From Branchiostoma lanceolatum (Eukaryota; Chordata; Leptocardii; Amphioxiformes; Branchiostomatidae): DNA of 64,000 nucleotides. Location: positions 5,318,001 to 5,382,000 of the forward strand of contig NC_089724.1 in the NCBI RefSeq assembly GCF_035083965.1, given 5' to 3'. The notes beneath the pieces are model-generated. The model worked only from the letters and a program-made list of their open reading frames with translations. It was not told where the DNA came from and ran no database searches. Made by a program: the position numbers and the translations under genes. Every line of letters starts with the position of its first letter. The stretch's first letter is position 1. Of this stretch, positions 1-64,000 are shown piece by piece.

Positions 1-1360
1 TTCTATCAACTCTTTTAAAACTTGTACACCCTTCAGCATTTTTTAGGTTAAATAGTACGTTCATGTCAAAAATAATGTGACCTTTTTTTGCTATGTAACA
101 ATATGTTGCGCAGCTATTGTTTCAAATTGGGGGAAAATGTTATTTGTACGACCTTAACTAAAGTTTTGTTTTCGGCTTTGAATTTGGTCACCACTGTTGA
201 CCAGGCTCTGAAAATTGACTGGCTTCTAGCATGACATTTATATTTTCATCCTATTAACAATCTTTGTTTGGGTGTCACTATTACGTGCCTGAAAAGTTGT
301 AAAACAAATTGATTAGCTTTTGATGTGTCCCTCACATTTTAAGCCAGGGTTTTTCTGAAAAATGTACTGTTACAGTAGTGACCAGTACATGTGCACCCAT
401 ATGTGTATTTGTCCTGACCAATGAATTCCCTTCTTCTTAATTTGAAAACTCCATCATGAGATATTACGTTTGATTGGCCAATTATTGGTAATACATTTTG
501 CTCAATGCAATGGAACATTGTAGAAATTCACCCTTGTTTGATTCAATTTTTTTCTCTAAAATGTAATAGATTATGACTAAGATGTCTAAAACGGTTGAAG
601 TCAATTAAATGTCATTGCTCTTAACGTCCTGTAATACATGTCCAGATGTAAAAACATGATAAAACACACACCTTTTTTCCTTAAACCTATCACTATTCTT
701 TTGTTTGTTATACTGTTTCTGTTATAGTAGTTTACGTACACGTATACGTTTTTAATGTGATCATCATTTTGATATGTTTACACTCACGCTTTTATTTCCT
801 TTGACACTTTTCAATGTTGTTACATAGTCTATTTGTATAAGCCAAGAAAAGGTATTATGCATTAACTCCCCCAAAGAAAATTAAGGAAATTAATTGTTTT
901 ATTTTCTCCACTCAAAGTTGTGTAATTGATTGATAGACAAAGCCACAGTTTTCATATTTGTGATATCAGGATGACAAGTGACCGAAACCTCAGTGGTTAC
1001 ATTTAGATAATGTGTCCAAAGTATGCATGTATAATATATGCAAAATAATGCAGACCAAGTTTTTGTATTGCTTTTTCTACATACAGACTATGGTGACCCT
1101 AAATCTTGACAGGACAGGGATATTTCTGTACCAAAATCAGACGTTTTCTATTAGTATCATATTTTTATAGCAGCAGTGTTTTCTCAATATTTGGACAACA
1201 TGTTTTACAACTCTATGAAAGTGATGGAATATTTTAACTTGTCTCTTTAGGGCTGACTTCTAAATTTAGATCTTTTACCGTCTACTGAATGATACAAGAA
1301 AAATTGCCTGGGGATGAGAAATTTTTCTGTCATTTTTTTAAGGGCGTAGAAAATTGGACA
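1..1360. other. AT-rich intergenic DNA, no gene seen
   Basis: No long open frame, no splice-bounded coding segment and no RNA gene was recognised. The stretch is AT-rich with many T and A runs. It could be intron, 3' untranslated sequence of a gene to the left, or intergenic DNA; nothing in it decides between these. Confidence 0.5.
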
Positions 1361-1575
1361 GTCAATCACAGCCCAGGTGATGGCTTCAACCAATCACAGC
1401 CCAGAATTTAGATGTCAGTTTTACCCAATCAGAGCCCAGGATTCAGATGTCAGTTCCAACCAATCACAGTCAAGAATTCAGATGTTCGAACCAATCACAG
1501 CTCAGGATTCAGATGTCAGTTTTACCCAATCACAGCCCAGGATTCAGATGTCAGTTCCAACCAATCACAGGCCTC
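1360..1575. repeat. 35-bp minisatellite with a CCAATCA box in each unit
   Basis: About seven degenerate head-to-tail units of the type CCAATCACAGCCCAGGATTC followed by AGATGTCAGTT. CCAATCA starts at 1390, 1425, 1460, 1491, 1526 and 1561, a spacing of 35, 35, 31, 35 and 35 bp; a degenerate first unit has CAATCA at 1365. The three overlapping open frames across the array are by-products of the repeat. CCAATCA is the core bound by NF-Y, so the array could act as a cluster of CCAAT boxes; that is inference. Confidence 0.85.
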
Positions 1576-2890
1576 TGCCACAAACTTTTTGAGACTCACA
1601 GTAATCAATGCTTCAGCCAGCTGATTTAAACAGGAACACTTTTGGAAATGTGACTCCTTTCAGTGGTATTCCATCATAAAGTCATGGGTTGTAAACACAT
1701 GCACCCAAAATATTTCTGCACTTGTGAAAAAAAAGACACAGAGACAGTTGGCTTCAGAATTTTTGGAATTTTGATAATGACACTTTGTGGTCAGCAATAA
1801 TTTAAGCAAGAATATTGTAGATAACATTTAGCTTGGGGTACCTCATTGATTCATGATATAATGGTAAAGTTGTGAGTCAAATCAATGGTACATCCTACTA
1901 AATGTAAATTTTATGATCAAATCCCATACCAAAACGAATTTCGGATGTCCCCATAGAATATCAAGTCCTTTGGGGAAACCCCAAGCTAAGAGAAATCTTC
2001 TTAATTGTTTATTATATATGTATATTGACAGAATGAGGACAAAATGGCCAATTTCAAGCTGTAGCAGAAAATGTGATGTATTCAGTACACTTTATACTGA
2101 TGATCGTTGTCATGCAAAATATAAAGCTCAACTATGTAAATTACTAAAGGATGTTTCAAGAAAGATGAATGGATCAAACAAAACTGTATGCATTTTTAGT
2201 CAGACTTACATGTATGTTTGTTGTAGGCATGTTGACTTGTTCCTTTTAGGAAATGTATGTCCAAAATGGGGGTTCATCAAAGTAAAACGAGGGATAGAAC
2301 AAAATGGTTATTCTTTCTTCACCGCACAACTTTCATTCTCAGCACAGTTTTCCCTTTAAGCAAGAAAAGAACTGCACCAATCACTTGTGCCGAAACCGTC
2401 GTATTGTTGTGCTACTTCTGGAAAGAGATATGATATAGAAATTTTGATCTGTGTTGTAATAGGCAAAAGTTTTGTTTCCTGAACATTTATGACAATGAAT
2501 CGAACAGATGATGACTTCAGCACACTTACATGTACAGTGTAGTAATGCTTGTAGCTACAACTTACAGGAAGTTGGTAAAAGTTGTTTCTGCAGTTTCTGT
2601 TTTGAATCATAGAGAGTTTAGCGACTGCAATACAGCTCACCCATTGTCATGGATGTTGTGCAATTCAAATGATGTTGTCAATCTTGATTGTGATGAAATT
2701 ACACTAGATTTTTTTTATTACTTTTTCCCCCCAGCATCCTGAGTTGCCCTCGTGTGATAAGATGTATGCCAAATGTACAAAGGAGTCTCGGTTAAATACA
2801 ATGAATGTGACTAATGATAAAAAATCCCAGATTCTAAATGCTTGTTGTGACTTTGTGTTCTTTTGTTCAGCTGTCAGTGGAATGTAAGAA
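1576..2890. other. Gene-poor stretch with one unassigned 148-codon open frame (1913-2359, +)
   Basis: The only notable signal is an ATG-started open frame at 1913-2359. Its product is rich in Lys, Arg, Cys and Tyr, with no domain, signal peptide or membrane segment that I recognise. No splice sites or coding-like composition support it, and it lies in AT-rich DNA where one frame of this length per 64 kb is about what chance allows. The remainder holds nothing recognisable. Confidence 0.3.
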
Positions 2891-2999
2891 CATGTTAGCC
2901 TGCGTGCCAGTCTTCTGAGCTTTGCTCTGCTTTTCGGTCGCTACAAAAGCAACCAAGAGAGCAGGATAAACTTGAAACTTTATTGAAAATACTACGTGG

Positions 3000-3415
3000 C
3001 AGACTTGCAAGTCTGAATTGGGTAGATATTTACACATGAGCTCCCATTAAAAACGATATCATTATATACAAAGTTTAAATAATGTTAATGGCGCAACTCT
3101 AAAACACAAATAAGTTTTGAATTTACAACACAAATAAGTTTTGAATTTACAACACATAAAACGATGTAAGGACAGCCGGCACAGTAAACATTGGAACATT
3201 GGTGACAGGATTGTGCTGTTTGATACAATTGCAGAAGGGAAAACATGGGAGCGTTAAAGAGATCAGTCACTTGTTCAGGAGAGTTACAAAGTACGGAATC
3301 GGAGAGTTTTTTAGTCTGTTGGTGCGGTAGAGTGGTGTGTTGAGTTTCAGTTTGTTTCTGGTGTTAACGTTACGACTGGATATGCCCCCTCTTGTGCTCG
3401 GTAGCCAGTCCCTGA
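3000..3415 (-). mobile_element. 3' end of a non-LTR retrotransposon (LINE), minus strand
   Basis: Read on the minus strand, 3409 to 3267 gives a short open frame ending in a stop at 3267-3269. Its last residues include YRTNRLKNSPIPYFVTLLN, which resembles the short C-terminal tail shared by many LINE polyproteins after the reverse transcriptase (pattern T-x-R-x-x-x-S-x-I-P-x-x-V-x-x-L-N). Downstream (lower coordinates) is AT-rich 3' sequence with a 27-bp direct duplication at 3108-3160. The element is 5'-truncated and lacks the reverse transcriptase core, so it is inactive. Family assignment is not possible from this fragment. Confidence 0.5.
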
Positions 3416-3484
3416 AGTTGGACTAGAGACCAATTAGGATACAGCTAGAAAGGCAGGCACCCAGACTAAGAACAAGTAACATAA

Positions 3485-3610
3485 CTGTCATAATTTTGTC
3501 GGATACCCCCAAGACTGCCACATAGAAAAAGATAATTTAAGAGATCTGCTAATGCAGCATCCCTGAGGTATGCACACTTCAGATTTCAAGGCATTCTTTA
3601 AAATGCCCCA
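3485..3610 (-). repeat. Dispersed repeat, family A (copy 1)
   Basis: Contains the words AGATCTGCTAATGCAGCATC and GTATGCACACTTCAGAT, which recur near 10340-10445, in reverse orientation near 13850-14015 and 16150-16270, and partly at 19880-19950. The shared parts are a 'gggtaccct..agac..gtcaca' end and an 'aagtgt..gatgctgcat' end. It looks like a short non-autonomous element of unknown class. Confidence 0.5.
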
Positions 3611-3619
3611 ATAACACTG

Positions 3620-5010
3620 GAATTATGAGATTTGATGTTATTAACTATTTTTCATCAAGAGTGAAGTGGAATGAAAAAAATGTTGGGTTATCTATGTTTG
3701 CACTTTTCTATATCAATGAAGAAGACTTGTTCCTGACCGCCATATTGGTGTCCTTGATTTGCATTTCAATGGGCAGGAGATAAAGCTTTCCAAATTCTAA
3801 AGGAAAGTTTTTTATGTATATTTCTGGTATTGTCTTCTGTAAGCTATACACACTTTATAATCACCTTCAATTTGTCCCATCCTTTCTAGAGATTATCTGG
3901 GATGATCTAGCTGTTCGGTGAGCTACCATTCTCTGAAATGCGAAATAGCGCCCACCGCGTCTACTTCCATGTTGGTATCCATATGACGTCACGTGAACAC
4001 GCTCCACGTTTGCAGGCTCCTGTTACCAAAGTAAACGATGACCCCGACCAATGAAAACATAACTGATATGTTATACATTTTATACATGTATCGCTTGGAT
4101 TCGAATTCAATCTAACGCCCTGCCCATGGATTAAATGCAATTACACGGTCGATTTATGATTGGCCCAGAACAAATGACCAAAACCCTCTGATGCATGACT
4201 GTGTACTGCGTTAAATCTGTGTAAACATATAATATCATGGCTTGAAATAGCATCTCTTCTCTGGTGATGAAAACATGGCCCTTTTGCCATCATCAGTCAT
4301 TCAATGATGACGTTATTATCACAGCTGTGGCACGGGTCTTTTACCGCGGATGCTCTGGAATTTGGTAAAGGGGGTGCCCGTCTCCAAATCCGGTACACAA
4401 CATAACACCAGTACGTGGTGATGATGATGACAAGATAGAAGAATCTTCTCCACTGTCACATCCAGAGACTCTACTACAAGATGATCTAGACTTCTGCATC
4501 TTAACAAATACAAGGTCGTTGTTCTTGGTTTACTTCGTGTAGCTTTCCCGAAACTGCACAGTGCCCGTCATCACCTAGAACTGGTCAGAACCTGTATCTG
4601 CCCTCGACGTCCAGTCTCTATAATAAGCACGTCCTCTAGCCTTGTATAGCATGCATGTGTCTAAGGGCAACTGATGCCACGTCCTCGACAGTCTGGTGTC
4701 ATCCTAGCCTGTGTCTGCAGAAAATAACTGTACGTACAACTCAATATATCCATTTTTTATGATATTTATATATTCTACATTGACGAATTGAGCTGGAGGA
4801 CGTTAATTACGTTGATGTTTGAGGACACTTTCTTGTTGGTGAATTGTTTGTATTCGTCGCAAACTGTTTTAATCGCTGGTTGAGGTCTATGTATAGTGCT
4901 GGCGGATTCCTTGTTCGGACGTTAACGTTTCTCGACGTTGAGAATGTGTCCTTGACCCAAATTCTGGAAAACTGGTTCATGTCGTAAAGAGGACAGCATT
5001 GATCAACAAT
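3620..5010. other. Intergenic DNA, no gene seen
   Basis: No coding or RNA feature was recognised. The open frames here are short, on both strands, and lack splice context. An isolated GTCACGTGA E-box palindrome at 3986-3994 is the only motif noted. Confidence 0.4.
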
Positions 5011-5013
5011 GTG

Positions 5014-6110
5014 GTAACGTTGGGTAACATAAATTCGGGATTTTTCCGATAATGGTTGACTGAAATCAATCTAGCAGAACAATAAACCATCCTTTTTTTC
5101 TATTATTCTGTCAGTATCATGTACTATCTTTGCACTAGTCATTTATATGGTAGATTTTGTCTCTAGTCGTGCTGATACCATAATATTTCAACTTGAAACT
5201 ACCGTCCGCCGCACGCACAATGGCGGTGTTGTCGGAGAGGGGTGAACATTAATTCGGGAGAGAAGATTCGTCTTGAATATCTTACCGCTAATTACATTTT
5301 ATACAGCAGCTATTCGTTCCATCCTTGGCTTGAGGAGAGTGCTATGGATATAGACGTGTCCAAGTAAAAAAAAAACACGAAAAAACGGCCGTACCGCACG
5401 CATCAGGCCTCCGGGAACAACCCGTGTGTTTAGTCGGTAGAAAGTCACTCAAAGTTCACCCCCACCGTCATGGAAATTTGTACATTATTCATCGGGGCGT
5501 TAGCTGGATGCCGTAGAAATGGTAATACTACTATGTCCATGTGTTTCTGCTTGTGCTAAGAGCAAACTTTGAGGAAAATATCGCCATCAGTCCACTATCA
5601 CACACAACATTTAGACAAAAAGTGTTCCTCGCAAACGTTTGTCGTCTGCCGAATAGCAGGATTCTGGGTAACGAATATGGCGGCGGGAAAATTCACCGTA
5701 ATGCCGTAGCCATTGGTTGTAGCAACAAAGAGGCGTTTTGACGATTAATCACACTTAGAGTCCAGTTGTAGGTTAGCAAAAGAGATTCTAATAAGTTGTA
5801 TTGTAAATAATTGTGTTGAGCAGGAAGCGGATGTGACATTTGTCTCATAAACCAGTGAACAACTATGTAGTATAAATCTCCCACGAAGCCCTCAGACTGT
5901 GACAATAAGGGACAGAGAGTTTTTGACGTAGCCAACTTCTAATGCATGGTTATCGAAGCTTTTCAGACAGTGTTCTGAATACGTTAGTCTGTCAAGTTTG
6001 CATTTCTAGTGGTATTACTGATGTTGCATCTAGCACATATCCTTAAATACCCCGTTTTCGAAAAATCCCGAATTTAAGTACCCCGCGAATTTATGTTACC
6101 CAACGTTACA
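5014..6110. mobile_element. About 1.1-kb DNA element with terminal inverted repeats
   Basis: The left end (5014 on) reads GTAACGTTGGGTAACATAAA followed by TTCGGGATTTTTC. The right end (6056-6110) is its reverse complement with a 14-bp insertion, closing with GTTACCCAACGTTAC. The interior has no recognisable transposase: the open frames are 60-80 codons and unassigned. It is therefore probably a non-autonomous DNA transposon. I could not identify a clear target-site duplication, so the superfamily is left open. Confidence 0.6.
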
Positions 6111-6807
6111 TGTACATGCGTTTGAAAAGTAGGGACGCTCGGTTTGAAAGAATTCTGGATGTTGATTTTTGTTGTGCGGGTGGCTTTACCATCGTCGTAT
6201 GCAACACAAGTTGACAATCCACCATAATTTACTCCATATGGATATGTAGGGCAAAGAAGATCTTGTTTTGGATACGAATTCGAAGGTCTTGTATGCTCAC
6301 CAGGCATAAGTGATACCAGCAGCTAGAACTGCACTGCACATATAGCTGCGTGATCTACATTGTATCATCCAAGCTTCAATTTGACATTGCCAAATGGTTT
6401 TGGAGTAATGTCCTTCTCTACAGAGCATAACGTCATAACGTATCCATTTATATCGAACTAGTTGTCATCTGTTTTGTATAGTATTAGTATCTCTAAGCGT
6501 TTCTGGATACGTAGTATTTACTTCTTTTTGTTTGTAAAATTTCCAAAGGAATGCATGCCTTATTGTTAATCTGAGAAGCAAATGATGACGTTTTCCTTGT
6601 CCGACAATTTGAAGCTTATTGTTTTTAGATGTTCTCTGTGCCTGCGTTTGTTTCTGCAGTGTAGTTTCTGTATGTTCTGCAAGGAGGCGCTTGTTTACCG
6701 TCTGAGGAAGTGAAGTCTGCCATCGCTTTCATAGAGCATTGTGGAAGTTTACCTGTCGAACTTTCAGGCCGATCGGTAGCGCCGAATAACCACTTCCCTG
6801 CTGAAAG
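6111..6807. other. Region upstream of the METTL21-like gene
   Basis: Holds the presumed promoter and 5' untranslated region of the methyltransferase gene that starts at 6808. No TATA box or clear CpG island was recognised. The last 100 bp before the start codon are more GC-rich than the surrounding DNA, which fits a transcribed 5' leader. Confidence 0.3.
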
Positions 6808-9638
6808 ATGCCGATCGAAACCGAGGACACGACGACGTCTTCCGAAGATACCCCGAAGGGAGCCGACGGAGAAGTCAGCGAAGATGCAGTCGTGTGGACG
6901 AAAGAGACCATTTATGAGATGATGCGGAGTCGATCTCGGGACCAGAATTTTCACTTCGTGGGCAGGGACATTGTTATAACGGAAAGGAACGTCGGCGACA
7001 TGACGGCCATTGGAACCAAACTGTGGACAACTGTGAGTAACCGTGAATTATAATTATAATTAGTCATTTTAAGGTTGGCATATTGTTGTAAAATAAGGTA
7101 TTTTATACCAACGGGTAGATAAATCGGTCATACAGATACAGAAGGTTTTTTTTTTTTTTTAACACAAACTTAAAGACCTGGCCAACGTTTCTGCAACTGC
7201 TCATCTACCTCCGTGAATAGATTCATCAGGTTGGCAGTCACTGGACAACATTTTTTTCACAACCAAGTATTTTGTTCAAGCCGACGTTTCGGTGACCGTC
7301 TGTATCCCTCCATTGGCAGTACTGACTGTTTCTGTATCGCACTGTAACTAGGTATGCAACTGCTACGTTTGGGACCGCATTTGATAGCAGCGACACCTAG
7401 CTGCAGTGCGAAAAAGAACCGTCAGTATAGTCCAGAGGAATATGACAGACGGTCACCGAAACGTCGACTTGAATACTTCAAAATTGTACTACTTTCTGCT
7501 TAGCACTCGACACTTAAGTGGAACACGCAGTACTGTCAGTGCCACTAGCCCCCTGTTGTAGTATTATCTGTGCTTGCATAGCTGTGTGGCTCAAGGGCTA
7601 AGGAAACGGTGATGGGTGATGGCCTATACACCATATGATGTGCGAAAGACGTGAACTTCTCTATTCTATATGCGTATGTCCTTCCCAGGCTGAGGTGTTC
7701 AGTGAGTATCTTGAGAGCGGCGTCTTCCCCTTGAAGGATAAGAAGGTGGTAGAACTTGGCTCTGGGACGGGGCTGGTCGGGATTGTGACAAGTCTGTTGG
7801 GTAAGTGTGTCGACAATAACTGTAACGTTAACATTATGCCACACAGTAACGAACGTCGCACAATTGTTTTAGTCAAGGCTGTGACAGAAACGACAGGTCT
7901 AAAAGGTTGTACAACCTTTTCTGTCACAAGACAGTTGAATTTCGTAAGACGCATCCACGAGTTTCCTAAGGATGCCTCTAATCTGTCGTGTGACAAATCT
8001 GACGTAGGTCTGGAACCTGATAAACTGTACAGTGTGGCTTTAGTATGTCATCTTCTCACGTGCACGTAAACTATATCATTTTCGAAATAACTTGTGATAT
8101 CACCGACCAAGACTGCAAATAGCAACGACTTTTCTTTGAAGGTCTGACGTGTTCTCGCCTGCTCTAGGTGCTGATGTGACCTTGACTGACCTTCCTGACA
8201 TCATCTATAACCTTGAACCTAACGTGGCGATCAACACCCGGGGAGTCAAGCATCCTCCAACAGTAGGTATCACACCGAAGTTTCCCCTGTTTCCTCCATC
8301 TGCTCGGCACAGAAAATTTTGTATAGAAGCTGACGTCACGTGTCCGTCAGGTCACGTGTCCTAAGTGATTTGTCATTCTGGGCTGATGAAGGCCGCTGTG
8401 CAGCCAGTCCGCATTTTAGCTATTTCGCTATGATTCTTTGCTATCAGATGTAGAAAGTTTGCTCTCAATATCACTCAATAGAGCAGAAACTCTAGTTTTT
8501 ATGATATTAAGTCTTCCGATCAAAAGGATCCTTCAGCTACAAGTGGTCCAAGCTCTTTATGCACGCAGTAACTGTAAAGATATCGATTAGAATGGTGAAG
8601 AAGAAAGCTAAATCGTAATGGTGAGAAAAGATCCCACGAGATTATGTCGAGATAGCATTTGTTTGACTTTGGTTGTTCAGCCCAGAAGTGATGGAGTTTG
8701 CATGTAAACGTTGAAGTATAGTATTTTTTCTGGACCAGATAACGTCTTCTTTGTCCCCCTCCAGGTGTGCCCCCTAGCGTGGGGCGTGGACCTGCATGCT
8801 TTCCCCAAGGCAGCACACTATGACTACGTCATCGGGAGTGACCTTGTCTATGACGCGGAGGTTTTTGAAGGATTGATCCAGACCATAAAATACCTGAGCG
8901 ATGCAAACACAACCATTTTGCTGGGTACGCTTCACCTATGACTATTTTTTGCCCTCTCATTCGATTATTTGCCTGCGTCTTCCGATAGCGTAAGAAAGTA
9001 TCATTCTGAAACGGTTGCTCTGAGAATGCTCGGAGATGCATCGGTTTTCCCACCGAAAAACGTTATTCTGACGTTTCAGCACGAGTATCATTAGGTTTGC
9101 TCACATAGCTCAACAGGTAGCAGTCTCACAGTTGAGCTCCTGGTTCTGATGATGAGTTGCTAACTGGGAAATCCCGGTTCGATCCTGTTCAGGATATCGG
9201 TTGGGGCTGCACCCGTCTTTCGGAAGGGACGTGAAATAGATGTCCCGCAATCGAGGAGGTGCCTCGAGCACGTAAAGGGGAAGGGCTGCCAACCCCTCCC
9301 TGTGAAGATATAACAGTTACGTACCCTGCTATTGAAACAGCAAGGAAACGTATTGCCCTATGTGCCGCGAGACACTACAAGGGTCTGAATGAACGAACGA
9401 ACGAATGTAAGCAGGATTTTCTGAAATGATCATTTTCTTGATTCTCTGCTTACACTACAAATACATTTGCACTGATCAAGTCGTCATTTTCTCTTCTTCC
9501 ACAGGTTTTCACCTGCGGGTTCCTGACCGGGACCTGAAGTTTCTCAACATGTTCACTAAAGAGTTCAACGTTGTCAAAGAACACCAGCTGCCCAACCAGG
9601 GGAAAGCCGTCAGGCTGTACGAGGCCAGGACAAAATAA
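6808..9638 (+). CDS. METTL21-family protein-lysine methyltransferase (five exons)
   Basis: Coding exons are 6808-7032, 7689-7800, 8168-8262, 8765-8924 and 9505-9638, all with GT/AG borders and consistent phases (0, 1, 0, 1). They give 241 residues, close to the 218-230 usual for this family. The AdoMet-binding motif I is VELGSGTGLVG (96-106), followed by the second acidic strand VTLTDLP (D120). The family DxxY motif is SDLVYD (169-174). The C terminus LYEARTK resembles the end of human METTL21A. These Methyltransf_16 enzymes trimethylate lysines on soluble proteins such as HSP70 chaperones, eEF1A or VCP. The substrate here cannot be told from sequence, and the extended acidic N terminus (residues 1-30) is unlike METTL21A. 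The ATG has a purine at -3. Intron 1 holds a hairpin MITE and intron 4 a SINE. Confidence 0.9.
7277..7471. mobile_element. Hairpin MITE in METTL21 intron 1
   Basis: The two ends are near-perfect inverted repeats of about 27 bp: GACGTTTCGGTGACCGTCTG on the left and CAGACGGTCACCGAAACGTC on the right. The interior is also partly self-complementary (CTGTATCGCACTG..CAGTGCGAA). It has no coding capacity. This is a non-autonomous DNA element inside the intron, so its insertion did not break the gene. Confidence 0.75.
9099..9410 (+). mobile_element. tRNA-derived SINE, copy 1 (METTL21 intron 4)
   Basis: Starts with a tRNA-like head carrying a Pol III A-box-like word (TAGCTCAACAGGTAGCAG) and a B box (GGTTCGATCC near 9176). 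The body shares GTCTTTCGGAAGGGACGT and GAAACAGCAAGGAAAC with the copies near 9940, 19045 and 49858. It ends in a (GAAC)n tail. It is the longest copy in the window. Confidence 0.85.
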
Positions 9639-9939
9639 TTATCTTAGTATACGGTACATGAAGCATATGAAATCTCACGTGTAAATTTTAATCTTAAAAG
9701 TGTTGAGTTAATTGGAGACCAGTACTGTCCATGGTGCTGAACCATTGCATTGAAACGTTGCTCTTTTGCCCTTTAGATAGTCTTTCTTCTGCCCTGTCGT
9801 GTCGTCTACATTAGATAAAGGTTCTAAAGAGTGTTTATAATTATCTATAACTAATTCTGAAAAAATACAGCAGCAGTATATATCACATTTCGGCTGTTGA
9901 TATTTGTTTTCTTATTAAGATAAGAAGTTTTGAATGATA

Positions 9940-10135
9940 TTACAACGTATTGGTAACTGGGAGACCCCGGTTCAAGTCTCGGGGTCAGGACATCACGGTT
10001 GGGACAGCACCGTCTTTCGGAAGGGACGTAAAGGGGGAGGGGCTAGCAACCCCTTTCTTGTAAAAATGTACCCTGCTACTGAAACAGCAAGGAAACTTGC
10101 TGACCCATGTGCAACAAGTGTCTGAACGAATGAAT
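9940..10135 (+). mobile_element. tRNA-derived SINE, copy 2 (5'-truncated)
   Basis: Begins inside the tRNA-like head (GGTTCAAGTC is the B box) and continues through the shared body (GTCTTTCGGAAGGGACGTAA, TACCCTGCTACTGAAACAGC) to a short GAACGAATGAAT tail. It lies 0.3 kb downstream of the METTL21 stop and could be within its 3' untranslated region. Confidence 0.8.
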
Positions 10136-10334
10136 CACAGATTTACGACTGCATATCTTGGCCAGTCGTTGATGTTTCATACACAATCCAAATGTCTTGT
10201 GACAGAAACGTTTGTCAATGGTCGCTCTAGATCTTACAAACGTTGTGACACTATAACGTGTAGTGTTTCCCTGAGTTTGGAGATTTTAGCTGTTGGTAAC
10301 CTATTTAACCTGATATCTAACGTTAATTCTCATA

Positions 10335-10450
10335 ATTCTCGTGAGTACCCTATAGACTGCCACATGACAAAACGGTTTATCTAATAGCTAAAAGAGATCT
10401 ACCCATGCAGCATCAGTAATCATCGGCGTATGTACACTTCATCATATCAC
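10335..10450 (-). repeat. Dispersed repeat, family A (copy 2)
   Basis: Shares TACCCTATAGACTGCCACAT, AGAGATCTACCCATGCAGCA and GTATGTACACTTCA with the copy at 3485-3610 in the same orientation, and with the inverted copies near 13.9 and 16.2 kb. Confidence 0.5.
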
Positions 10451-11282
10451 TCTGTCTACGGTTGGACTAAGGGTACCACAGTAGTAATAAAAGACATTGG
10501 AAGAGCACATCCAAACAAAAGCAAAGCAAGTTATCTTTATTCTCAATTACCATGTTAGGATAAACAACCATATCTATACAAAATTCAAGACCCAAGATAG
10601 CAAAAAACAATGGTACAAATATTCATTCATTCACTGAAATGCAAGTTGAGATACGGATACTCGACTCCAGGTGAGATGAAGAAGAGATCGTATTACTTCA
10701 GGTACAGTTTCTTAGAGCGCATCCTACTCAACTCAGTCCACTAACTTACAAAAATTGGAGGGGTGCGAACAACTATATTGTATATTGTGTATCTTACATA
10801 ATGTAACATAATGTAACAAATCTTACATAATGTAACAATCGCCTTTCGGCGTAACACATCAAGTTATGTATAGCCAATGTAGCCCTTCGCTGTAACACAC
10901 TAGCTTACGAATTAAGAGGTTGATTTCTTTTTCCAAGGTTTTACTGAATTCTTATTTATCAATTAAAAAATTACACACACACACACACACACACAAACAC
11001 GCACAAATACACACAAACACATATGTATATGGTAACAGCAAAATCAATTATTGTTAATGGAATGACATGCCTATTTCATTAGGTTGACCTTTTAGAACTT
11101 TACCTCATGCATAACACCAATTCCATCAATTTACAAGTAATATAAGAACGTAACAGTCTATTGACACAGCCATTACATCTGCATATTTTCCTTTACTTCC
11201 TCTGCAATAGTACGTATGAACTGAAGCTCAAGCAGAAGATATGGAGTCTAACTGAAAAAATCAATGCAAGTACACATTTTGG
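10450..11282. other. Interval between convergent METTL21 and IRG-like genes
   Basis: Probably the 3' untranslated sequence of the minus-strand GTPase gene plus intergenic DNA. It holds small duplications (TCTTACATAATGTAACA near 10790-10840) and an (AC)n run at 10972-10996. No coding feature was recognised. Confidence 0.4.
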
Positions 11283-12799
11283 CTAACGGAAAGCAAGCTC
11301 ATGCAAATCGAGCGCGCACTGCTCATGCTTGTCTATGAAAAGACACAGGGCGCTCCAGGCGAGACCGAAAGAGAAGGGAGCTGTCACAAGACCGCCGACA
11401 AAAGGGACTGCCACGTCAATGGCAGCATCCACTGTGAGAGCTGTTACATAGAGGTGAAGACTAGCCTGAGCTGTCATAAGCTGCCTGAGACTTTGCAGAT
11501 CGATTTCACCTTGGAGGAATTGGATGACTCCGTTGAGAATAGACAGTCTGTCATCCACGAAGCGCTGCAACATCCTCGCGTCCTTGCTTGTCGTGGTAGC
11601 CAGCTTACGCACTGAAGCCTCGTTAAGACCGAATCCTCTTTTGAACAGCAACATCGTCGTCAACATCGTACCTACAATGGGGGACAAAGTAAAAGTTAAT
11701 TCTATCGTATTGTTGAAATGGTAGAATCGTCAAATTTAAATATATAAGCGAGTCTTCGGTTAAAGTTTGTCTTTGGTTCAAGTTTAGTGCCCTGCTAGCC
11801 GTGACAGAAAACCATTCCATACAATTCGATCCTGTAACAATGTCACATACCTGCGTTGACGAATGTTCCTGCATACGGTATGACCCCTCCAGCAGCCACC
11901 CCCAGCGCTACTTTCCAGGCATGGCTCTTGTAGATGTTAGCCTTGGCCTTTACCATGGTTGGCGAGTAGTCTGTGGTGGTCGTCATGAGCAACATCTTCT
12001 GCTGGATGTCCAGCTGCTTTAGAATGGCTTCCTTCAGTGCAGCGGCACCCCAACGGCCGGCCTGGATATGGCGCAATTTGCCGCAGATGACAAAGACATC
12101 GCCGATGTCCACGCGTCCATATCCAATAGTTTCCAGTTTGGTGACGTAGTCCTCACGCTGGAACTGAAGGAGTCGTTCCTCACCCTCCTCCTGCCCCCCT
12201 GCAAAGTATTCCGGGTCGTCATCTTGTTTGTCTTCGACATCCCTATCGAACTTGGAGCGGACGAACAGGACCTTTTTGCCCATTTCTTTGGCCACCTTGG
12301 CGATCCACACGGCGTTGTCGTGGACACGACCACTTGTGAAGACGAGGAAAACATTGCATTCCTTCATCTTGTCGCCAAACATCCTTGCGTATTCTTTCGT
12401 ATTAAAGGTGGTCGGTTGCAGAGATCCGCTCTGTAATTTGAAGAGAGCCCCTGGAAAGTCCACCAGGATGACGTGGTCGTGTTCGGGATGAGGGTACTCG
12501 TTAGGCTCGGTCGTGGTTTCGGTGGTGCCGACGTCTGCTGCCTCCTTTTCGTTAGCCCTTAGCTCTCTGAAGGAGTTGATAAAGGTGGATTTTCCTGCAC
12601 CCGAGACACCTACGATGCCAATGCGGACGTACGCCTGCCCCATCCATGTTTCCTCCTGATCGTACTGCCCAATCTCTTTCTGCAGCATCTTTAGCATTTC
12701 CTCCGGAGGCTGGTCATCACTCACGTCCCTGACGTTGTCTGCAAACCTTCGGAATACCTCCTGCTCATCGGGGCCAAGGTCATCTCTTTTGATCTCCAC
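11283..12799 (-). CDS. Immunity-related GTPase (IRG)-like protein; 5' coding exon not found
   Basis: Two exons are visible on the minus strand: 12799-11851 and 11671-11283, joined in phase 1 through a GTATGT donor and a CATTGTAG acceptor. They encode about 445 residues, the usual IRG size. Numbering from 12799, G1 is GVSGAGKST (64-72), G2 lies in GTTETT (91-96), G3 is DFPG (114-117) and G4 is RSKFD (181-185). A helical C-terminal region follows, including VDAAIDVAVPFVGGL. In vertebrates IRGs are interferon-inducible and act on pathogen vacuoles or mitochondria; the amphioxus role is unknown. The codon at 12797-12799 is GTG, and a pyrimidine-rich acceptor (TTTTTTTTCTTGAACACAG) sits immediately upstream. 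The true ATG is therefore probably in an earlier exon. Residues 1-35 could alternatively be untranslated, with a start at Met35. Confidence 0.85.
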
Positions 12800-12869
12800 A
12801 CTGTGTTCAAGAAAAAAAACTTGAAAATCGTAAACCTCACTACTCTGAAGTGTGGTTAACGTAGCATAC

Positions 12870-12960
12870 TTTCCGAGCAGTGGTTAGGCACCGGCTAGTT
12901 CTTGACGTCTTTTAGGCGTTTTTGACGGGCTTTGACGTTTTCTTTACGTAGCCAAGTGGT
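12870..12960. mobile_element. Fragment of MITE family B
   Basis: Contains CCGAGCAGTGGTTAGGCACC, then GGCTAGTTCTTGACGTCTTT and AGGCGTTTTTGACGGGCTTT. These match the start of the composite palindrome near 23945-24060 (CCAAGCAGAGGTTGGGATCC, then GGCTCGTTTTTGACGTGTTT). It lies directly upstream of the visible IRG-like exon. Confidence 0.55.
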
Positions 12961-13144
12961 TTTTAGATAAACAGGTGTAACTGAATTTACAAATAGCCCT
13001 TTACTTACAAGCACAACAATTTCTGATTCATGAAAATAACACCTGTTAGTTTCAAATCTAGGACAAGAATTCCCCAAGTCCCAACAGATGGTGGTCAAAC
13101 AAAAATTCTGTTATGTGGATAGCTTAAGTGTTAATTGAAATGGT

Positions 13145-13445
13145 GATAATGCAAATCAGAATCTGATTTGCATAATTAAGGGGGCATTTTATAAACCCAC
13201 TTCGTTCAATGGTACGACAGTTAAACAATGCAACATATATTGTATTAACTGAGAAATAAAGGGACATTCATAGCTAAAAGTTATGCAAATGAAGACCTAG
13301 TTTGCATAATTAATGAGAAAATACTGTAATTCCATATTGGTAGATACTGGAATGTCATACTTGTGGCTTTTGCAACTCATGTGACAGTGAACATAGTTGA
13401 ATATAAATTATGCAAATGTGGCCTAATTTGCATAATTTGCGATTC
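13145..13445. promoter_or_regulatory. Three inverted octamer (ATGCAAAT) pairs upstream of the IRG-like gene
   Basis: ATGCAAAT is followed by its inverse at 13149/13166, 13283/13300 (second member GTTTGCAT) and 13410/13426, each pair followed by AATTA or AATTT. The pairs recur every 127-134 bp. The octamer is the classical POU-domain (Oct) site. The regular spacing suggests a diverged tandem repeat or a small element rather than independent sites. The location, 0.35-0.65 kb 5' of the minus-strand GTPase exon, would suit a promoter or first intron. Confidence 0.45.
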
Positions 13446-13849
13446 GAAGTCTCCGAACTCTTGTTTTGTAAGTTTTGGTACCTTTTCTCGTCTTTACAGT
13501 GCTATGAACAAGTTGCTGCAAGTTGTGGTCACGTTGAGTTTTGTCTCCAGTATCGATATAGTGACATTATTGATCGACAAAGCAAACGACAAGCTGTACC
13601 ACTCACCAATTTTCAGTGTTGCTGAAGACTCTTTCCTGTCCAGCTTGAGGTTGACGAGATTGGCTGGTCCCCATATTTTTCAGGTATCACTGCAAAAGAC
13701 AAATAAATGTATTGATCCCATTGCACAGCAGTATTGTTAATGTGGGACAAACATGATTGGACCTTTGGAATTGATTAACTATTACTGTCAATGAAAAGCA
13801 AAGCAAAACTTTATCAAAAGGCCGACCTGTGCACATTGTATACATGCTA

Positions 13850-14015
13850 AAGGGGTATACGTAAGGTCAACTGTCACAATTCCGCCGGGTACCCTGTAAG
13901 ATCACTGTAAGGCATAAAAAAAGGTGTTATCAAGGCCTTCTCAAGAATGCCATGAAGGAACACCTTGATATCTGAAGTGTGCATAACTCGGGGATTACTG
14001 ATGCTGCATTACTAA
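13850..14015 (+). repeat. Dispersed repeat, family A (copy 3)
   Basis: Contains GCCGGGTACCCTGTAAGATC, ATCAAGGCCTTCTCAAGAAT, ATATCTGAAGTGTGCATAAC and ATTACTGATGCTGCATTA. The same order of words appears in the copy at 16150-16270 and, inverted, near 3.5 and 10.4 kb. Confidence 0.55.
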
Positions 14016-14500
14016 GGGGAGGGGCCCTGGCATATGACGTTCCCTAACATAAGACGGATTTGTTCTTACTGAATCTTATCATTACGCGTCAACGCGTCGT
14101 GTTTGCTACTATTGACTACACTGATTGGAAAGGTAAATAAACCAAGTCCATGGACACAACTGTCATTTGCATTCAAAAGATACTTTTACAGTTTTTTTTT
14201 TGTTAGTGGAAAAAATGAATTTTGACAATAATGATGGTAGCTCCAAATCACTGCGGTAGCGGCGGCTAGTGCCGCTGAATATACGACCTATACCAAGCAG
14301 TCACACAACTATCATACACATAAGTAATAAATCTTCACAAAACACTGAAAATACTGGGCTACAGAATCATAGAAAACCGACCATAGAAAAACAAAGCAAA
14401 CATCGCTGCCGCCTGACTGTGTTGCTTTCCCGCGGGGGTGTGGCCGTAAAAGTGGCAGGATGAGCGAACGCGCGGCGAGGTCCAAAGATTTGTTACACTC

Positions 14501-14696
14501 TTAAAGCCCCTGTCACACCTGTGACATTTCTTTGGTTTAGGCAAAGTTTGCGACCGACGAAGTCATTTTTCGGTTCGATAACCAGGCTGCGCAACGGTGG
14601 GCCAAAGTAGAAAACAGCTTCTTCCCCGCACACCTTGGCTAACCAAAAGAATGTTAACGTAACTTGAATATACACACAAGTGCAAACGGGCCCTAA
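14501..14696. mobile_element. Harbinger-like MITE, family C
   Basis: The left end reads TTA then AAGCCCCTGTCACACC. The right end reads ACACAAGTGCAAACGGGCCC then TAA, the inverted counterpart, so the element is flanked by a TTA/TAA trinucleotide. The interior has no coding capacity. A partial copy lies at 20532-20700 and a right end at 22195-22245 (CACAAGCGTGACAGGGCCCT). Three-base TWA targets are typical of PIF/Harbinger elements; the assignment is inference. Confidence 0.55.
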
Positions 14697-15349
14697 CATA
14701 AGATTCGTACCGTCTATGAAAATAACATAGAAAGATGTCAAAGATATTTCCCAATAAGTAGACGGAGTTTTGTTGATCGATGTTGGCGGTGTCGTGTTTT
14801 TTTTCGTTATTTATCTTCTTAGTCGGGCCGCCGCATTCAGTGCATTGAACGCATTTCCTGTATAATGCACTGGGTTGCGCCAGATACAGCCCTCTTCATG
14901 TGAAATGAGACGTGTACACAACCACAATTTTTAGTGTCAAAGGAAAGCTAGAATATCAATTCTTATTCCTGTTTACTTAAATTCTCTTAAAGTATTGTTT
15001 CTCTGCCAAAATATTTAGAGAGACATAGAAAACAATTCAATAATCAAAGAATTGAAACATACCTTTTGCTCCTGGCTTTATGTCGACTTTCCACGTTACA
15101 GGCTGGGCCGAAATGAGATTATTCCTTCTGAGAAGTAGTTGTGCAGTGAGTAGACAAATATGGGGTCGTTCTATTGGCTGGAAATCTTATCAGGCTGATA
15201 AAATTGATCATATGATCCATATGTAAATAATCATATGACTGTCATGCGATACCTTGCAGTTTGGACTTTGTGTACCTTGGTCTTTACTTGGGGGGCATGT
15301 CATAACAATTACGTCAGTCATATTTCTATGCACGGGGCCACCATTTTTA

Positions 15350-15522
15350 CTCACTCACTCACTCACTCACTCACTCACTCACTCACTCACTCACTCACTC
15401 TCTCACTCACTCACTCACTCACTCTCTCACTCACTCACTCACACTCACTCACTCACTCACTCACTTCACTCACTCACTCACTCACTCACTTCACTCACTC
15501 ACTCACTCATTCACTCACTCAT
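15350..15522. repeat. (TCAC)n microsatellite
   Basis: About 170 bp of TCAC repeats with occasional TCTC, TCACAC and TTCAC interruptions. The Ser/Leu/Thr/His open frames across it are artefacts of the repeat. Confidence 0.95.
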
Positions 15523-15559
15523 TGTCGAAAGGGGGAGGGAGCGTTAATAATGTTCTTGC

Positions 15560-16140
15560 TGTAGAAGCTTTTAACAAATACAACGCCATGGGATATATTC
15601 TCATTCAGTTCTATGTGAAGCCAGATAAGACAAATTGTATTACTTATGATTAGAAAAGTTGACACAATCTTGACTAGAAATTGTATTTTTCGCACTTGAA
15701 AATATTTGAGGTTTCATAGTCGTACTGGATAGAAATAATGACTGTTTGAAGCGTGGATTTCATATTGATGTTACATGTATACTTTTCTGGAATCTTTGGG
15801 CGCAGGGATTTCTAAGCCGCTGTTTAGAAGAGTAACTGAAAAGATTCAAATTGAGGATGAGAAACCAAGAAGAAAGGAGGGGAATAGGAAAGACAGTCCA
15901 GTGACAAAAGGAAGCTAGATAGGACTATTGAGATGAAATAGCTTGTATAGAGTACAGGCGTAAATGGAAAAGTGGTCTCACGCTTCAGCTGTTTGCTGAA
16001 TTACTTGAACTCAAGTAAGGAATAGACATCACAGGATCAAGGAGCAGACAGGATTCACAATCTCAACAAATTGAAATGGACGTAAAATATAAGACACTGC
16101 TGGTACCACAACTTGTCCCGAAAAATCCTAATGCAGGTGA
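15560..16140. other. Intergenic DNA, no gene seen
   Basis: Lies between the microsatellite and the family A repeat. No open frame of note, no RNA gene and no repeated words were recognised. Confidence 0.4.
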
Positions 16141-16144
16141 GGAG

Positions 16145-16272
16145 CCACTAACGTCAACTCTTATGATCCCGCCGGGGATCCTAGGACAGTCACATCAATC
16201 GAGGCCTTGTTGAGACTGAACATCTGGATATCCGAAGTGTCTGATGCTGCATTGGTAGATCACTAAATAAAC
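16145..16272 (+). repeat. Dispersed repeat, family A (copy 4)
   Basis: Contains CCGCCGGGGATCCTAGGACA, CAATCGAGGCCTTGTTGAGA, ATATCCGAAGTGTCTGATGC and TGCATTGGTAGATC, in the same order as the copy at 13850-14015. Confidence 0.55.
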
Positions 16273-16935
16273 CGTTTTTAAACTAGTAAAGAATGTTTTG
16301 TACTTGTTAATAGAATTAAGAATGGATCTTGAAGATTGTCTTCTTAAAATGTGTGTCTCTCAAAATGTCATTGGAAAAAAGTGGCCTTGTGGTTTGTTTT
16401 GTTGTTTGTGTTGTTTGAAACTGAATTTGAATCCCTAACAGGTCTCGATGTTGTGTCCTTGGGACAGCTTGTACTCTTCAGCACAAACTTGGTGTGTTAC
16501 CCAATGAGGTGGTCTACCAGGTATACAATACAATACAAACAATCTCTCCATATTCTATTCTCAAGAATGACTCTAAATCTTGACATCTTGAACGACGGTA
16601 GGTTCCACAGTATACACCTAACGCGTTAACGCCGGTTTCTGGAACTATCAATCATGCGTACTTCATACGTGTTATAATCATTCACTTTGCAACATGGCAG
16701 GTAATTAAAGCTTTCCTACTGGGGAGAGAACAGTAGTTGAGTTTCACGATGAAGCAAACAAACAAACATTCCTTCGATAGTCATGGATGTGTCGAAAAAA
16801 TGTAAGCTGTTTTGTGACAGACTGAAAAGCTGTTGCAGGTGCTTGTTGATCGTCCATTCTGTCATGGCAAGGAACCTCTCAAAAATTATACACAAAAAAA
16901 AAATCATCATGTACGCAACTGCAGGCTAACCCTCC

Positions 16936-17790
16936 TCACTTTACTTTAAAAAGAAAGACAACTCCGTCGTAGGCTTCGCAGTAGTCCTGGGTGACGTCAC
17001 GTGAGATGGGCTCCCACAATCCCCTGCGCTGAAGGTCTGCCATGAGCGGCTCCAGCTTTTGATACTCCTCCACTGTCTCCAGGAAGAACTTCCGGATCCC
17101 GACACACACGAAACCACCTGGACAGATGGTTCATTAGAAATACTGCCTGCGATAACTTAATTATCCGTAGAGCATGGATTGATGAGCTCCACAGCCATGG
17201 TCTTAATCGCTTCTGTCAGAGATAGATTCCACAATTGTGTCAAAGCATTTTAGACTTAAAACGCAAAGTTTGCCACTGTAAAAGTTAGAACTCATCATTT
17301 TCAGTAACATAATCCTTAGCGAGTTACTAACCACAATTTCCATGGGCACAGAAATTCCACGGCCGTGAAATTTATCAATCCATGAAAAAAACCTTAAAGG
17401 GCCATTCTGAGGGATAAGATGGACTAAATCTGTTTTTACACTTGTACTGTATTTGTAAACTGACGTAGACAACAACATTTTTTGAGCGTTACTAAATAGA
17501 AATAAAGTAAAATCTACCACATTGCAGAAGTGTACTATAGACTGAAGTACATGTACCCTTCTGTAGAAGCCATCACTTCATCAAGTTCTTTTTACACAAA
17601 CGGCTGATCGCCCTTACCTGGTTTGACAACTCTAACCAGTTCCTCCAGACAGTCACACTTCACGTGACCTTCACAGAACGCACCGCAGCAGGAAGTGGCA
17701 TCGTACGTATCTGTAAATACACAAAAGGTATAATCTTTTTTCTCAATATGAATACACTCAGCCTTTAAATGTAGACACATATTTAAAACA

Positions 17791-17874
<84 letters not shown>

Positions 17875-19769
17875 TAAGTAAAAAACAATACTTCACTCAA
17901 TCTATTCAATTGAGGCAAAAGTGCACATGGACAGGAGAAATGGTTTTATTTTAGACTCTAAACTACAAATCAAGGGGAGAGCGACAGGGACGGACTCAAT
18001 TTGAGTCTGTGACTGAGTGTGAGGCCTGAGCCCCATACGGCGCCATTGAAAATTTTCGAAGAAAGCACCATGCACTGTTCTTCTGCCATCCTCTGTCATC
18101 AGTACACTACAGCTCTGTAGATACCTTACTGACGAAACAGAAAAAAATAGATAAGTGTCTCACCATCCTCGATGTTTAACCTGTTTGTTCCCAGGAAGTC
18201 CAGGATGAAGTTCTTGTACACCTGTTTGGTCTTGGCGATGTCCAACATTTCCTGACAGGCGTCAAGGGCGTCCACATTACTGAAGCCCATCTTCTGGAGC
18301 TGAGCAAGACATGCAAAAAAAACAAGGCAATTAGAGATGACAGACTTAACCCCCTCGGACAGTATTACAAGCCTCTCCTTGCAGAACATGCAAAACTGCA
18401 GTGTGCCCTCTTGACATGACATACATAACTGCAGGGCACAGAGACGCAGACAGACACACAGGCGCTAGGCAGACAAGCCAAAAAACATGTAACAAATTTT
18501 ACAGAATGTCAATGTCTGGAGCAAACATCCCTTAATAATTAGTTATGCTGTCAGATAAAGAATACAGAAATGACATATTGAAGATTCTTTGAAAAATTAC
18601 AACAGACCGGCTTCTTATGAATCAGGGCTGGCTTTATCACCAAAATACCATTTATGATACTTTGGAAGGACAGCAATATTGTCTTTTATCAGTATGTTGG
18701 ATATGTTAGAAAGTGCCAACAGCGTTAGTGCAACTCGTCAGAAGTCTATACAAAATTGCTATTTCTTTTAACCATGCGATGCAGCTCATGTGAGATTTAT
18801 CATTTTGGAATGAAACAGACAAGTTCAGTGTATGACCTCCTCTCCAACAAACCCTGTCCCCGCCGCTACATCCAGAACGCGAGCGTCACTTCTGTTCCCC
18901 AGAGCCTTCACTAACGTCTCGGCTACCTGGCGGGGTCCCTTGTACTGGGACGTCTTCATGTCCTAAACGTTAACATATGAGTGAAAGTTTAAAAAAAAAA
19001 GTTAAAGCTCTTCCCACACTATACGATGTATCAGGCGTATCGTTAGTTCAGACCCTTCGGTAGTGTCGAGTGGCACACTAGTAGGGCAGCAAGTTTCCTT
19101 GCTGTTTTAGTAGCAGGGTGTATTTCTACAGGGAGGGTGGTTGCTATCCCTTTCTCGACCACGGGACCCCCATTTTACGTCCCTTTTGAAAGACGGGCGC
19201 AGCCCCAACCGAGATGTCCTGACCTAGGATTGAACCGGGGTCTCCCAGTTACCAACACATTGGAACCTTAACTTTGAGGCTGCTACCTGTTGAGCTAAAG
19301 GGAGTCACCCCTATACGGTGTATAGGGCGGCGCCATCTCCATTTCCTTGTGCCACACAGCTGTACAATCACGAATAGTACTACAGAAGGGGGCTAGTCCG
19401 CTGGTAGCACAGGTAGGAACTTCCACGTACCGAGTGCTTATTGCAAAGCAATTGCAAGGAAGCAGGAGGTACTATTTCTTAAGTCTTTGTCATCGTCGAA
19501 TGACTTTGTCATCGAAAAAAAAAAAACTCATAACATACAATTTGCATATTTGGCCTATTTATATATCATAATTTGACATATTTGGCCAATTTGCATATCT
19601 AGGTTGGGAACAGTCAGATTAAAGATGTTATTCCACATCATACGGTCCTACATACCTGCTCGTACAGGGGTGCCCATGTACGGTACAGCTCCTGAGACTG
19701 CTCCCTCGGGATGCCAGGGGTTAAAACATGCCACAGTCTGTGATGAACGTCCTCAGGTGTGTCCGCCAT
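16936..19769 (-). CDS. METTL27-like: METTL27 (WBSCR27)-like methyltransferase (five exons)
   Basis: Minus-strand coding exons are 19769-19656, 18962-18837, 18299-18164, 17710-17618 and 17117-16936, with phases 0, 0, 1, 1. They give 216 residues; the human protein has about 245. The family signature near the N terminus, YRTWAPLYEQD, matches the YDRWAPDYDQD region of METTL27. AdoMet motif I is VLDVAAGTGFVG (67-78), followed by the acidic strand VDALDACQEML (D93). The late motif GAFCEGHVKCDCLEELVRVV runs into KPGGFVCVGIR, as in class I methyltransferases. The vertebrate substrate is not established, so the role is stated only as an AdoMet-dependent methyltransferase. The start ATG lies in GACCATGGCGG, a good Kozak and YY1-like context. 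Exon 2 ends at an atypical donor (GAG|GTCATA), but the protein alignment across it is continuous. Confidence 0.88.
17791..17874. repeat. (CA)n microsatellite in METTL27 intron 3
   Basis: An uninterrupted AC/CA run of about 84 bp between exons 3 and 4 of the METTL27-like gene. The Cys-Val open frame on the minus strand is an artefact of it. Confidence 0.97.
19045..19310 (-). mobile_element. tRNA-derived SINE, copy 3, minus strand (METTL27 intron 1)
   Basis: Reverse complement of the SINE at 9099-9410. Read on the plus strand it has GCAGCAAGTTTCCTTGCTGT, then ACGTCCCTTTTGAAAGACGG, the inverted B box GGATTGAACC, and the inverted A-box head GCTACCTGTTGAGCTAAAGG. It lies between exons 1 and 2 of the METTL27-like gene, in the same orientation as that gene. 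Confidence 0.85.
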
Positions 19770-19799
19770 GGTCACAGTTACAGTAGTAGCTCCTCAACT

Positions 19800-20530
19800 G
19801 TGTGGGAGGGACGTATGGTATCATGAAATACTAGTACTGTTCAAGGCACTGAGATCACAGATTTGTCACAGAGTAATGTCAACTGTCGTGTCATCATCAT
19901 TTAACCGGGTACCCTAAGACCGTCACACTTTACTAAAACGGTGCACTTTTAAAGGTGCCCTAAGCGATAAAACTGGAAATATTTTGGATAAAGCAATCTA
20001 TATGAAATGGACATTTACCTCCCCATATTAGCACATTTTCATTATTATTTCATACTTTGGACATTTAAAAAGAGCACAGAAACAAGCCGCAAAAGGAGTA
20101 TTTTATTTATTGGTACCACCCAATAATCAGTCCACAATCCAACCATAACCGTTTTCTGTCGACAATTTTCAGTAACTTGCGGCCTATGGATAGAAATCAC
20201 TACAAAAATGACTTTCAACGCCCTAATATTGCTTAGGTTGCCTTTAAGCTTCTCCCTGCTGCCTAACTCTGTAACCAATAGGGAACTGGGTACCAAACGG
20301 CTACTTCATTATGCTAAAGATCTACTTGGCGACACGCCTATGTTTCACCACCTGAAATGAGAGAAGAGTAGGAGTCACCCGGTGTGCTTGGCTGAAAACG
20401 TGAGCAGTGGCCAGACTGCCATGTACTAACGTTAGGTCACGACAAAGCGTCACGGAAAACGTCGTCCTCAGTCTCAGGTCGCTCGTACCCCTAGGCTGGA
20501 TTTCTACTTGCAGATTCGCGAAGCGGGGGT
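19800..20530. other. Upstream flank of METTL27-like gene
   Basis: Holds the presumed METTL27 promoter near 19770-19850 and a partial family A repeat at 19880-19950 (AACCGGGTACCCTAAGACCG). No other feature was recognised. Confidence 0.35.
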
Positions 20531-20531
20531 C

Positions 20532-20700
20532 TAAAGCCCCTGTCGCATTTGTGCGTATATACAAGTCCGCATTAGTTGCGTATTAACATGTTTTTGGTTT
20601 AGGTGTTTGCCGAAGAAGTAATGTCTTTTGTTTGATAACTAGACTGCTTAACGGTGGGTCAAAGTAGAGAACAATTTTCTCCCCGCAAAATTTACTTGAA
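20532..20700. mobile_element. Harbinger-like MITE, family C (partial)
   Basis: Starts CTAAAGCCCCTGTCGCATTT. It shares GACTGCTTAACGGTGGGTCA and AAGTAGAGAACAATTTTCTC with the element at 14501-14696 (GCTGCGCAACGGTGGGCCAA, AAGTAGAAAACAGCTTCTTC). The right end is not recognisable, so this copy is truncated. Confidence 0.5.
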
Positions 20701-21690
20701 TAAAAACAAGAGCTTTTAAAAAAAGCTGGCGTTTCGGCTACGTTTATAAGTGTGAATTGTCTTTTCCCTTTACTTGAAGTAAAATCTGCCAGAGGAAGTC
20801 ACTCAAGGGCTGTTCAGTCTATAAGAAAAATTGTCATTTTGGGAAATGAGTACTGTTTTAATAGAGAAAGGCAGATTGGGGAAAGCAATTTTGAAGTTAC
20901 GTCACTTAACTTAAGTGCTTTTGAAAAAGCTGGTCTTGGCCTACAACTTGTACTTATTTGTAAAATGTATAATAAATAAACAAACAAACAAACAAATAAT
21001 AGGCTCATTATAAAAGCTATCAATGTAATTATGTACATGGCACGCAATAAAACATAAAATTTGAAAAAGCACCATTGAATCATCAGCACTATGGTAATTA
21101 AGTGAAATAGAAGTTCATAACAGCTAAGGTTCTATCTAAAATGACTACCAAATGTCAAACAAATCAACAGCTACCTCATCCGTATTATTCTGGTTTCCGC
21201 ATTTACAACATTTCTTCCTTATTTTCCTGGGTAATTTTGCTAAAATTCATGAAAATTCCCATAATTTTGTGCCGAGGGGCGCCACTTTCCACGTCCGTGT
21301 TGTCTGAATGAAGTCGATACTGAACAATGGAGCATTTGCTACTGTAACAAAGAATCGCTGTTTTGCAAACAACATCAAGAGCCTCTGTTTACATCGGGAA
21401 TAGAAGTTTAGTGGCGAGTGTTTTGCAAGAATCATCTTACCGCGCATAGGAGCCGCTGCACGGTATTTTCCATTACAATGAACAGAAAAATTCGAATGCC
21501 GGGTTTGGAATCTATGAAGTACTGTTCATAAGACAAAGGCCTTGTATATATTAAATGAATATTTCAAAATAACAAATATAAAATATTTCTTTATTTATTA
21601 ATGAAAAAAATGATATTCATAAATATGATATTGATAGATTAATATAATATCAATATATATTTTTGATATTCAATATCTAAAAAGAAAAAA
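20700..21690. other. Repeat-poor AT-rich interval
   Basis: Contains an (AAAC)n run at 20975-20997 following an AATAAAT word, which looks like the tail of a retroposed element, and a very AT-rich block at 21540-21680. No gene was recognised. Confidence 0.35.
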
Positions 21691-21694
21691 AAAT

Positions 21695-21772
21695 CCATGC
21701 ACGGACACGAACTCGGATATCCTGGGTCCGAAGTGCTTCGCGTTGCCAGATCGGCCAAGCTGCGGTACGTAA
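21695..21772 (-). other. tRNA-like Pol III unit (decayed tRNA or SINE head)
   Basis: On the minus strand, GCAGCTTGGCCGATCTGGCA resembles an A-box/D-arm. CACTTCGGACCC follows at the anticodon position, CCGAGTTCGTGTCC resembles a B box, and a run of nine T lies just downstream (terminator-like). The T stem and the acceptor stem do not pair well, so I do not call a functional tRNA. Confidence 0.35.
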
Positions 21773-22224
21773 CTAGGCACTCTGGACGTAATGCTATAAC
21801 CTCACTATATGGTATCATTTATGCCGATTTTTGGTCGTTTTCTTGACGAAATCATTTTTTTTCTTCTGCAATCTTGTGGAATAGATGTAATATGGTCATT
21901 TTTCAGGATATCAAAGTCCGAAACCACAATGCAATGATATTTCCGAACAGTTGTAGCAGTTACATGCGGTCGCCGTCCTGTGTCACATGCAAATCTAGCC
22001 TGCCTGCCTTTTCGTGCTCTCTTGCCATATAAGGCAACGGCTATACAAGGATTTGAGAACGTATTGCCATATAAGGTCTTATTGTGTGCGACACAGTGTT
22101 GAACCAAGCTTCCCTGGTTCCTTCCTTGAAGGTAAAAGCCAGGACAATGCGTTCCGGCGCGCATGCGCCGAAACGCAAAAAAATGTTGCGGAGCTCATGC
22201 GCACTTGAATATACGCACAAGCGT

Positions 22225-22490
22225 GACAGGGCCCTAAGATAGGAGTGCGGGAACGTACCAGTGTCCCGGAACCTATAAGAAGGTCGGAACGTAGGGACGT
22301 TGACGTCAGAACGTATGGTTGTCGGAAAGTACAAGTAGGGGCATGAGCAGAGGGGTGACGGAACGTAGGGGTATCGGAGCATAAGCTCAAGGGCGTCGGA
22401 ACGTAGGGATGTTGACGTCGGAACGTATGCTTGTCGGAAAGCCATGTAGGGGCATGAGGGGTGACGGAACGTAGGGATGTCACGACCATG
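22225..22490. repeat. GGAACGTAGGG minisatellite with higher-order duplication
   Basis: Short variable units around GTCGGAACGTAGGG recur more than ten times. A block of about 110 bp (CGTAGGGACGTTGACGTCAG, AACGTATGGTTGTCGGAAAG, GGGGCATGAG) is duplicated from about 22275 to about 22395. Arg/Thr/Pro/Ser-rich open frames on the minus strand are by-products. Confidence 0.75.
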
Positions 22491-22587
22491 GTGCTACATG
22501 TGATTATCAATAATTATGGTTAACATTCAGAAAAACGGTGAAAAGTATGTGGAAGTACGGAAGGGAAAATGATGGGCACCATGGATA

Positions 22588-22757
22588 ATAATCTCCAAGC
22601 AGATGTAGGGTACTATTTATACTGCCTGCTTTTCCGGAATTTTGTAGGTCTTTACAGTGGTTTGAGTTTTTATCTTGTCGTCTGAGAAACGCGCTCAGTA
22701 AGAGGTACACAAAATAACGCGTATTAAAAAGCCGCCCCCTACATCTGCTTTGAGATT
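22588..22757. mobile_element. MITE family B, copy with both ends
   Basis: The left end is AATCTCCAAGCAGATGTAGG and the right end is the inverted CCCTACATCTGCTTTGAGAT. The same end (TCTCCAAGCAGA) recurs at 23957, 25958 and, inverted, at 26068-26080. There is no coding capacity. Confidence 0.65.
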
Positions 22758-22759
22758 CG

Positions 22760-23600
22760 GTAACAGTATCGCCAAATATTTCAAGCTGTCAGCGCGAGGG
22801 ACAACCGAAGCGATCACTCATATCAACAGCTGTTAGGATAGCCTGGAATCAGGTCGAGTGGGACCATTACCAACCCGGAACAGTCAACTCGGACTAACAC
22901 CATTAACAATTGTTAGACCTTGTGTATAATAGGGTTAGGGTCAGGACGTGGTCTGAGTTGGCAATGATCCGATTCATCTGACATTTCATCTAAACCTTCA
23001 GCAACAGTTGCAACTTTAAAAGGTACAAAATGTGTCGACAACCATGATTTACAACGATTCTATAACACTATGCTATTCCATAAACACCACCAAAAGCAAT
23101 GAAAGAAAGAGTTTGGACTTTGGAATGAAAGCGAACACCAAGCTAGATTCAAATCCAAAGGGATTTATATTATCACTACCGATCTGGCATTACCCAATGG
23201 GCCCCAATTGCTCCCGGTTCAATGTGACTACCTTATAGTGCGCTAGAACCATGCAAACGTCTACAAAACACCACTGATATATAGATTCTAGTTGAACCTA
23301 CCTTTTTTGGGCCCCAAACTGAGACCGCGTGGGTATGTAAACATCCAATAAGGCTCCAACGGTCTAACCACATGACGTGGTCACTAGAGGTCATACCATG
23401 GCTTCACTGGGCTGTCAGCTATGCTGAAAAGAGCCGTCCAGCAGATTTGGGAGGTATTGCATGCAGCACCATCAAACAAATTCTGGACAATCTTAGAATG
23501 AGAATTAATAAACATCCTAAATCCACGTGCCACCACTGCAAAACTGCTCTGTCTGTTTGAAAGTGCCTTTTGAGATTTCCGAGGCAAATAGTAAACGGCT
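22760..23600. other. Intergenic DNA, no gene seen
   Basis: Between the family B MITE and the CAT microsatellite. Several short open frames occur on both strands, with no splice context or recognisable product. Confidence 0.4.
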
Positions 23601-23601
23601 G

Positions 23602-23764
<163 letters not shown>

Positions 23765-23944
23765 TTTCTTTTCGAACTGGTGTTTATATCTGTGACATAT
23801 TCCCTTTCAGCCAGCCCAACTGACATAAAATGTCAGTTTGGTGAAAGCTTGTTTGTAACTGAAGACATTTTAGCAGGGAATGTTCGGCAGCCGCGAGGTA
23901 AGTCGGAGGTACACAGTCCTGGGTTTTGAGTGGTGCGGTCCGCA

Positions 23945-24375
23945 CTAGGGGTACTCTCCAAGCAGAGGTTGGGATCCGGCTCGTTTTTGACGTGTTTTAT
24001 GCGTTTTTGTCGGGCTTTCTAGTTTGTCCCGTTTTCTTTTTTGTGGGCTTGTGACGTACATAAAGAAAACGGGACAAAAAAGAAAGCACGACAAAAACGC
24101 CTAAAAACACTAGCCTACATAGCAGGCTTTGAACCGGCTTTTTTGGGGGCTAAATGATACACTTTTTTTCAGCCAGCCCGTAACTATCAGCCACCCCGTA
24201 ACCATCTCGCCGGTAAAGAAGGTTACGGGGTGGCTGATAGTTACGGGCTGGCTGCAAAAAGTGTATTATTTAGCCCCCCAAAAATGCCGGTTCCAAGCCT
24301 GCTATGGAGGCTAAAAGCAAGCATACGCAAAACAATATCTCCATGAAAAAGTCTTTTTTCATGGAGATAACAAAG
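23945..24375. mobile_element. Composite of three adjacent palindromes (family B-like end at left)
   Basis: After a family B end (CTCTCCAAGCAGAGGTTGGG), three inverted repeats follow back to back. The first (23994-24108) has arms GTTTTATGCGTTTTTGTCGG / GACAAAAACGCCTAAAAAC and GTCCCGTTTTCTTT / AAAGAAAACGGGAC. The second (24112-24314) has arms of about 90 bp including GCCCGTAACTATCAGCCACC and a loop of about 17 bp. The third (24338-24371) has arms TCTCCATGAAAAA / TTTTTCATGGAGA. The second is near perfect and could form a large cruciform or hairpin RNA. No transposase is encoded. Confidence 0.75.
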
Positions 24376-24379
24376 GTTC

Positions 24380-25950
24380 AAACAAAGAAGGGCTAATTGT
24401 GGATCCCAAATAAAGTCAAAGGGCCACGATCTTCCATCTCCCAACATGTGCTTGGAGCTGTCCGTGGTGCTAGTTCGTCATCAGTCACGTGATCAAAATA
24501 GGCGGCCATCTTGAATTCCCCGGTCTGTTTGGGTCTTTTGGATTTGTGAACAGCGACTGAACAATACTGTATTATAAAGAAACTGTTTGCCGTCTCAAAC
24601 CGTCTTCTGCATTATCGGTGAGCGAGTTTCTTTGCTATGTCTCTCTCCTTCCTTTAAGACTGGGGATAATTTTAGTCGTGCCCTGCAAGAAGGCAATTAT
24701 ATCGTTGCGAAATATTTTGTTGTGTGCCCCCCTCCCCCACTTGGAAAAAATATTGTTTTGCTGCAGTTCGGCTAATTAAAACATGATAAATGTGTCAGTG
24801 TTGTATTTACCACGCTGTTCTTAATGGTAATCTTACGCAAATAGTGGATATTCCCATGGGAAAATGACGTCACGTTGGGTACAGAATGTTAATCATGCAA
24901 AAAGCCTATAATTTTTCTGAATGAAATGAAGATATAACGGAGGGTGCTGTAACTTCGGCATACCTGCAACTTCGGACGGATTCTTAATTATCTATCCAGA
25001 ACTGAGTCATCTTTGTTTTCATCCACGGTGCGGAATAAAATCGTTAAGAATCCAACTTCATGCATAGAGCTGTCGTCTGAATATTATGAAACAGGATCCC
25101 GGAACTTGTGTACTGTTATCTGATTTTTGTGCCACCAGGAAAGTTTGGCAATAAACAATGGCTATGTTCGATGCAAGGACATTGCGTAGTGGCAACTATT
25201 ACATAAAACATATTCAACAGTCGTGCAAACTTACTTGTTTTACACATGAGGCATAAAGCTATACAAAACACACAAAAAACGTGGGTCTTGGTTAGTTTAT
25301 GTTGCGAATAAACTTGTCTGAAAGAACAAAATCAACCACGGCTTTGAACGCCCTCCCCTTTTACCATTTACGTCACGGCCATTCCATTGACCATGATTCG
25401 AATGTGATACCACGTCGAGGCATCTCTGCCCCCCTGTACATAAGTTAAGTTGGCTCCAAAATGGCAAGCGTTATTAATCTAGCTTGACTATTAAACGTCG
25501 AATAAACTTGCATTTGATAAGTTCCTGGTGGCAGGAACATGGTTCCACAAGCAAACTCATTGATGTAGCAAACATGTAACCTAACCCCGCAGGTTGATTA
25601 AAATTGACAGACTGTATGATTGATATTATAATAAGTCGGCTTTTAGATTGTATGACTGAAATGGTGCAGTATAAATCTGCGTATAAATGCGTGTGCCCTT
25701 TGTAGCTGACTGCTGGGGTGAGTTGCCCCTTCATGACCCCATTTAAAAGTTGTTGACAAATGTTTTAAAAAAAAGAAATTTTTTAAAATTATTTTCAGTT
25801 TTCAATTCCACCCTCCACTTAAACATATTCGTTAATAGACTTCTCTAGTGCCCCCTACTCATAACAATTTCATCTGCATGTGACATCTCTGATTGCTAGT
25901 AATGTTTCAGTACGTTTCCGATCAAACGGTCCAAGCAGTACGTGTCCTCA
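24380..25950. other. Intergenic DNA upstream of BBIP1
   Basis: No gene or repeat family was recognised. A GGCGGCCATCTTG word near 24501-24513 is an inverted YY1-like site (CAAGATGGCCGCC) and could belong to a promoter; this is weak. Confidence 0.35.
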
Positions 25951-25956
25951 CTGTTA

Positions 25957-26080
25957 ATCTCCAAGCAGATGTTGGGGTGTGAGATTACAACATTCTCTAA
26001 CTCCCAGCTTTCTCTCACAGTTACAACAACAGCCAGGCTTCTCTGACAACCTGACCCACCCCTGACGTCTGCTTGGAGAG
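25957..26080. mobile_element. MITE family B ending 8 bp before the BBIP1 start codon
   Basis: The left end TCTCCAAGCAGATGTTGGGG and the right end CCCCTGACGTCTGCTTGGAG are inverted repeats of the same type as the ends at 22588-22757. The start codon of BBIP1 is at 26089, so this element probably forms part of its 5' leader. Confidence 0.6.
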
Positions 26081-26088
26081 TACCCATC

Positions 26089-26892
26089 ATGCCTGGCGAG
26101 AAGCAAGGTGGAGCGTACAAAGAGGTTCTGCCCAAGCAGGGCCAGCTGCACACGGAAGACAACCCCACCATGGTCCTCTGTAAACCCAAGATCCTCCCCA
26201 TGAAGTCTGTGACTCTGGAGAAGTTGGACAAGATGCAGAGAGAGGCTCAGGAGAAACTGAAGGCCCAGGAGGCAGAACAGGAGGTTCGGCTCCACTTCTG
26301 TAGAATTGTATTGAACCTCCTTGATAGAACGAATGGGTAGTGGCGTTATTTTGGTGTAATGGTTAGGGTGTTTGGCCCAAATACAGATGAACACTGGAAT
26401 ATTAAAGGGCAATACACCAGTAATACATATTTCAGGTTTCAAACGAGACTGCATACCCTTAATACAATGGTCTCTTCCTGGGAATGCATGTACAATATAC
26501 TTCTAAAGCAAATAAAATAACTGAGTTTGATGTATGTATATCTCTTTAGCTTTGGGTTCAGTAAGGGCGTTGCCTGGCCTGATAGCCTGGCTGGTAGACT
26601 GGCCTGATAGGCAGCCCATACTTTTTTGCAAACCCTTCTAAACCGTTCATTTTCTGCCCAGGCCAAGATGCTGCAGTCAGGAGGTTGCCTGGCCGGTAGA
26701 CTGGCCTGATAGCCAGCCCATACTTTTCTAGAAACCCTTCTAAACCCTCCTTTTTCTGCGCAGGCCGAGATGCTGCAGTCAGGAGGTACCAACAGTTTTG
26801 AGCCGAGCACCTTGTCTGACTTTAACACTGAGGGTGCTGCGGGGGAGACGGACAGGTACACCATGGGACAACAGGACAGCGAGTATCACTGA
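26089..26892 (+). CDS. BBIP1: BBSome-interacting protein 1 (BBIP1/BBIP10), two exons
   Basis: Exon 1 is 26089-26283 (65 residues) and exon 2 is 26764-26892 (42 residues plus stop), joined in phase 0; total 107 residues against 92 in human. The N-terminal half is clearly BBIP1: [10 protein letters not shown] (11-20), [11 protein letters not shown] (27-37) and [10 protein letters not shown] (41-50) align with the human protein. BBIP1 is a small helical subunit of the BBSome, the coat that moves membrane proteins into and out of cilia; human loss causes Bardet-Biedl syndrome. The acidic Ser/Thr/Gly-rich C-terminal tail has no counterpart I recognise. The exon 1 donor (GAG|GTTCGG) is weak. The acceptor of exon 2 is duplicated 102 bp upstream. 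A MITE ends just before the start codon and another begins 6 bp after the stop. Confidence 0.88.
26599..26795 (+). repeat. 102-bp tandem duplication carrying the BBIP1 exon 2 splice acceptor
   Basis: Two units begin at 26599 and 26701 with CTGGCCTGATAG, run through AAACCCTTCTAAACC and end in TCTGCnCAG followed by exon sequence GCCnAGATGCTGCAGTCAGG. The upstream copy therefore has a complete pyrimidine tract, AG and the first 24-27 bases of exon 2. Using it would enter a frame that closes after about 15 codons ([15 protein letters not shown], stop). Confidence 0.85.
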
Positions 26893-26898
26893 ACACAC

Positions 26899-27285
26899 CA
26901 GTGTTCTCGCCAGGCCTTTTCAGCATAGGGGCCCCCGATGCTGTGATCTGGACCCCGATGCTGTGATCTGGACCCCGATGCTGTGTTTCAATGAGCATAG
27001 GGGTGTTTCTTTCTAGGAAAAACCTTCATGAATCTTATAAAAAGTTCATATTTGGCTTCAGAATGAGGATGTGGCAGAGGAAAAACTTTAACTTCACAAA
27101 ATTTCTCCCTCAAAACGCAGGAAATATTGTCTTATTTGGTTATGAACTTCAAAATTTTGTGCGGGAAGATGCCAGACTCCCAACCGTTATCATGTCTTTG
27201 GCACTCCGCGAGTGACTTGGGCCCCGCAAAGTTGGCCTTCTATACCTGACCCCTATGCTGTGAAAAAATCCTGGTGAGAACACTG
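26899..27285. mobile_element. hAT-like MITE directly after the BBIP1 stop
   Basis: The left end CAGTGTTCTCGCCAGGCCTT and following TTCAGCATAGGGG are matched by the inverted right end CCCCTATGCTGTGAAAAAAT..CCTGGTGAGAACACTG. Starting with CAGTG and having short imperfect inverted repeats is typical of hAT-type elements. The flanks are similar AC-rich words but not a clean 8-bp duplication. Inside the left end a 21-bp unit (CCCCGATGCTGTGATCTGGA) is repeated three times at 26936-26985. Confidence 0.65.
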
Positions 27286-28700
27286 CACACACAGTAGAGT
27301 TGGGCAGGCGTGATGAGGAAAACATCTAGTCGGCAGTTATTACATATTATTTTCTTCAAGACTTTACTAGTAGTTAAGGGATCTCCCCAGCGTCTGTCCT
27401 TCCATCCCAGGATGGAATTCTGCTAGTCGGGACAGATGATTGAGGGTCTGCATGGAGGGTCCTGGCAACACTTTACGCTGAATTGAGAAGAACCCCCTAC
27501 GTATTACGTTAAAATCAAGGAAGGCAATTATGCAAAATTTGGTCGCCTCACTACAAATTACTTGAATAAGACTGCTTTCCTTATGAATTACAAAAAGTCA
27601 AAATAGGCTGCCTACATCTTACAGAAAAGAGCATGCAGGCCCTCATGATTGCGACCATTCCATTTCCCCTTGATATTGTAATCAGGTAGTCTACAGTGCT
27701 ATGTAACACTTTCAATCTAGATGAAAGTGTTTGAAATGTACACCTCAAAATGCAGGAAATAGAGTTTTAATGGACTGTACATTTGTATATCGTATGGGTT
27801 TATAAAAGTTGTGTGACATTCCACAAAAATCAATACTTGCGAAGCTGTATATCTTAATATTCTTCCCATTAAGACTCATTGTTTTAGAAATTTAAGCTCA
27901 TCCTCCTAATACCCTGTGACAAAGTTACATGTATAAAGTCTGTCCCAGTTGTACAGTGTTTACAAAAAAAGGTACCAATGACTGTGTAGAAGGGACACCT
28001 GTCTGTTACTTAATATATTGCACCTGCAAAGGAATTTGATGGTTCTGTGAAAATGGTTACACATGTGAAGTGTATTTGTAAATGTCAGATTGACAAGACA
28101 CATCATTCAAGCAAGTAGACTGTGGATTATGTCCTTTGTCAATATTGGTAAATTAAGTGTCTTAAATGTGGGGGGAAAATTTATCTGATATTTGATATGG
28201 ACCAAATTTTGCTTTCCTATTTGTCAACAGAGAATCAGTTTTTTTTTCCAGAGAATGTCATTGGATACCTGTAGATCATGCATTGACAAGTTCAATAGAA
28301 TGCTATTCATAACGATTGGATATTTTTTTTTAAATTGGGCACCATAATGCCAATGTGTATATGATGCAGATCATTAAAAAGAATCCTGATGTGTATATAC
28401 ACATATCTCCCAGTAGTTGTAAATATTGAAGAAACAACAATTTCTAAAGCTGAAGGGAGAAATAAAGTAAAATATTGCAGTGTATGTAGTAGAAATTTAG
28501 TGTCCTTTTATCTGTGTTATTGGCACACGAATTCATTAAGTGTCAAGTTTTTATGTTTTAGAAAAGATTAATGATGTAAAAAAGAAGGTACAGTGTACTA
28601 AGAGATAGGGCAGACACATAATTTTGCCGAGCACCCTAGAAAAACAACTGGAATTGTACTTGTGGAGATGTAGCCAAGAGTTGCAATGATACATCACCGT
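27286..28700. other. Probable 3' region of BBIP1 and intergenic DNA
   Basis: AT-rich sequence without open frames of note. An AATAAAGTAAAAT word at 28462 is a possible polyadenylation signal, but other weak candidates exist. No other feature was recognised. Confidence 0.35.
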
Positions 28701-28759
28701 TTTCAGTGCACATCTTGTGTGTTGTCGTGCTGAGTTTGAATTATTGTTCCTTTTAGTAC

Positions 28760-30560
28760 ATTCCTCCGGGGCTCCACCACACGGCTTAGGCTCTAAAGCA
28801 TTAAGGCCGGGGCTTACGGGAGCTTTGCAGTTAAAACAAACCACCCAACCCCACGCTGCCGCTTACAGTCTTACAGCGACTAAAATGCGATCTGTTCCCC
28901 CCGTATGGCGTCTCACTGTTCATTTGGCCCTGCTGTAGCAATCCCCGGTAAGTTGGCTGGAGACGTCTGTTTGAGTTAGATACCCCGGCCGTATCCCTTG
29001 GCAAACTGTCCCTTTGTAATTGCGATCCACACAATATAACGAAGCCGGGTTGTTGGAAAACGCCGGGCATTATTAATACAGGACGGCAGGGAGCATAGTA
29101 ATGTATTTCAGGTGTTAGCAGCAAATGAATTCATAAAGCAAGCATTAGGATTCATTATCGGCGCGGCTGTAACGCGGCGGGCTCGCCGGTAATAAAAATG
29201 AATCACAAGCGCAGCACATTTTCATGCTCTCCTGCCTGGGCATTGCACACTTGGTGGCTTGAACATATTCAATTAATCTCCATTCCTTCCCGTGTAGAAA
29301 AAAAAGATGGGCAAATCTGCTGGCTCAACTCAGACAAGTTGCCCGACCGATGAAATATTCTATGCATTTTTAATTATAAGAGGCTGAGGCTGAATTTGTG
29401 GATGTGTACATCATAATCCTGGGGTATCGACGCTAATCTCTCGGGAGGCTCACCGGCCATGGAATAATTTTCCCCGTGCTGTTCATGCGAGGGGAAGTAA
29501 TTTGCTCCGCACATAATCATTCAATGATTCGATGCTTAATAAGGACGTAAAAATGCCGTTAGAGACAGACATAATACATATCATTACGGCAAACTGTCGC
29601 GTCTCCTCGGTACGCCGACAGCTGATGGACAGCGCGGGGGGGTTGATATCGCGCCGGGAATGATCAAGTGGCGAAAGCAAACCTGCTTCATTTACCAGCG
29701 GAGCAGTGTCCATAACAGGACTGTGCTCGATGTGCGTGTTTTCTGTAGGCGGGCTGTGGATTAGAACTCTGGAAACTATATACATGTATGCCTCTCATAG
29801 AATGCTAATAGGTGTTCTTTTTCCCAGGAAAATGCATGGAACACCAGAGGGGATGTCTGAACAAACGAGTAGCTTGAGGGGTGAGGGTGGCGTGTCTATG
29901 TGCAAATTGATACACTTATATCCACACGCGGTATATGGAAGACGTGGTTAAATAAAACAGAAATCCGCCAAGGCAATTTTCTCCCTCCCCCAGGAAACGA
30001 CATTGTTTGAAGTCGAAATGAGGAAGCTGGATTCTCTTCCTCGCGCTGTCGTTCCACCTGTAAAGCCGTGCACGACGCGTTCCCGCGAACAAAAGTGACA
30101 AGCGCGCTGGAATAAGCGATATGATTGATGACAATGAGGCTCGATAATTACACCCAAGTCTGTGGGAGATTTAATCAAAGCACTCCTGCGATTGACAGCC
30201 TCCCTTTCTGGGGATGTATTAAGCTAATTAAATGAAGCCCCCCTAACAAGCAGAACACCAAATGTTACATTTGTCTACATTTGATTGCTTAAGGCTGCGT
30301 GAAATCTGTGTTTTCAGTGACTAATGCGGATAAACTGCCAGAAATCTGGCATAATTGCTCTGCATTGATTTGAGTAATCAATTACCTGGTGCAGCAATTA
30401 GGCCCCGATAACGCCAGGCTCCGCCAGCAAAACAGCAGGGAAGCGCTCGGCTTTGTGGTTGCCGTAGCAACTGTTTATACGGAAAAGCTTCATCTCGAAA
30501 CGTTGTCTATCACTCAAATCCTGCTGCAGAGAGTTGAAGGTAATTGTTTGCGTTGTTCAA
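28760..30560. promoter_or_regulatory. Candidate conserved noncoding island 1
   Basis: Composition changes from AT-rich to balanced, with CpG-containing words, and low-complexity sequence disappears. Overlapping short frames lie on both strands, none with splice structure. It carries homeodomain words: TAATCAATTA (30375-30384), CTAATTAAATG (near 30225), and a Pbx/Meis-like GCGATTGACAG (30188-30198). This is the appearance of a developmental enhancer cluster. Without an alignment it remains inference. Confidence 0.4.
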
Positions 30561-30979
30561 CTGCAAGAAGTTTGTAATATTTCAGGTTTTTACAAACTTC
30601 AACATCCCCACGAAACCTGGTTTACATGAGTTTTGATTCTGCACATTGATATGTTCACTTTTACATATTTGTTACTTTGAAAGCAGTTCTATGAAACTGA
30701 AGATTATTTTCTTCCAGTTTGTGAAATTCAGTACATTGTCAGTACATTCAAAACAGCCCAAGAAGACTACTCATCATCATCTCTTGTGTATGTAGAAAGG
30801 TGGTCACTATGGACAGGATTCAAATTTCAGGGTATGATTATATAGTATGTAGTCTTTTATCAATATCCACTAAATTTCAAATCATTGTGGTCATTACTTT
30901 CCAGTCGACGTCCTTTTGAAAGTCAGTATGTAAGTGTCAAGACAAACAAGGGTGAACTTTGATCAGAGCTGTGTGGGTG

Positions 30980-31197
30980 AGTTCCTCATGCCATGAAATC
31001 TACAAAGACATTGTCTAAATGTTTGATGAGGATTACCTTTGTATTTCGATTAAGGCCATGTTGATTTGATTGTATGGATGACATCATAGTTTTATAGAAT
31101 AGTATTATTGTATCAATTGCTTTGTCATTCTTACCATACATTGTGCCATGTGCAATTGTCAGGCAATAAAGTTCATTCATTAATTCATTCATTCATA
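30980..31197 (+). mobile_element. LINE 3' end with (ATTC)n tail
   Basis: Ends in CAGGCAATAAAGTTCATTCA then repeated ATTCATTC, preceded by ATTGTGCCATGTGCAATTGT. An AATAAA-like word followed by a short ATTC array is typical of CR1/L2-type 3' ends. No coding sequence remains in this copy. Confidence 0.5.
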
Positions 31198-31199
31198 AA

Positions 31200-31950
31200 C
31201 ACAACTGTTGGTACGAAAATAAAAGCATTTGAGGCTTGATATGTGCATACGTACACTTGATCTTTTTATGTTCTTCTTTCAAATGAGAAAAAAGAAACAG
31301 GAATCCGAGAAACAAGCAATCACATTGCAGTGGCCTTTATATCTACAGAGAGACTGATTTGCAAGCGAAGAAAAAAAAGCAACATTACCACTGCCATCTA
31401 GTGTTCTCTCTCAGAACTGCAGTGGACTAGCCATCGCCGAGACCTTCGGCCTAAGGCCAGGGGCCAAGGAAAAACTCATGCTGTACATAAAGGTATCTTG
31501 TACCACCCCTTTGGGCCATCTCAATGTTATTTCTGGTTCAGCATTTCAGATCTATAGGCCAATGTCAGATCTCTACTGCTATTTATATCAATAATTCATA
31601 ATGGGAATAATTTAGCTTACAAGCAGATAGAAGAATACCATCTATAATAACAAGATACCAATAGTATTGGAGCTTGTATGTTATTCAAGGGAACGTCACT
31701 GCATATTCTGTTATATGATTTTTCTTATTCCAGGCAAGGCAGATAGTCACATATTTTGAAGGGTTTTCATACAGATTTAATTTCTTGGACCACCTTTTCC
31801 CAATTTCTACATTAAAATCATACCTTTAACCAACAGTGCCTAATAAAGATATTTCTTATGATATCAAAAATAATAGAAATGTAACATACAAGACTTTCTA
31901 CACCGAAAGACTTAACTGTAGACTTAAGTAGAGTTCGTCTGATACTTTCT
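31200..31950. other. AT-rich stretch, nothing recognised
   Basis: No open frame with splice context, no repeat shared with the rest of the window and no RNA gene was seen. Confidence 0.4.
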
Positions 31951-32850
31951 TAGGTATTTCAATGAAGACCACCCCTTACATTTACTTTGTGGCTTATACA
32001 GACAGCCACTTGTTTTAACATTGCAACGTTAAGTGCTGACAAGGCGAAAACTCTTGTTATTTCAGTCCCCACCCTCACTGCGACATGGCTGGATACTGTC
32101 TTTCTGCAAGCCCCGGCACCGTTGGCATCTGGACCCACCAAACCACCCAGGCTCCAACAACTGCAAACCAATATTTCCTCCCAGACATCAGATGGAATTA
32201 TGCAACCGCTTTTGCCTTTTTTGTCTAAAGCAGGAGCTAGACAAGAAAGTCGGCAGGATAAGTCCACTTAATACCCTTAGCAGGAGCCACTGCCGGCATT
32301 ATGCATTCACCAACGGCAGTATATAGATGGTCAGTCAAGCCGAAAAATTGAAAACCGAGTTTCATTGTAATGAATCCTTTATAGTTGGTGCCACCATACA
32401 TCATCCCAATACACATGGCAGCGCACATTTGTCATTTAATATAGCCGGCAAAGTTTGTGATTGAAATTTTATTGTGCCCTAACAACTGTAATATGGAATT
32501 ATGGAGGTGATACGCGATACTTCATTTTCCGCGAAAGGCACGCATTTCTCACCCCTTCGGAATAATTAATTCCGATGAATGCTGCTTTGTGAAAGTTTTA
32601 TAGGGTGGGAATAATGTGTAATTTATTTTTCCTGTGGGTGAAGGTGCCAATGTGGGGAAAGATTGCTAGTGTGTCCCCTTCATTCATTCTCCCGCGATCC
32701 AATGTTGCAGTTTTATTTGGACCAGTCATATTGTGTTCAGGAAGGCCAATTTTTCACCGGGGGGCTCTCTTGCCACCTAAGTGACAATAATTTCTTTATT
32801 TCTCTCGGTCCTGTCACCCCAGATTGGTGTCATCTCTGATTTAGACTCTT
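31950..32850. promoter_or_regulatory. Candidate conserved noncoding island 2
   Basis: Balanced composition with short overlapping frames on both strands. Homeodomain-like words are present (CGGAATAATTAATTCCG near 32559, an AATTAATT palindrome). There is no exon structure. Called regulatory only by resemblance to the other islands. Confidence 0.3.
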
Positions 32851-33112
32851 CTCCATTTTGATGAAAATGATTTTTGTCAATACAGCTGGCTTCTCTGATT
32901 TAGTTATAGGGTTGTTGGATCTTTTTTTAATAGAAGATTGTAGGTCAGAGAAATGACTATGTATTATGAGAACATTTCGATGACATTAATCTTTATTTCA
33001 ATATCAATGAATCATTTGATTAGAATGATGAATAGTTTCAGCATCACATTATTTGTGCTTTTTTTAGTCTGTGAATAAATAAAACCAGTAAAATTGTACA
33101 GTTCTGGAACAA

Positions 33113-33247
33113 CTTAAGTTTTGGATTGAGTAAAATGATACATTTTTGGAAGAACTAAAATTATGCATTTTTGGATTAAGTAAAATGATACATTTTTGGA
33201 AGAACTAAAATTATGCATTTTTGGATCAAGTAAAATTATACATTTTT
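33113..33247. repeat. 50-bp tandem repeat, about 2.7 units
   Basis: The unit TAAAATGATACATTTTTGGA / AGAACTAAAATTATGCATTT starts at 33131 and 33181, with a partial unit at 33231. The copies are almost identical, so the duplication is recent. Confidence 0.9.
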
Positions 33248-33249
33248 GC

Positions 33250-34180
33250 AAACAGTGAATGGGTATATACATGTATGGTTTACTGTCATCGCATAATGGT
33301 AAGTACTTTCCATGCGGCCATGCCTCAAAAGAAAATTTAACGAAAGTATGAAAGGAAATTAAGAAAAGATACCAAGAATACATCCATGAATAGAGATGAG
33401 GCAAAAACAGGTGAAAATTCCATGGCACAATCTTCAAGTATATAAAGGCATGACAACACAGAGAGAGAGACCAACCAAATATAGTCAAGTAGATTTATAT
33501 TCCTTAACTCTACGATGTTAGTGACTAAACATTGTCCTTTCATAGTACTGTATGCCTCAATTTCAACTACAAAAACATGGTTAATCTTGTATCTACATGT
33601 AGCAGCCTTATGTATACATTTCCCATGGGGATGTGTTCTGAACTTTAATACCTCTACAAGTCTGTTACTGTACATTCAAGGCTACCATTTTAGACTTTTT
33701 ACTGCCATCTTTCACATTCAGTTCCCCACAAGAAAGTACATGCTATGCACCTCATATTTGCTTTTGGACTTACCTTGCAAGTTTTTAGACAATTTTAAAA
33801 ACTTCCAACAATCTAATAATCATCTTTACTTGCACGCACATTCTTGCCCACATGGGCAAAAGGTAAAATATCATTACTTGTACTGTAGTCCTTAGTGAAC
33901 AATAGGAGAAACAGAACCTATGCCACGGCTTGATCTATTGTTTACAAAACAGTTAAACATATAAAGCAATACTACCACTAAATGTAGCATTTACATATCT
34001 CTTCCCTCTTCTAAAAATGAGTGTATAAGAATTCAGAGAGTAATGAAGCCCACAAAGGCCTCTTATACTTTTTATTTTCTTGGAAAATAAAGAAAGTAAA
34101 TGTAAAAGGTAGAGTATCTGCTATAGGTGAAGAGCTTTAACAGGATTTTACTCGTGTATTTTCCCAATGTTCATTTCAAA
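33250..34180. other. AT-rich stretch, nothing recognised
   Basis: Open frames of 110-126 codons occur on both strands (33337-33675 minus, 33515-33895 plus). They overlap each other, lack splice sites and have no recognisable product. I treat them as chance. Confidence 0.35.
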
Positions 34181-34184
34181 AGGT

Positions 34185-35880
34185 TTGAACAAAGAGGTTA
34201 AAAAAGTGAAAGCTTCTTGTTTGCTGACAATATTGCTAAGATGGTCAAAAAGCCAAGGTCCTGTTTAAATGACGAATGGTTTGAAGAAAGAGGTTTAAAA
34301 AGTGAAAGTTTCTCTGTCTTAGAGGTGAAAGCTGAGAATATTGCTAAGATGCTTTAAAATATGAATTGTTTGAACAAAGAGGTCTAAAATAAAGTGAAAG
34401 TTTTACCTGTGCTAAGATGGTTTTCCCCTTAATTGAGGTTTACAAAAGTGAAAGTTTCTGATGTGCTATCAATATGGTTTAAAAAGCGGAATGTTTCTCC
34501 TGTGCTGAGATGGCTTTCCCCCTTTCTGGAGGTTTAAAAAGGGAAAGTTTCTCATTGCTAAGATGGTTTGCCCCTTTATTGAGGTTTTTAAAAGTGAAAG
34601 TTTCTCTGGTGCTAAGAGGGTTTGCCCCTTTTTTTTAGAAAGTGAAAGTTTCTCCTGTGCTTAGATGATTTGTTCACTTTTTTCTAGGCTTGAAAAGTAA
34701 AAATTTCTCCTGTTCTAAGATTGGTTGTCCCTCTTTTATTGAGGTTTAAAAGTTTCTCCTATGCTGAGAATATTGCTAAGATCGTTTAAAAGATTAATTG
34801 TTTGAACAAAGAGGTTTAAAAGGCAAAAGTTTCTCTTGTGCTAGATGGTTTCCCCCTTTCTTGAGGTTTAAAAAGTGAAAGTTTCGCTGTGCTTAGACGT
34901 TTCAACAGTGAAAATTTCTCCTGTGCTAAGATGGTTTGCCCTCCTCTATTGAGGATTAAAAAGTGAAAGTTTTACCTGTGCTATCAAAGATGGTTTAAAA
35001 AGTAAAAGTTTCTTCTGTCCTAAGATGGTTGGCTCCCCTTTATTCAGGGTTAAAAAGTGAATGTTTCTCCTGTGCTAAAATGGTTTGCTCTCCTCTATTG
35101 AGGTTCAAAAAATGAAAGTTTCTCCTGCGCTATGAAACACGGTTTAAAAAGTGAAAGTTTCTCCTGTCCTAAGATGGTTTGCCCCCTTTATCATTTAGAA
35201 ATTGAAAGTTTCTCCTGTACTAAGATGGTTTCCCCCCCCCCCCTCTATCCAGGATTAAAAAGTGAAAGTTTCTTCTGCGCTATCAAAGATGGTTTAAAAA
35301 GTGAAAGTTTCTCCTGTCCTATCTTAAGATGGTTGACTCCCCTTTATTCAGGGGACAAAGTGAATGTTTCTCCTTTCCTAAGATGGTTTGCCCCCTCCCC
35401 CAATTGAGGATTAACAAGTGAAAGTTTCTCCTGCGCTATTAAACACGGTTTAAAAAGTGAAAGTTTCTCCCTGGTAAGATTGCTTGCCCCCTTTATCATT
35501 TAAGAATTCTGATGTACTATGATGGTTTGCCCCCCTCTATTGAGGATTAAAAAGTGAAAGTTTCTCCTCTGCTAAGATGGTTTATAAGGTTTGAAAAGTG
35601 AAAGTTTCTCCGTGCTAAGATGGTTTGTCCGAGGTTTGCCCCCTTTATCATTTAAAAATTGAAAGTTTCTCCTGTGCTAAGATGTCTAAAATGGCTTTCC
35701 CCTCTATTGAAGATTAAAAAGTGAAAGTTTCTCCTGTGCTAAGACGGTTTAAAAAGTGAAAGTTTCTCCCGTGCTAAGATGTCTAAGATGGCTTTCCAAT
35801 CTATTGAAGATTAAAAAGTGAAAGTTTCTCCTGTGCTAAGACGGTTTAAAAAGTGAAAGTTTCTCCCGTGCTAAGATGGT
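34185..35880. repeat. Degenerate array with IRF/PRDM1-like core in each unit
   Basis: About 30 units of roughly 40-65 bp. Each has the core AAAAGTGAAAGTTTCTCC, then TGTGCTAAGATGGTTT, then a variable GCCCCCTTTATTGAGG spacer. The core is almost invariant from 35050 on (for example near 35148, 35297, 35452, 35550, 35717, 35815 and 35850) and more degenerate at the left. AAAGTGAAAGT matches the known PRDM1/Blimp-1 site and is close to the IRF/ISRE half-site pair. AAGATGG resembles the core of the YY1 site. The open frames across it are by-products of the repeat. Confidence 0.85.
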
Positions 35881-35884
35881 TCGC

Positions 35885-36046
35885 CCCCTGCATCGCCGCC
35901 TTCAGCCGGGGTGACCAAAGGTCCAGTGCATTGTGGGACGTCCTTGATCCAACATGGCGGATTGTTTTGAAAGTGGTGGCGGTAGCTGATCAGTCCGTGC
36001 CTCGGGCGGTCCACTCCAGCGATCCAACTTCTGCTCTCTCTAGCAA
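35885..36046 (+). promoter_or_regulatory. Promoter-like segment and candidate first exon
   Basis: Immediately after the repeat array the DNA becomes GC-rich. TGCATTGTGGGA (35928-35939) resembles the reverse of the ZNF143/THAP11 site. AACATGGCGG (35951-35960) is a YY1 site of the kind found just downstream of TATA-less start sites. A strong donor AGCAA|GTAAGT follows at 36046/36047. The ATG in the YY1 site opens a frame of only 11 codons, so the exon is probably a 5' leader. Confidence 0.5.
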
Positions 36047-36049
36047 GTA

Positions 36050-36560
36050 AGTCAACTACACAACCATCAAATCATCTGTACTAGTCGTGTGCGTGTCGGG
36101 GGACGTATTCTGAGGTAATTTGAAGGGAGTGCCGGTCAGCAGACGATGTGATTTTTCCTCATGCACATCTTTTTTTTTTTGGAAGGGCCAGGCTGGGCAG
36201 AGGTATCTCTTCGCGCCGCCCCGGCCAAAATCTAGCTTCCCGCGCAAATTTCTCATCTCGCCGTCAAAATCTGCAACTTTCTGGGAAGTTTTGGGGCTGG
36301 GTGTTGTAGGTTTTTGTGTAGGTTTGGGGGTAGGTTTGTGTGGGATTTCGTTGGTGGTGTGACGGCAGGGGGTTGGGCCGGCCGCGCCGTGGTCCCACCG
36401 GCCGGCCAGGGTTCGCCCCACCGCCGCTCGCCATATGCACGGCCAGGCGGTGCCTCGGCTCCTACCGCCCGGCCAAGCTGCTGCACTGCTAGAACAGTTT
36501 CCCCTTCTAGTCTTAACATTACCATCTTAGCTGTGATGTCTTAAGGGTTTGTTTTCCTCA
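36050..36560. other. GC-rich candidate intron 1 (CpG-island-like)
   Basis: The segment at 36180-36480 is the most GC- and CpG-rich stretch of the window (GGGCCGGCCGCGCCGTGGTC and similar). It is consistent with a CpG island extending into a first intron. A Pro/Arg-rich minus-strand frame here has no splice support. Confidence 0.45.
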
Positions 36561-36561
36561 G

Positions 36562-36643
36562 AAATCAGGACAAGGACCTTCTTAAGGTATCAGGTCACTC
36601 TCTAGATTACTTCACACGTTCATCTGACGTTACAGCAGTTATG
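36562..36643 (+). other. Candidate second exon of an unrecognised transcript
   Basis: Bounded by a good acceptor (TTTGTTTTCCTCAG) and a good donor (GTTATG|GTAAGA). It is 82 bp long, 515 bp after the candidate exon 1 donor, and ends in ATG exactly at the donor. If this is real, a start codon could lie at the exon end with the coding sequence further right. If the donor is not used, the frame stays open to a stop at 36725. I recognise no protein family in it. Confidence 0.35.
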
Positions 36644-36749
36644 GTAAGAAAACATGGACCATTCAATTCATCTTCGTCAGAGAAGCTAGCTATACTTCGT
36701 TCTCTTAGAGATGTGAAGCTTGGTTAAGGAATTTTGCAAGTTTTAGTGA

Positions 36750-37090
36750 GATTTTAAGCATGTCCGTTTTTTGAAATTTATTCTTTAGTTCAAAATCATG
36801 ACCCCTCCCCCCTTTTGGGACCCCCCTGATTTTCCCCCCACCTTTGCAAGCCTCAGACTGTGTATACCTGACACTCTCAACACACACTAGCGTGCTTGTA
36901 CAAGGGTAGGCTTCCAGCTGGTCTGGAGGAATTAATAACGAAAACTTGTGCCAAAAGAGCCTACCAGGGACCCCTGCCGCCTGTGGTATATGGATACAGT
37001 GTGTCACCTAAAGATGGATAAAAGCTTATACAATGTATTAAATCTAAATGCAAACAAACACAGAAAAAAGGAAAGAAAATTGTAAGCTTG
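36750..37090. other. Intergenic or intronic DNA, nothing recognised
   Basis: Contains a run of C-rich words (CCCCTCCCCCCTTTTGGGAC) near 36803 and no open frame with exon signals. Confidence 0.4.
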
Positions 37091-37114
37091 CTTCCTATGA
37101 AAGTGAAGGTTTAT

Positions 37115-37490
37115 TTCTTGGATGTTGGAGTGTGGGACGAAATGTGACTATCAAAGAAAATTATAACAGAATTCACTAGCAGAATTCTTTCATCTACAAT
37201 TTTAGAGATTGGTTTACTAAGTTGAAGGAATAGTTGAAGAAGATGTGATGATATACAAGTAGGTACCACTAGATGGTTGTAGATGGTATAAAGTGTTTTA
37301 GTTTTTATTTTGGATGTCACTGCATGAAAGAAAGTGTGACCATCTAAGAAATAACAGATTTCACTCTCAGAATTCCTTCATCTAGAATTTTTGAGAGGCT
37401 GGTCAGTTGAAGGAATGATTGAACTGAAGAAGATGTGATGAAATACAAGTGGGTACCACTAGATGGTTGTTGATGGTGTGAAGTGTTTTA
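37115..37490. repeat. 189-bp tandem duplication
   Basis: GTGTGGGACGAAATGTGACT, then TTCATCTACAATTTTAGAGA, then AAGTAGGTACCACTAGATGG in the first copy. They are matched in order by GAAAGTGTGACCATCTAAGA, TTCATCTAGAATTTTTGAGA (from 37377) and AAGTGGGTACCACTAGATGG in the second. The copies have drifted by substitutions and small indels. Confidence 0.8.
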
Positions 37491-37519
37491 GGATGTGTAA
37501 TACACAGTCGTTGGCAAGC

Positions 37520-40500
37520 TGAGAATCTCTTTTCTCTAACACATGGAGTACAACCGTGCTAATTTTCATTTGAATGGCTATTGTCGTTTGAATGAAAATG
37601 GCGTAAACAAGGCACAGGGTTCATCGGAAGTTTCCAAAAAACCGTGCGATTTTTTGCCAGCCTGCAACAAAAGGATTCGGCGTAGCGTAGTGCTAGTTAC
37701 TTGGCGAGTATCTGTATACCCAATTTGTCCCTGTTCTGGCCAAGGCGATGGTATGTGAGAGTAAATTGGGACCAGTGACATTGTAAAAGAAGATTTCCCC
37801 CCACATCTGGCACGCGTATTTACTGGACTTGGGGATGCCATGAAAAATTCCTGGCCACAGTCAGCGCCTAGCCTCCGCTGCAGACACTAATGGCATCTCT
37901 CCGATTACCCCGTCCCTAATCTCCATACATGTGGTAGATATCAGGAAATAGGATTCTCTTCCCAATGCATCTCCTTGATTTATGCACCCTGGCCCAAGCC
38001 CTGTGTATGTGTTTTTGTCCAGGAGTAGAGAGTCCTTTCATTCAGCTATTCAAGGCCCAGTAGGCAGTATTTACTGATTTATTTGTATGGAGATTATAGA
38101 TAGCAGAAGTACAGGGCTGCGTAGTTAGCGCAGTGTCCCAGTATATAATTCCCCCACACCTGCCCGTAATACCTCGATATTGCTTGCATGCAAAAAGGAA
38201 TGAATTACAAGGTATTTTTGCCAGCTTAATGTGTGCAGGGGGGATTATTTTTGCCTCGGTAATGCCCTGTATTATTAAGTATGGTAAATTTCCGGCCGTG
38301 TATTTCGGACTTGATTATTAGGCTTGTAGGTTGGCCACGTATGAGTGACATTTGCTTTTGTCGGCAAAGTTATAGAATCTCAGGCCGCGGAACGGCCGAG
38401 TTTCTGAACACTGTAACTGTTGTCGTAAATCTCAAAGTTGTCTGGTTTTATGGCTGCATTTTCTTTATGGGCAGTGCATTTTATTCCTCAGTGATTTCTA
38501 TTTTTACTGCCTTTCGGCGTCCCAGGCTCTTCGGCCCCTACGTAGTGGTCAGAGAGAGGCTGCAAAATGCATCGTTCAATCTGTCCGAAATAAACATCTC
38601 CCACCCCATAGAGCTGATTTGCATTCATTTTTATTCCAAGGTATGATTCGCAATTCTGAGGATGCAGTGGCCATATTTATAGTTGGATGTCGGATTGCGT
38701 TAGGCCGGACGATACATAAATCCGTCAAGACGACCCGGCCGACTAAGCTAAGGGTACCCACAAGAGAGGCCGACTTATTGGCAGAATGCTTATCAATAAA
38801 TTAAGATACATATTTCACGGTACATGTATGTGTATGTATGATCCCCGCTCTGACTAGCTGGACATGCATCCCTATTTGCGAGCAGTGGTCATCTATCGTG
38901 CACAGTCCAGGCCTTAATCCCCCGTGTCCCACGGCACTCCATCATGCTTTCATATTCCGAAACATGCCCCGGCGCAAAAATATGATCTATATATTTTACG
39001 GCATACATTTTTATGAGGACTGGCCCTTGAATTAGGGTGGTTGTGTTTGGGACTTGCTTTCAATTCGGACCAATTTATGCAATCAGGGGCCGTTCCCTGC
39101 ACTTGTGCTGTCTCCGACTCAAATGATTTTACATGTAGATAGCGCTGTTGTTGCCCGAATCTCTCCAAGCAGGCACTTTTATTAGATTCCATCTGCTGTT
39201 GTCTTTATCTTCTGCTATAATACATAAAGGAGGCAAAAGCAGTAGAGTTTGACATATGTACATGATAGAGGTATCTCTCTCTGAAACTCAAGATACAACA
39301 GGAGTGGCCGGAACATGTTTGTCCTCGTTTGTGGTTTATTTTTAATTATTTACACATCGAACAGATGGCACAAAACACAAGGAGCCCGTGTTAGCTCCAT
39401 TTACTTAATAATCGTCTCTAGAAATTTATAAAATTACGGAAGAAAAGCCTTTCTCGGGTATGAATAAATGATGAGGCCGTAAAGCTGGATGTGTTATAAT
39501 TAAAGTGCAAAGTTATTAATATGGTACTGTAAGGGAATTTCTGACGTCCCTAGGGGGTGAATTAAGATGGGGAGACAGGGTCGGCGTTTTCAAGCCGACA
39601 AATTCGTGGCGCAAAATTTTCTTGCATTGACGGACATAACCCTAGATGGCCAAACGAAATCCAGTGGAAAATTAATCAGATAGGACCTGATTACGATGCT
39701 CTACCAGAATACAAAACGGCGGCACCACTTCCAGGTGCTAAAGCTTAAGTAGTCTAACTACTTTATGATTGTGTGTGTTTAGTTTTAGAACTGCCTCCGG
39801 GCCACTACTCAATATCGGTTTACTGATGTGAAATGAGTTTTGAATAGACTCTACGTTTTATTGTAACCAGAACGTTGTAGCAAGAAACTGATTACGAGAC
39901 GGACTCAAGTCGGTGCCATTTTCTGTGATGGGTCACAGCTTTGAAAGATGTTATTCTCATTCTCACATCTCTGCTTGGTTTATGGTTTTGATTTATTCGT
40001 ACTCTTGCGGTCTCTTGTACGTATCCTTGTTGCAATCAGAAGTCATTGTACCCTTCTAATTCGTATCCTCACATTTTACTGGCTACACCGTGTCTGATGA
40101 AGTTGGACAGTAGCAAAATTGTGTGTTAATGAACTTCACAGACCAGGAGTCAATCCCACCTCCCTAGGCACAGCCCAAGCCTTCTGTTGTTAATTCAAAC
40201 CAGTCATATTTTCCCGGTGTAATCACCTCTAATTTATATTTTGTGTCCAGTCCCATAAGACTTCTAGGTTTCAAACAGGCCGCTTGCGAGCGGCCTTGCT
40301 CGGGTTTCTGCATGCGAAGTTAACTCCAAGTTCGTATGGCGGCCGGCCTCTCCGGTTGCCAAATCAGAATACCAGTCCGCTGATACATCATGGCACACAC
40401 AAGTTTCACCCCCCCAAGGTATACAGCTTCGACCAGCATCTAATCTCTAGTTAAGAATTATAGAGCATGCATATCACTCTTTTGTAGCCCGGCACAGCCT

Positions 40501-41200
40501 TGTAGGGAACAGAGCCGCGCAATCAATTGTGCCTGGAGGGCCCCCTTCCCTTCACTCCTCTTGGACATCTGATATTTCCTGGGCTTGTTTTTCACTGTCA
40601 TCTTTTGTCTTTGTCCGCTCTCCACCAGAAAGGCACCACCGTGTAACTCCCAGAGTGTGGTCATCTATTTTGCCATACGGTAACTGCGAGTCGGCTTTTT
40701 ATACACAAGTGGAGTCCTATCCGATTTGATAGAGGCATCAAAATTATAAATATTTCATTGTGATGGAGTGCTGCGTAGCCTTATCGTTTTATCTTGCATG
40801 TGTATTTATGTAATTTCGGCCCTCTGGTTGTCTTCCCTTTGCCGCGTTATCAGGCATCTTGGCATGCTGGAGGCACAATATGCAGATTTGAGTCATTTAT
40901 TTCTCAGTGCTTGACTTTCTTATAGAGTCAATCCGGTATAAACCGTTAGTGAAGATGAGGGAAGAGATAGCTCGGGGAGATTTTCTTGGGATGTCGTTTG
41001 GAGATCCCAGCCTGATCCGACATAGCAATGATAAATGGAGGCCATTATATCACAGGTATGAAAACATAAACAACAATCAAGCCGAATTAATAGGTAGGTA
41101 TGACACAGATACAATCACAAGGTAGTAGCAGCGACCTGGAAAGGTATAGATTTGTTGCTCCCGTTGTTTAGATAAGCTTGATGAAATGCAGAACATTGTG
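37520..41200. promoter_or_regulatory. Candidate conserved noncoding island 3
   Basis: 3.7 kb of balanced, complex sequence with almost no low-complexity DNA. Short overlapping frames lie on both strands, none with splice structure or a recognised product. AT-rich homeodomain words are frequent (TTTTTAATTATTTACAC near 39340, TATAATTAAAGTGC near 39496, GTATTATTAAG near 38268). This density is what enhancer-rich DNA around a developmental regulator looks like; sequence alone does not prove conservation. Confidence 0.4.
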
Positions 41201-41880
41201 GATCGTTCAGGTTTATTTTTTGATACGAGATATGACTGTTGGAATTTCCTTCAAGCTAGATTTTGATAGATGAAAGAATTTTTTTCCAAATTGAGTTATT
41301 TTTGTTTGAGGGTTTGTTGAAAGATTGTTATTATTCCTATTTCTAGCATCTTAGGCTTCATGTAGCTTGCCAATATTAGGAAATAGACCATGTCTGCTAT
41401 CAGAAAGTAGCCTACTAGAATGCTGTAAATGAATTATAAAAATGTAAATTTCACACAAAATAGAAATAATTTTCTTCTTTTACAACACTGACTCTTATAA
41501 TCCAAATACACATGTATGGAAAAGTTGCTTGTTTTTTCATGTGATTTTCAAAAATCTTTTTTTCCTCTTCAAAATCTGGGATGACTTCTATTGTTGGGTA
41601 AAGGGATTAAGTTTCTAATGAAGGTTAGAGCCAAACTTCCAAAGTGAATTTGGTAAAATTGCAATTGTCACACTGAACTAATTTCTTTGCTATGTACGCT
41701 GAGAACTCTTTAGGCCATTCCAGCTTCCATTCCGTTCTAGTGGATTAGATTTCACCTTTCTTGTTTTGTTTGAAAAGTGAGAGTTCTGTCCCTCTAAGTG
41801 GGTAAATCTAGAAGGACTTTCTCCTTTTGATAGACAACACAGAAGAATGTGAAGACTGGGGAGAATCTGAGAGACCACTG
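41200..41880. other. AT-rich stretch, nothing recognised
   Basis: T-rich with no gene, repeat family or RNA feature recognised. Confidence 0.4.
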
Positions 41881-44400
41881 TGATAATTACGTTAACTTTG
41901 ATCCTGTGTGTTTACCACAAAATAAAACAGAGGGGAAAACAAACAGGCTTCTCGTTGGGAGGACCGTGAAATCGGGCCTTTCAGAGGAGCCAGGGGGAAC
42001 TTCACCCTTTAGAGACTTGTACCTGTGAGAGAGTGCCGGTCCCCGCCCCACCCCTAGCATGGTTCCCACGGGACCTGTTGGCAGCTACCTATGTAATCAA
42101 GATGTTACCCTGGGTCAAATGGGGAATTTCCTGGTTTTTATAGCCTAATAAGCTGGCGTTAGAACGGGTCAAACCACAACACGGCCTCTCTCTCTCTCTA
42201 CAGCACTGGCCAAAACTGTGGGCCGTTTCAAGTCCACCTACACATATGTTTTCCATTCTTCCCTCCAGATAATATGGGGCTGTCAGACGGTTCCAGTCGG
42301 CCAACTTCGACTCCAACAATACAGCTTTGTCAATGTCCGAAGCCTTCCCTGTGCTGTGCCCAGCTTGGGCTTGAACTGATGGTCCGTGTAGCCTCCCTCA
42401 TATCGGTGTAAGTGGCGCTTCTGTCAGGAAGGCATCCGACCGACAGTCCCAGTTTTTATCTATGGGCAAACGCACTCTGGTAGAGCTTATTAATAAGCAA
42501 TTAAGTGTGATTATTACGTTTAATGTTGTGTATTGAGGAGCGCGAGAGATTGGATATCGCTGGGAGAAAGTCCCCAAGGTAACACTACTGCGAATGGGAA
42601 TATCAGAACCCGCTGTTAGTTATGTTTCTATCGAACCTTTGCTTTGTTTATTACCTGGTTACTATCGAGTGACAGGGAATTTGTTGAGGAATACCGAGGG
42701 TGTATCGCATCTTTCGCGGGGAAAACGGGAAGTCGCGGATATAGGGGAAAACGTCGTACTCTGTTCTGTGTGTTGTGTTGCTTGTAATTGGTCCTTAGCT
42801 TGGCAGCTCTCTAAATTGGGCTTGCTTTTCCCTCATCAATCTCGAGACCCCATTGTCATTTCAGATTCTCGCACAAGACACCGAAAGCAGTGCCTTAGCC
42901 GTCCTTAAAGATGGTAATTTCTCTTCAGGGCTTACCCTGAAGATGGGTCAAGTTGTCGAGGGCTAAAGATTTTTTTAGAGGAAGCCGCAAGGATAACCAG
43001 AAAGATGAACTTGAAGGGAATTGTCAGGATGGAAAACTAACTTGTGGAGGGAAAATTAATCATATTTTTCCTGCTTGCAGTTGGACATAGCAGTTTCTTT
43101 CACACACACACAGCATTGGTGACGTGAACAACAAGGAAGTATAAAAGCAAAGGCAGAGACTTTTTAGATCCGCCCCATTCAGTTCCGAAGGTCCTGTCAA
43201 GCGTTTTGTTACAGACCCTTTGTCCAGTCTGTAAAAGCATAATGTCCACTTCGTGTTCTCTTCAGTGTCCTCTCAGCGACCAGCGGTGTGAGAGTGGCGA
43301 AAGCGTCCTTTCCCATTCTACTGACCGAAAAACAACACCTTTCATGTATTCTCCCAGCCAAGGTTGTGCAGTATTTGTAAAGCTATAGCACATTTACAAG
43401 AAGCAAGGCTGTGATTGGTCCACTCTGCTAATCTAATCATCCAGTAAAGCAGTGAATGGCAGTCTACTGGTTAATCAGTATAACTGTTATTATGCGTAGT
43501 GGAATTTACATGTTAGTGTAGTGTATTAGCGCTGTAAGAGGCTTGCAGCTGGTAGTCATTGAGGTGATTGTCTCTCTTGCATAGAGTTCTCTCCTTTCTG
43601 GGCTCTGTAGCTGGTGGTTTTACTCTGTAATTTTCTGTCTCGCCCATCAATCTATCCAGCAGCAGAATCCAGAAGCCTGTCATCCCCAGAACCAGGCTCA
43701 AATCTGGTTTCGAACTTGGACTCTAGAGGAAATTTCGGCAAGTTAGGGCCCCCTGGTTGAGATAGATGAGTGAGCTTGGTGTGCGGTAAGACCACAGACT
43801 CAAGAGGGAGTTGAATCGAAGTTTCTCCCTGCTATTTGTCAAAGTAATGCTTGGAAAGTTGGGTTTTCACAGATCAAGCTGTGTTTGATACAGCAACTTG
43901 TAAGGGAAAGGGGGGGTTGTGCAGCACTGATAGAAAGGGAGAGATAAGGCATTAGAGTGGAGGAAATCACTCGCCAACTAGATGGAAGGGGGGAAAAATG
44001 TCATGGGTATTTGAGCACAAACTCCCAGCGTACGTCTGCACATATGGGTAAACTAAATAATGGGGTCGTCTGATGGGTGGACGCTGCCAGTGTACGTGAC
44101 ACGCTTGGATTCCTGGGAAGCGGAAAGCACCCCCACCGTCCATTCTCTACACACAGGCTCTCTCTCTCTCTCTCTACACCCGGCCAGCAGAAATTGCATA
44201 ATGATTTGTGCCTCTCCCGGTCGTTTGACAAATCCGGCCGTTTCGGGGGAAAGATGTGGCGTCAACAGAAGCTTCCATCTCGCCACCAACAATTTGGGTG
44301 GACGGAGGGAGGAAATGGGGCGGGGAGGGAGGAAATCACTCGGTCTACGTCCAGGCTGGCTTCCCCTGCCACATCTTTCCCTTACCTGGCCGGGGATTAT
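41880..44400. promoter_or_regulatory. Candidate conserved noncoding island 4
   Basis: Balanced composition with a homeodomain-rich segment near 42480-42530 (AGCTTATTAATAAGCAATTA, then TGATTATTACG). Two short TC runs (42186, 44159) are the only low-complexity tracts. The open frames of 104-120 codons (42594-42908, 44060-44422) overlap frames on other strands and lack exon borders. Confidence 0.35.
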
Positions 44401-44563
44401 TAGCCTCTACCAGGCTCCATAGGTCGCTAGAAAAATAGAAATTGGCCAAATAGACAGATATAACATGCCAGAGAAGTTAGCTGGCTGAAAATACAGTTTT
44501 TAACCTAGTTATGGCTAGTTTCTACCATTTTTCCATCAACCTATGGAGCCTGGTAGAGGTTAG
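44401..44563. mobile_element. Short MITE with 23-bp inverted repeats
   Basis: The left end is TAGCCTCTACCAGGCTCCAT and the right end is the inverted ATGGAGCCTGGTAGAGGTTA. The element is about 163 bp with an AT-rich interior and no coding sequence. It interrupts the candidate noncoding islands. The flanking TA suggests a TA target, as for Tc1/mariner-type elements, but this is weak. Confidence 0.75.
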
Positions 44564-44569
44564 ACCAGA

Positions 44570-46250
44570 ATGCTTACAAGGAAGGAAATGAAAGAAATAG
44601 CTTGTGTAGGGAGAAATTTAGAAGATAGTTAGATACCGGAAGTGTTTTACTTAACAAAGGCCGGTGGCAAAAAGCCTCTTGATTGACAGTATAAGATTGT
44701 CTGGTTGTAGGCTCCGTTGAGGACTGAGGATGGTATATTGGAGGTGTTAAGTTTGTGGAGCTATGCGTCGCCTTTTCTTCGCCCTCCCCTCGGAGTTTGC
44801 GATGGTTGGTAGCCGCGGCGACTGCGGCGCTGATCATCGTCTCTCCGGTGTCCTCATCATCCCTACTGTCACTCATCGTTACGGCCTGCACTGATGACAA
44901 GCTCAGATACAATGAGGCAGTTTGCATGCACAGAGCCCCCGCCACTGTCTCCCTGGTAGCATTCAACCATGTTGGATTTGTGTAAAACCCCTCGGCGGAC
45001 GCGCCTCTGTAGGCCGAGCGCCCGGCTCATTATTCTGGCTGCCGGCGATCCGGGGATTTGAGCGAATCTGCGTTTTGCTTGTTAGTTATCCCCCCGCTTG
45101 TCGGGAGTGTTTCTATTCCCAGGAAAGACACAAACAGTGATGAATGCAGGTTTGGCCTCCCAATTATCAGTGCCTCTGCCTCCAGGCCAGTAGGTTCCTT
45201 GCATTTTCCTCCTTAACAGGGGGAGGTGCGATTTTTACTACATGCAATTAAGGAAATGGCCGATAACGACCCGGGAAGGCCTTCCTTCCTACAATCAAGG
45301 GAAGCATTAAAAGGCACAGTCCATCTGTGGCAGTAAAAGCTTTGGCGTGAGTTTTGCTGGCCCCGCTGCTCTTTATTGCGCTCTCTCTCTCAAGGTTACC
45401 CTGTCCCTCCTACCTTGGAAATGACATTGTACCAATTATCCCGTAATCTCGGTAGAAAGGAGGGATTGTTCTATGTGGTGAAGTTTTCCAGGCAGGGGTT
45501 CCAGTCCACCACGAGGTCTGGGGAGAGTGTCTGCCTCTCTCCCTCATTTGAATATGAACAGGGGTATTTTCCCCTCATAAATTGCAGTAATTATTCCGGA
45601 TGAATGGAACCCCTGCCTGAGTGTGTGTAGCTGGAAAGCGATGTGGACACCGCCGCAGAGAAATCACGGCACAGGAGGAAGCCATTTGCCGGCAATCTCT
45701 GGCCAGGCTTAGCGAGAGAGTTCCTTCGGTCTGCTGTTAAAGCGGACATCTGCCATGTGTGCTGGAATGTGATTTTTCCCCCCACCCAGAAGCGTCGTGC
45801 ATAGTTCTCAGAAGGTGACTTTCTCAGGTAGGCGACTTTGAAGGTTCAAGACACTCTTTTTCCCTCCCGGCAATTGATTGATAACGTTTATCTCAAACAT
45901 TGTCTCAACAGCTTTCTCCACGTTTCCCTTCAAGAAAGTTGCTCAAGGAATTTTCCCCATATCACAAGCAGTCCACGGAGTAATGATTAAAAGTAGTATA
46001 TTTATCTTACAGACCACCCAAACCTCTCTCATGTCTGGCCCTATATGTACGTGCCTTAGGCTATTGTTGGGAACTGAAAGGACTTGTAATGCCCGGCATT
46101 GACCAACCAAAATAGCAACGGATACCGCTCTTTTGTGACGGGGTTCACCGAAATCATTTTGCCCGCCGAGTCTCACGTGAAATTCCGTGGCAGTGTAACA
46201 CGTAGCGTAGATGTAGAGAATTGAAACTTGAAGACAAAATGGCATATCAG
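44570..46250. promoter_or_regulatory. Candidate conserved noncoding island 5
   Basis: Continuation of balanced, complex sequence after the MITE, ending where AT-rich DNA resumes near 46260. Short frames on both strands show no exon structure. Confidence 0.3.
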
Positions 46251-46574
46251 AGATGATACCTAATATTATTATTATTCTACAGAATCCTTCAAACTACTAA
46301 ATGTGTGTACTATACAATTCATGTATATATATATATATGAAAATCTGAGTCATATGTACAAGTTGAATCCAATACGATGATAGAAATAAGATGTATGTGT
46401 TGAACTTCTCAAAGTGTATTGTTGGAAGCTATGATAAAGTGTAAACAAACGGCCTATATTCTGCACTTACGTAACGCCAAACAAGTCAGACAACAATTGC
46501 ATTTGTTAGTTCTAAATAAATGCCTCTAGATTGTCCTGAAGTGTGATGTCATAACAATCGGGTATACATTGTTG

Positions 46575-47149
46575 CAGGGCTCGAAATTCATTTTTGGAAA
46601 TAGGTGCACTGGTGCACCCAACCCAAAAAAATTAGGTGCACAGAAATAATTTTGGGTGCACCACAAAATAAAGTTGAATGTTAGCAAAACATAATTACAA
46701 AGTTTAACGCTCTTAAGTCAGTTAAGAACTTCAATATGTAATTCTATAGCTACATGACTTGTAACTTCGAAATTTCAAACAAGTAATACATCAAAGAAAG
46801 TACAACACTGTTACAAAAGGTTATTTTGCTTTTTCTGATACAAATTACAAAGTTTAACGCTCTTAAGTCAGTTAAGAACTTCAATATGCAATTCTATAGC
46901 TACATGTAACTTCGAAATTTCAAACAAGTAAAACATCAAAGAAAGTACAACACTGTTACAAAAGGTTATTTTGCTTTATCTGATACTTACATTTCAAGAA
47001 TATTCTGCATACTAGTGTACAATAGTACCTTTACCCTATAGCCTACAAAAATATCTTGGTGCACCAGTGCACCCACAGTCAAAAATTAGGTGCACAGCTC
47101 CAATTTTGGGTGCACACAGGTACACATGCACCCACTATTTCGAGCCCTG
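46575..47149. mobile_element. hAT-like non-autonomous element with internal 150-bp duplication
   Basis: The ends are inverted: CAGGGCTCGAAATTCATTTT at left, ATTTCGAGCCCTG at right. The subterminal parts repeat GGTGCAC/GTGCACC words several times on each side (AGGTGCACTGGTGCACCCA, GGTGCACCAGTGCACCCAC). The AT-rich interior is a tandem duplication of about 150 bp (AATTACAAAGTTTAACGCTC at 46693 and 46843). The CAGGG terminus fits hAT elements. The flanks (CATTGTTG, ATTGTAGG) are at best an imperfect 8-bp duplication. Confidence 0.7.
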
Positions 47150-48640
47150 ATTGTAGGTATATCAAAATATAGCTTATGTTAGAACTACACATGTAAGTAC
47201 GTATGATAGTTCTAGTTTGTATCAGTGACATAAAGTAACTACATGTTGTCCTTTTTTGCACAATAGTATGTATACTGTTTTTATTGTTGAAAAGTACATT
47301 GGTATTTTAGTGGGAAGTTTCTATACTTTGTTTCTACCAACTTTGGTTTATTTTATATCTGTAGAGTGATATACAATCCAGCCTATATTTAGACAGGAAG
47401 ATTTATTTTTCATATATCTCAACCAGGAAGTTAGTGTGTATACCTTCGGATATCAGTGACTTTAATCTGTTAACTGTTACACAGTGTGTATATATATATA
47501 CTGTATATAGCAAGGATCATCCCTATACATGCTGGAGGCTATTTATATAACAACAGTGTGTTGATAGGTGTTTGATATGAGCAATATTGTCTTGTCTATT
47601 CTGGTGTTAGTAGACTTACCTGACCACACGTCATTCAAGAGTAATACCCATAGGAGTCGACAGTGTAAACTTTGTTTCTTTGAGTGGGCAGAAGAAAAAT
47701 AAACAGAGGGATTTGGACCCCAGGTCGAGATATTCTGAACTGTGCTTTGGTCACGATTTCCAGGCCAAAGAGAGTTACAGAAAACGTGCTCGCATTTCTA
47801 TGACCTGAAAATCGGTCGTTGTCAAATCTTTTAAGACAGAAATATGAATTCGAAACTTGTGAATAAACTTACTTACTTATCCTCTTCATCCCTTGCGAGA
47901 CATATAACTTAGGGTCACCGGAAAAAAGAGCATCTTTTTTTAATATATTGGGTAGGTGTTCTGATGTAGAATTTCATATTTATAACAGAGATTCAAATCA
48001 TTTTGACTTCAGTTTAGTTTCAGTTTTCCCTCCAACATTTGAAGACAATAATTGAATTGGTATTTTTTAAATTTCTTAAAAGAATTTTAGGAACTTCTAT
48101 GCATAGTACTGTGTAATAACTAAAATTTTCATCATGATATTTTGAAGTTGCTCCATATTTATTTATATAGGTAGATTTTTCCCTCAGGGTATTATATAAC
48201 AGCTGCATATGTACAGGTCAACATACCTGTAAACATGCACTCTTTCAGGTCACTGAAGCTATGGAACATAGAGATATAAATATGAACTTAAAAAAACTTC
48301 TTGGTTGATACAGAAAATGAAGAAAACTTTGACAAGATCTTGACAAATATTAGATAGCTAACTTCTGTTTTTACTTCGGTGTCTGACCAGCAACCCTTGT
48401 GTTATTTAGTATAATATTAGTGTTTAAATTGTACAAAACGTCTTTTATGAATACTATAAGTAAGTTCTGAACAAAAACTGATATGCAAAAGACACATGTT
48501 TTATTTTTGTTGTGAAAATTCCCATTCACTTTTTGGATATAAATGTACAATTTAAAAGTTGTCCTGACAATAGGCCTTTTTGACACCATATGTGAAAGTA
48601 TAACATAAACATTTCATTCCAGTTGCTTGGCCTCTAGATC
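47150..48640. other. AT-rich stretch with a possible retroelement tail
   Basis: GTGAATAAACTTACTTACTT near 47859 looks like an AATAAA word plus a short TTAC array, as in LINE tails. No gene was recognised. Confidence 0.3.
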
Positions 48641-48814
48641 ATAGTAGATGTGAAATTTCATCTGCTATGGTATAGATATCACCCTGCAGTAAGGCCACAC
48701 CAATTTAATTTATTGGTTAACGGAATTTTTGAAAAAATGCTAGATTGGAAAATCAACATGAAAACAGAATCGCAGAGGAAAGTTTGTACTTTGGTGCACA
48801 CAGTTTCAGGGAGT

Positions 48815-48930
48815 GAACATGGTCAGGTGCAAGTTTTCACCCCAGCTTTCTGTTTTAATGATGTCCTTATGCTAAAATCTAAAAAAATATCTGTTATCCA
48901 AGAAATTAACTTGGTGTGGCCTAAGAATTA
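48815..48930 (+). repeat. Dispersed repeat, family D (copy 1)
   Basis: ACATGGTCAGGTGCAAGTTT, CACCCCAGCTTTCTGTTTTA, ATGATGTCCTTATGCTAAAA and AACTTGGTGTGGCCTAA all recur in the same order and orientation at 53900-54010. It is a shared segment of about 110 bp of unknown class. Confidence 0.7.
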
Positions 48931-48939
48931 AGATTTATT

Positions 48940-49855
48940 TGGGCATTACAAATTGCAGAAAAAGATTTATGATAGTATATTTGACCTTACATGTAACTAT
49001 TCTTGATTTAGTGTTAGATAGCTTTATTTAAATGACAGTTAGTGTTAGATACAAATGGTTTAATTGTGTTCCTCAAATGAAGATAAACTGTTATTTTGTC
49101 TAATTATGCTAACAATTCTAACAATTCTTTTGTTGAGATATGAATGGGATATTTTTATCTGATAATTCAGCCGGGATGGTATATTACTAGAATGTACAGT
49201 ACTACAACTGGTAGCCGAATGCCTATACGGAGCTGGGTTGTTACGTTGAACTTTGAAGGGCAGTTATACCGATTAAGTATGGATTGATACTAGATAAACT
49301 GTATCGTGCCATAACCATATTGTGTTAAAACGTTTCAAATGAATTTGAAATGGCTATATCTACACTCGATACATACAGCAGCTTTAATATGCAACTTACA
49401 TGAATATAGTGTTGAGAGATGGGCCTTTAAACTGACAGGCGATTACAAATGTTGAAAGACAACTTGTGCGAAGAATGCGTCGTACTGTCATATTACCCTA
49501 AGGGCTCGTACAGATAAGTCCACACTCCACAGATGCATAGCCTGCAGTCAGGATAGGGTTCTACAATGCTAAACGTAACGTGTGCAGGTGCACTGTGTGT
49601 GTCAGATTGACATAGGTCACCATGATTTCTAATCCCAGATGTAGCCTGCACACCTTTTCAAGAGTTACTTATTTTCTGGATTTTTCAGGAGGAAAGTAAA
49701 GTAGAATTCTGAAACTACTGTTTGTGTGTTTGTTTACGCCTTTGTCTAGTTTTGCGATTGTATGATTGGCTATAATTGTTTGAAGAAAGCCTCAGTTTTG
49801 TCATTAATTATCATTCCAAGTGGTTAGGTACATTGTATGGGTGTATACAGAACTA
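48940..49855. other. AT-rich stretch, nothing recognised
   Basis: No open frame, repeat family or RNA gene was recognised. Confidence 0.4.
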
Positions 49856-49857
49856 CA

Positions 49858-49960
49858 TGTAGGGGAAGGGCTAATAACCCCTCCCTATAAAAAATGTATC
49901 CTGCTATTGAAACAGCAAGGAAATTTGCTGCTCTATGTGCCACTAGGCACTACAAGGTGA
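49858..49960 (+). mobile_element. tRNA-derived SINE, copy 4 (3' part only)
   Basis: GGGGAAGGGCTAATAACCCC, ATGTATCCTGCTATTGAAAC and AGCAAGGAAATTTGCTGC match the body of the SINE at 9099-9410. The tRNA-like head is missing. It ends in an (AAC)n tail. Confidence 0.8.
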
Positions 49961-49964
49961 ACAA

Positions 49965-50480
49965 CAACAACAAATGGTTGTATTCAGAACTGCGAAAAAT
50001 ACAGGTTGAAACTGAAAGTAGTTCTGGAAAACACAGCTTCTAAACTGGTGGCTCATCATTTTTATTTCAAATATTGTGTAAACTGAAAGCAGAGATTGCA
50101 ATAAAAAAGCCAGTAAAACTGTTGCCACTAAAGGTATTTCACTGTTAACCTACAAGTATGGGTTTCCCACAGCTGTTTATAACATACACCTCAAATACTA
50201 AAAGCTATACTGCATCATGATTTATCATGTACTGTGTATATCATAATAACATACAATTTTCAGAACCCCACTGTCAAAACATTTGGAAGAAAGAAGGAAT
50301 AGAAAATACAGATCATACATGTAAGTACGATGGTAGACATATCTTTTGCTCTTCTAGCATGTATATATGCCAGACCCCCAATCTCTAAAATATTTGTGTG
50401 TAGCTCTAATTATCTCCTGAATGCAAGGGAATGACATTTTTTGCCTTATTCTGTCATTTACTCCTTGTTTATTAGGCTAT
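49965..50480. other. AT-rich stretch, nothing recognised
   Basis: No feature was recognised. Confidence 0.4.
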
Positions 50481-52380
50481 ATATCCGACGTGTGATGTAG
50501 GTGTGCGCCAGTCCTTTTCCTCTGCTTGTCCCAGTTTCATACACATTCACACTGCTTGTTTCAGTGCTTGTTTCCCCATGCCAGAACCTACCCAGAATAA
50601 ATCCTCCAGCCAGCCTGGTGCAGGTTGTTTACTCCTGTCATTTACTTGATTGTTAATTGTCAGTTTTAATCCTACATGTGTCGGAGCAATGTGGAGCAGT
50701 GCATAGTGACGATCCCTGTCTCTTTTGCCATGACACATCTCAGTCCAGAAATGTCAGTTCGGCCTGACAAGGGAAGCTTCACAACTGCACCCAGGATGGC
50801 GTTTAGCGCGGGGTCCTTGCGTGTGTATGGTGGAGTGGTGTTGGTTGATTGTGATTTGCAGGCTTTGCTGGCTGTCTAGCCTCAGCCCTGTTCAGTTGAA
50901 TTACGGAGTCCATCCGTCTTCCCCTCCTCTAACAAGCCAGAAGGATCTGCACACAGAGCTCTGCAGCCAGTCTTCCCCCAGTCCCTTTGATTTCTCTCCT
51001 CGCTAAGGGTATCTGATTACATCCGAAATATGTCATCTATTAATTTAGCTGAAGTGCCTTATCAAGATTAGATAGGACAGAGCTTTATTGGTGGGCCTGG
51101 GCTTGGCAGGCTAGCCGTCAGTTCCAGATGTGGGCTAAGTCTCCCCTGTATTTGATTCCCCCTCCTCTTTCTCTTCTCTCAAGGCCATCGCGAGCAAACA
51201 ACTAACGTCTGGGGCCCGCTGTTGGTTTGGTAATGGCATCGCTGCAGCCGTACTAAGTCTGTCAGGGCCCTAACAGAATCATTCTGATGGGGCAGCCATT
51301 GGTTATAGCGTAATAGCCAAGCAAATCTATCTGAAATCACCGGCACCGGAACATTTATTGACTGCCAGCCATGTACAACTTACAGAGACAGCTATCGACT
51401 CTTTACAGAATAATGAGAAAATATTGGCACCGGGGGTCTCCATGTGGAAAGAACCGGCATCCGCCAAACACTTTTTTCCCGCAGAAGTATGTTTGCGCGT
51501 TTATTGCCGTCACTTTTTCCCAATATTTTTGTCGTTTCCATAACCGTGCGTTTCGATCCCCCGCCGGTAACAAGTTCGTCACGGCGGTAGGCTCAAAGGA
51601 AATCAAGATTTTCGTTCGGACCTTAAATATTTAAGACCCCTGGAAAAAATTGCACGTCCTTGTTTCCTTCATGCCACCTTGGCTTTGTGATGTATGGATT
51701 TTCCACGCGTCCAACGTCAAGCGATAGATAAGCGATGCAGGCCATCACGACATCGCTAACCAGGGCGAACCATCGTTGCGTATACTACAGTGTACAACTC
51801 CTCGTAGGGGAAAGCTTTTGAAAATCCAACCAACCGACCACGTGGTGACCCCGTCGTGACCTGAGAACTTACCTTCCTTGCCCAGGTCAGCGTCTTATCT
51901 GCCCCCATTGTCAAGTTGAATATCACGGGCAGGGGTGTTGGTTCAAGAGGGCACGGTTCGGGCCAGGCGCTCCGCAAATAGTAACAAGTGGAGGAAATTG
52001 TCGGTCAGGAGGTTGTGTTTATGTTGTAGTGACCTTACGGTGTATGAGAGGGCCGCCCCAAGGCTGAATATGTGTCGGAACAAGGGGGTTAAGGGGGCCG
52101 GTTCACTAGAGGTCACAGCCTTCTGACTGACCTCCTTACCTGCATCATGGTCTGACTGTGATACTGGCCAAGCCAAGCCGGGTGAGGCAAAGCAGGGCAG
52201 GCGGAGGGACCAACCCTTGATGTTTTATCAATGGATGAAGTGGTGAAGTAGAAACAGAATGGTCCACGTTTAGAGCAGGAGAAATGAAGGAACTAGGAGT
52301 TGTTAAAACAATGGTTAGATACAAGGTTAGTGCTGGAGAGAGATTGGTGGTGTGTTTCTGGTGAGCCATGCTGGTTTATA
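50480..52380. promoter_or_regulatory. Candidate conserved noncoding island 6
   Basis: Balanced composition between two AT-rich stretches, with short frames on both strands. A possible minus-strand exon border lies at 51873 (see findings), but no gene can be assembled. Confidence 0.3.
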
Positions 52381-52442
52381 TATATGTTGGCAGTTGGACT
52401 GTTGAAGCCGATACCGTGTGGTAGGTAAGATTTTGCAGTTAC

Positions 52443-52531
52443 TTCAGACACTTTCAGGCTTTCTTATTGGAGTGTTTTATCTTTTCAGACACTTTGAGGC
52501 TTTCTTATTAGAGTGTTTTACCTTTGTTCTT
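52443..52531. repeat. 42-bp tandem duplication
   Basis: CAGACACTTTCAGGCTTTCT then TATTGGAGTGTTTTATCTTT is followed by CAGACACTTTGAGGCTTTCT then TATTAGAGTGTTTTACCTTT. Confidence 0.9.
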
Positions 52532-52539
52532 AGTTTAAT

Positions 52540-53895
52540 AAAGATATTTAGAGAAGTCTTTGATTTGGTGTCTTTAAAGGTGTTTCAAATATAAATGTTT
52601 GCAAGGAATTTGATCGATTGACCCCTACAGTTATTTGTTCTTGATCTGTTTCAGTTTTATTTTTAGGTGGGTGTTATTGTCTTGTAGCTAAAAAAGTTTT
52701 TTACATTTACTTTTGAAGATGTTCCTAGGAATATTCATATCATAAGACAGTGTTATTGTTGAAAAAAAGCTTCTCATTGTAGCTATACAACAATTGTAGC
52801 TATTCAACACTTCCATGTTGACTGCTTATTATTTGGCAAACAACTCAAACGCAAGTAACTCCCTTTCAAGACACCTGCTGTAAAGACCCCCATCGTAAAG
52901 ATGAAGGAAGGTGTCAAAGATGGCGTTCTCCTGAATGGAGAGGGTGTGTTCACATTATCTCTTAAAGCACTCAATAAAAGCCAATATCTGGAGGGAGGAG
53001 CACTGCAAAGCTGTTGAAGAAAGGAGGTGTGAAGAAGCACTCATTATCCCTCCTCCTCCATAGGGGGGTCTTAGCATTGAGCATTGTCACTCCCAATAAC
53101 CTAGCAATGGGGTCAGACAAACAGTAAACCTTCTTATGGCTGTAGTGCGCCTCTTTAACCTTTAGAATGCTACAAATGATGTTTTTAACCCCAAAGACCG
53201 AGGGGGTACAGAAGGAATAGGGCAATCGTTTTCAAACCTTATTTATTTCTGTTCCGTAGTTTTTATAGTGAAGGTGTTATGGATATTAAGATGATTCCAA
53301 AGTTACTGCTGAAAATTAATATGTAATCAGGAATTCAATAGGAAATATAGATTGATAGATTGATTGGTTGAAGATAAAATTGTGCATGTCCATATTTCTT
53401 GAAATCAATGTTAGGTTATTGAATACATATAACATTCTCATATGTTTCAAATTGATGTCAGGGTTGACAATAAAAAGCTTTATTTGAGTTTTTTAAATGA
53501 AAATTGAAGTGAAATAAGGAAGCAAACAATAGAACTCAATTACATAAATCCTTTTTATTGATGATAGAGTAGTGACTTATTTATTCTTATGTGATGACCA
53601 AAAAATCCAAATATAGACATTTTGTTTTCCAGTTGATACAGGGTTGATATATGATTTATATAAATTCTCTGTAAATTTGAATGAATTCAATGAAAAAATA
53701 AAACAGAATTAGAGCTTTCATAAGGCCCGCTTTTCGTTTCTCTTGTTTCTCCATTTTTGGGTATATTGTGTATTGAAATGAAGAAGATTGGGTCCTTTGT
53801 ATACAAATCGGTAACTATCATAAAACTAAATGTGTTAACTATCATAAAATGAAATGCAAACCTCAGTTTTTGGCAAGAAGACTACTCAGGGGACT
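52540..53895. other. AT-rich stretch, nothing recognised
   Basis: No gene, repeat family or RNA feature was recognised. Confidence 0.4.
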
Positions 53896-53899
53896 AAAA

Positions 53900-54015
53900 A
53901 CATGGTCAGCTGCATGTTTTCACCCCAGCTTTCTGTTTTAATGATGTCCTCGTGCTAAAATTAAAAAAAAAATCCGTTAACCAAGAAATTAAATTGGTGT
54001 GGCCTAAAGCTCAGT
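53900..54015 (+). repeat. Dispersed repeat, family D (copy 2)
   Basis: ACATGGTCAGCTGCATGTTT, CACCCCAGCTTTCTGTTTTA, ATGATGTCCTCGTGCTAAAA and AAATTGGTGTGGCCTAA match the copy at 48815-48930. An open frame of about 80 codons (53952-54194) runs through this copy, but only its first 20 codons are in the shared part. Confidence 0.7.
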
Positions 54016-55678
54016 TTGTAACAAAAATGCTGTCTGAAACATATGCATCTGACCGCTTCCAAATCTTATCTAGTTGCTTGAGTAACTGTTACCTTGGGGG
54101 TATTCTAAAGCACAGTCCGTTAACTATTACAGAACTCTATTTCCTTGTCCCTTCTATGACACCTGTCCAGAGATTGGGCCCTTGCCAGGGTTAGGTACAC
54201 CATGGACAGAGGTAGAGATCCCCCTGTGCATTCTAAATACATGCTACAGGCATTTAGGTCTTTGTACCAAACGTGCTTGAGCTGAGTTGGATTAGCTGAT
54301 CGATGTCCCAGATGAAACTTGTATAAGCAATGAGCCCGTCGTGTCCAGCAAGAAACATATTTTTGGGACTTCGTAACTTAATCTGAATTGCAAGTTGCAT
54401 ATTGATACAAAATTATAGTATAAATTGTTGTATGAATGTTGTATTTTATATCTGGTTATGCTGGGGGCAAACAAATCCAAAGTAGGAATAAGGTTACGTT
54501 GATGAAAGTTAGACCCCCCCCCCAAAAGGTACCTTAAATGATATTTATAGACAAATTAATCATTGATTAATTAATTGTTAATTTGGAAACGATGGTATAA
54601 GTGTTCATTCTTCTTGCATAGACAAAGGTTGAGTAAAAAATTTAGAGACGAATTATAGTAATTTGTATGAAAAATTTATTTAAGATTTTTGATAAATGTA
54701 AACAGAAGATATGGTTGACACTGATTTTAGTGTTGTTGGTTGGTAGATAACATGTGCTGTTTTCTACACTATTTGATGCTTTAATTTAACACCTAAAATG
54801 TAAAATTGAGCCCTAACCAGCTTATAGAATTGCAAAATGCACAAAGGTCCTTGCCCGATTTGACAGAGTAGAAAATTTTGGGGTCTGTGTTGGAGCTGAT
54901 GTAGTGAGTATCGATTAAATTCTTGGCCAGCGATTGCTTTCTTATCCTATTATTAATGATTAACATGCCTTGATTTAGTCGCTGTCCCAGTAGAGTACTG
55001 GGTTTTCCAATAACGAGTCCGTAGAATACTTCCTGAAATATCTCTGCATTCATTTCTGCACCATTTCATTTTTTTTTTAGTAACAAAAAGATTTCGGTTC
55101 TTTTAAGGTCAGGCAAAAAGCTTTTACATATACATATGGTTAAAAGCAATGAGATGGCAATTAAAGACTTCCTGATTATATATCTCTGCAGCCAGTCTTG
55201 CACCAGGAGTTAAGATTTTAAGTCCCTTATAAATTGTTTCAGTTTACTTGTTTTCTGTTTTCATTTTTTAGTCACATAAAATTGTGCTTCTTTTTAGGAA
55301 CAGGCAGAAAGCTTGATTTGATAGAGAGGCCCTCATCTCTTTTACATACACATATTCATAAGATTAAAAAGCAATGATAAGTTTATAACAATAATGTCAT
55401 AATAATGACATGTGAAAAAGAAACGAAACCTCAAGGGAAATGGCAAGACATAAAGATGGTATACAGAAACTACAAGTTATAACTACAAATTTGTTTCATT
55501 GCCAAAATATTGCAAATGACATTCATGTACATAAGTAACAAGATAGTCATGTATCTCTCTGTACAGTATGCTTGCTGTTCACTTGTGTATTAAACTTTAA
55601 AGAACTTTATTTTGTATTGTCCTGTATGTAACCCTACAATTTCCTATTTATTTATGTGAAATGTATATATAGTATGAG
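54016..55678. other. AT-rich stretch, nothing recognised
   Basis: No gene or repeat family was recognised. A C9 homopolymer lies near 54514. Confidence 0.4.
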
Positions 55679-55681
55679 TAA

Positions 55682-56876
55682 AGCTATGGTCACACTAAAC
55701 TCACGTCGTACCTGCGATGGGGTTTCTTCCGTCATGACAGCGCCGTACGTCGTACGTTTGGGGAAAACCGGGTGCAATAGTTAACACATACAAAGTGGTG
55801 GTCACATATAACGTAGGTACATCGTACGATGGCTTTTTTTAGTGTACCTAGGTCAATCGCAGGTAAATCGCAGGTAAATCGCACGTAAAAGTAGCCATCG
55901 CCGAGCGTCCTACGTCGAAAAATACAACTAAAGATGATTTTGAACATGTTCAAAATTTTCCCTCCGTCGCCGTACGATTTTCATTGCCCCCAATACAGAC
56001 TTCACTACGGCCTTCTTTTTATACCAATGAGGTGAAAAATGTATACATTTCGATCGTTTTCTGATGGTTTCAGTTTTCCCTGATATTGCCGATGTTGTTG
56101 AAAAGTGCAGCCACCAGAGCACATTGGCAACCGTTGTACAGCGCGCCCGCTGAAGAGCCTGCTTTCAAGGCTAGGATTTTCCACGTGTTAGATCAAGTAT
56201 CGCGCACAGGTGATGCATACGATTGTTTCATGGCTATACACACGTGGGTTCATAATTATATCAGACCTCAGTCCCATCCTGTCTCTACTTTTAGTTTGCC
56301 AAGAGAACAGTTTGCGGATGGCCCAGAGAAAGAGTATGACAGGTCAGTTGTATTGTCCATCAAAAAGAAAGCACATAATAGGCATAAAACGTCAAACAAA
56401 GACTGAAACTGAAAAAAGAGACAGTATAGGACTGAGGTATGATCTAATTATAAACCCAGGTGTATACAGACATAAAGCAATTATATGCGCCTGGTTGTGG
56501 ACCTGACACGTAGAAAATCTAAACTTGGAAGCAGGCTATTCTACGGGCGCACTGTTTTCTGGTTGCTATTGTCTTATGATGGTTACAATTTGCATCAGCA
56601 TCGGCAATATATCAGGGTAACTGAAACCATCAGAACATGGTCGAAATTTATGAATTCGTCACCTCATCATTAGATAAAAAGGCCGCAATAAAGCCTAAAT
56701 ATGAGGCTATAAAAATCGTACGACGTTGGATGAAATTTTGAACATTGCCCGACGCTCTGCGATAGCTGATTTTACCTACGATTTACCTGCGATTTACCTG
56801 CGATTTACCTGCGTTGTACGGGAAATGCATCGTACGTGCATCGTAGGTACGACGTGAGTTTAGTGTGACCGGGGCT
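55682..56876. mobile_element. 1.2-kb Harbinger-like transposon with TAA target duplication
   Basis: The left end is AGCTATGGTCACACTAAACT and the right end, inverted, is AGCCCCGGTCACACTAAACT. Both sides are flanked by TAA (55679-55681 and 56877-56879). The inverted repeats extend with gaps for about 200 bp. They contain tandem 10-11-bp units (GTAAATCGCAG on the left, GATTTACCTGC on the right, three or more each) and CGTACG words. The interior has a 106-codon plus-strand frame (56086-56406) and a 64-codon minus-strand frame, neither a recognisable transposase. It is therefore probably non-autonomous. Confidence 0.75.
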
Positions 56877-56879
56877 TAA

Positions 56880-57080
56880 CACAAAAAGATGAGAAAAATA
56901 CTATTTCTTTGACTGAATAGAAAATATGATGAAAATTATACATGTTTCTCCAAGGCTGTATCTTTGATGAAATACCCAGAAGTAAAATACATTTATATCT
57001 ACAATCAATATAAACATGATAACCACTTGTCTGTACCTGTAGGTTTCCATGTTCAAAGTGTTTTGAGAGATTGTCCGAGC
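56880..57080. other. AT-rich stretch, nothing recognised
   Basis: No feature was recognised. Confidence 0.4.
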
Positions 57081-58660
57081 ACGAACGTTCAGTAAGCCGT
57101 GTCCCTAACTCGATATGTAAACCGCCCAGCCCTTGACCATCCTCGGTAATAGGCTCTTGCTTACTTTGATAATAAACTTCACCAAAAGTATTCGCTCCCT
57201 CGCTGGCTGGTTAAATTGCTTCCCTCCCCAAATCAGCTTCCTACTAATCTCCCAGATTATCCAAATTTATCCATTATTACATTTTCAGGTTCCCTAATGG
57301 AAAACACATTTAGAAGTGCTACAGTAGAGTACGTTGCGTGCGAATTGCTGGACTGGTCATGTTGGGACTTAGCCCACGGAATTTTACCTCTTAGTCTACA
57401 TTTCAACACCGATACGCAGAAGATAGATAAAGATATTGAAATTGATGGAGAATCACAGAGTTTCAATCTTGAGCTGTGTAAATCTTAGTTCCTGCAGTAT
57501 TGGAATGTTATTCGAAAGGCTATGAAAATGGGCTGTCTCCAGCTTTAGATTTAAAAAAATATTATGTTGTAAATATGTCATTTTGAGCTTGCAAAAGTAT
57601 ATTTTTGTCAATTTCATTTTTAAAACTGACCAGGTGAGATTATTTGCGTTGCAACAAGCAAATTTCCGTCCCTGGATGGAGGGACAGGTCCTGGAGACAG
57701 CCCTGCTATGAAATGTGTCTTATCATTCTCAGATTTATGGAAAGTCTTAAAATTTATTCTAATAATCTTTGGAAGCCATGGCATTTTATTCTCATGGACA
57801 TGACCATGGAATGATATGGAATTCCTTTGCATAAGTTTGCTGCAGATGCCATAGACTGAATATTTCAAATAATTTTTATGTAGAAAAAGAGTTTGAGTTT
57901 AGCTGTCCTGTGAATTTCAGGAGAAAAGAAATTCTGGAAAACCCAATTGTGCTAAGAAGATATTGTATTGCCGGAAATGTTTAGTCCCTGTTGAAAACAA
58001 AATTAAGGAAATATTTTTTAACTTATGAGAGAAAAGAATAGGGACATTGCGAGGTCGAAGGAGACATACATTTGTATCAATGCCAGTAAAAATCTTGAGT
58101 CTTAAAAAACTTTGACGAGAAATTGCTGTAAGACATACAATAATTTCAACACCTATAGAAGAATCTGAAAAACGATACTGAGTATGAGATATACATTTTG
58201 CTTCGATATTATTCATAGATATAATCTTCATCGTAAACCTTTACTTAATTTGTATCGTCAAAAAAACAGAAATATAGATTTGTTGAAAAGTTGTGTACAG
58301 TATGTATCATGCATTGGTCCATATATTATGAGTAGGATAATGTCTTTTTCGTGTGATTTTCTACAATGGAGCGCGAGTGTCGCTATTCTGTCGATGATAT
58401 ATTGCACAGGTTTCGCCGTATCAGGGCACGTGTAAATGTAGCTACCAGCAATCGGGCATGCTCTCCTGGAAAAACGTCACGATACCATCGCCTCTGTTAA
58501 ACGACAAACGGAGTTGGCCCGGCCGTATCAGAAACAGAAATCATCTGGGATTACTCTCAACACCCCCAGCCGCCCCAACTGCCAAAGTGACTGGCCTTAT
58601 CAGATACACAAATTTTTCATGAAGGCATAATTTGCTCTCTTCCGATTCGCTGATAGTGTT
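57080..58660. promoter_or_regulatory. Two small candidate noncoding islands (57080-57500, 58360-58660) around AT-rich DNA
   Basis: 57080-57500 and 58360-58660 have balanced composition with words such as GGGATTACTC (a Bicoid/Otx-type GGATTA core near 58547) and CAGATTATCC (57253). The AT-rich DNA between them shows nothing. Confidence 0.25.
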
Positions 58661-59040
58661 TTAATCTTGTTTTTGTAGCACTCACAAATTTAGGTCACTA
58701 TATTGGACAAGACTGATAAGCTAGGGGCTTGCCTAGGCATTGTTCAAGTGATGAAATCATAGAATCATTACACTTATGTCTGTGTTTTCAATGGGATAGT
58801 AACAGCCCCAATATTCTGTATTCCAATTGTTTTTGCTTTGTTGTGTGCTAGAGACATGCTATATCATTCCGTCAGATGTCACCCCTACTTGATTGATGTA
58901 TATATTAGGGTTGCATTTTTTTCTTCAGAAGATTTAGTTTACAGTTACGTATTATATTACAGAAATGTGTGTGATACATAAGTTTAAAAATTATGTTCGA
59001 AATATACTTTCAGTTAAAATTTGAACGGTTTAGTTAGCTA
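58660..59040. other. AT-rich stretch, nothing recognised
   Basis: No feature was recognised. Confidence 0.4.
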
Positions 59041-61990
59041 AATTCTATAAACCGCTAGCAGCTGTGTATAGTGGGGGGTATATGTTAGTTTTTGGCCAAA
59101 CAATCGGCACTTAAAAATCTGTCCTCCCACTTTCTGCGGGGATGAATGCCCGCCCTTGCATCTGCGATGCGAACCTTTCCAGTCCGTCCAGCTCCCAGAC
59201 TTGGACGGTGAGAAAAAGTGGCCACCATTTTTCACCCTTTGAAAGACGACATTCCTCCAGGCCATTGAGCCTGTGTTTTGGTTGATCACCGTCAATGTCT
59301 TTTCAGCGAATCGAGCCGGGAAGCCATTCATCCTCCTTTCCAGGGTGTCAATGTCCCTTTTCATTTCCAATTGAAAAAAAATGATTCCCTTTAACTAGCT
59401 GTTTTGGGGGCAACAATCGTAAGAACAATGCCTTTATCCCTGTCGTGAATTCGAAAAGAATTCCCCCTCGGGTATTTTATTGTGCGGATGTGAGCTGTTA
59501 GGCTTTATTGGCGGTGGCACGTCGTCCAACGTTAGCGAACCACTTCCCCTTCTTTCACGGCGCCGTTTCCGAAGAGCACCGGCGGAAAACGCGGGGAGGA
59601 GTGACCTTTTCCCGGTCGCTCTCTGGACAGTGATATACACAGTGCATCTGGGCTAGTGCTGATTTATAGGGGGAATACTCATAAATTGTTGCACGGTGGG
59701 ATAAATGTGTGAATTACTGGGGTTTGCCGGTGTAGCCAGCCCCGCACTTAAGGACCGAGATGTCCACGCATGTGTGTCCCGCTTTGATACCGGGGTGTTT
59801 TATCTGACACTGTCACAAGGCTTAGTCTAATCGCCGAGGGAGTGAAGTCCTAGTAAGAAACATGAAAGTGTGGACGGAAGTGACAAGCAAGATATGCCCC
59901 TCTCCTTTCAAGTGACAGCTGACAAGGGGTGCAGTAAGCCGGCATGGCATGCAACAAGCTCCCGCACGCAGGCTCCCTCCCTCCCGGCTACCAACGATAA
60001 AAATTTGATGTTTCCGTATTTTAGTATTATCACAACCTCTTGCCTTGACAGGGAGATTTAAAAGGAGATGAATGGCTGGAGTGTAGGGCATATCGCGGAC
60101 TCCCCTCTCCATTTCCCTTCTCTCCTGCAAGGCAAATGCATCGGCTCTTCCCACATGATCCGCACAATTCTTTATCTCCCGTCTCTTGCTGAGGCTTTTT
60201 TCCAGACGACCAGATTCTTTCAACAACCGCGATGGGGGCTATTGCCGACCCTCTACTCAGCTGGTCCTGAGGAGAGAGAGGGATCCCTCAACTTGTGCAG
60301 GCTTGTTTACATACTGGTGACCCCTGACCCTCAGGCTGCTGTATGGTGGGAGTAGAGTAGTGGCTAGTCAGACTGTCCCCTGTACCATTGTAGTTAGCGA
60401 AGACACCAACAGATGTCCTGATTCACTCCAGTTTTTCTGGCAGGGCCCCGATCAGCTCTTGTGGGACTGAAGCGATGACTTCCTCAGCACCTCCCCGTGG
60501 TGCTTTGTATACACGAAAGTGGGCAGACATGTGTGAATGGGTGCAGTAGTATGCGGACTCCAGGTTTGGGTGAGTTGTGAAAATTTACTAGGCGTGATAT
60601 TTGATACGGCCGTACGCGGTGTTCAGCCAATGGTGTACCGAGCACTTGATCCGGCACGGTGGGTAATAGGCAGGGAGCAACATGTAGGCAGTTTTGCGGG
60701 CAACATGGCATCGCTTGCTCACAGTTGACCTTAGCCAGGCACAATGGGCACTGTTTGTGTAGTGTAGCAGAGTTTCGGGTCACGGATATCTGTCTGGTCC
60801 ACTCCCGTATGCACTGGACGCTTCGCGGGAAGCAGCGTCTCTTCCTCGTTGTCTCTGCGTTATGAATGATTTATACCCCGCCGATGAGAACGTTGATAAA
60901 ACAGGACAGTGTCGGAGTTCCGCCGTGAATCGACGGTGTGAGCGGCGTCTCAATGCGTGCGATTTATTTCACGGCGAACCGCACACCGTGCCGAAGCACG
61001 GGAAGGAAATTTTTCCTAAGAAACTGCAATTTTATGGGTGCTTTCATATTGTCAGTCAACAGATAATCATCATGAGATTGGGGCAGTTCATTCTGTTGCT
61101 GCTGGGCTTGGTGCTTCCTGGTAATAACTCCACATCCCCCTCTCGATTGAAATTTGCCCCCCATCCGTTGTAGTTGCAGGGAGCTGAAATATTACCGCGG
61201 TACTAAATTACAAGAGTGACATGTTAATACGAGTTATTTGTGCTTCGGCAGATTGTGTTTTGGTATTCATACAGACGGGGAACTCCCACAGTAGATATTT
61301 TCTGGAGGAGTTTCGGGCACCCCTGTGTCCAATATCTGCGTGAAGGACACTCGCTTGATGTGTTTTATCCCGGCCTGCATCCAATACAATCTCCATTATT
61401 CCCAAATATATCTCGGGTAATGTGTGCGGGCTTAGTTTTATATGCGTTCGTACTCAATTTTGATGAAGCTTCCATATTTTCCGCAAAGTGGCGAGAGAGC
61501 GATGACAACCCTTCGGGCCGCACTTTTGTCCAAAAACGCTGTGTCTTCCCCTCGCAGCGACGTCGCCACTCTATCCGAGCGCCAATCGCCGTGATTGGAG
61601 TGCGGGGTTTTTCCTCCTCCTCGCACACCACAATTTCCCCGGAATTCCCCGCTGCGAAGATCTGGTGCCATTAAAGATAATCTGGGCCAAAATGTGCCGG
61701 CGTATTACTATGCATAATGTGCCGGCCGGCCCGTGATATAGCTTTATGATATAATGACACCTTTCAGCACAATCCTGATGGGAAGGTAAACACGCTTCCC
61801 ATCGCATTTTCATCCGGTCTTTTTTACCGCCGCCGTCACTTACCCACAATTTGGAAGGCAGGCCGCGACGTGTGCCAAAGATGAGCGTAATCCCTCGCAC
61901 CGTACCTTCATCCCCCGCTCATTACCAGAATTTTGGGGCTCTGTATTATTTTAACCCAGCCCTCCCCTCAGTTTGACATGCATTTGTCAT
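59040..61990. promoter_or_regulatory. Candidate conserved noncoding island 7
   Basis: 3 kb of GC-balanced, complex sequence with many open frames of 60-144 codons on all strands. Such multi-frame openness reflects composition rather than coding. No acceptor-donor pairs with consistent phase were found, and no family motif was seen in any frame. Confidence 0.35.
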
Positions 61991-62182
61991 TATCCCCCCT
62001 ATGAGGCACTTTTAGGTGCATGAGCTTGAAAGGGTTTTACTCCGCCACTCTGCGGGGAATTGCGCTTGCACGTTTTTGGACGGTTTGACAGTGATAGACA
62101 GTGCCATTCCAATTCCCCAAATTCATTGGTTTGTACGGCACATTTATCCTGCCAAATGTCCCGACTTTAATGTGTTCCTCTG

Positions 62183-62464
62183 TTTGTTGTTTGCTGTTGC
62201 ATATTGCCAAATAATCCGTATCAAAAGAACTGAAAAGAACTGCAAACTGTTTGTTATAACAACTGTTTTCTTTGAGAAAGGGAAGGGCAAAAGTTTCTCT
62301 AGCACAGTACACATATACATACTGCATTGATTTGTTGTTTGCTGTTACGTATTGCCAGATAATCCATATCAAAAGAACTACATTCTGTTCGTTATGATAA
62401 CTGTTTTCTTTGAGAAAGGGAAGGGGGAAAGTTTCTCTAGCTGAGAGTATGTACACTGCATTGC
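62183..62464. repeat. 148-bp tandem duplication
   Basis: TTTGTTGTTTGCTGTTGCAT, TGTTTTCTTTGAGAAAGGGA and AGTTTCTCTAGCACAGTACA in the first copy are matched by TTTGTTGTTTGCTGTTACGT (62331), TGTTTTCTTTGAGAAAGGGA and AGTTTCTCTAGCTGAGAGTA in the second. Confidence 0.9.
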
Positions 62465-62689
62465 TCTGGAGTGGGTATTGTTTAGTAAACTGCCCCAGGC
62501 AAGCTCCAGACAGAAGGAAAAGATTGGGTTACTTCCCCAGACATTCTTTGGGACAACAGTTGTATTGAATGACTTAATTGTAGACTGCCTGTCATGTTAT
62601 AGAGCTGGAGGGCAGTGTGGACTTGGAACTAGTGCTGTATTGACACTGTAGTACCTAGAGCTAACACATGTAGGGAAGGCGGTTTAATG

Positions 62690-64000
62690 TAGAGGGTGCT
62701 AGCCACCACAGCTGATGCCACGGACCCTCAGATATTATAACGTCCAGTGCCGTCCACTACTCTGGTTGCACTGTAATAAAATAGCCTTCATCACGCACCG
62801 CCGGTCAAGAATTAGAGGGGGGAGAATCCAGCCAATGGGGGCATTCAGGTGGCTTAAGCCTGAATATTATCCTCACCAAAATGTGCAAATGAATTTTTCT
62901 GTGGCTGGCAGGTTGGAGAGGGGATTGTCAGAGTAAGATCTATGTACTGATACCCGAGCCTGTCACCCATACGTGTTGCTGCTTTGTTCCGCAAAGAAAA
63001 GAGACATGTATACATCCAGATGGGCCATATTTGCCGGTGATATCATAAGGGACAGTTGGAATATCCAGATACAGTCACGAAATTGTAAAATTGGCAGTTT
63101 TAGTCTTCTAGATTATCTAGCATTATAAGTCGTGAATCTTCAGAATCAGATTTACAGACATTTTCCTGTGGAAAACTGTAGTTCAGTGATAACCCAAACA
63201 CAGTAAGGTATGGGCTGTGATAAGAGATAGCCCTGTGGGAACCCAATCTGGGCATTACAATTATTCTGTCCCCTTTGCAAGGTAAGACCTTTATCAATAT
63301 TATGTAGATATTAGATCTATAGCCGGCAAATGTAGGGGAGTGAGTCTGATTTCTCTGGAGGAGCCTCGGAACGCGGCGCTCGGCAAATGATATTGCCGTC
63401 TCCTGTGGCCCGCACGGTACGCTACGTGAACCTGGAAATTGCAGCCGAACGACGGTACACCATGTTTTGTGGCTGTATCGGAACGATGTACCATATCATC
63501 CATTTTCGGGAAGATTTAGTCCCGCGATGGAAATGTGCGACCAAGCAGGGAAAGTGATGAAGCACGTGCAGATTCAGTTATTATTACCCTCTGCGAGCCA
63601 GCGAGCGGACAGGGCTCCGGCCCTCTCTCACGTACACATGGACTCGGTCTATTATCGTGCAAACCTGAGCCCCAAAACCTGCCAATGGGACTTCTACGCC
63701 AGGCAGAAAAAATATCCAATTGCTCAACCCACCCGATCCCAGATAGACTTATCGGCCCGCGAGCCGCTGCTTTCTGCCGGGATCCCACAATGGTAAAAGA
63801 TTGCCGCTGTCCAGCTCGATAAGGCCCATTAAAAGGCCCGGGCCCATCCCTGAATGAGGCACCAAAATATCATTAGTGTATGTATTGGACTGTATAGAAT
63901 ATCCCCCGTGGTCGCGAGTTATCTTAACACTACGCTGAATTCGGGCGAGCCTTCTGTGGCGCGTGGATGTGGGAATTGCGGAGAAAGCGTTCCATCGCTC
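62690..64000. promoter_or_regulatory. Candidate conserved noncoding island 8 (runs off the window)
   Basis: Balanced, complex sequence continuing to the window edge. A 109-codon frame at 63467-63796 overlaps frames of 95 and 90 codons on other frames and strands, and has no exon borders or recognised domain. The segment 63690-63880 (GATAGACTTATCGG, AATATCATTAGTGTATG) has GATA- and homeodomain-like words. Confidence 0.35.

Follow-up and report, generated by a model that had tools for sequence, protein, structure and literature searches.

The window analysed here, a 64-kb stretch of lancelet DNA, contains a tandem array at 34180-35890. Its units number about 32, measure 33-96 bp and share the plus-strand orientation. 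The array is marked by a 19-mer core, AAAAAGTGAAAGTTTCTCC. When up to 5 mismatches were allowed, 30 core matches were found in the array at 34201-35848, and 8 of the 30 were exact. The scan of both strands of the window gave 33 plus-strand matches in total, including the 30 inside the array. Outside the array the core was matched at four places, three on the plus strand and one on the minus strand (27079). With a limit of 4 mismatches, the sole match outside the array in the whole window was at 18996 (4 mismatches). The degenerate tandem array of about 30 IRF/PRDM1-like sites claimed in the earlier note is therefore present at the correct location, with 30 cores within 5 mismatches. The label IRF/PRDM1-like for the array motif is based on consensus strings rather than matrix scores. 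The main features of the array are as follows.

34180-35890, plus strand: the entire array (~32 units, 33-96 bp each)
34180-35049, plus strand: distal half, 15 units with more diverged cores (consensus identity 0.865)
35050-35890, plus strand: proximal half, 17 units with cleaner cores (consensus identity 0.952)
34997-35592, plus strand: ~300-bp repeat in two copies (34997-35295 and 35296-35592), seen by alignment
35654-35847, plus strand: 97-bp direct duplication (first copy 35654-35750), 5 differences in 97 sites
35503-35548, plus strand: unit that lost 9 core bases and retained its spacer, seen by unit comparison and alignment

The exact 11-mer AAAGTGAAAGT occurs 17 times in the 1.7 kb of the array and on neither strand of the remaining window. 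When 1 mismatch was allowed, 26 copies were counted in the array versus 4 elsewhere in the window. The units were cut at each core, and two of the 32 (34745 and 35503), whose cores are degraded, were placed by position. Counted in this way, AANNGAAA is intact in 23 of the 32 units and AAAGTGAAAGT in 17. The 15 distal units keep AANNGAAA in 9 cases and AAAGTGAAAGT in 7, and the 17 proximal units in 14 and 10 cases, respectively. The motif density in the array is far beyond chance. Because the copies are related by duplication, the ~30 motif copies have one origin, not thirty.

These counts bear on a functional explanation, in which the array is a homotypic cluster. Many of the cores would be bound by IRF or PRDM1-family factors, which would control how the promoter near 35.95 kb responds, and the cores would be kept by selection while the spacers drift. 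The 17 exact 11-mers in 1.7 kb, with none elsewhere in the window, and the location of the cleanest cores on the promoter side both favour this explanation.

The units of the array fall into length classes of ~55, 39/35 and 51-61 bp, which follow each other in ordered succession. Long units of 73-96 bp occur besides in the distal half, where three of them start at 34201, 34297 and 34745 (96, 92 and 73 bp, respectively). TRF gave periods of 35, 39, 54-55, 94, 97 and 149 bp over the array. Several core variants recur across repeat copies, as copying predicts: TGAATG is shared by the units at 35052 and 35355, AAATTG by the units at 35197 and 35654, and GTTTTACC by the units at 34389 and 34958. 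The proximal unit at 35503, with its spacer retained but 9 core bases gone, likewise favours passive copying. The array runs head to tail, and its 32 units of 33-96 bp lie within the ~10-100 bp range of minisatellites. A nested repeat structure is a typical product of unequal exchange or slippage. The 97-bp duplication is recent and may hint at copy-number variation between individuals. Other tandem repeats are located at 46693-46986 (unit ~145 bp), 26585-26787 (~102 bp), 33087-33248 (unit 25/50 bp) and 1387-1570 (~35 bp); with these four more repeats, minisatellites are frequent in the window.

A degenerate array with higher-order structure could also be a dispersed satellite or a transposon-borne repeat, which would be present at many loci and lie beside a promoter by chance. 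This origin is quite unlikely, given that the array is the single one in the 64-kb window, with the match at 18996 as the only extra core within 4 mismatches. Inverted repeats point in the same direction: six pairs occur in 33600-37000, and the array is flanked by none of them. Scans for exact patterns in viral contigs and prokaryote genome contigs returned nothing; these are non-animal collections and are uninformative on copies in the source genome.

When all units were compared with a single consensus, the core had an identity of 0.911 versus 0.832 for the adjoining spacer. The difference was larger in the proximal half (0.952 versus 0.840) than in the distal half (0.865 versus 0.823). This contrast is overstated, since each inherited spacer class enters the measure many times and the units were cut at the core; core-anchored cuts bias such comparisons toward a better-kept core. 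Duplicated segments were also compared in six pairs, which were picked by hand; alignment ends were trimmed, and a site was left out when it belonged to the core of one copy but to the spacer of the other. The pooled substitutions were 24/261 (9.2%) in the core versus 46/445 (10.3%) in the spacer (P=0.70). In one of the pairs only 34904-34996 aligned to 34693-34787, and 34818-34903 was thereby lost. Excluding CpG sites gave 23/260 in the core versus 42/427 in the spacer. In simulation, the power of the pooled test was 0.69 for a core rate half of the spacer rate and 0.96 for a core rate of 0.3 of it. A strong core constraint, with the core changing at no more than 0.3 times the spacer rate, is therefore unlikely given the pooled test. 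The earlier note had described spacers that vary around a nearly constant core. That description holds against a single consensus, most clearly in the proximal half, but the difference shrinks to 9.2% versus 10.3% in the pooled pairs, and part of it arises because the spacers form several inherited classes.

The core rate was below the spacer rate in five of the six pairs, and the exception was the distal pair 34389/34536. When this pair was removed, the core had 14/207 substitutions versus 38/367 in the spacer (P=0.17), so the pooled equality is partly due to this single pair. The proximal pairs gave 9/159 in the core versus 25/258 in the spacer (P=0.20), and the distal pairs 15/102 versus 21/187 (P=0.46). 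In eight more pairs, which overlap the six and were left unpooled, the core was less diverged in 6 and more diverged in 2. Indels in the six pairs were rarer in the core, with 6 for its 261 sites versus 25 for the 445 sites of the spacer (P=0.055). Parsimony on the tree of all units gave 2.42 steps per column for the core versus 3.35 for the spacer (one-sided P=0.098). Within unit classes, with 27 of the 32 units included (34589, 34637, 34692, 34818 and 35848 omitted), the values were 38/407 (0.093) versus 89/699 (0.127) (one-sided P=0.046); the core was lower in four of the five classes, and class L showed the opposite (0.206 versus 0.121). These results indicate a weak but consistent lean toward a better-kept core, in which selection is not clearly evidenced. 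Equal divergence of core and spacer, named in the earlier note as an observation against a selected cluster, is what the pooled pairs show (P=0.70), but the lean in five of the six pairs and in both tree tests departs from it. Between the selected cluster and the neutral satellite that had been offered as alternatives, the neutral option fits best, although not decisively.

The positions kept within the core were also compared. Among 8-mers, conservation is highest for AAAGTTTC, which occupies core positions 9-16 and overlaps the motif. The IRF-type AAGTGAAA ranks 7th among 29 windows in conservation, and the PRDM1-type 11-mer ranks 6th among 26. The positions specified by IRF took 1.83 steps versus 2.69 in the remaining core, and those specified by PRDM1 took 2.0 versus 3.0. 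In GAAA, the leading G (G8) and the final A (A11) are expected to matter to both IRF and PRDM1; each has 4 inferred changes. The conservation peak is displaced from the IRF/PRDM1 positions, although these are still less variable than the remaining core. Helical phasing of successive core spacings at 10-10.5 bp was absent (P ~0.5). For the functional cluster, the lower core rate in five of the six pairs and four of the five unit classes (one-sided P=0.046) and the fewer core indels (P=0.055) are points in support. However, the pooled pair test, the peak on AAAGTTTC rather than on the motif, the changes at G8 and A11 and the lack of helical phasing all argue against it, and we consider it rather unlikely.

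The sequence on the promoter side of the array was also examined. Two promoter-like elements lie 40-60 bp downstream of the array, and a possible splice donor follows.

35928-35938, plus strand: GCATNNTGGGA element, unique in the window when both strands are counted
35950-35960, plus strand: CAACATGGCGG element, with a looser form at three other plus-strand places
36047-36052, plus strand: GTAAGT, possible splice donor of a putative first exon, read from the sequence

GCATNNTGGGA at 35928 is presumably ZNF143/THAP11-like, and CAACATGGCGG at 35950 is taken to be YY1-like. AAGATGG, which recurs in 15 of the 32 array units, resembles the CAACATGGCGG element, and the likeness is possibly due to chance. 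The GC content rises from 0.32-0.40 across the array to 0.48-0.62 at 35751-36500, and the CpG observed/expected ratio rises from 0-0.40 to 0.79-0.90. In the 33-39 kb region examined, ratios of 0.86-1.06 were also observed in four 250-bp steps (37501, 38251, 38501 and 38751). Because these steps at 37.5-39 kb reach such values, a high CpG ratio alone is no promoter mark. A rightward-firing promoter beside the array is plausible from the sequence.

Coding and RNA searches were carried out around the array. When 35.8-64 kb was translated in six frames with X in place of stops, Pfam gave no family at E 0.01, a search that short exons could escape. PDB sequence searches also gave nothing at E 0.01; they covered 35.8-64 kb in the three plus frames and 35.8-50.2 kb in the three minus frames. 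The lack of a recognisable downstream gene in these searches is a further point against the functional cluster. An open frame at 44577-45026 on the minus strand, when searched by itself, weakly matched KCNQC3-Ank-G_bd (E 0.0093) and BAF1_ABF1 (E 0.097); both were below the curated cut-off and were not credited. ARAGORN in its bacterial setting found no tRNA, and no Rfam family reached the gathering score.

The Pfam scans also covered 1-14.4 kb and 22.4-36.8 kb. Weak matches there to DNA_pol_phi, CDC45 and DDHD are likely caused by acidic or simple-repeat frames. At 11846-12883 the minus strand has a 346-aa open frame that matches the interferon-inducible GTPase family (IIGP, E 4.5e-32), and next to it lies another minus-strand open frame, at 11286-11729, without Pfam match. 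The IIGP frame is 21 kb from the array, which is too distant to connect the two on present evidence. On the plus strand, BBSome subunit 10 was identified at 26047-26337 (BBIP10, E 1.1e-27), as would be expected of animal DNA, and a lysine methyltransferase-like exon at 7620-8066 (Methyltransf_16, E 2.5e-06).

The array was compared with known systems. The 'mirage' minisatellites of amphioxus, in the Adh3 and globin genes, are reported as diverged repeats at exon-intron boundaries that show length instability (PMC3087553). For a window from amphioxus, they count as a precedent in favour of a minisatellite. The array is like mirages in its association with a gene, its diverged tandem copies, its units of differing length and the signs that copies within the cluster have been homogenised (PMC3087553). 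Unlike mirages, which span exon-intron boundaries, it appears to be located 5' of the putative first exon, with no such boundary identified inside it (PMC3087553). In human, minisatellite VNTRs are reported to be linked to the expression of nearby genes (PMC8096271, PMC8024321). Like them, the array is a tandem repeat near a gene with potentially variable copy number, known here from one sequence (PMC8096271, PMC8024321). Among the literature matches listed, none of the titles and abstract openings describes this array, which is not proof of its being unpublished.

A functional precedent is a tandem repeat in human that carries 45 PU.1 motifs and is reported to be a MORC3-repressed enhancer of IFNB1 (PMC13373173), and it favours the functional cluster. 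Like this element, which is known in human and mouse, the array is a tandem repeat with a dense cluster of motifs for a single factor (PMC13373173). The IFNB1 element carries the PU.1 motif, and its binding, enhancer activity and repression have been shown, whereas the array is IRF/PRDM1-like and known by sequence alone (PMC13373173). In the same source, out of ~1000 human clusters that each exceed 15 PU.1 motifs, only ~50 were accessible and bound without MORC3, a proportion that speaks against the functional cluster (PMC13373173). Motif-rich tandem repeats can thus matter, as the IFNB1 element works, but most of the surveyed clusters are closed in this account (PMC13373173). In the strongest version of a regulatory role, a lancelet promoter would have gained, through tandem amplification, an IRF/PRDM1 array of 30 sites. 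The array would serve the promoter as a strong enhancer that can be induced or repressed, an independent invertebrate parallel to the MORC3-controlled IFNB1 enhancer, with copy number setting the strength of the response. This version is very improbable.

The array is probably an ordinary minisatellite with nested higher-order repeats, in which the motif was passively multiplied from a founder unit. The founder unit of ~55 bp (or 92-96 bp) would already have carried the IRF/PRDM1-like 11-mer. Growth from it may have proceeded by repeated unequal exchange or replication slippage and would have yielded the nested higher-order repeats of ~97, 149 and 300 bp, with the 11-mer copied passively along with the founder unit. 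The promoter-side units would be cleaner mainly because the latest copying rounds were located there. The tandem and higher-order structure, the recent 97-bp duplication and the lack of a significant core-spacer difference in the pooled pairs are observed, whereas the way the array grew, its founder, the timing and the absence of selection are inferred. Even as a minisatellite with a passenger motif, the array may have an incidental effect on the promoter next to it, because clusters of motifs in tandem repeats can work as enhancers, as reported for IFNB1 (PMC13373173).

A motif found 30 times in a tandem array represents one founding event that was copied, not 30 independent pieces of evidence, a point that calls for caution. 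If the motif cluster is functional, it would show tandem amplification building a dense regulatory cluster of immune type, and it would provide a natural copy-number series for testing the number of sites against the response of the promoter.
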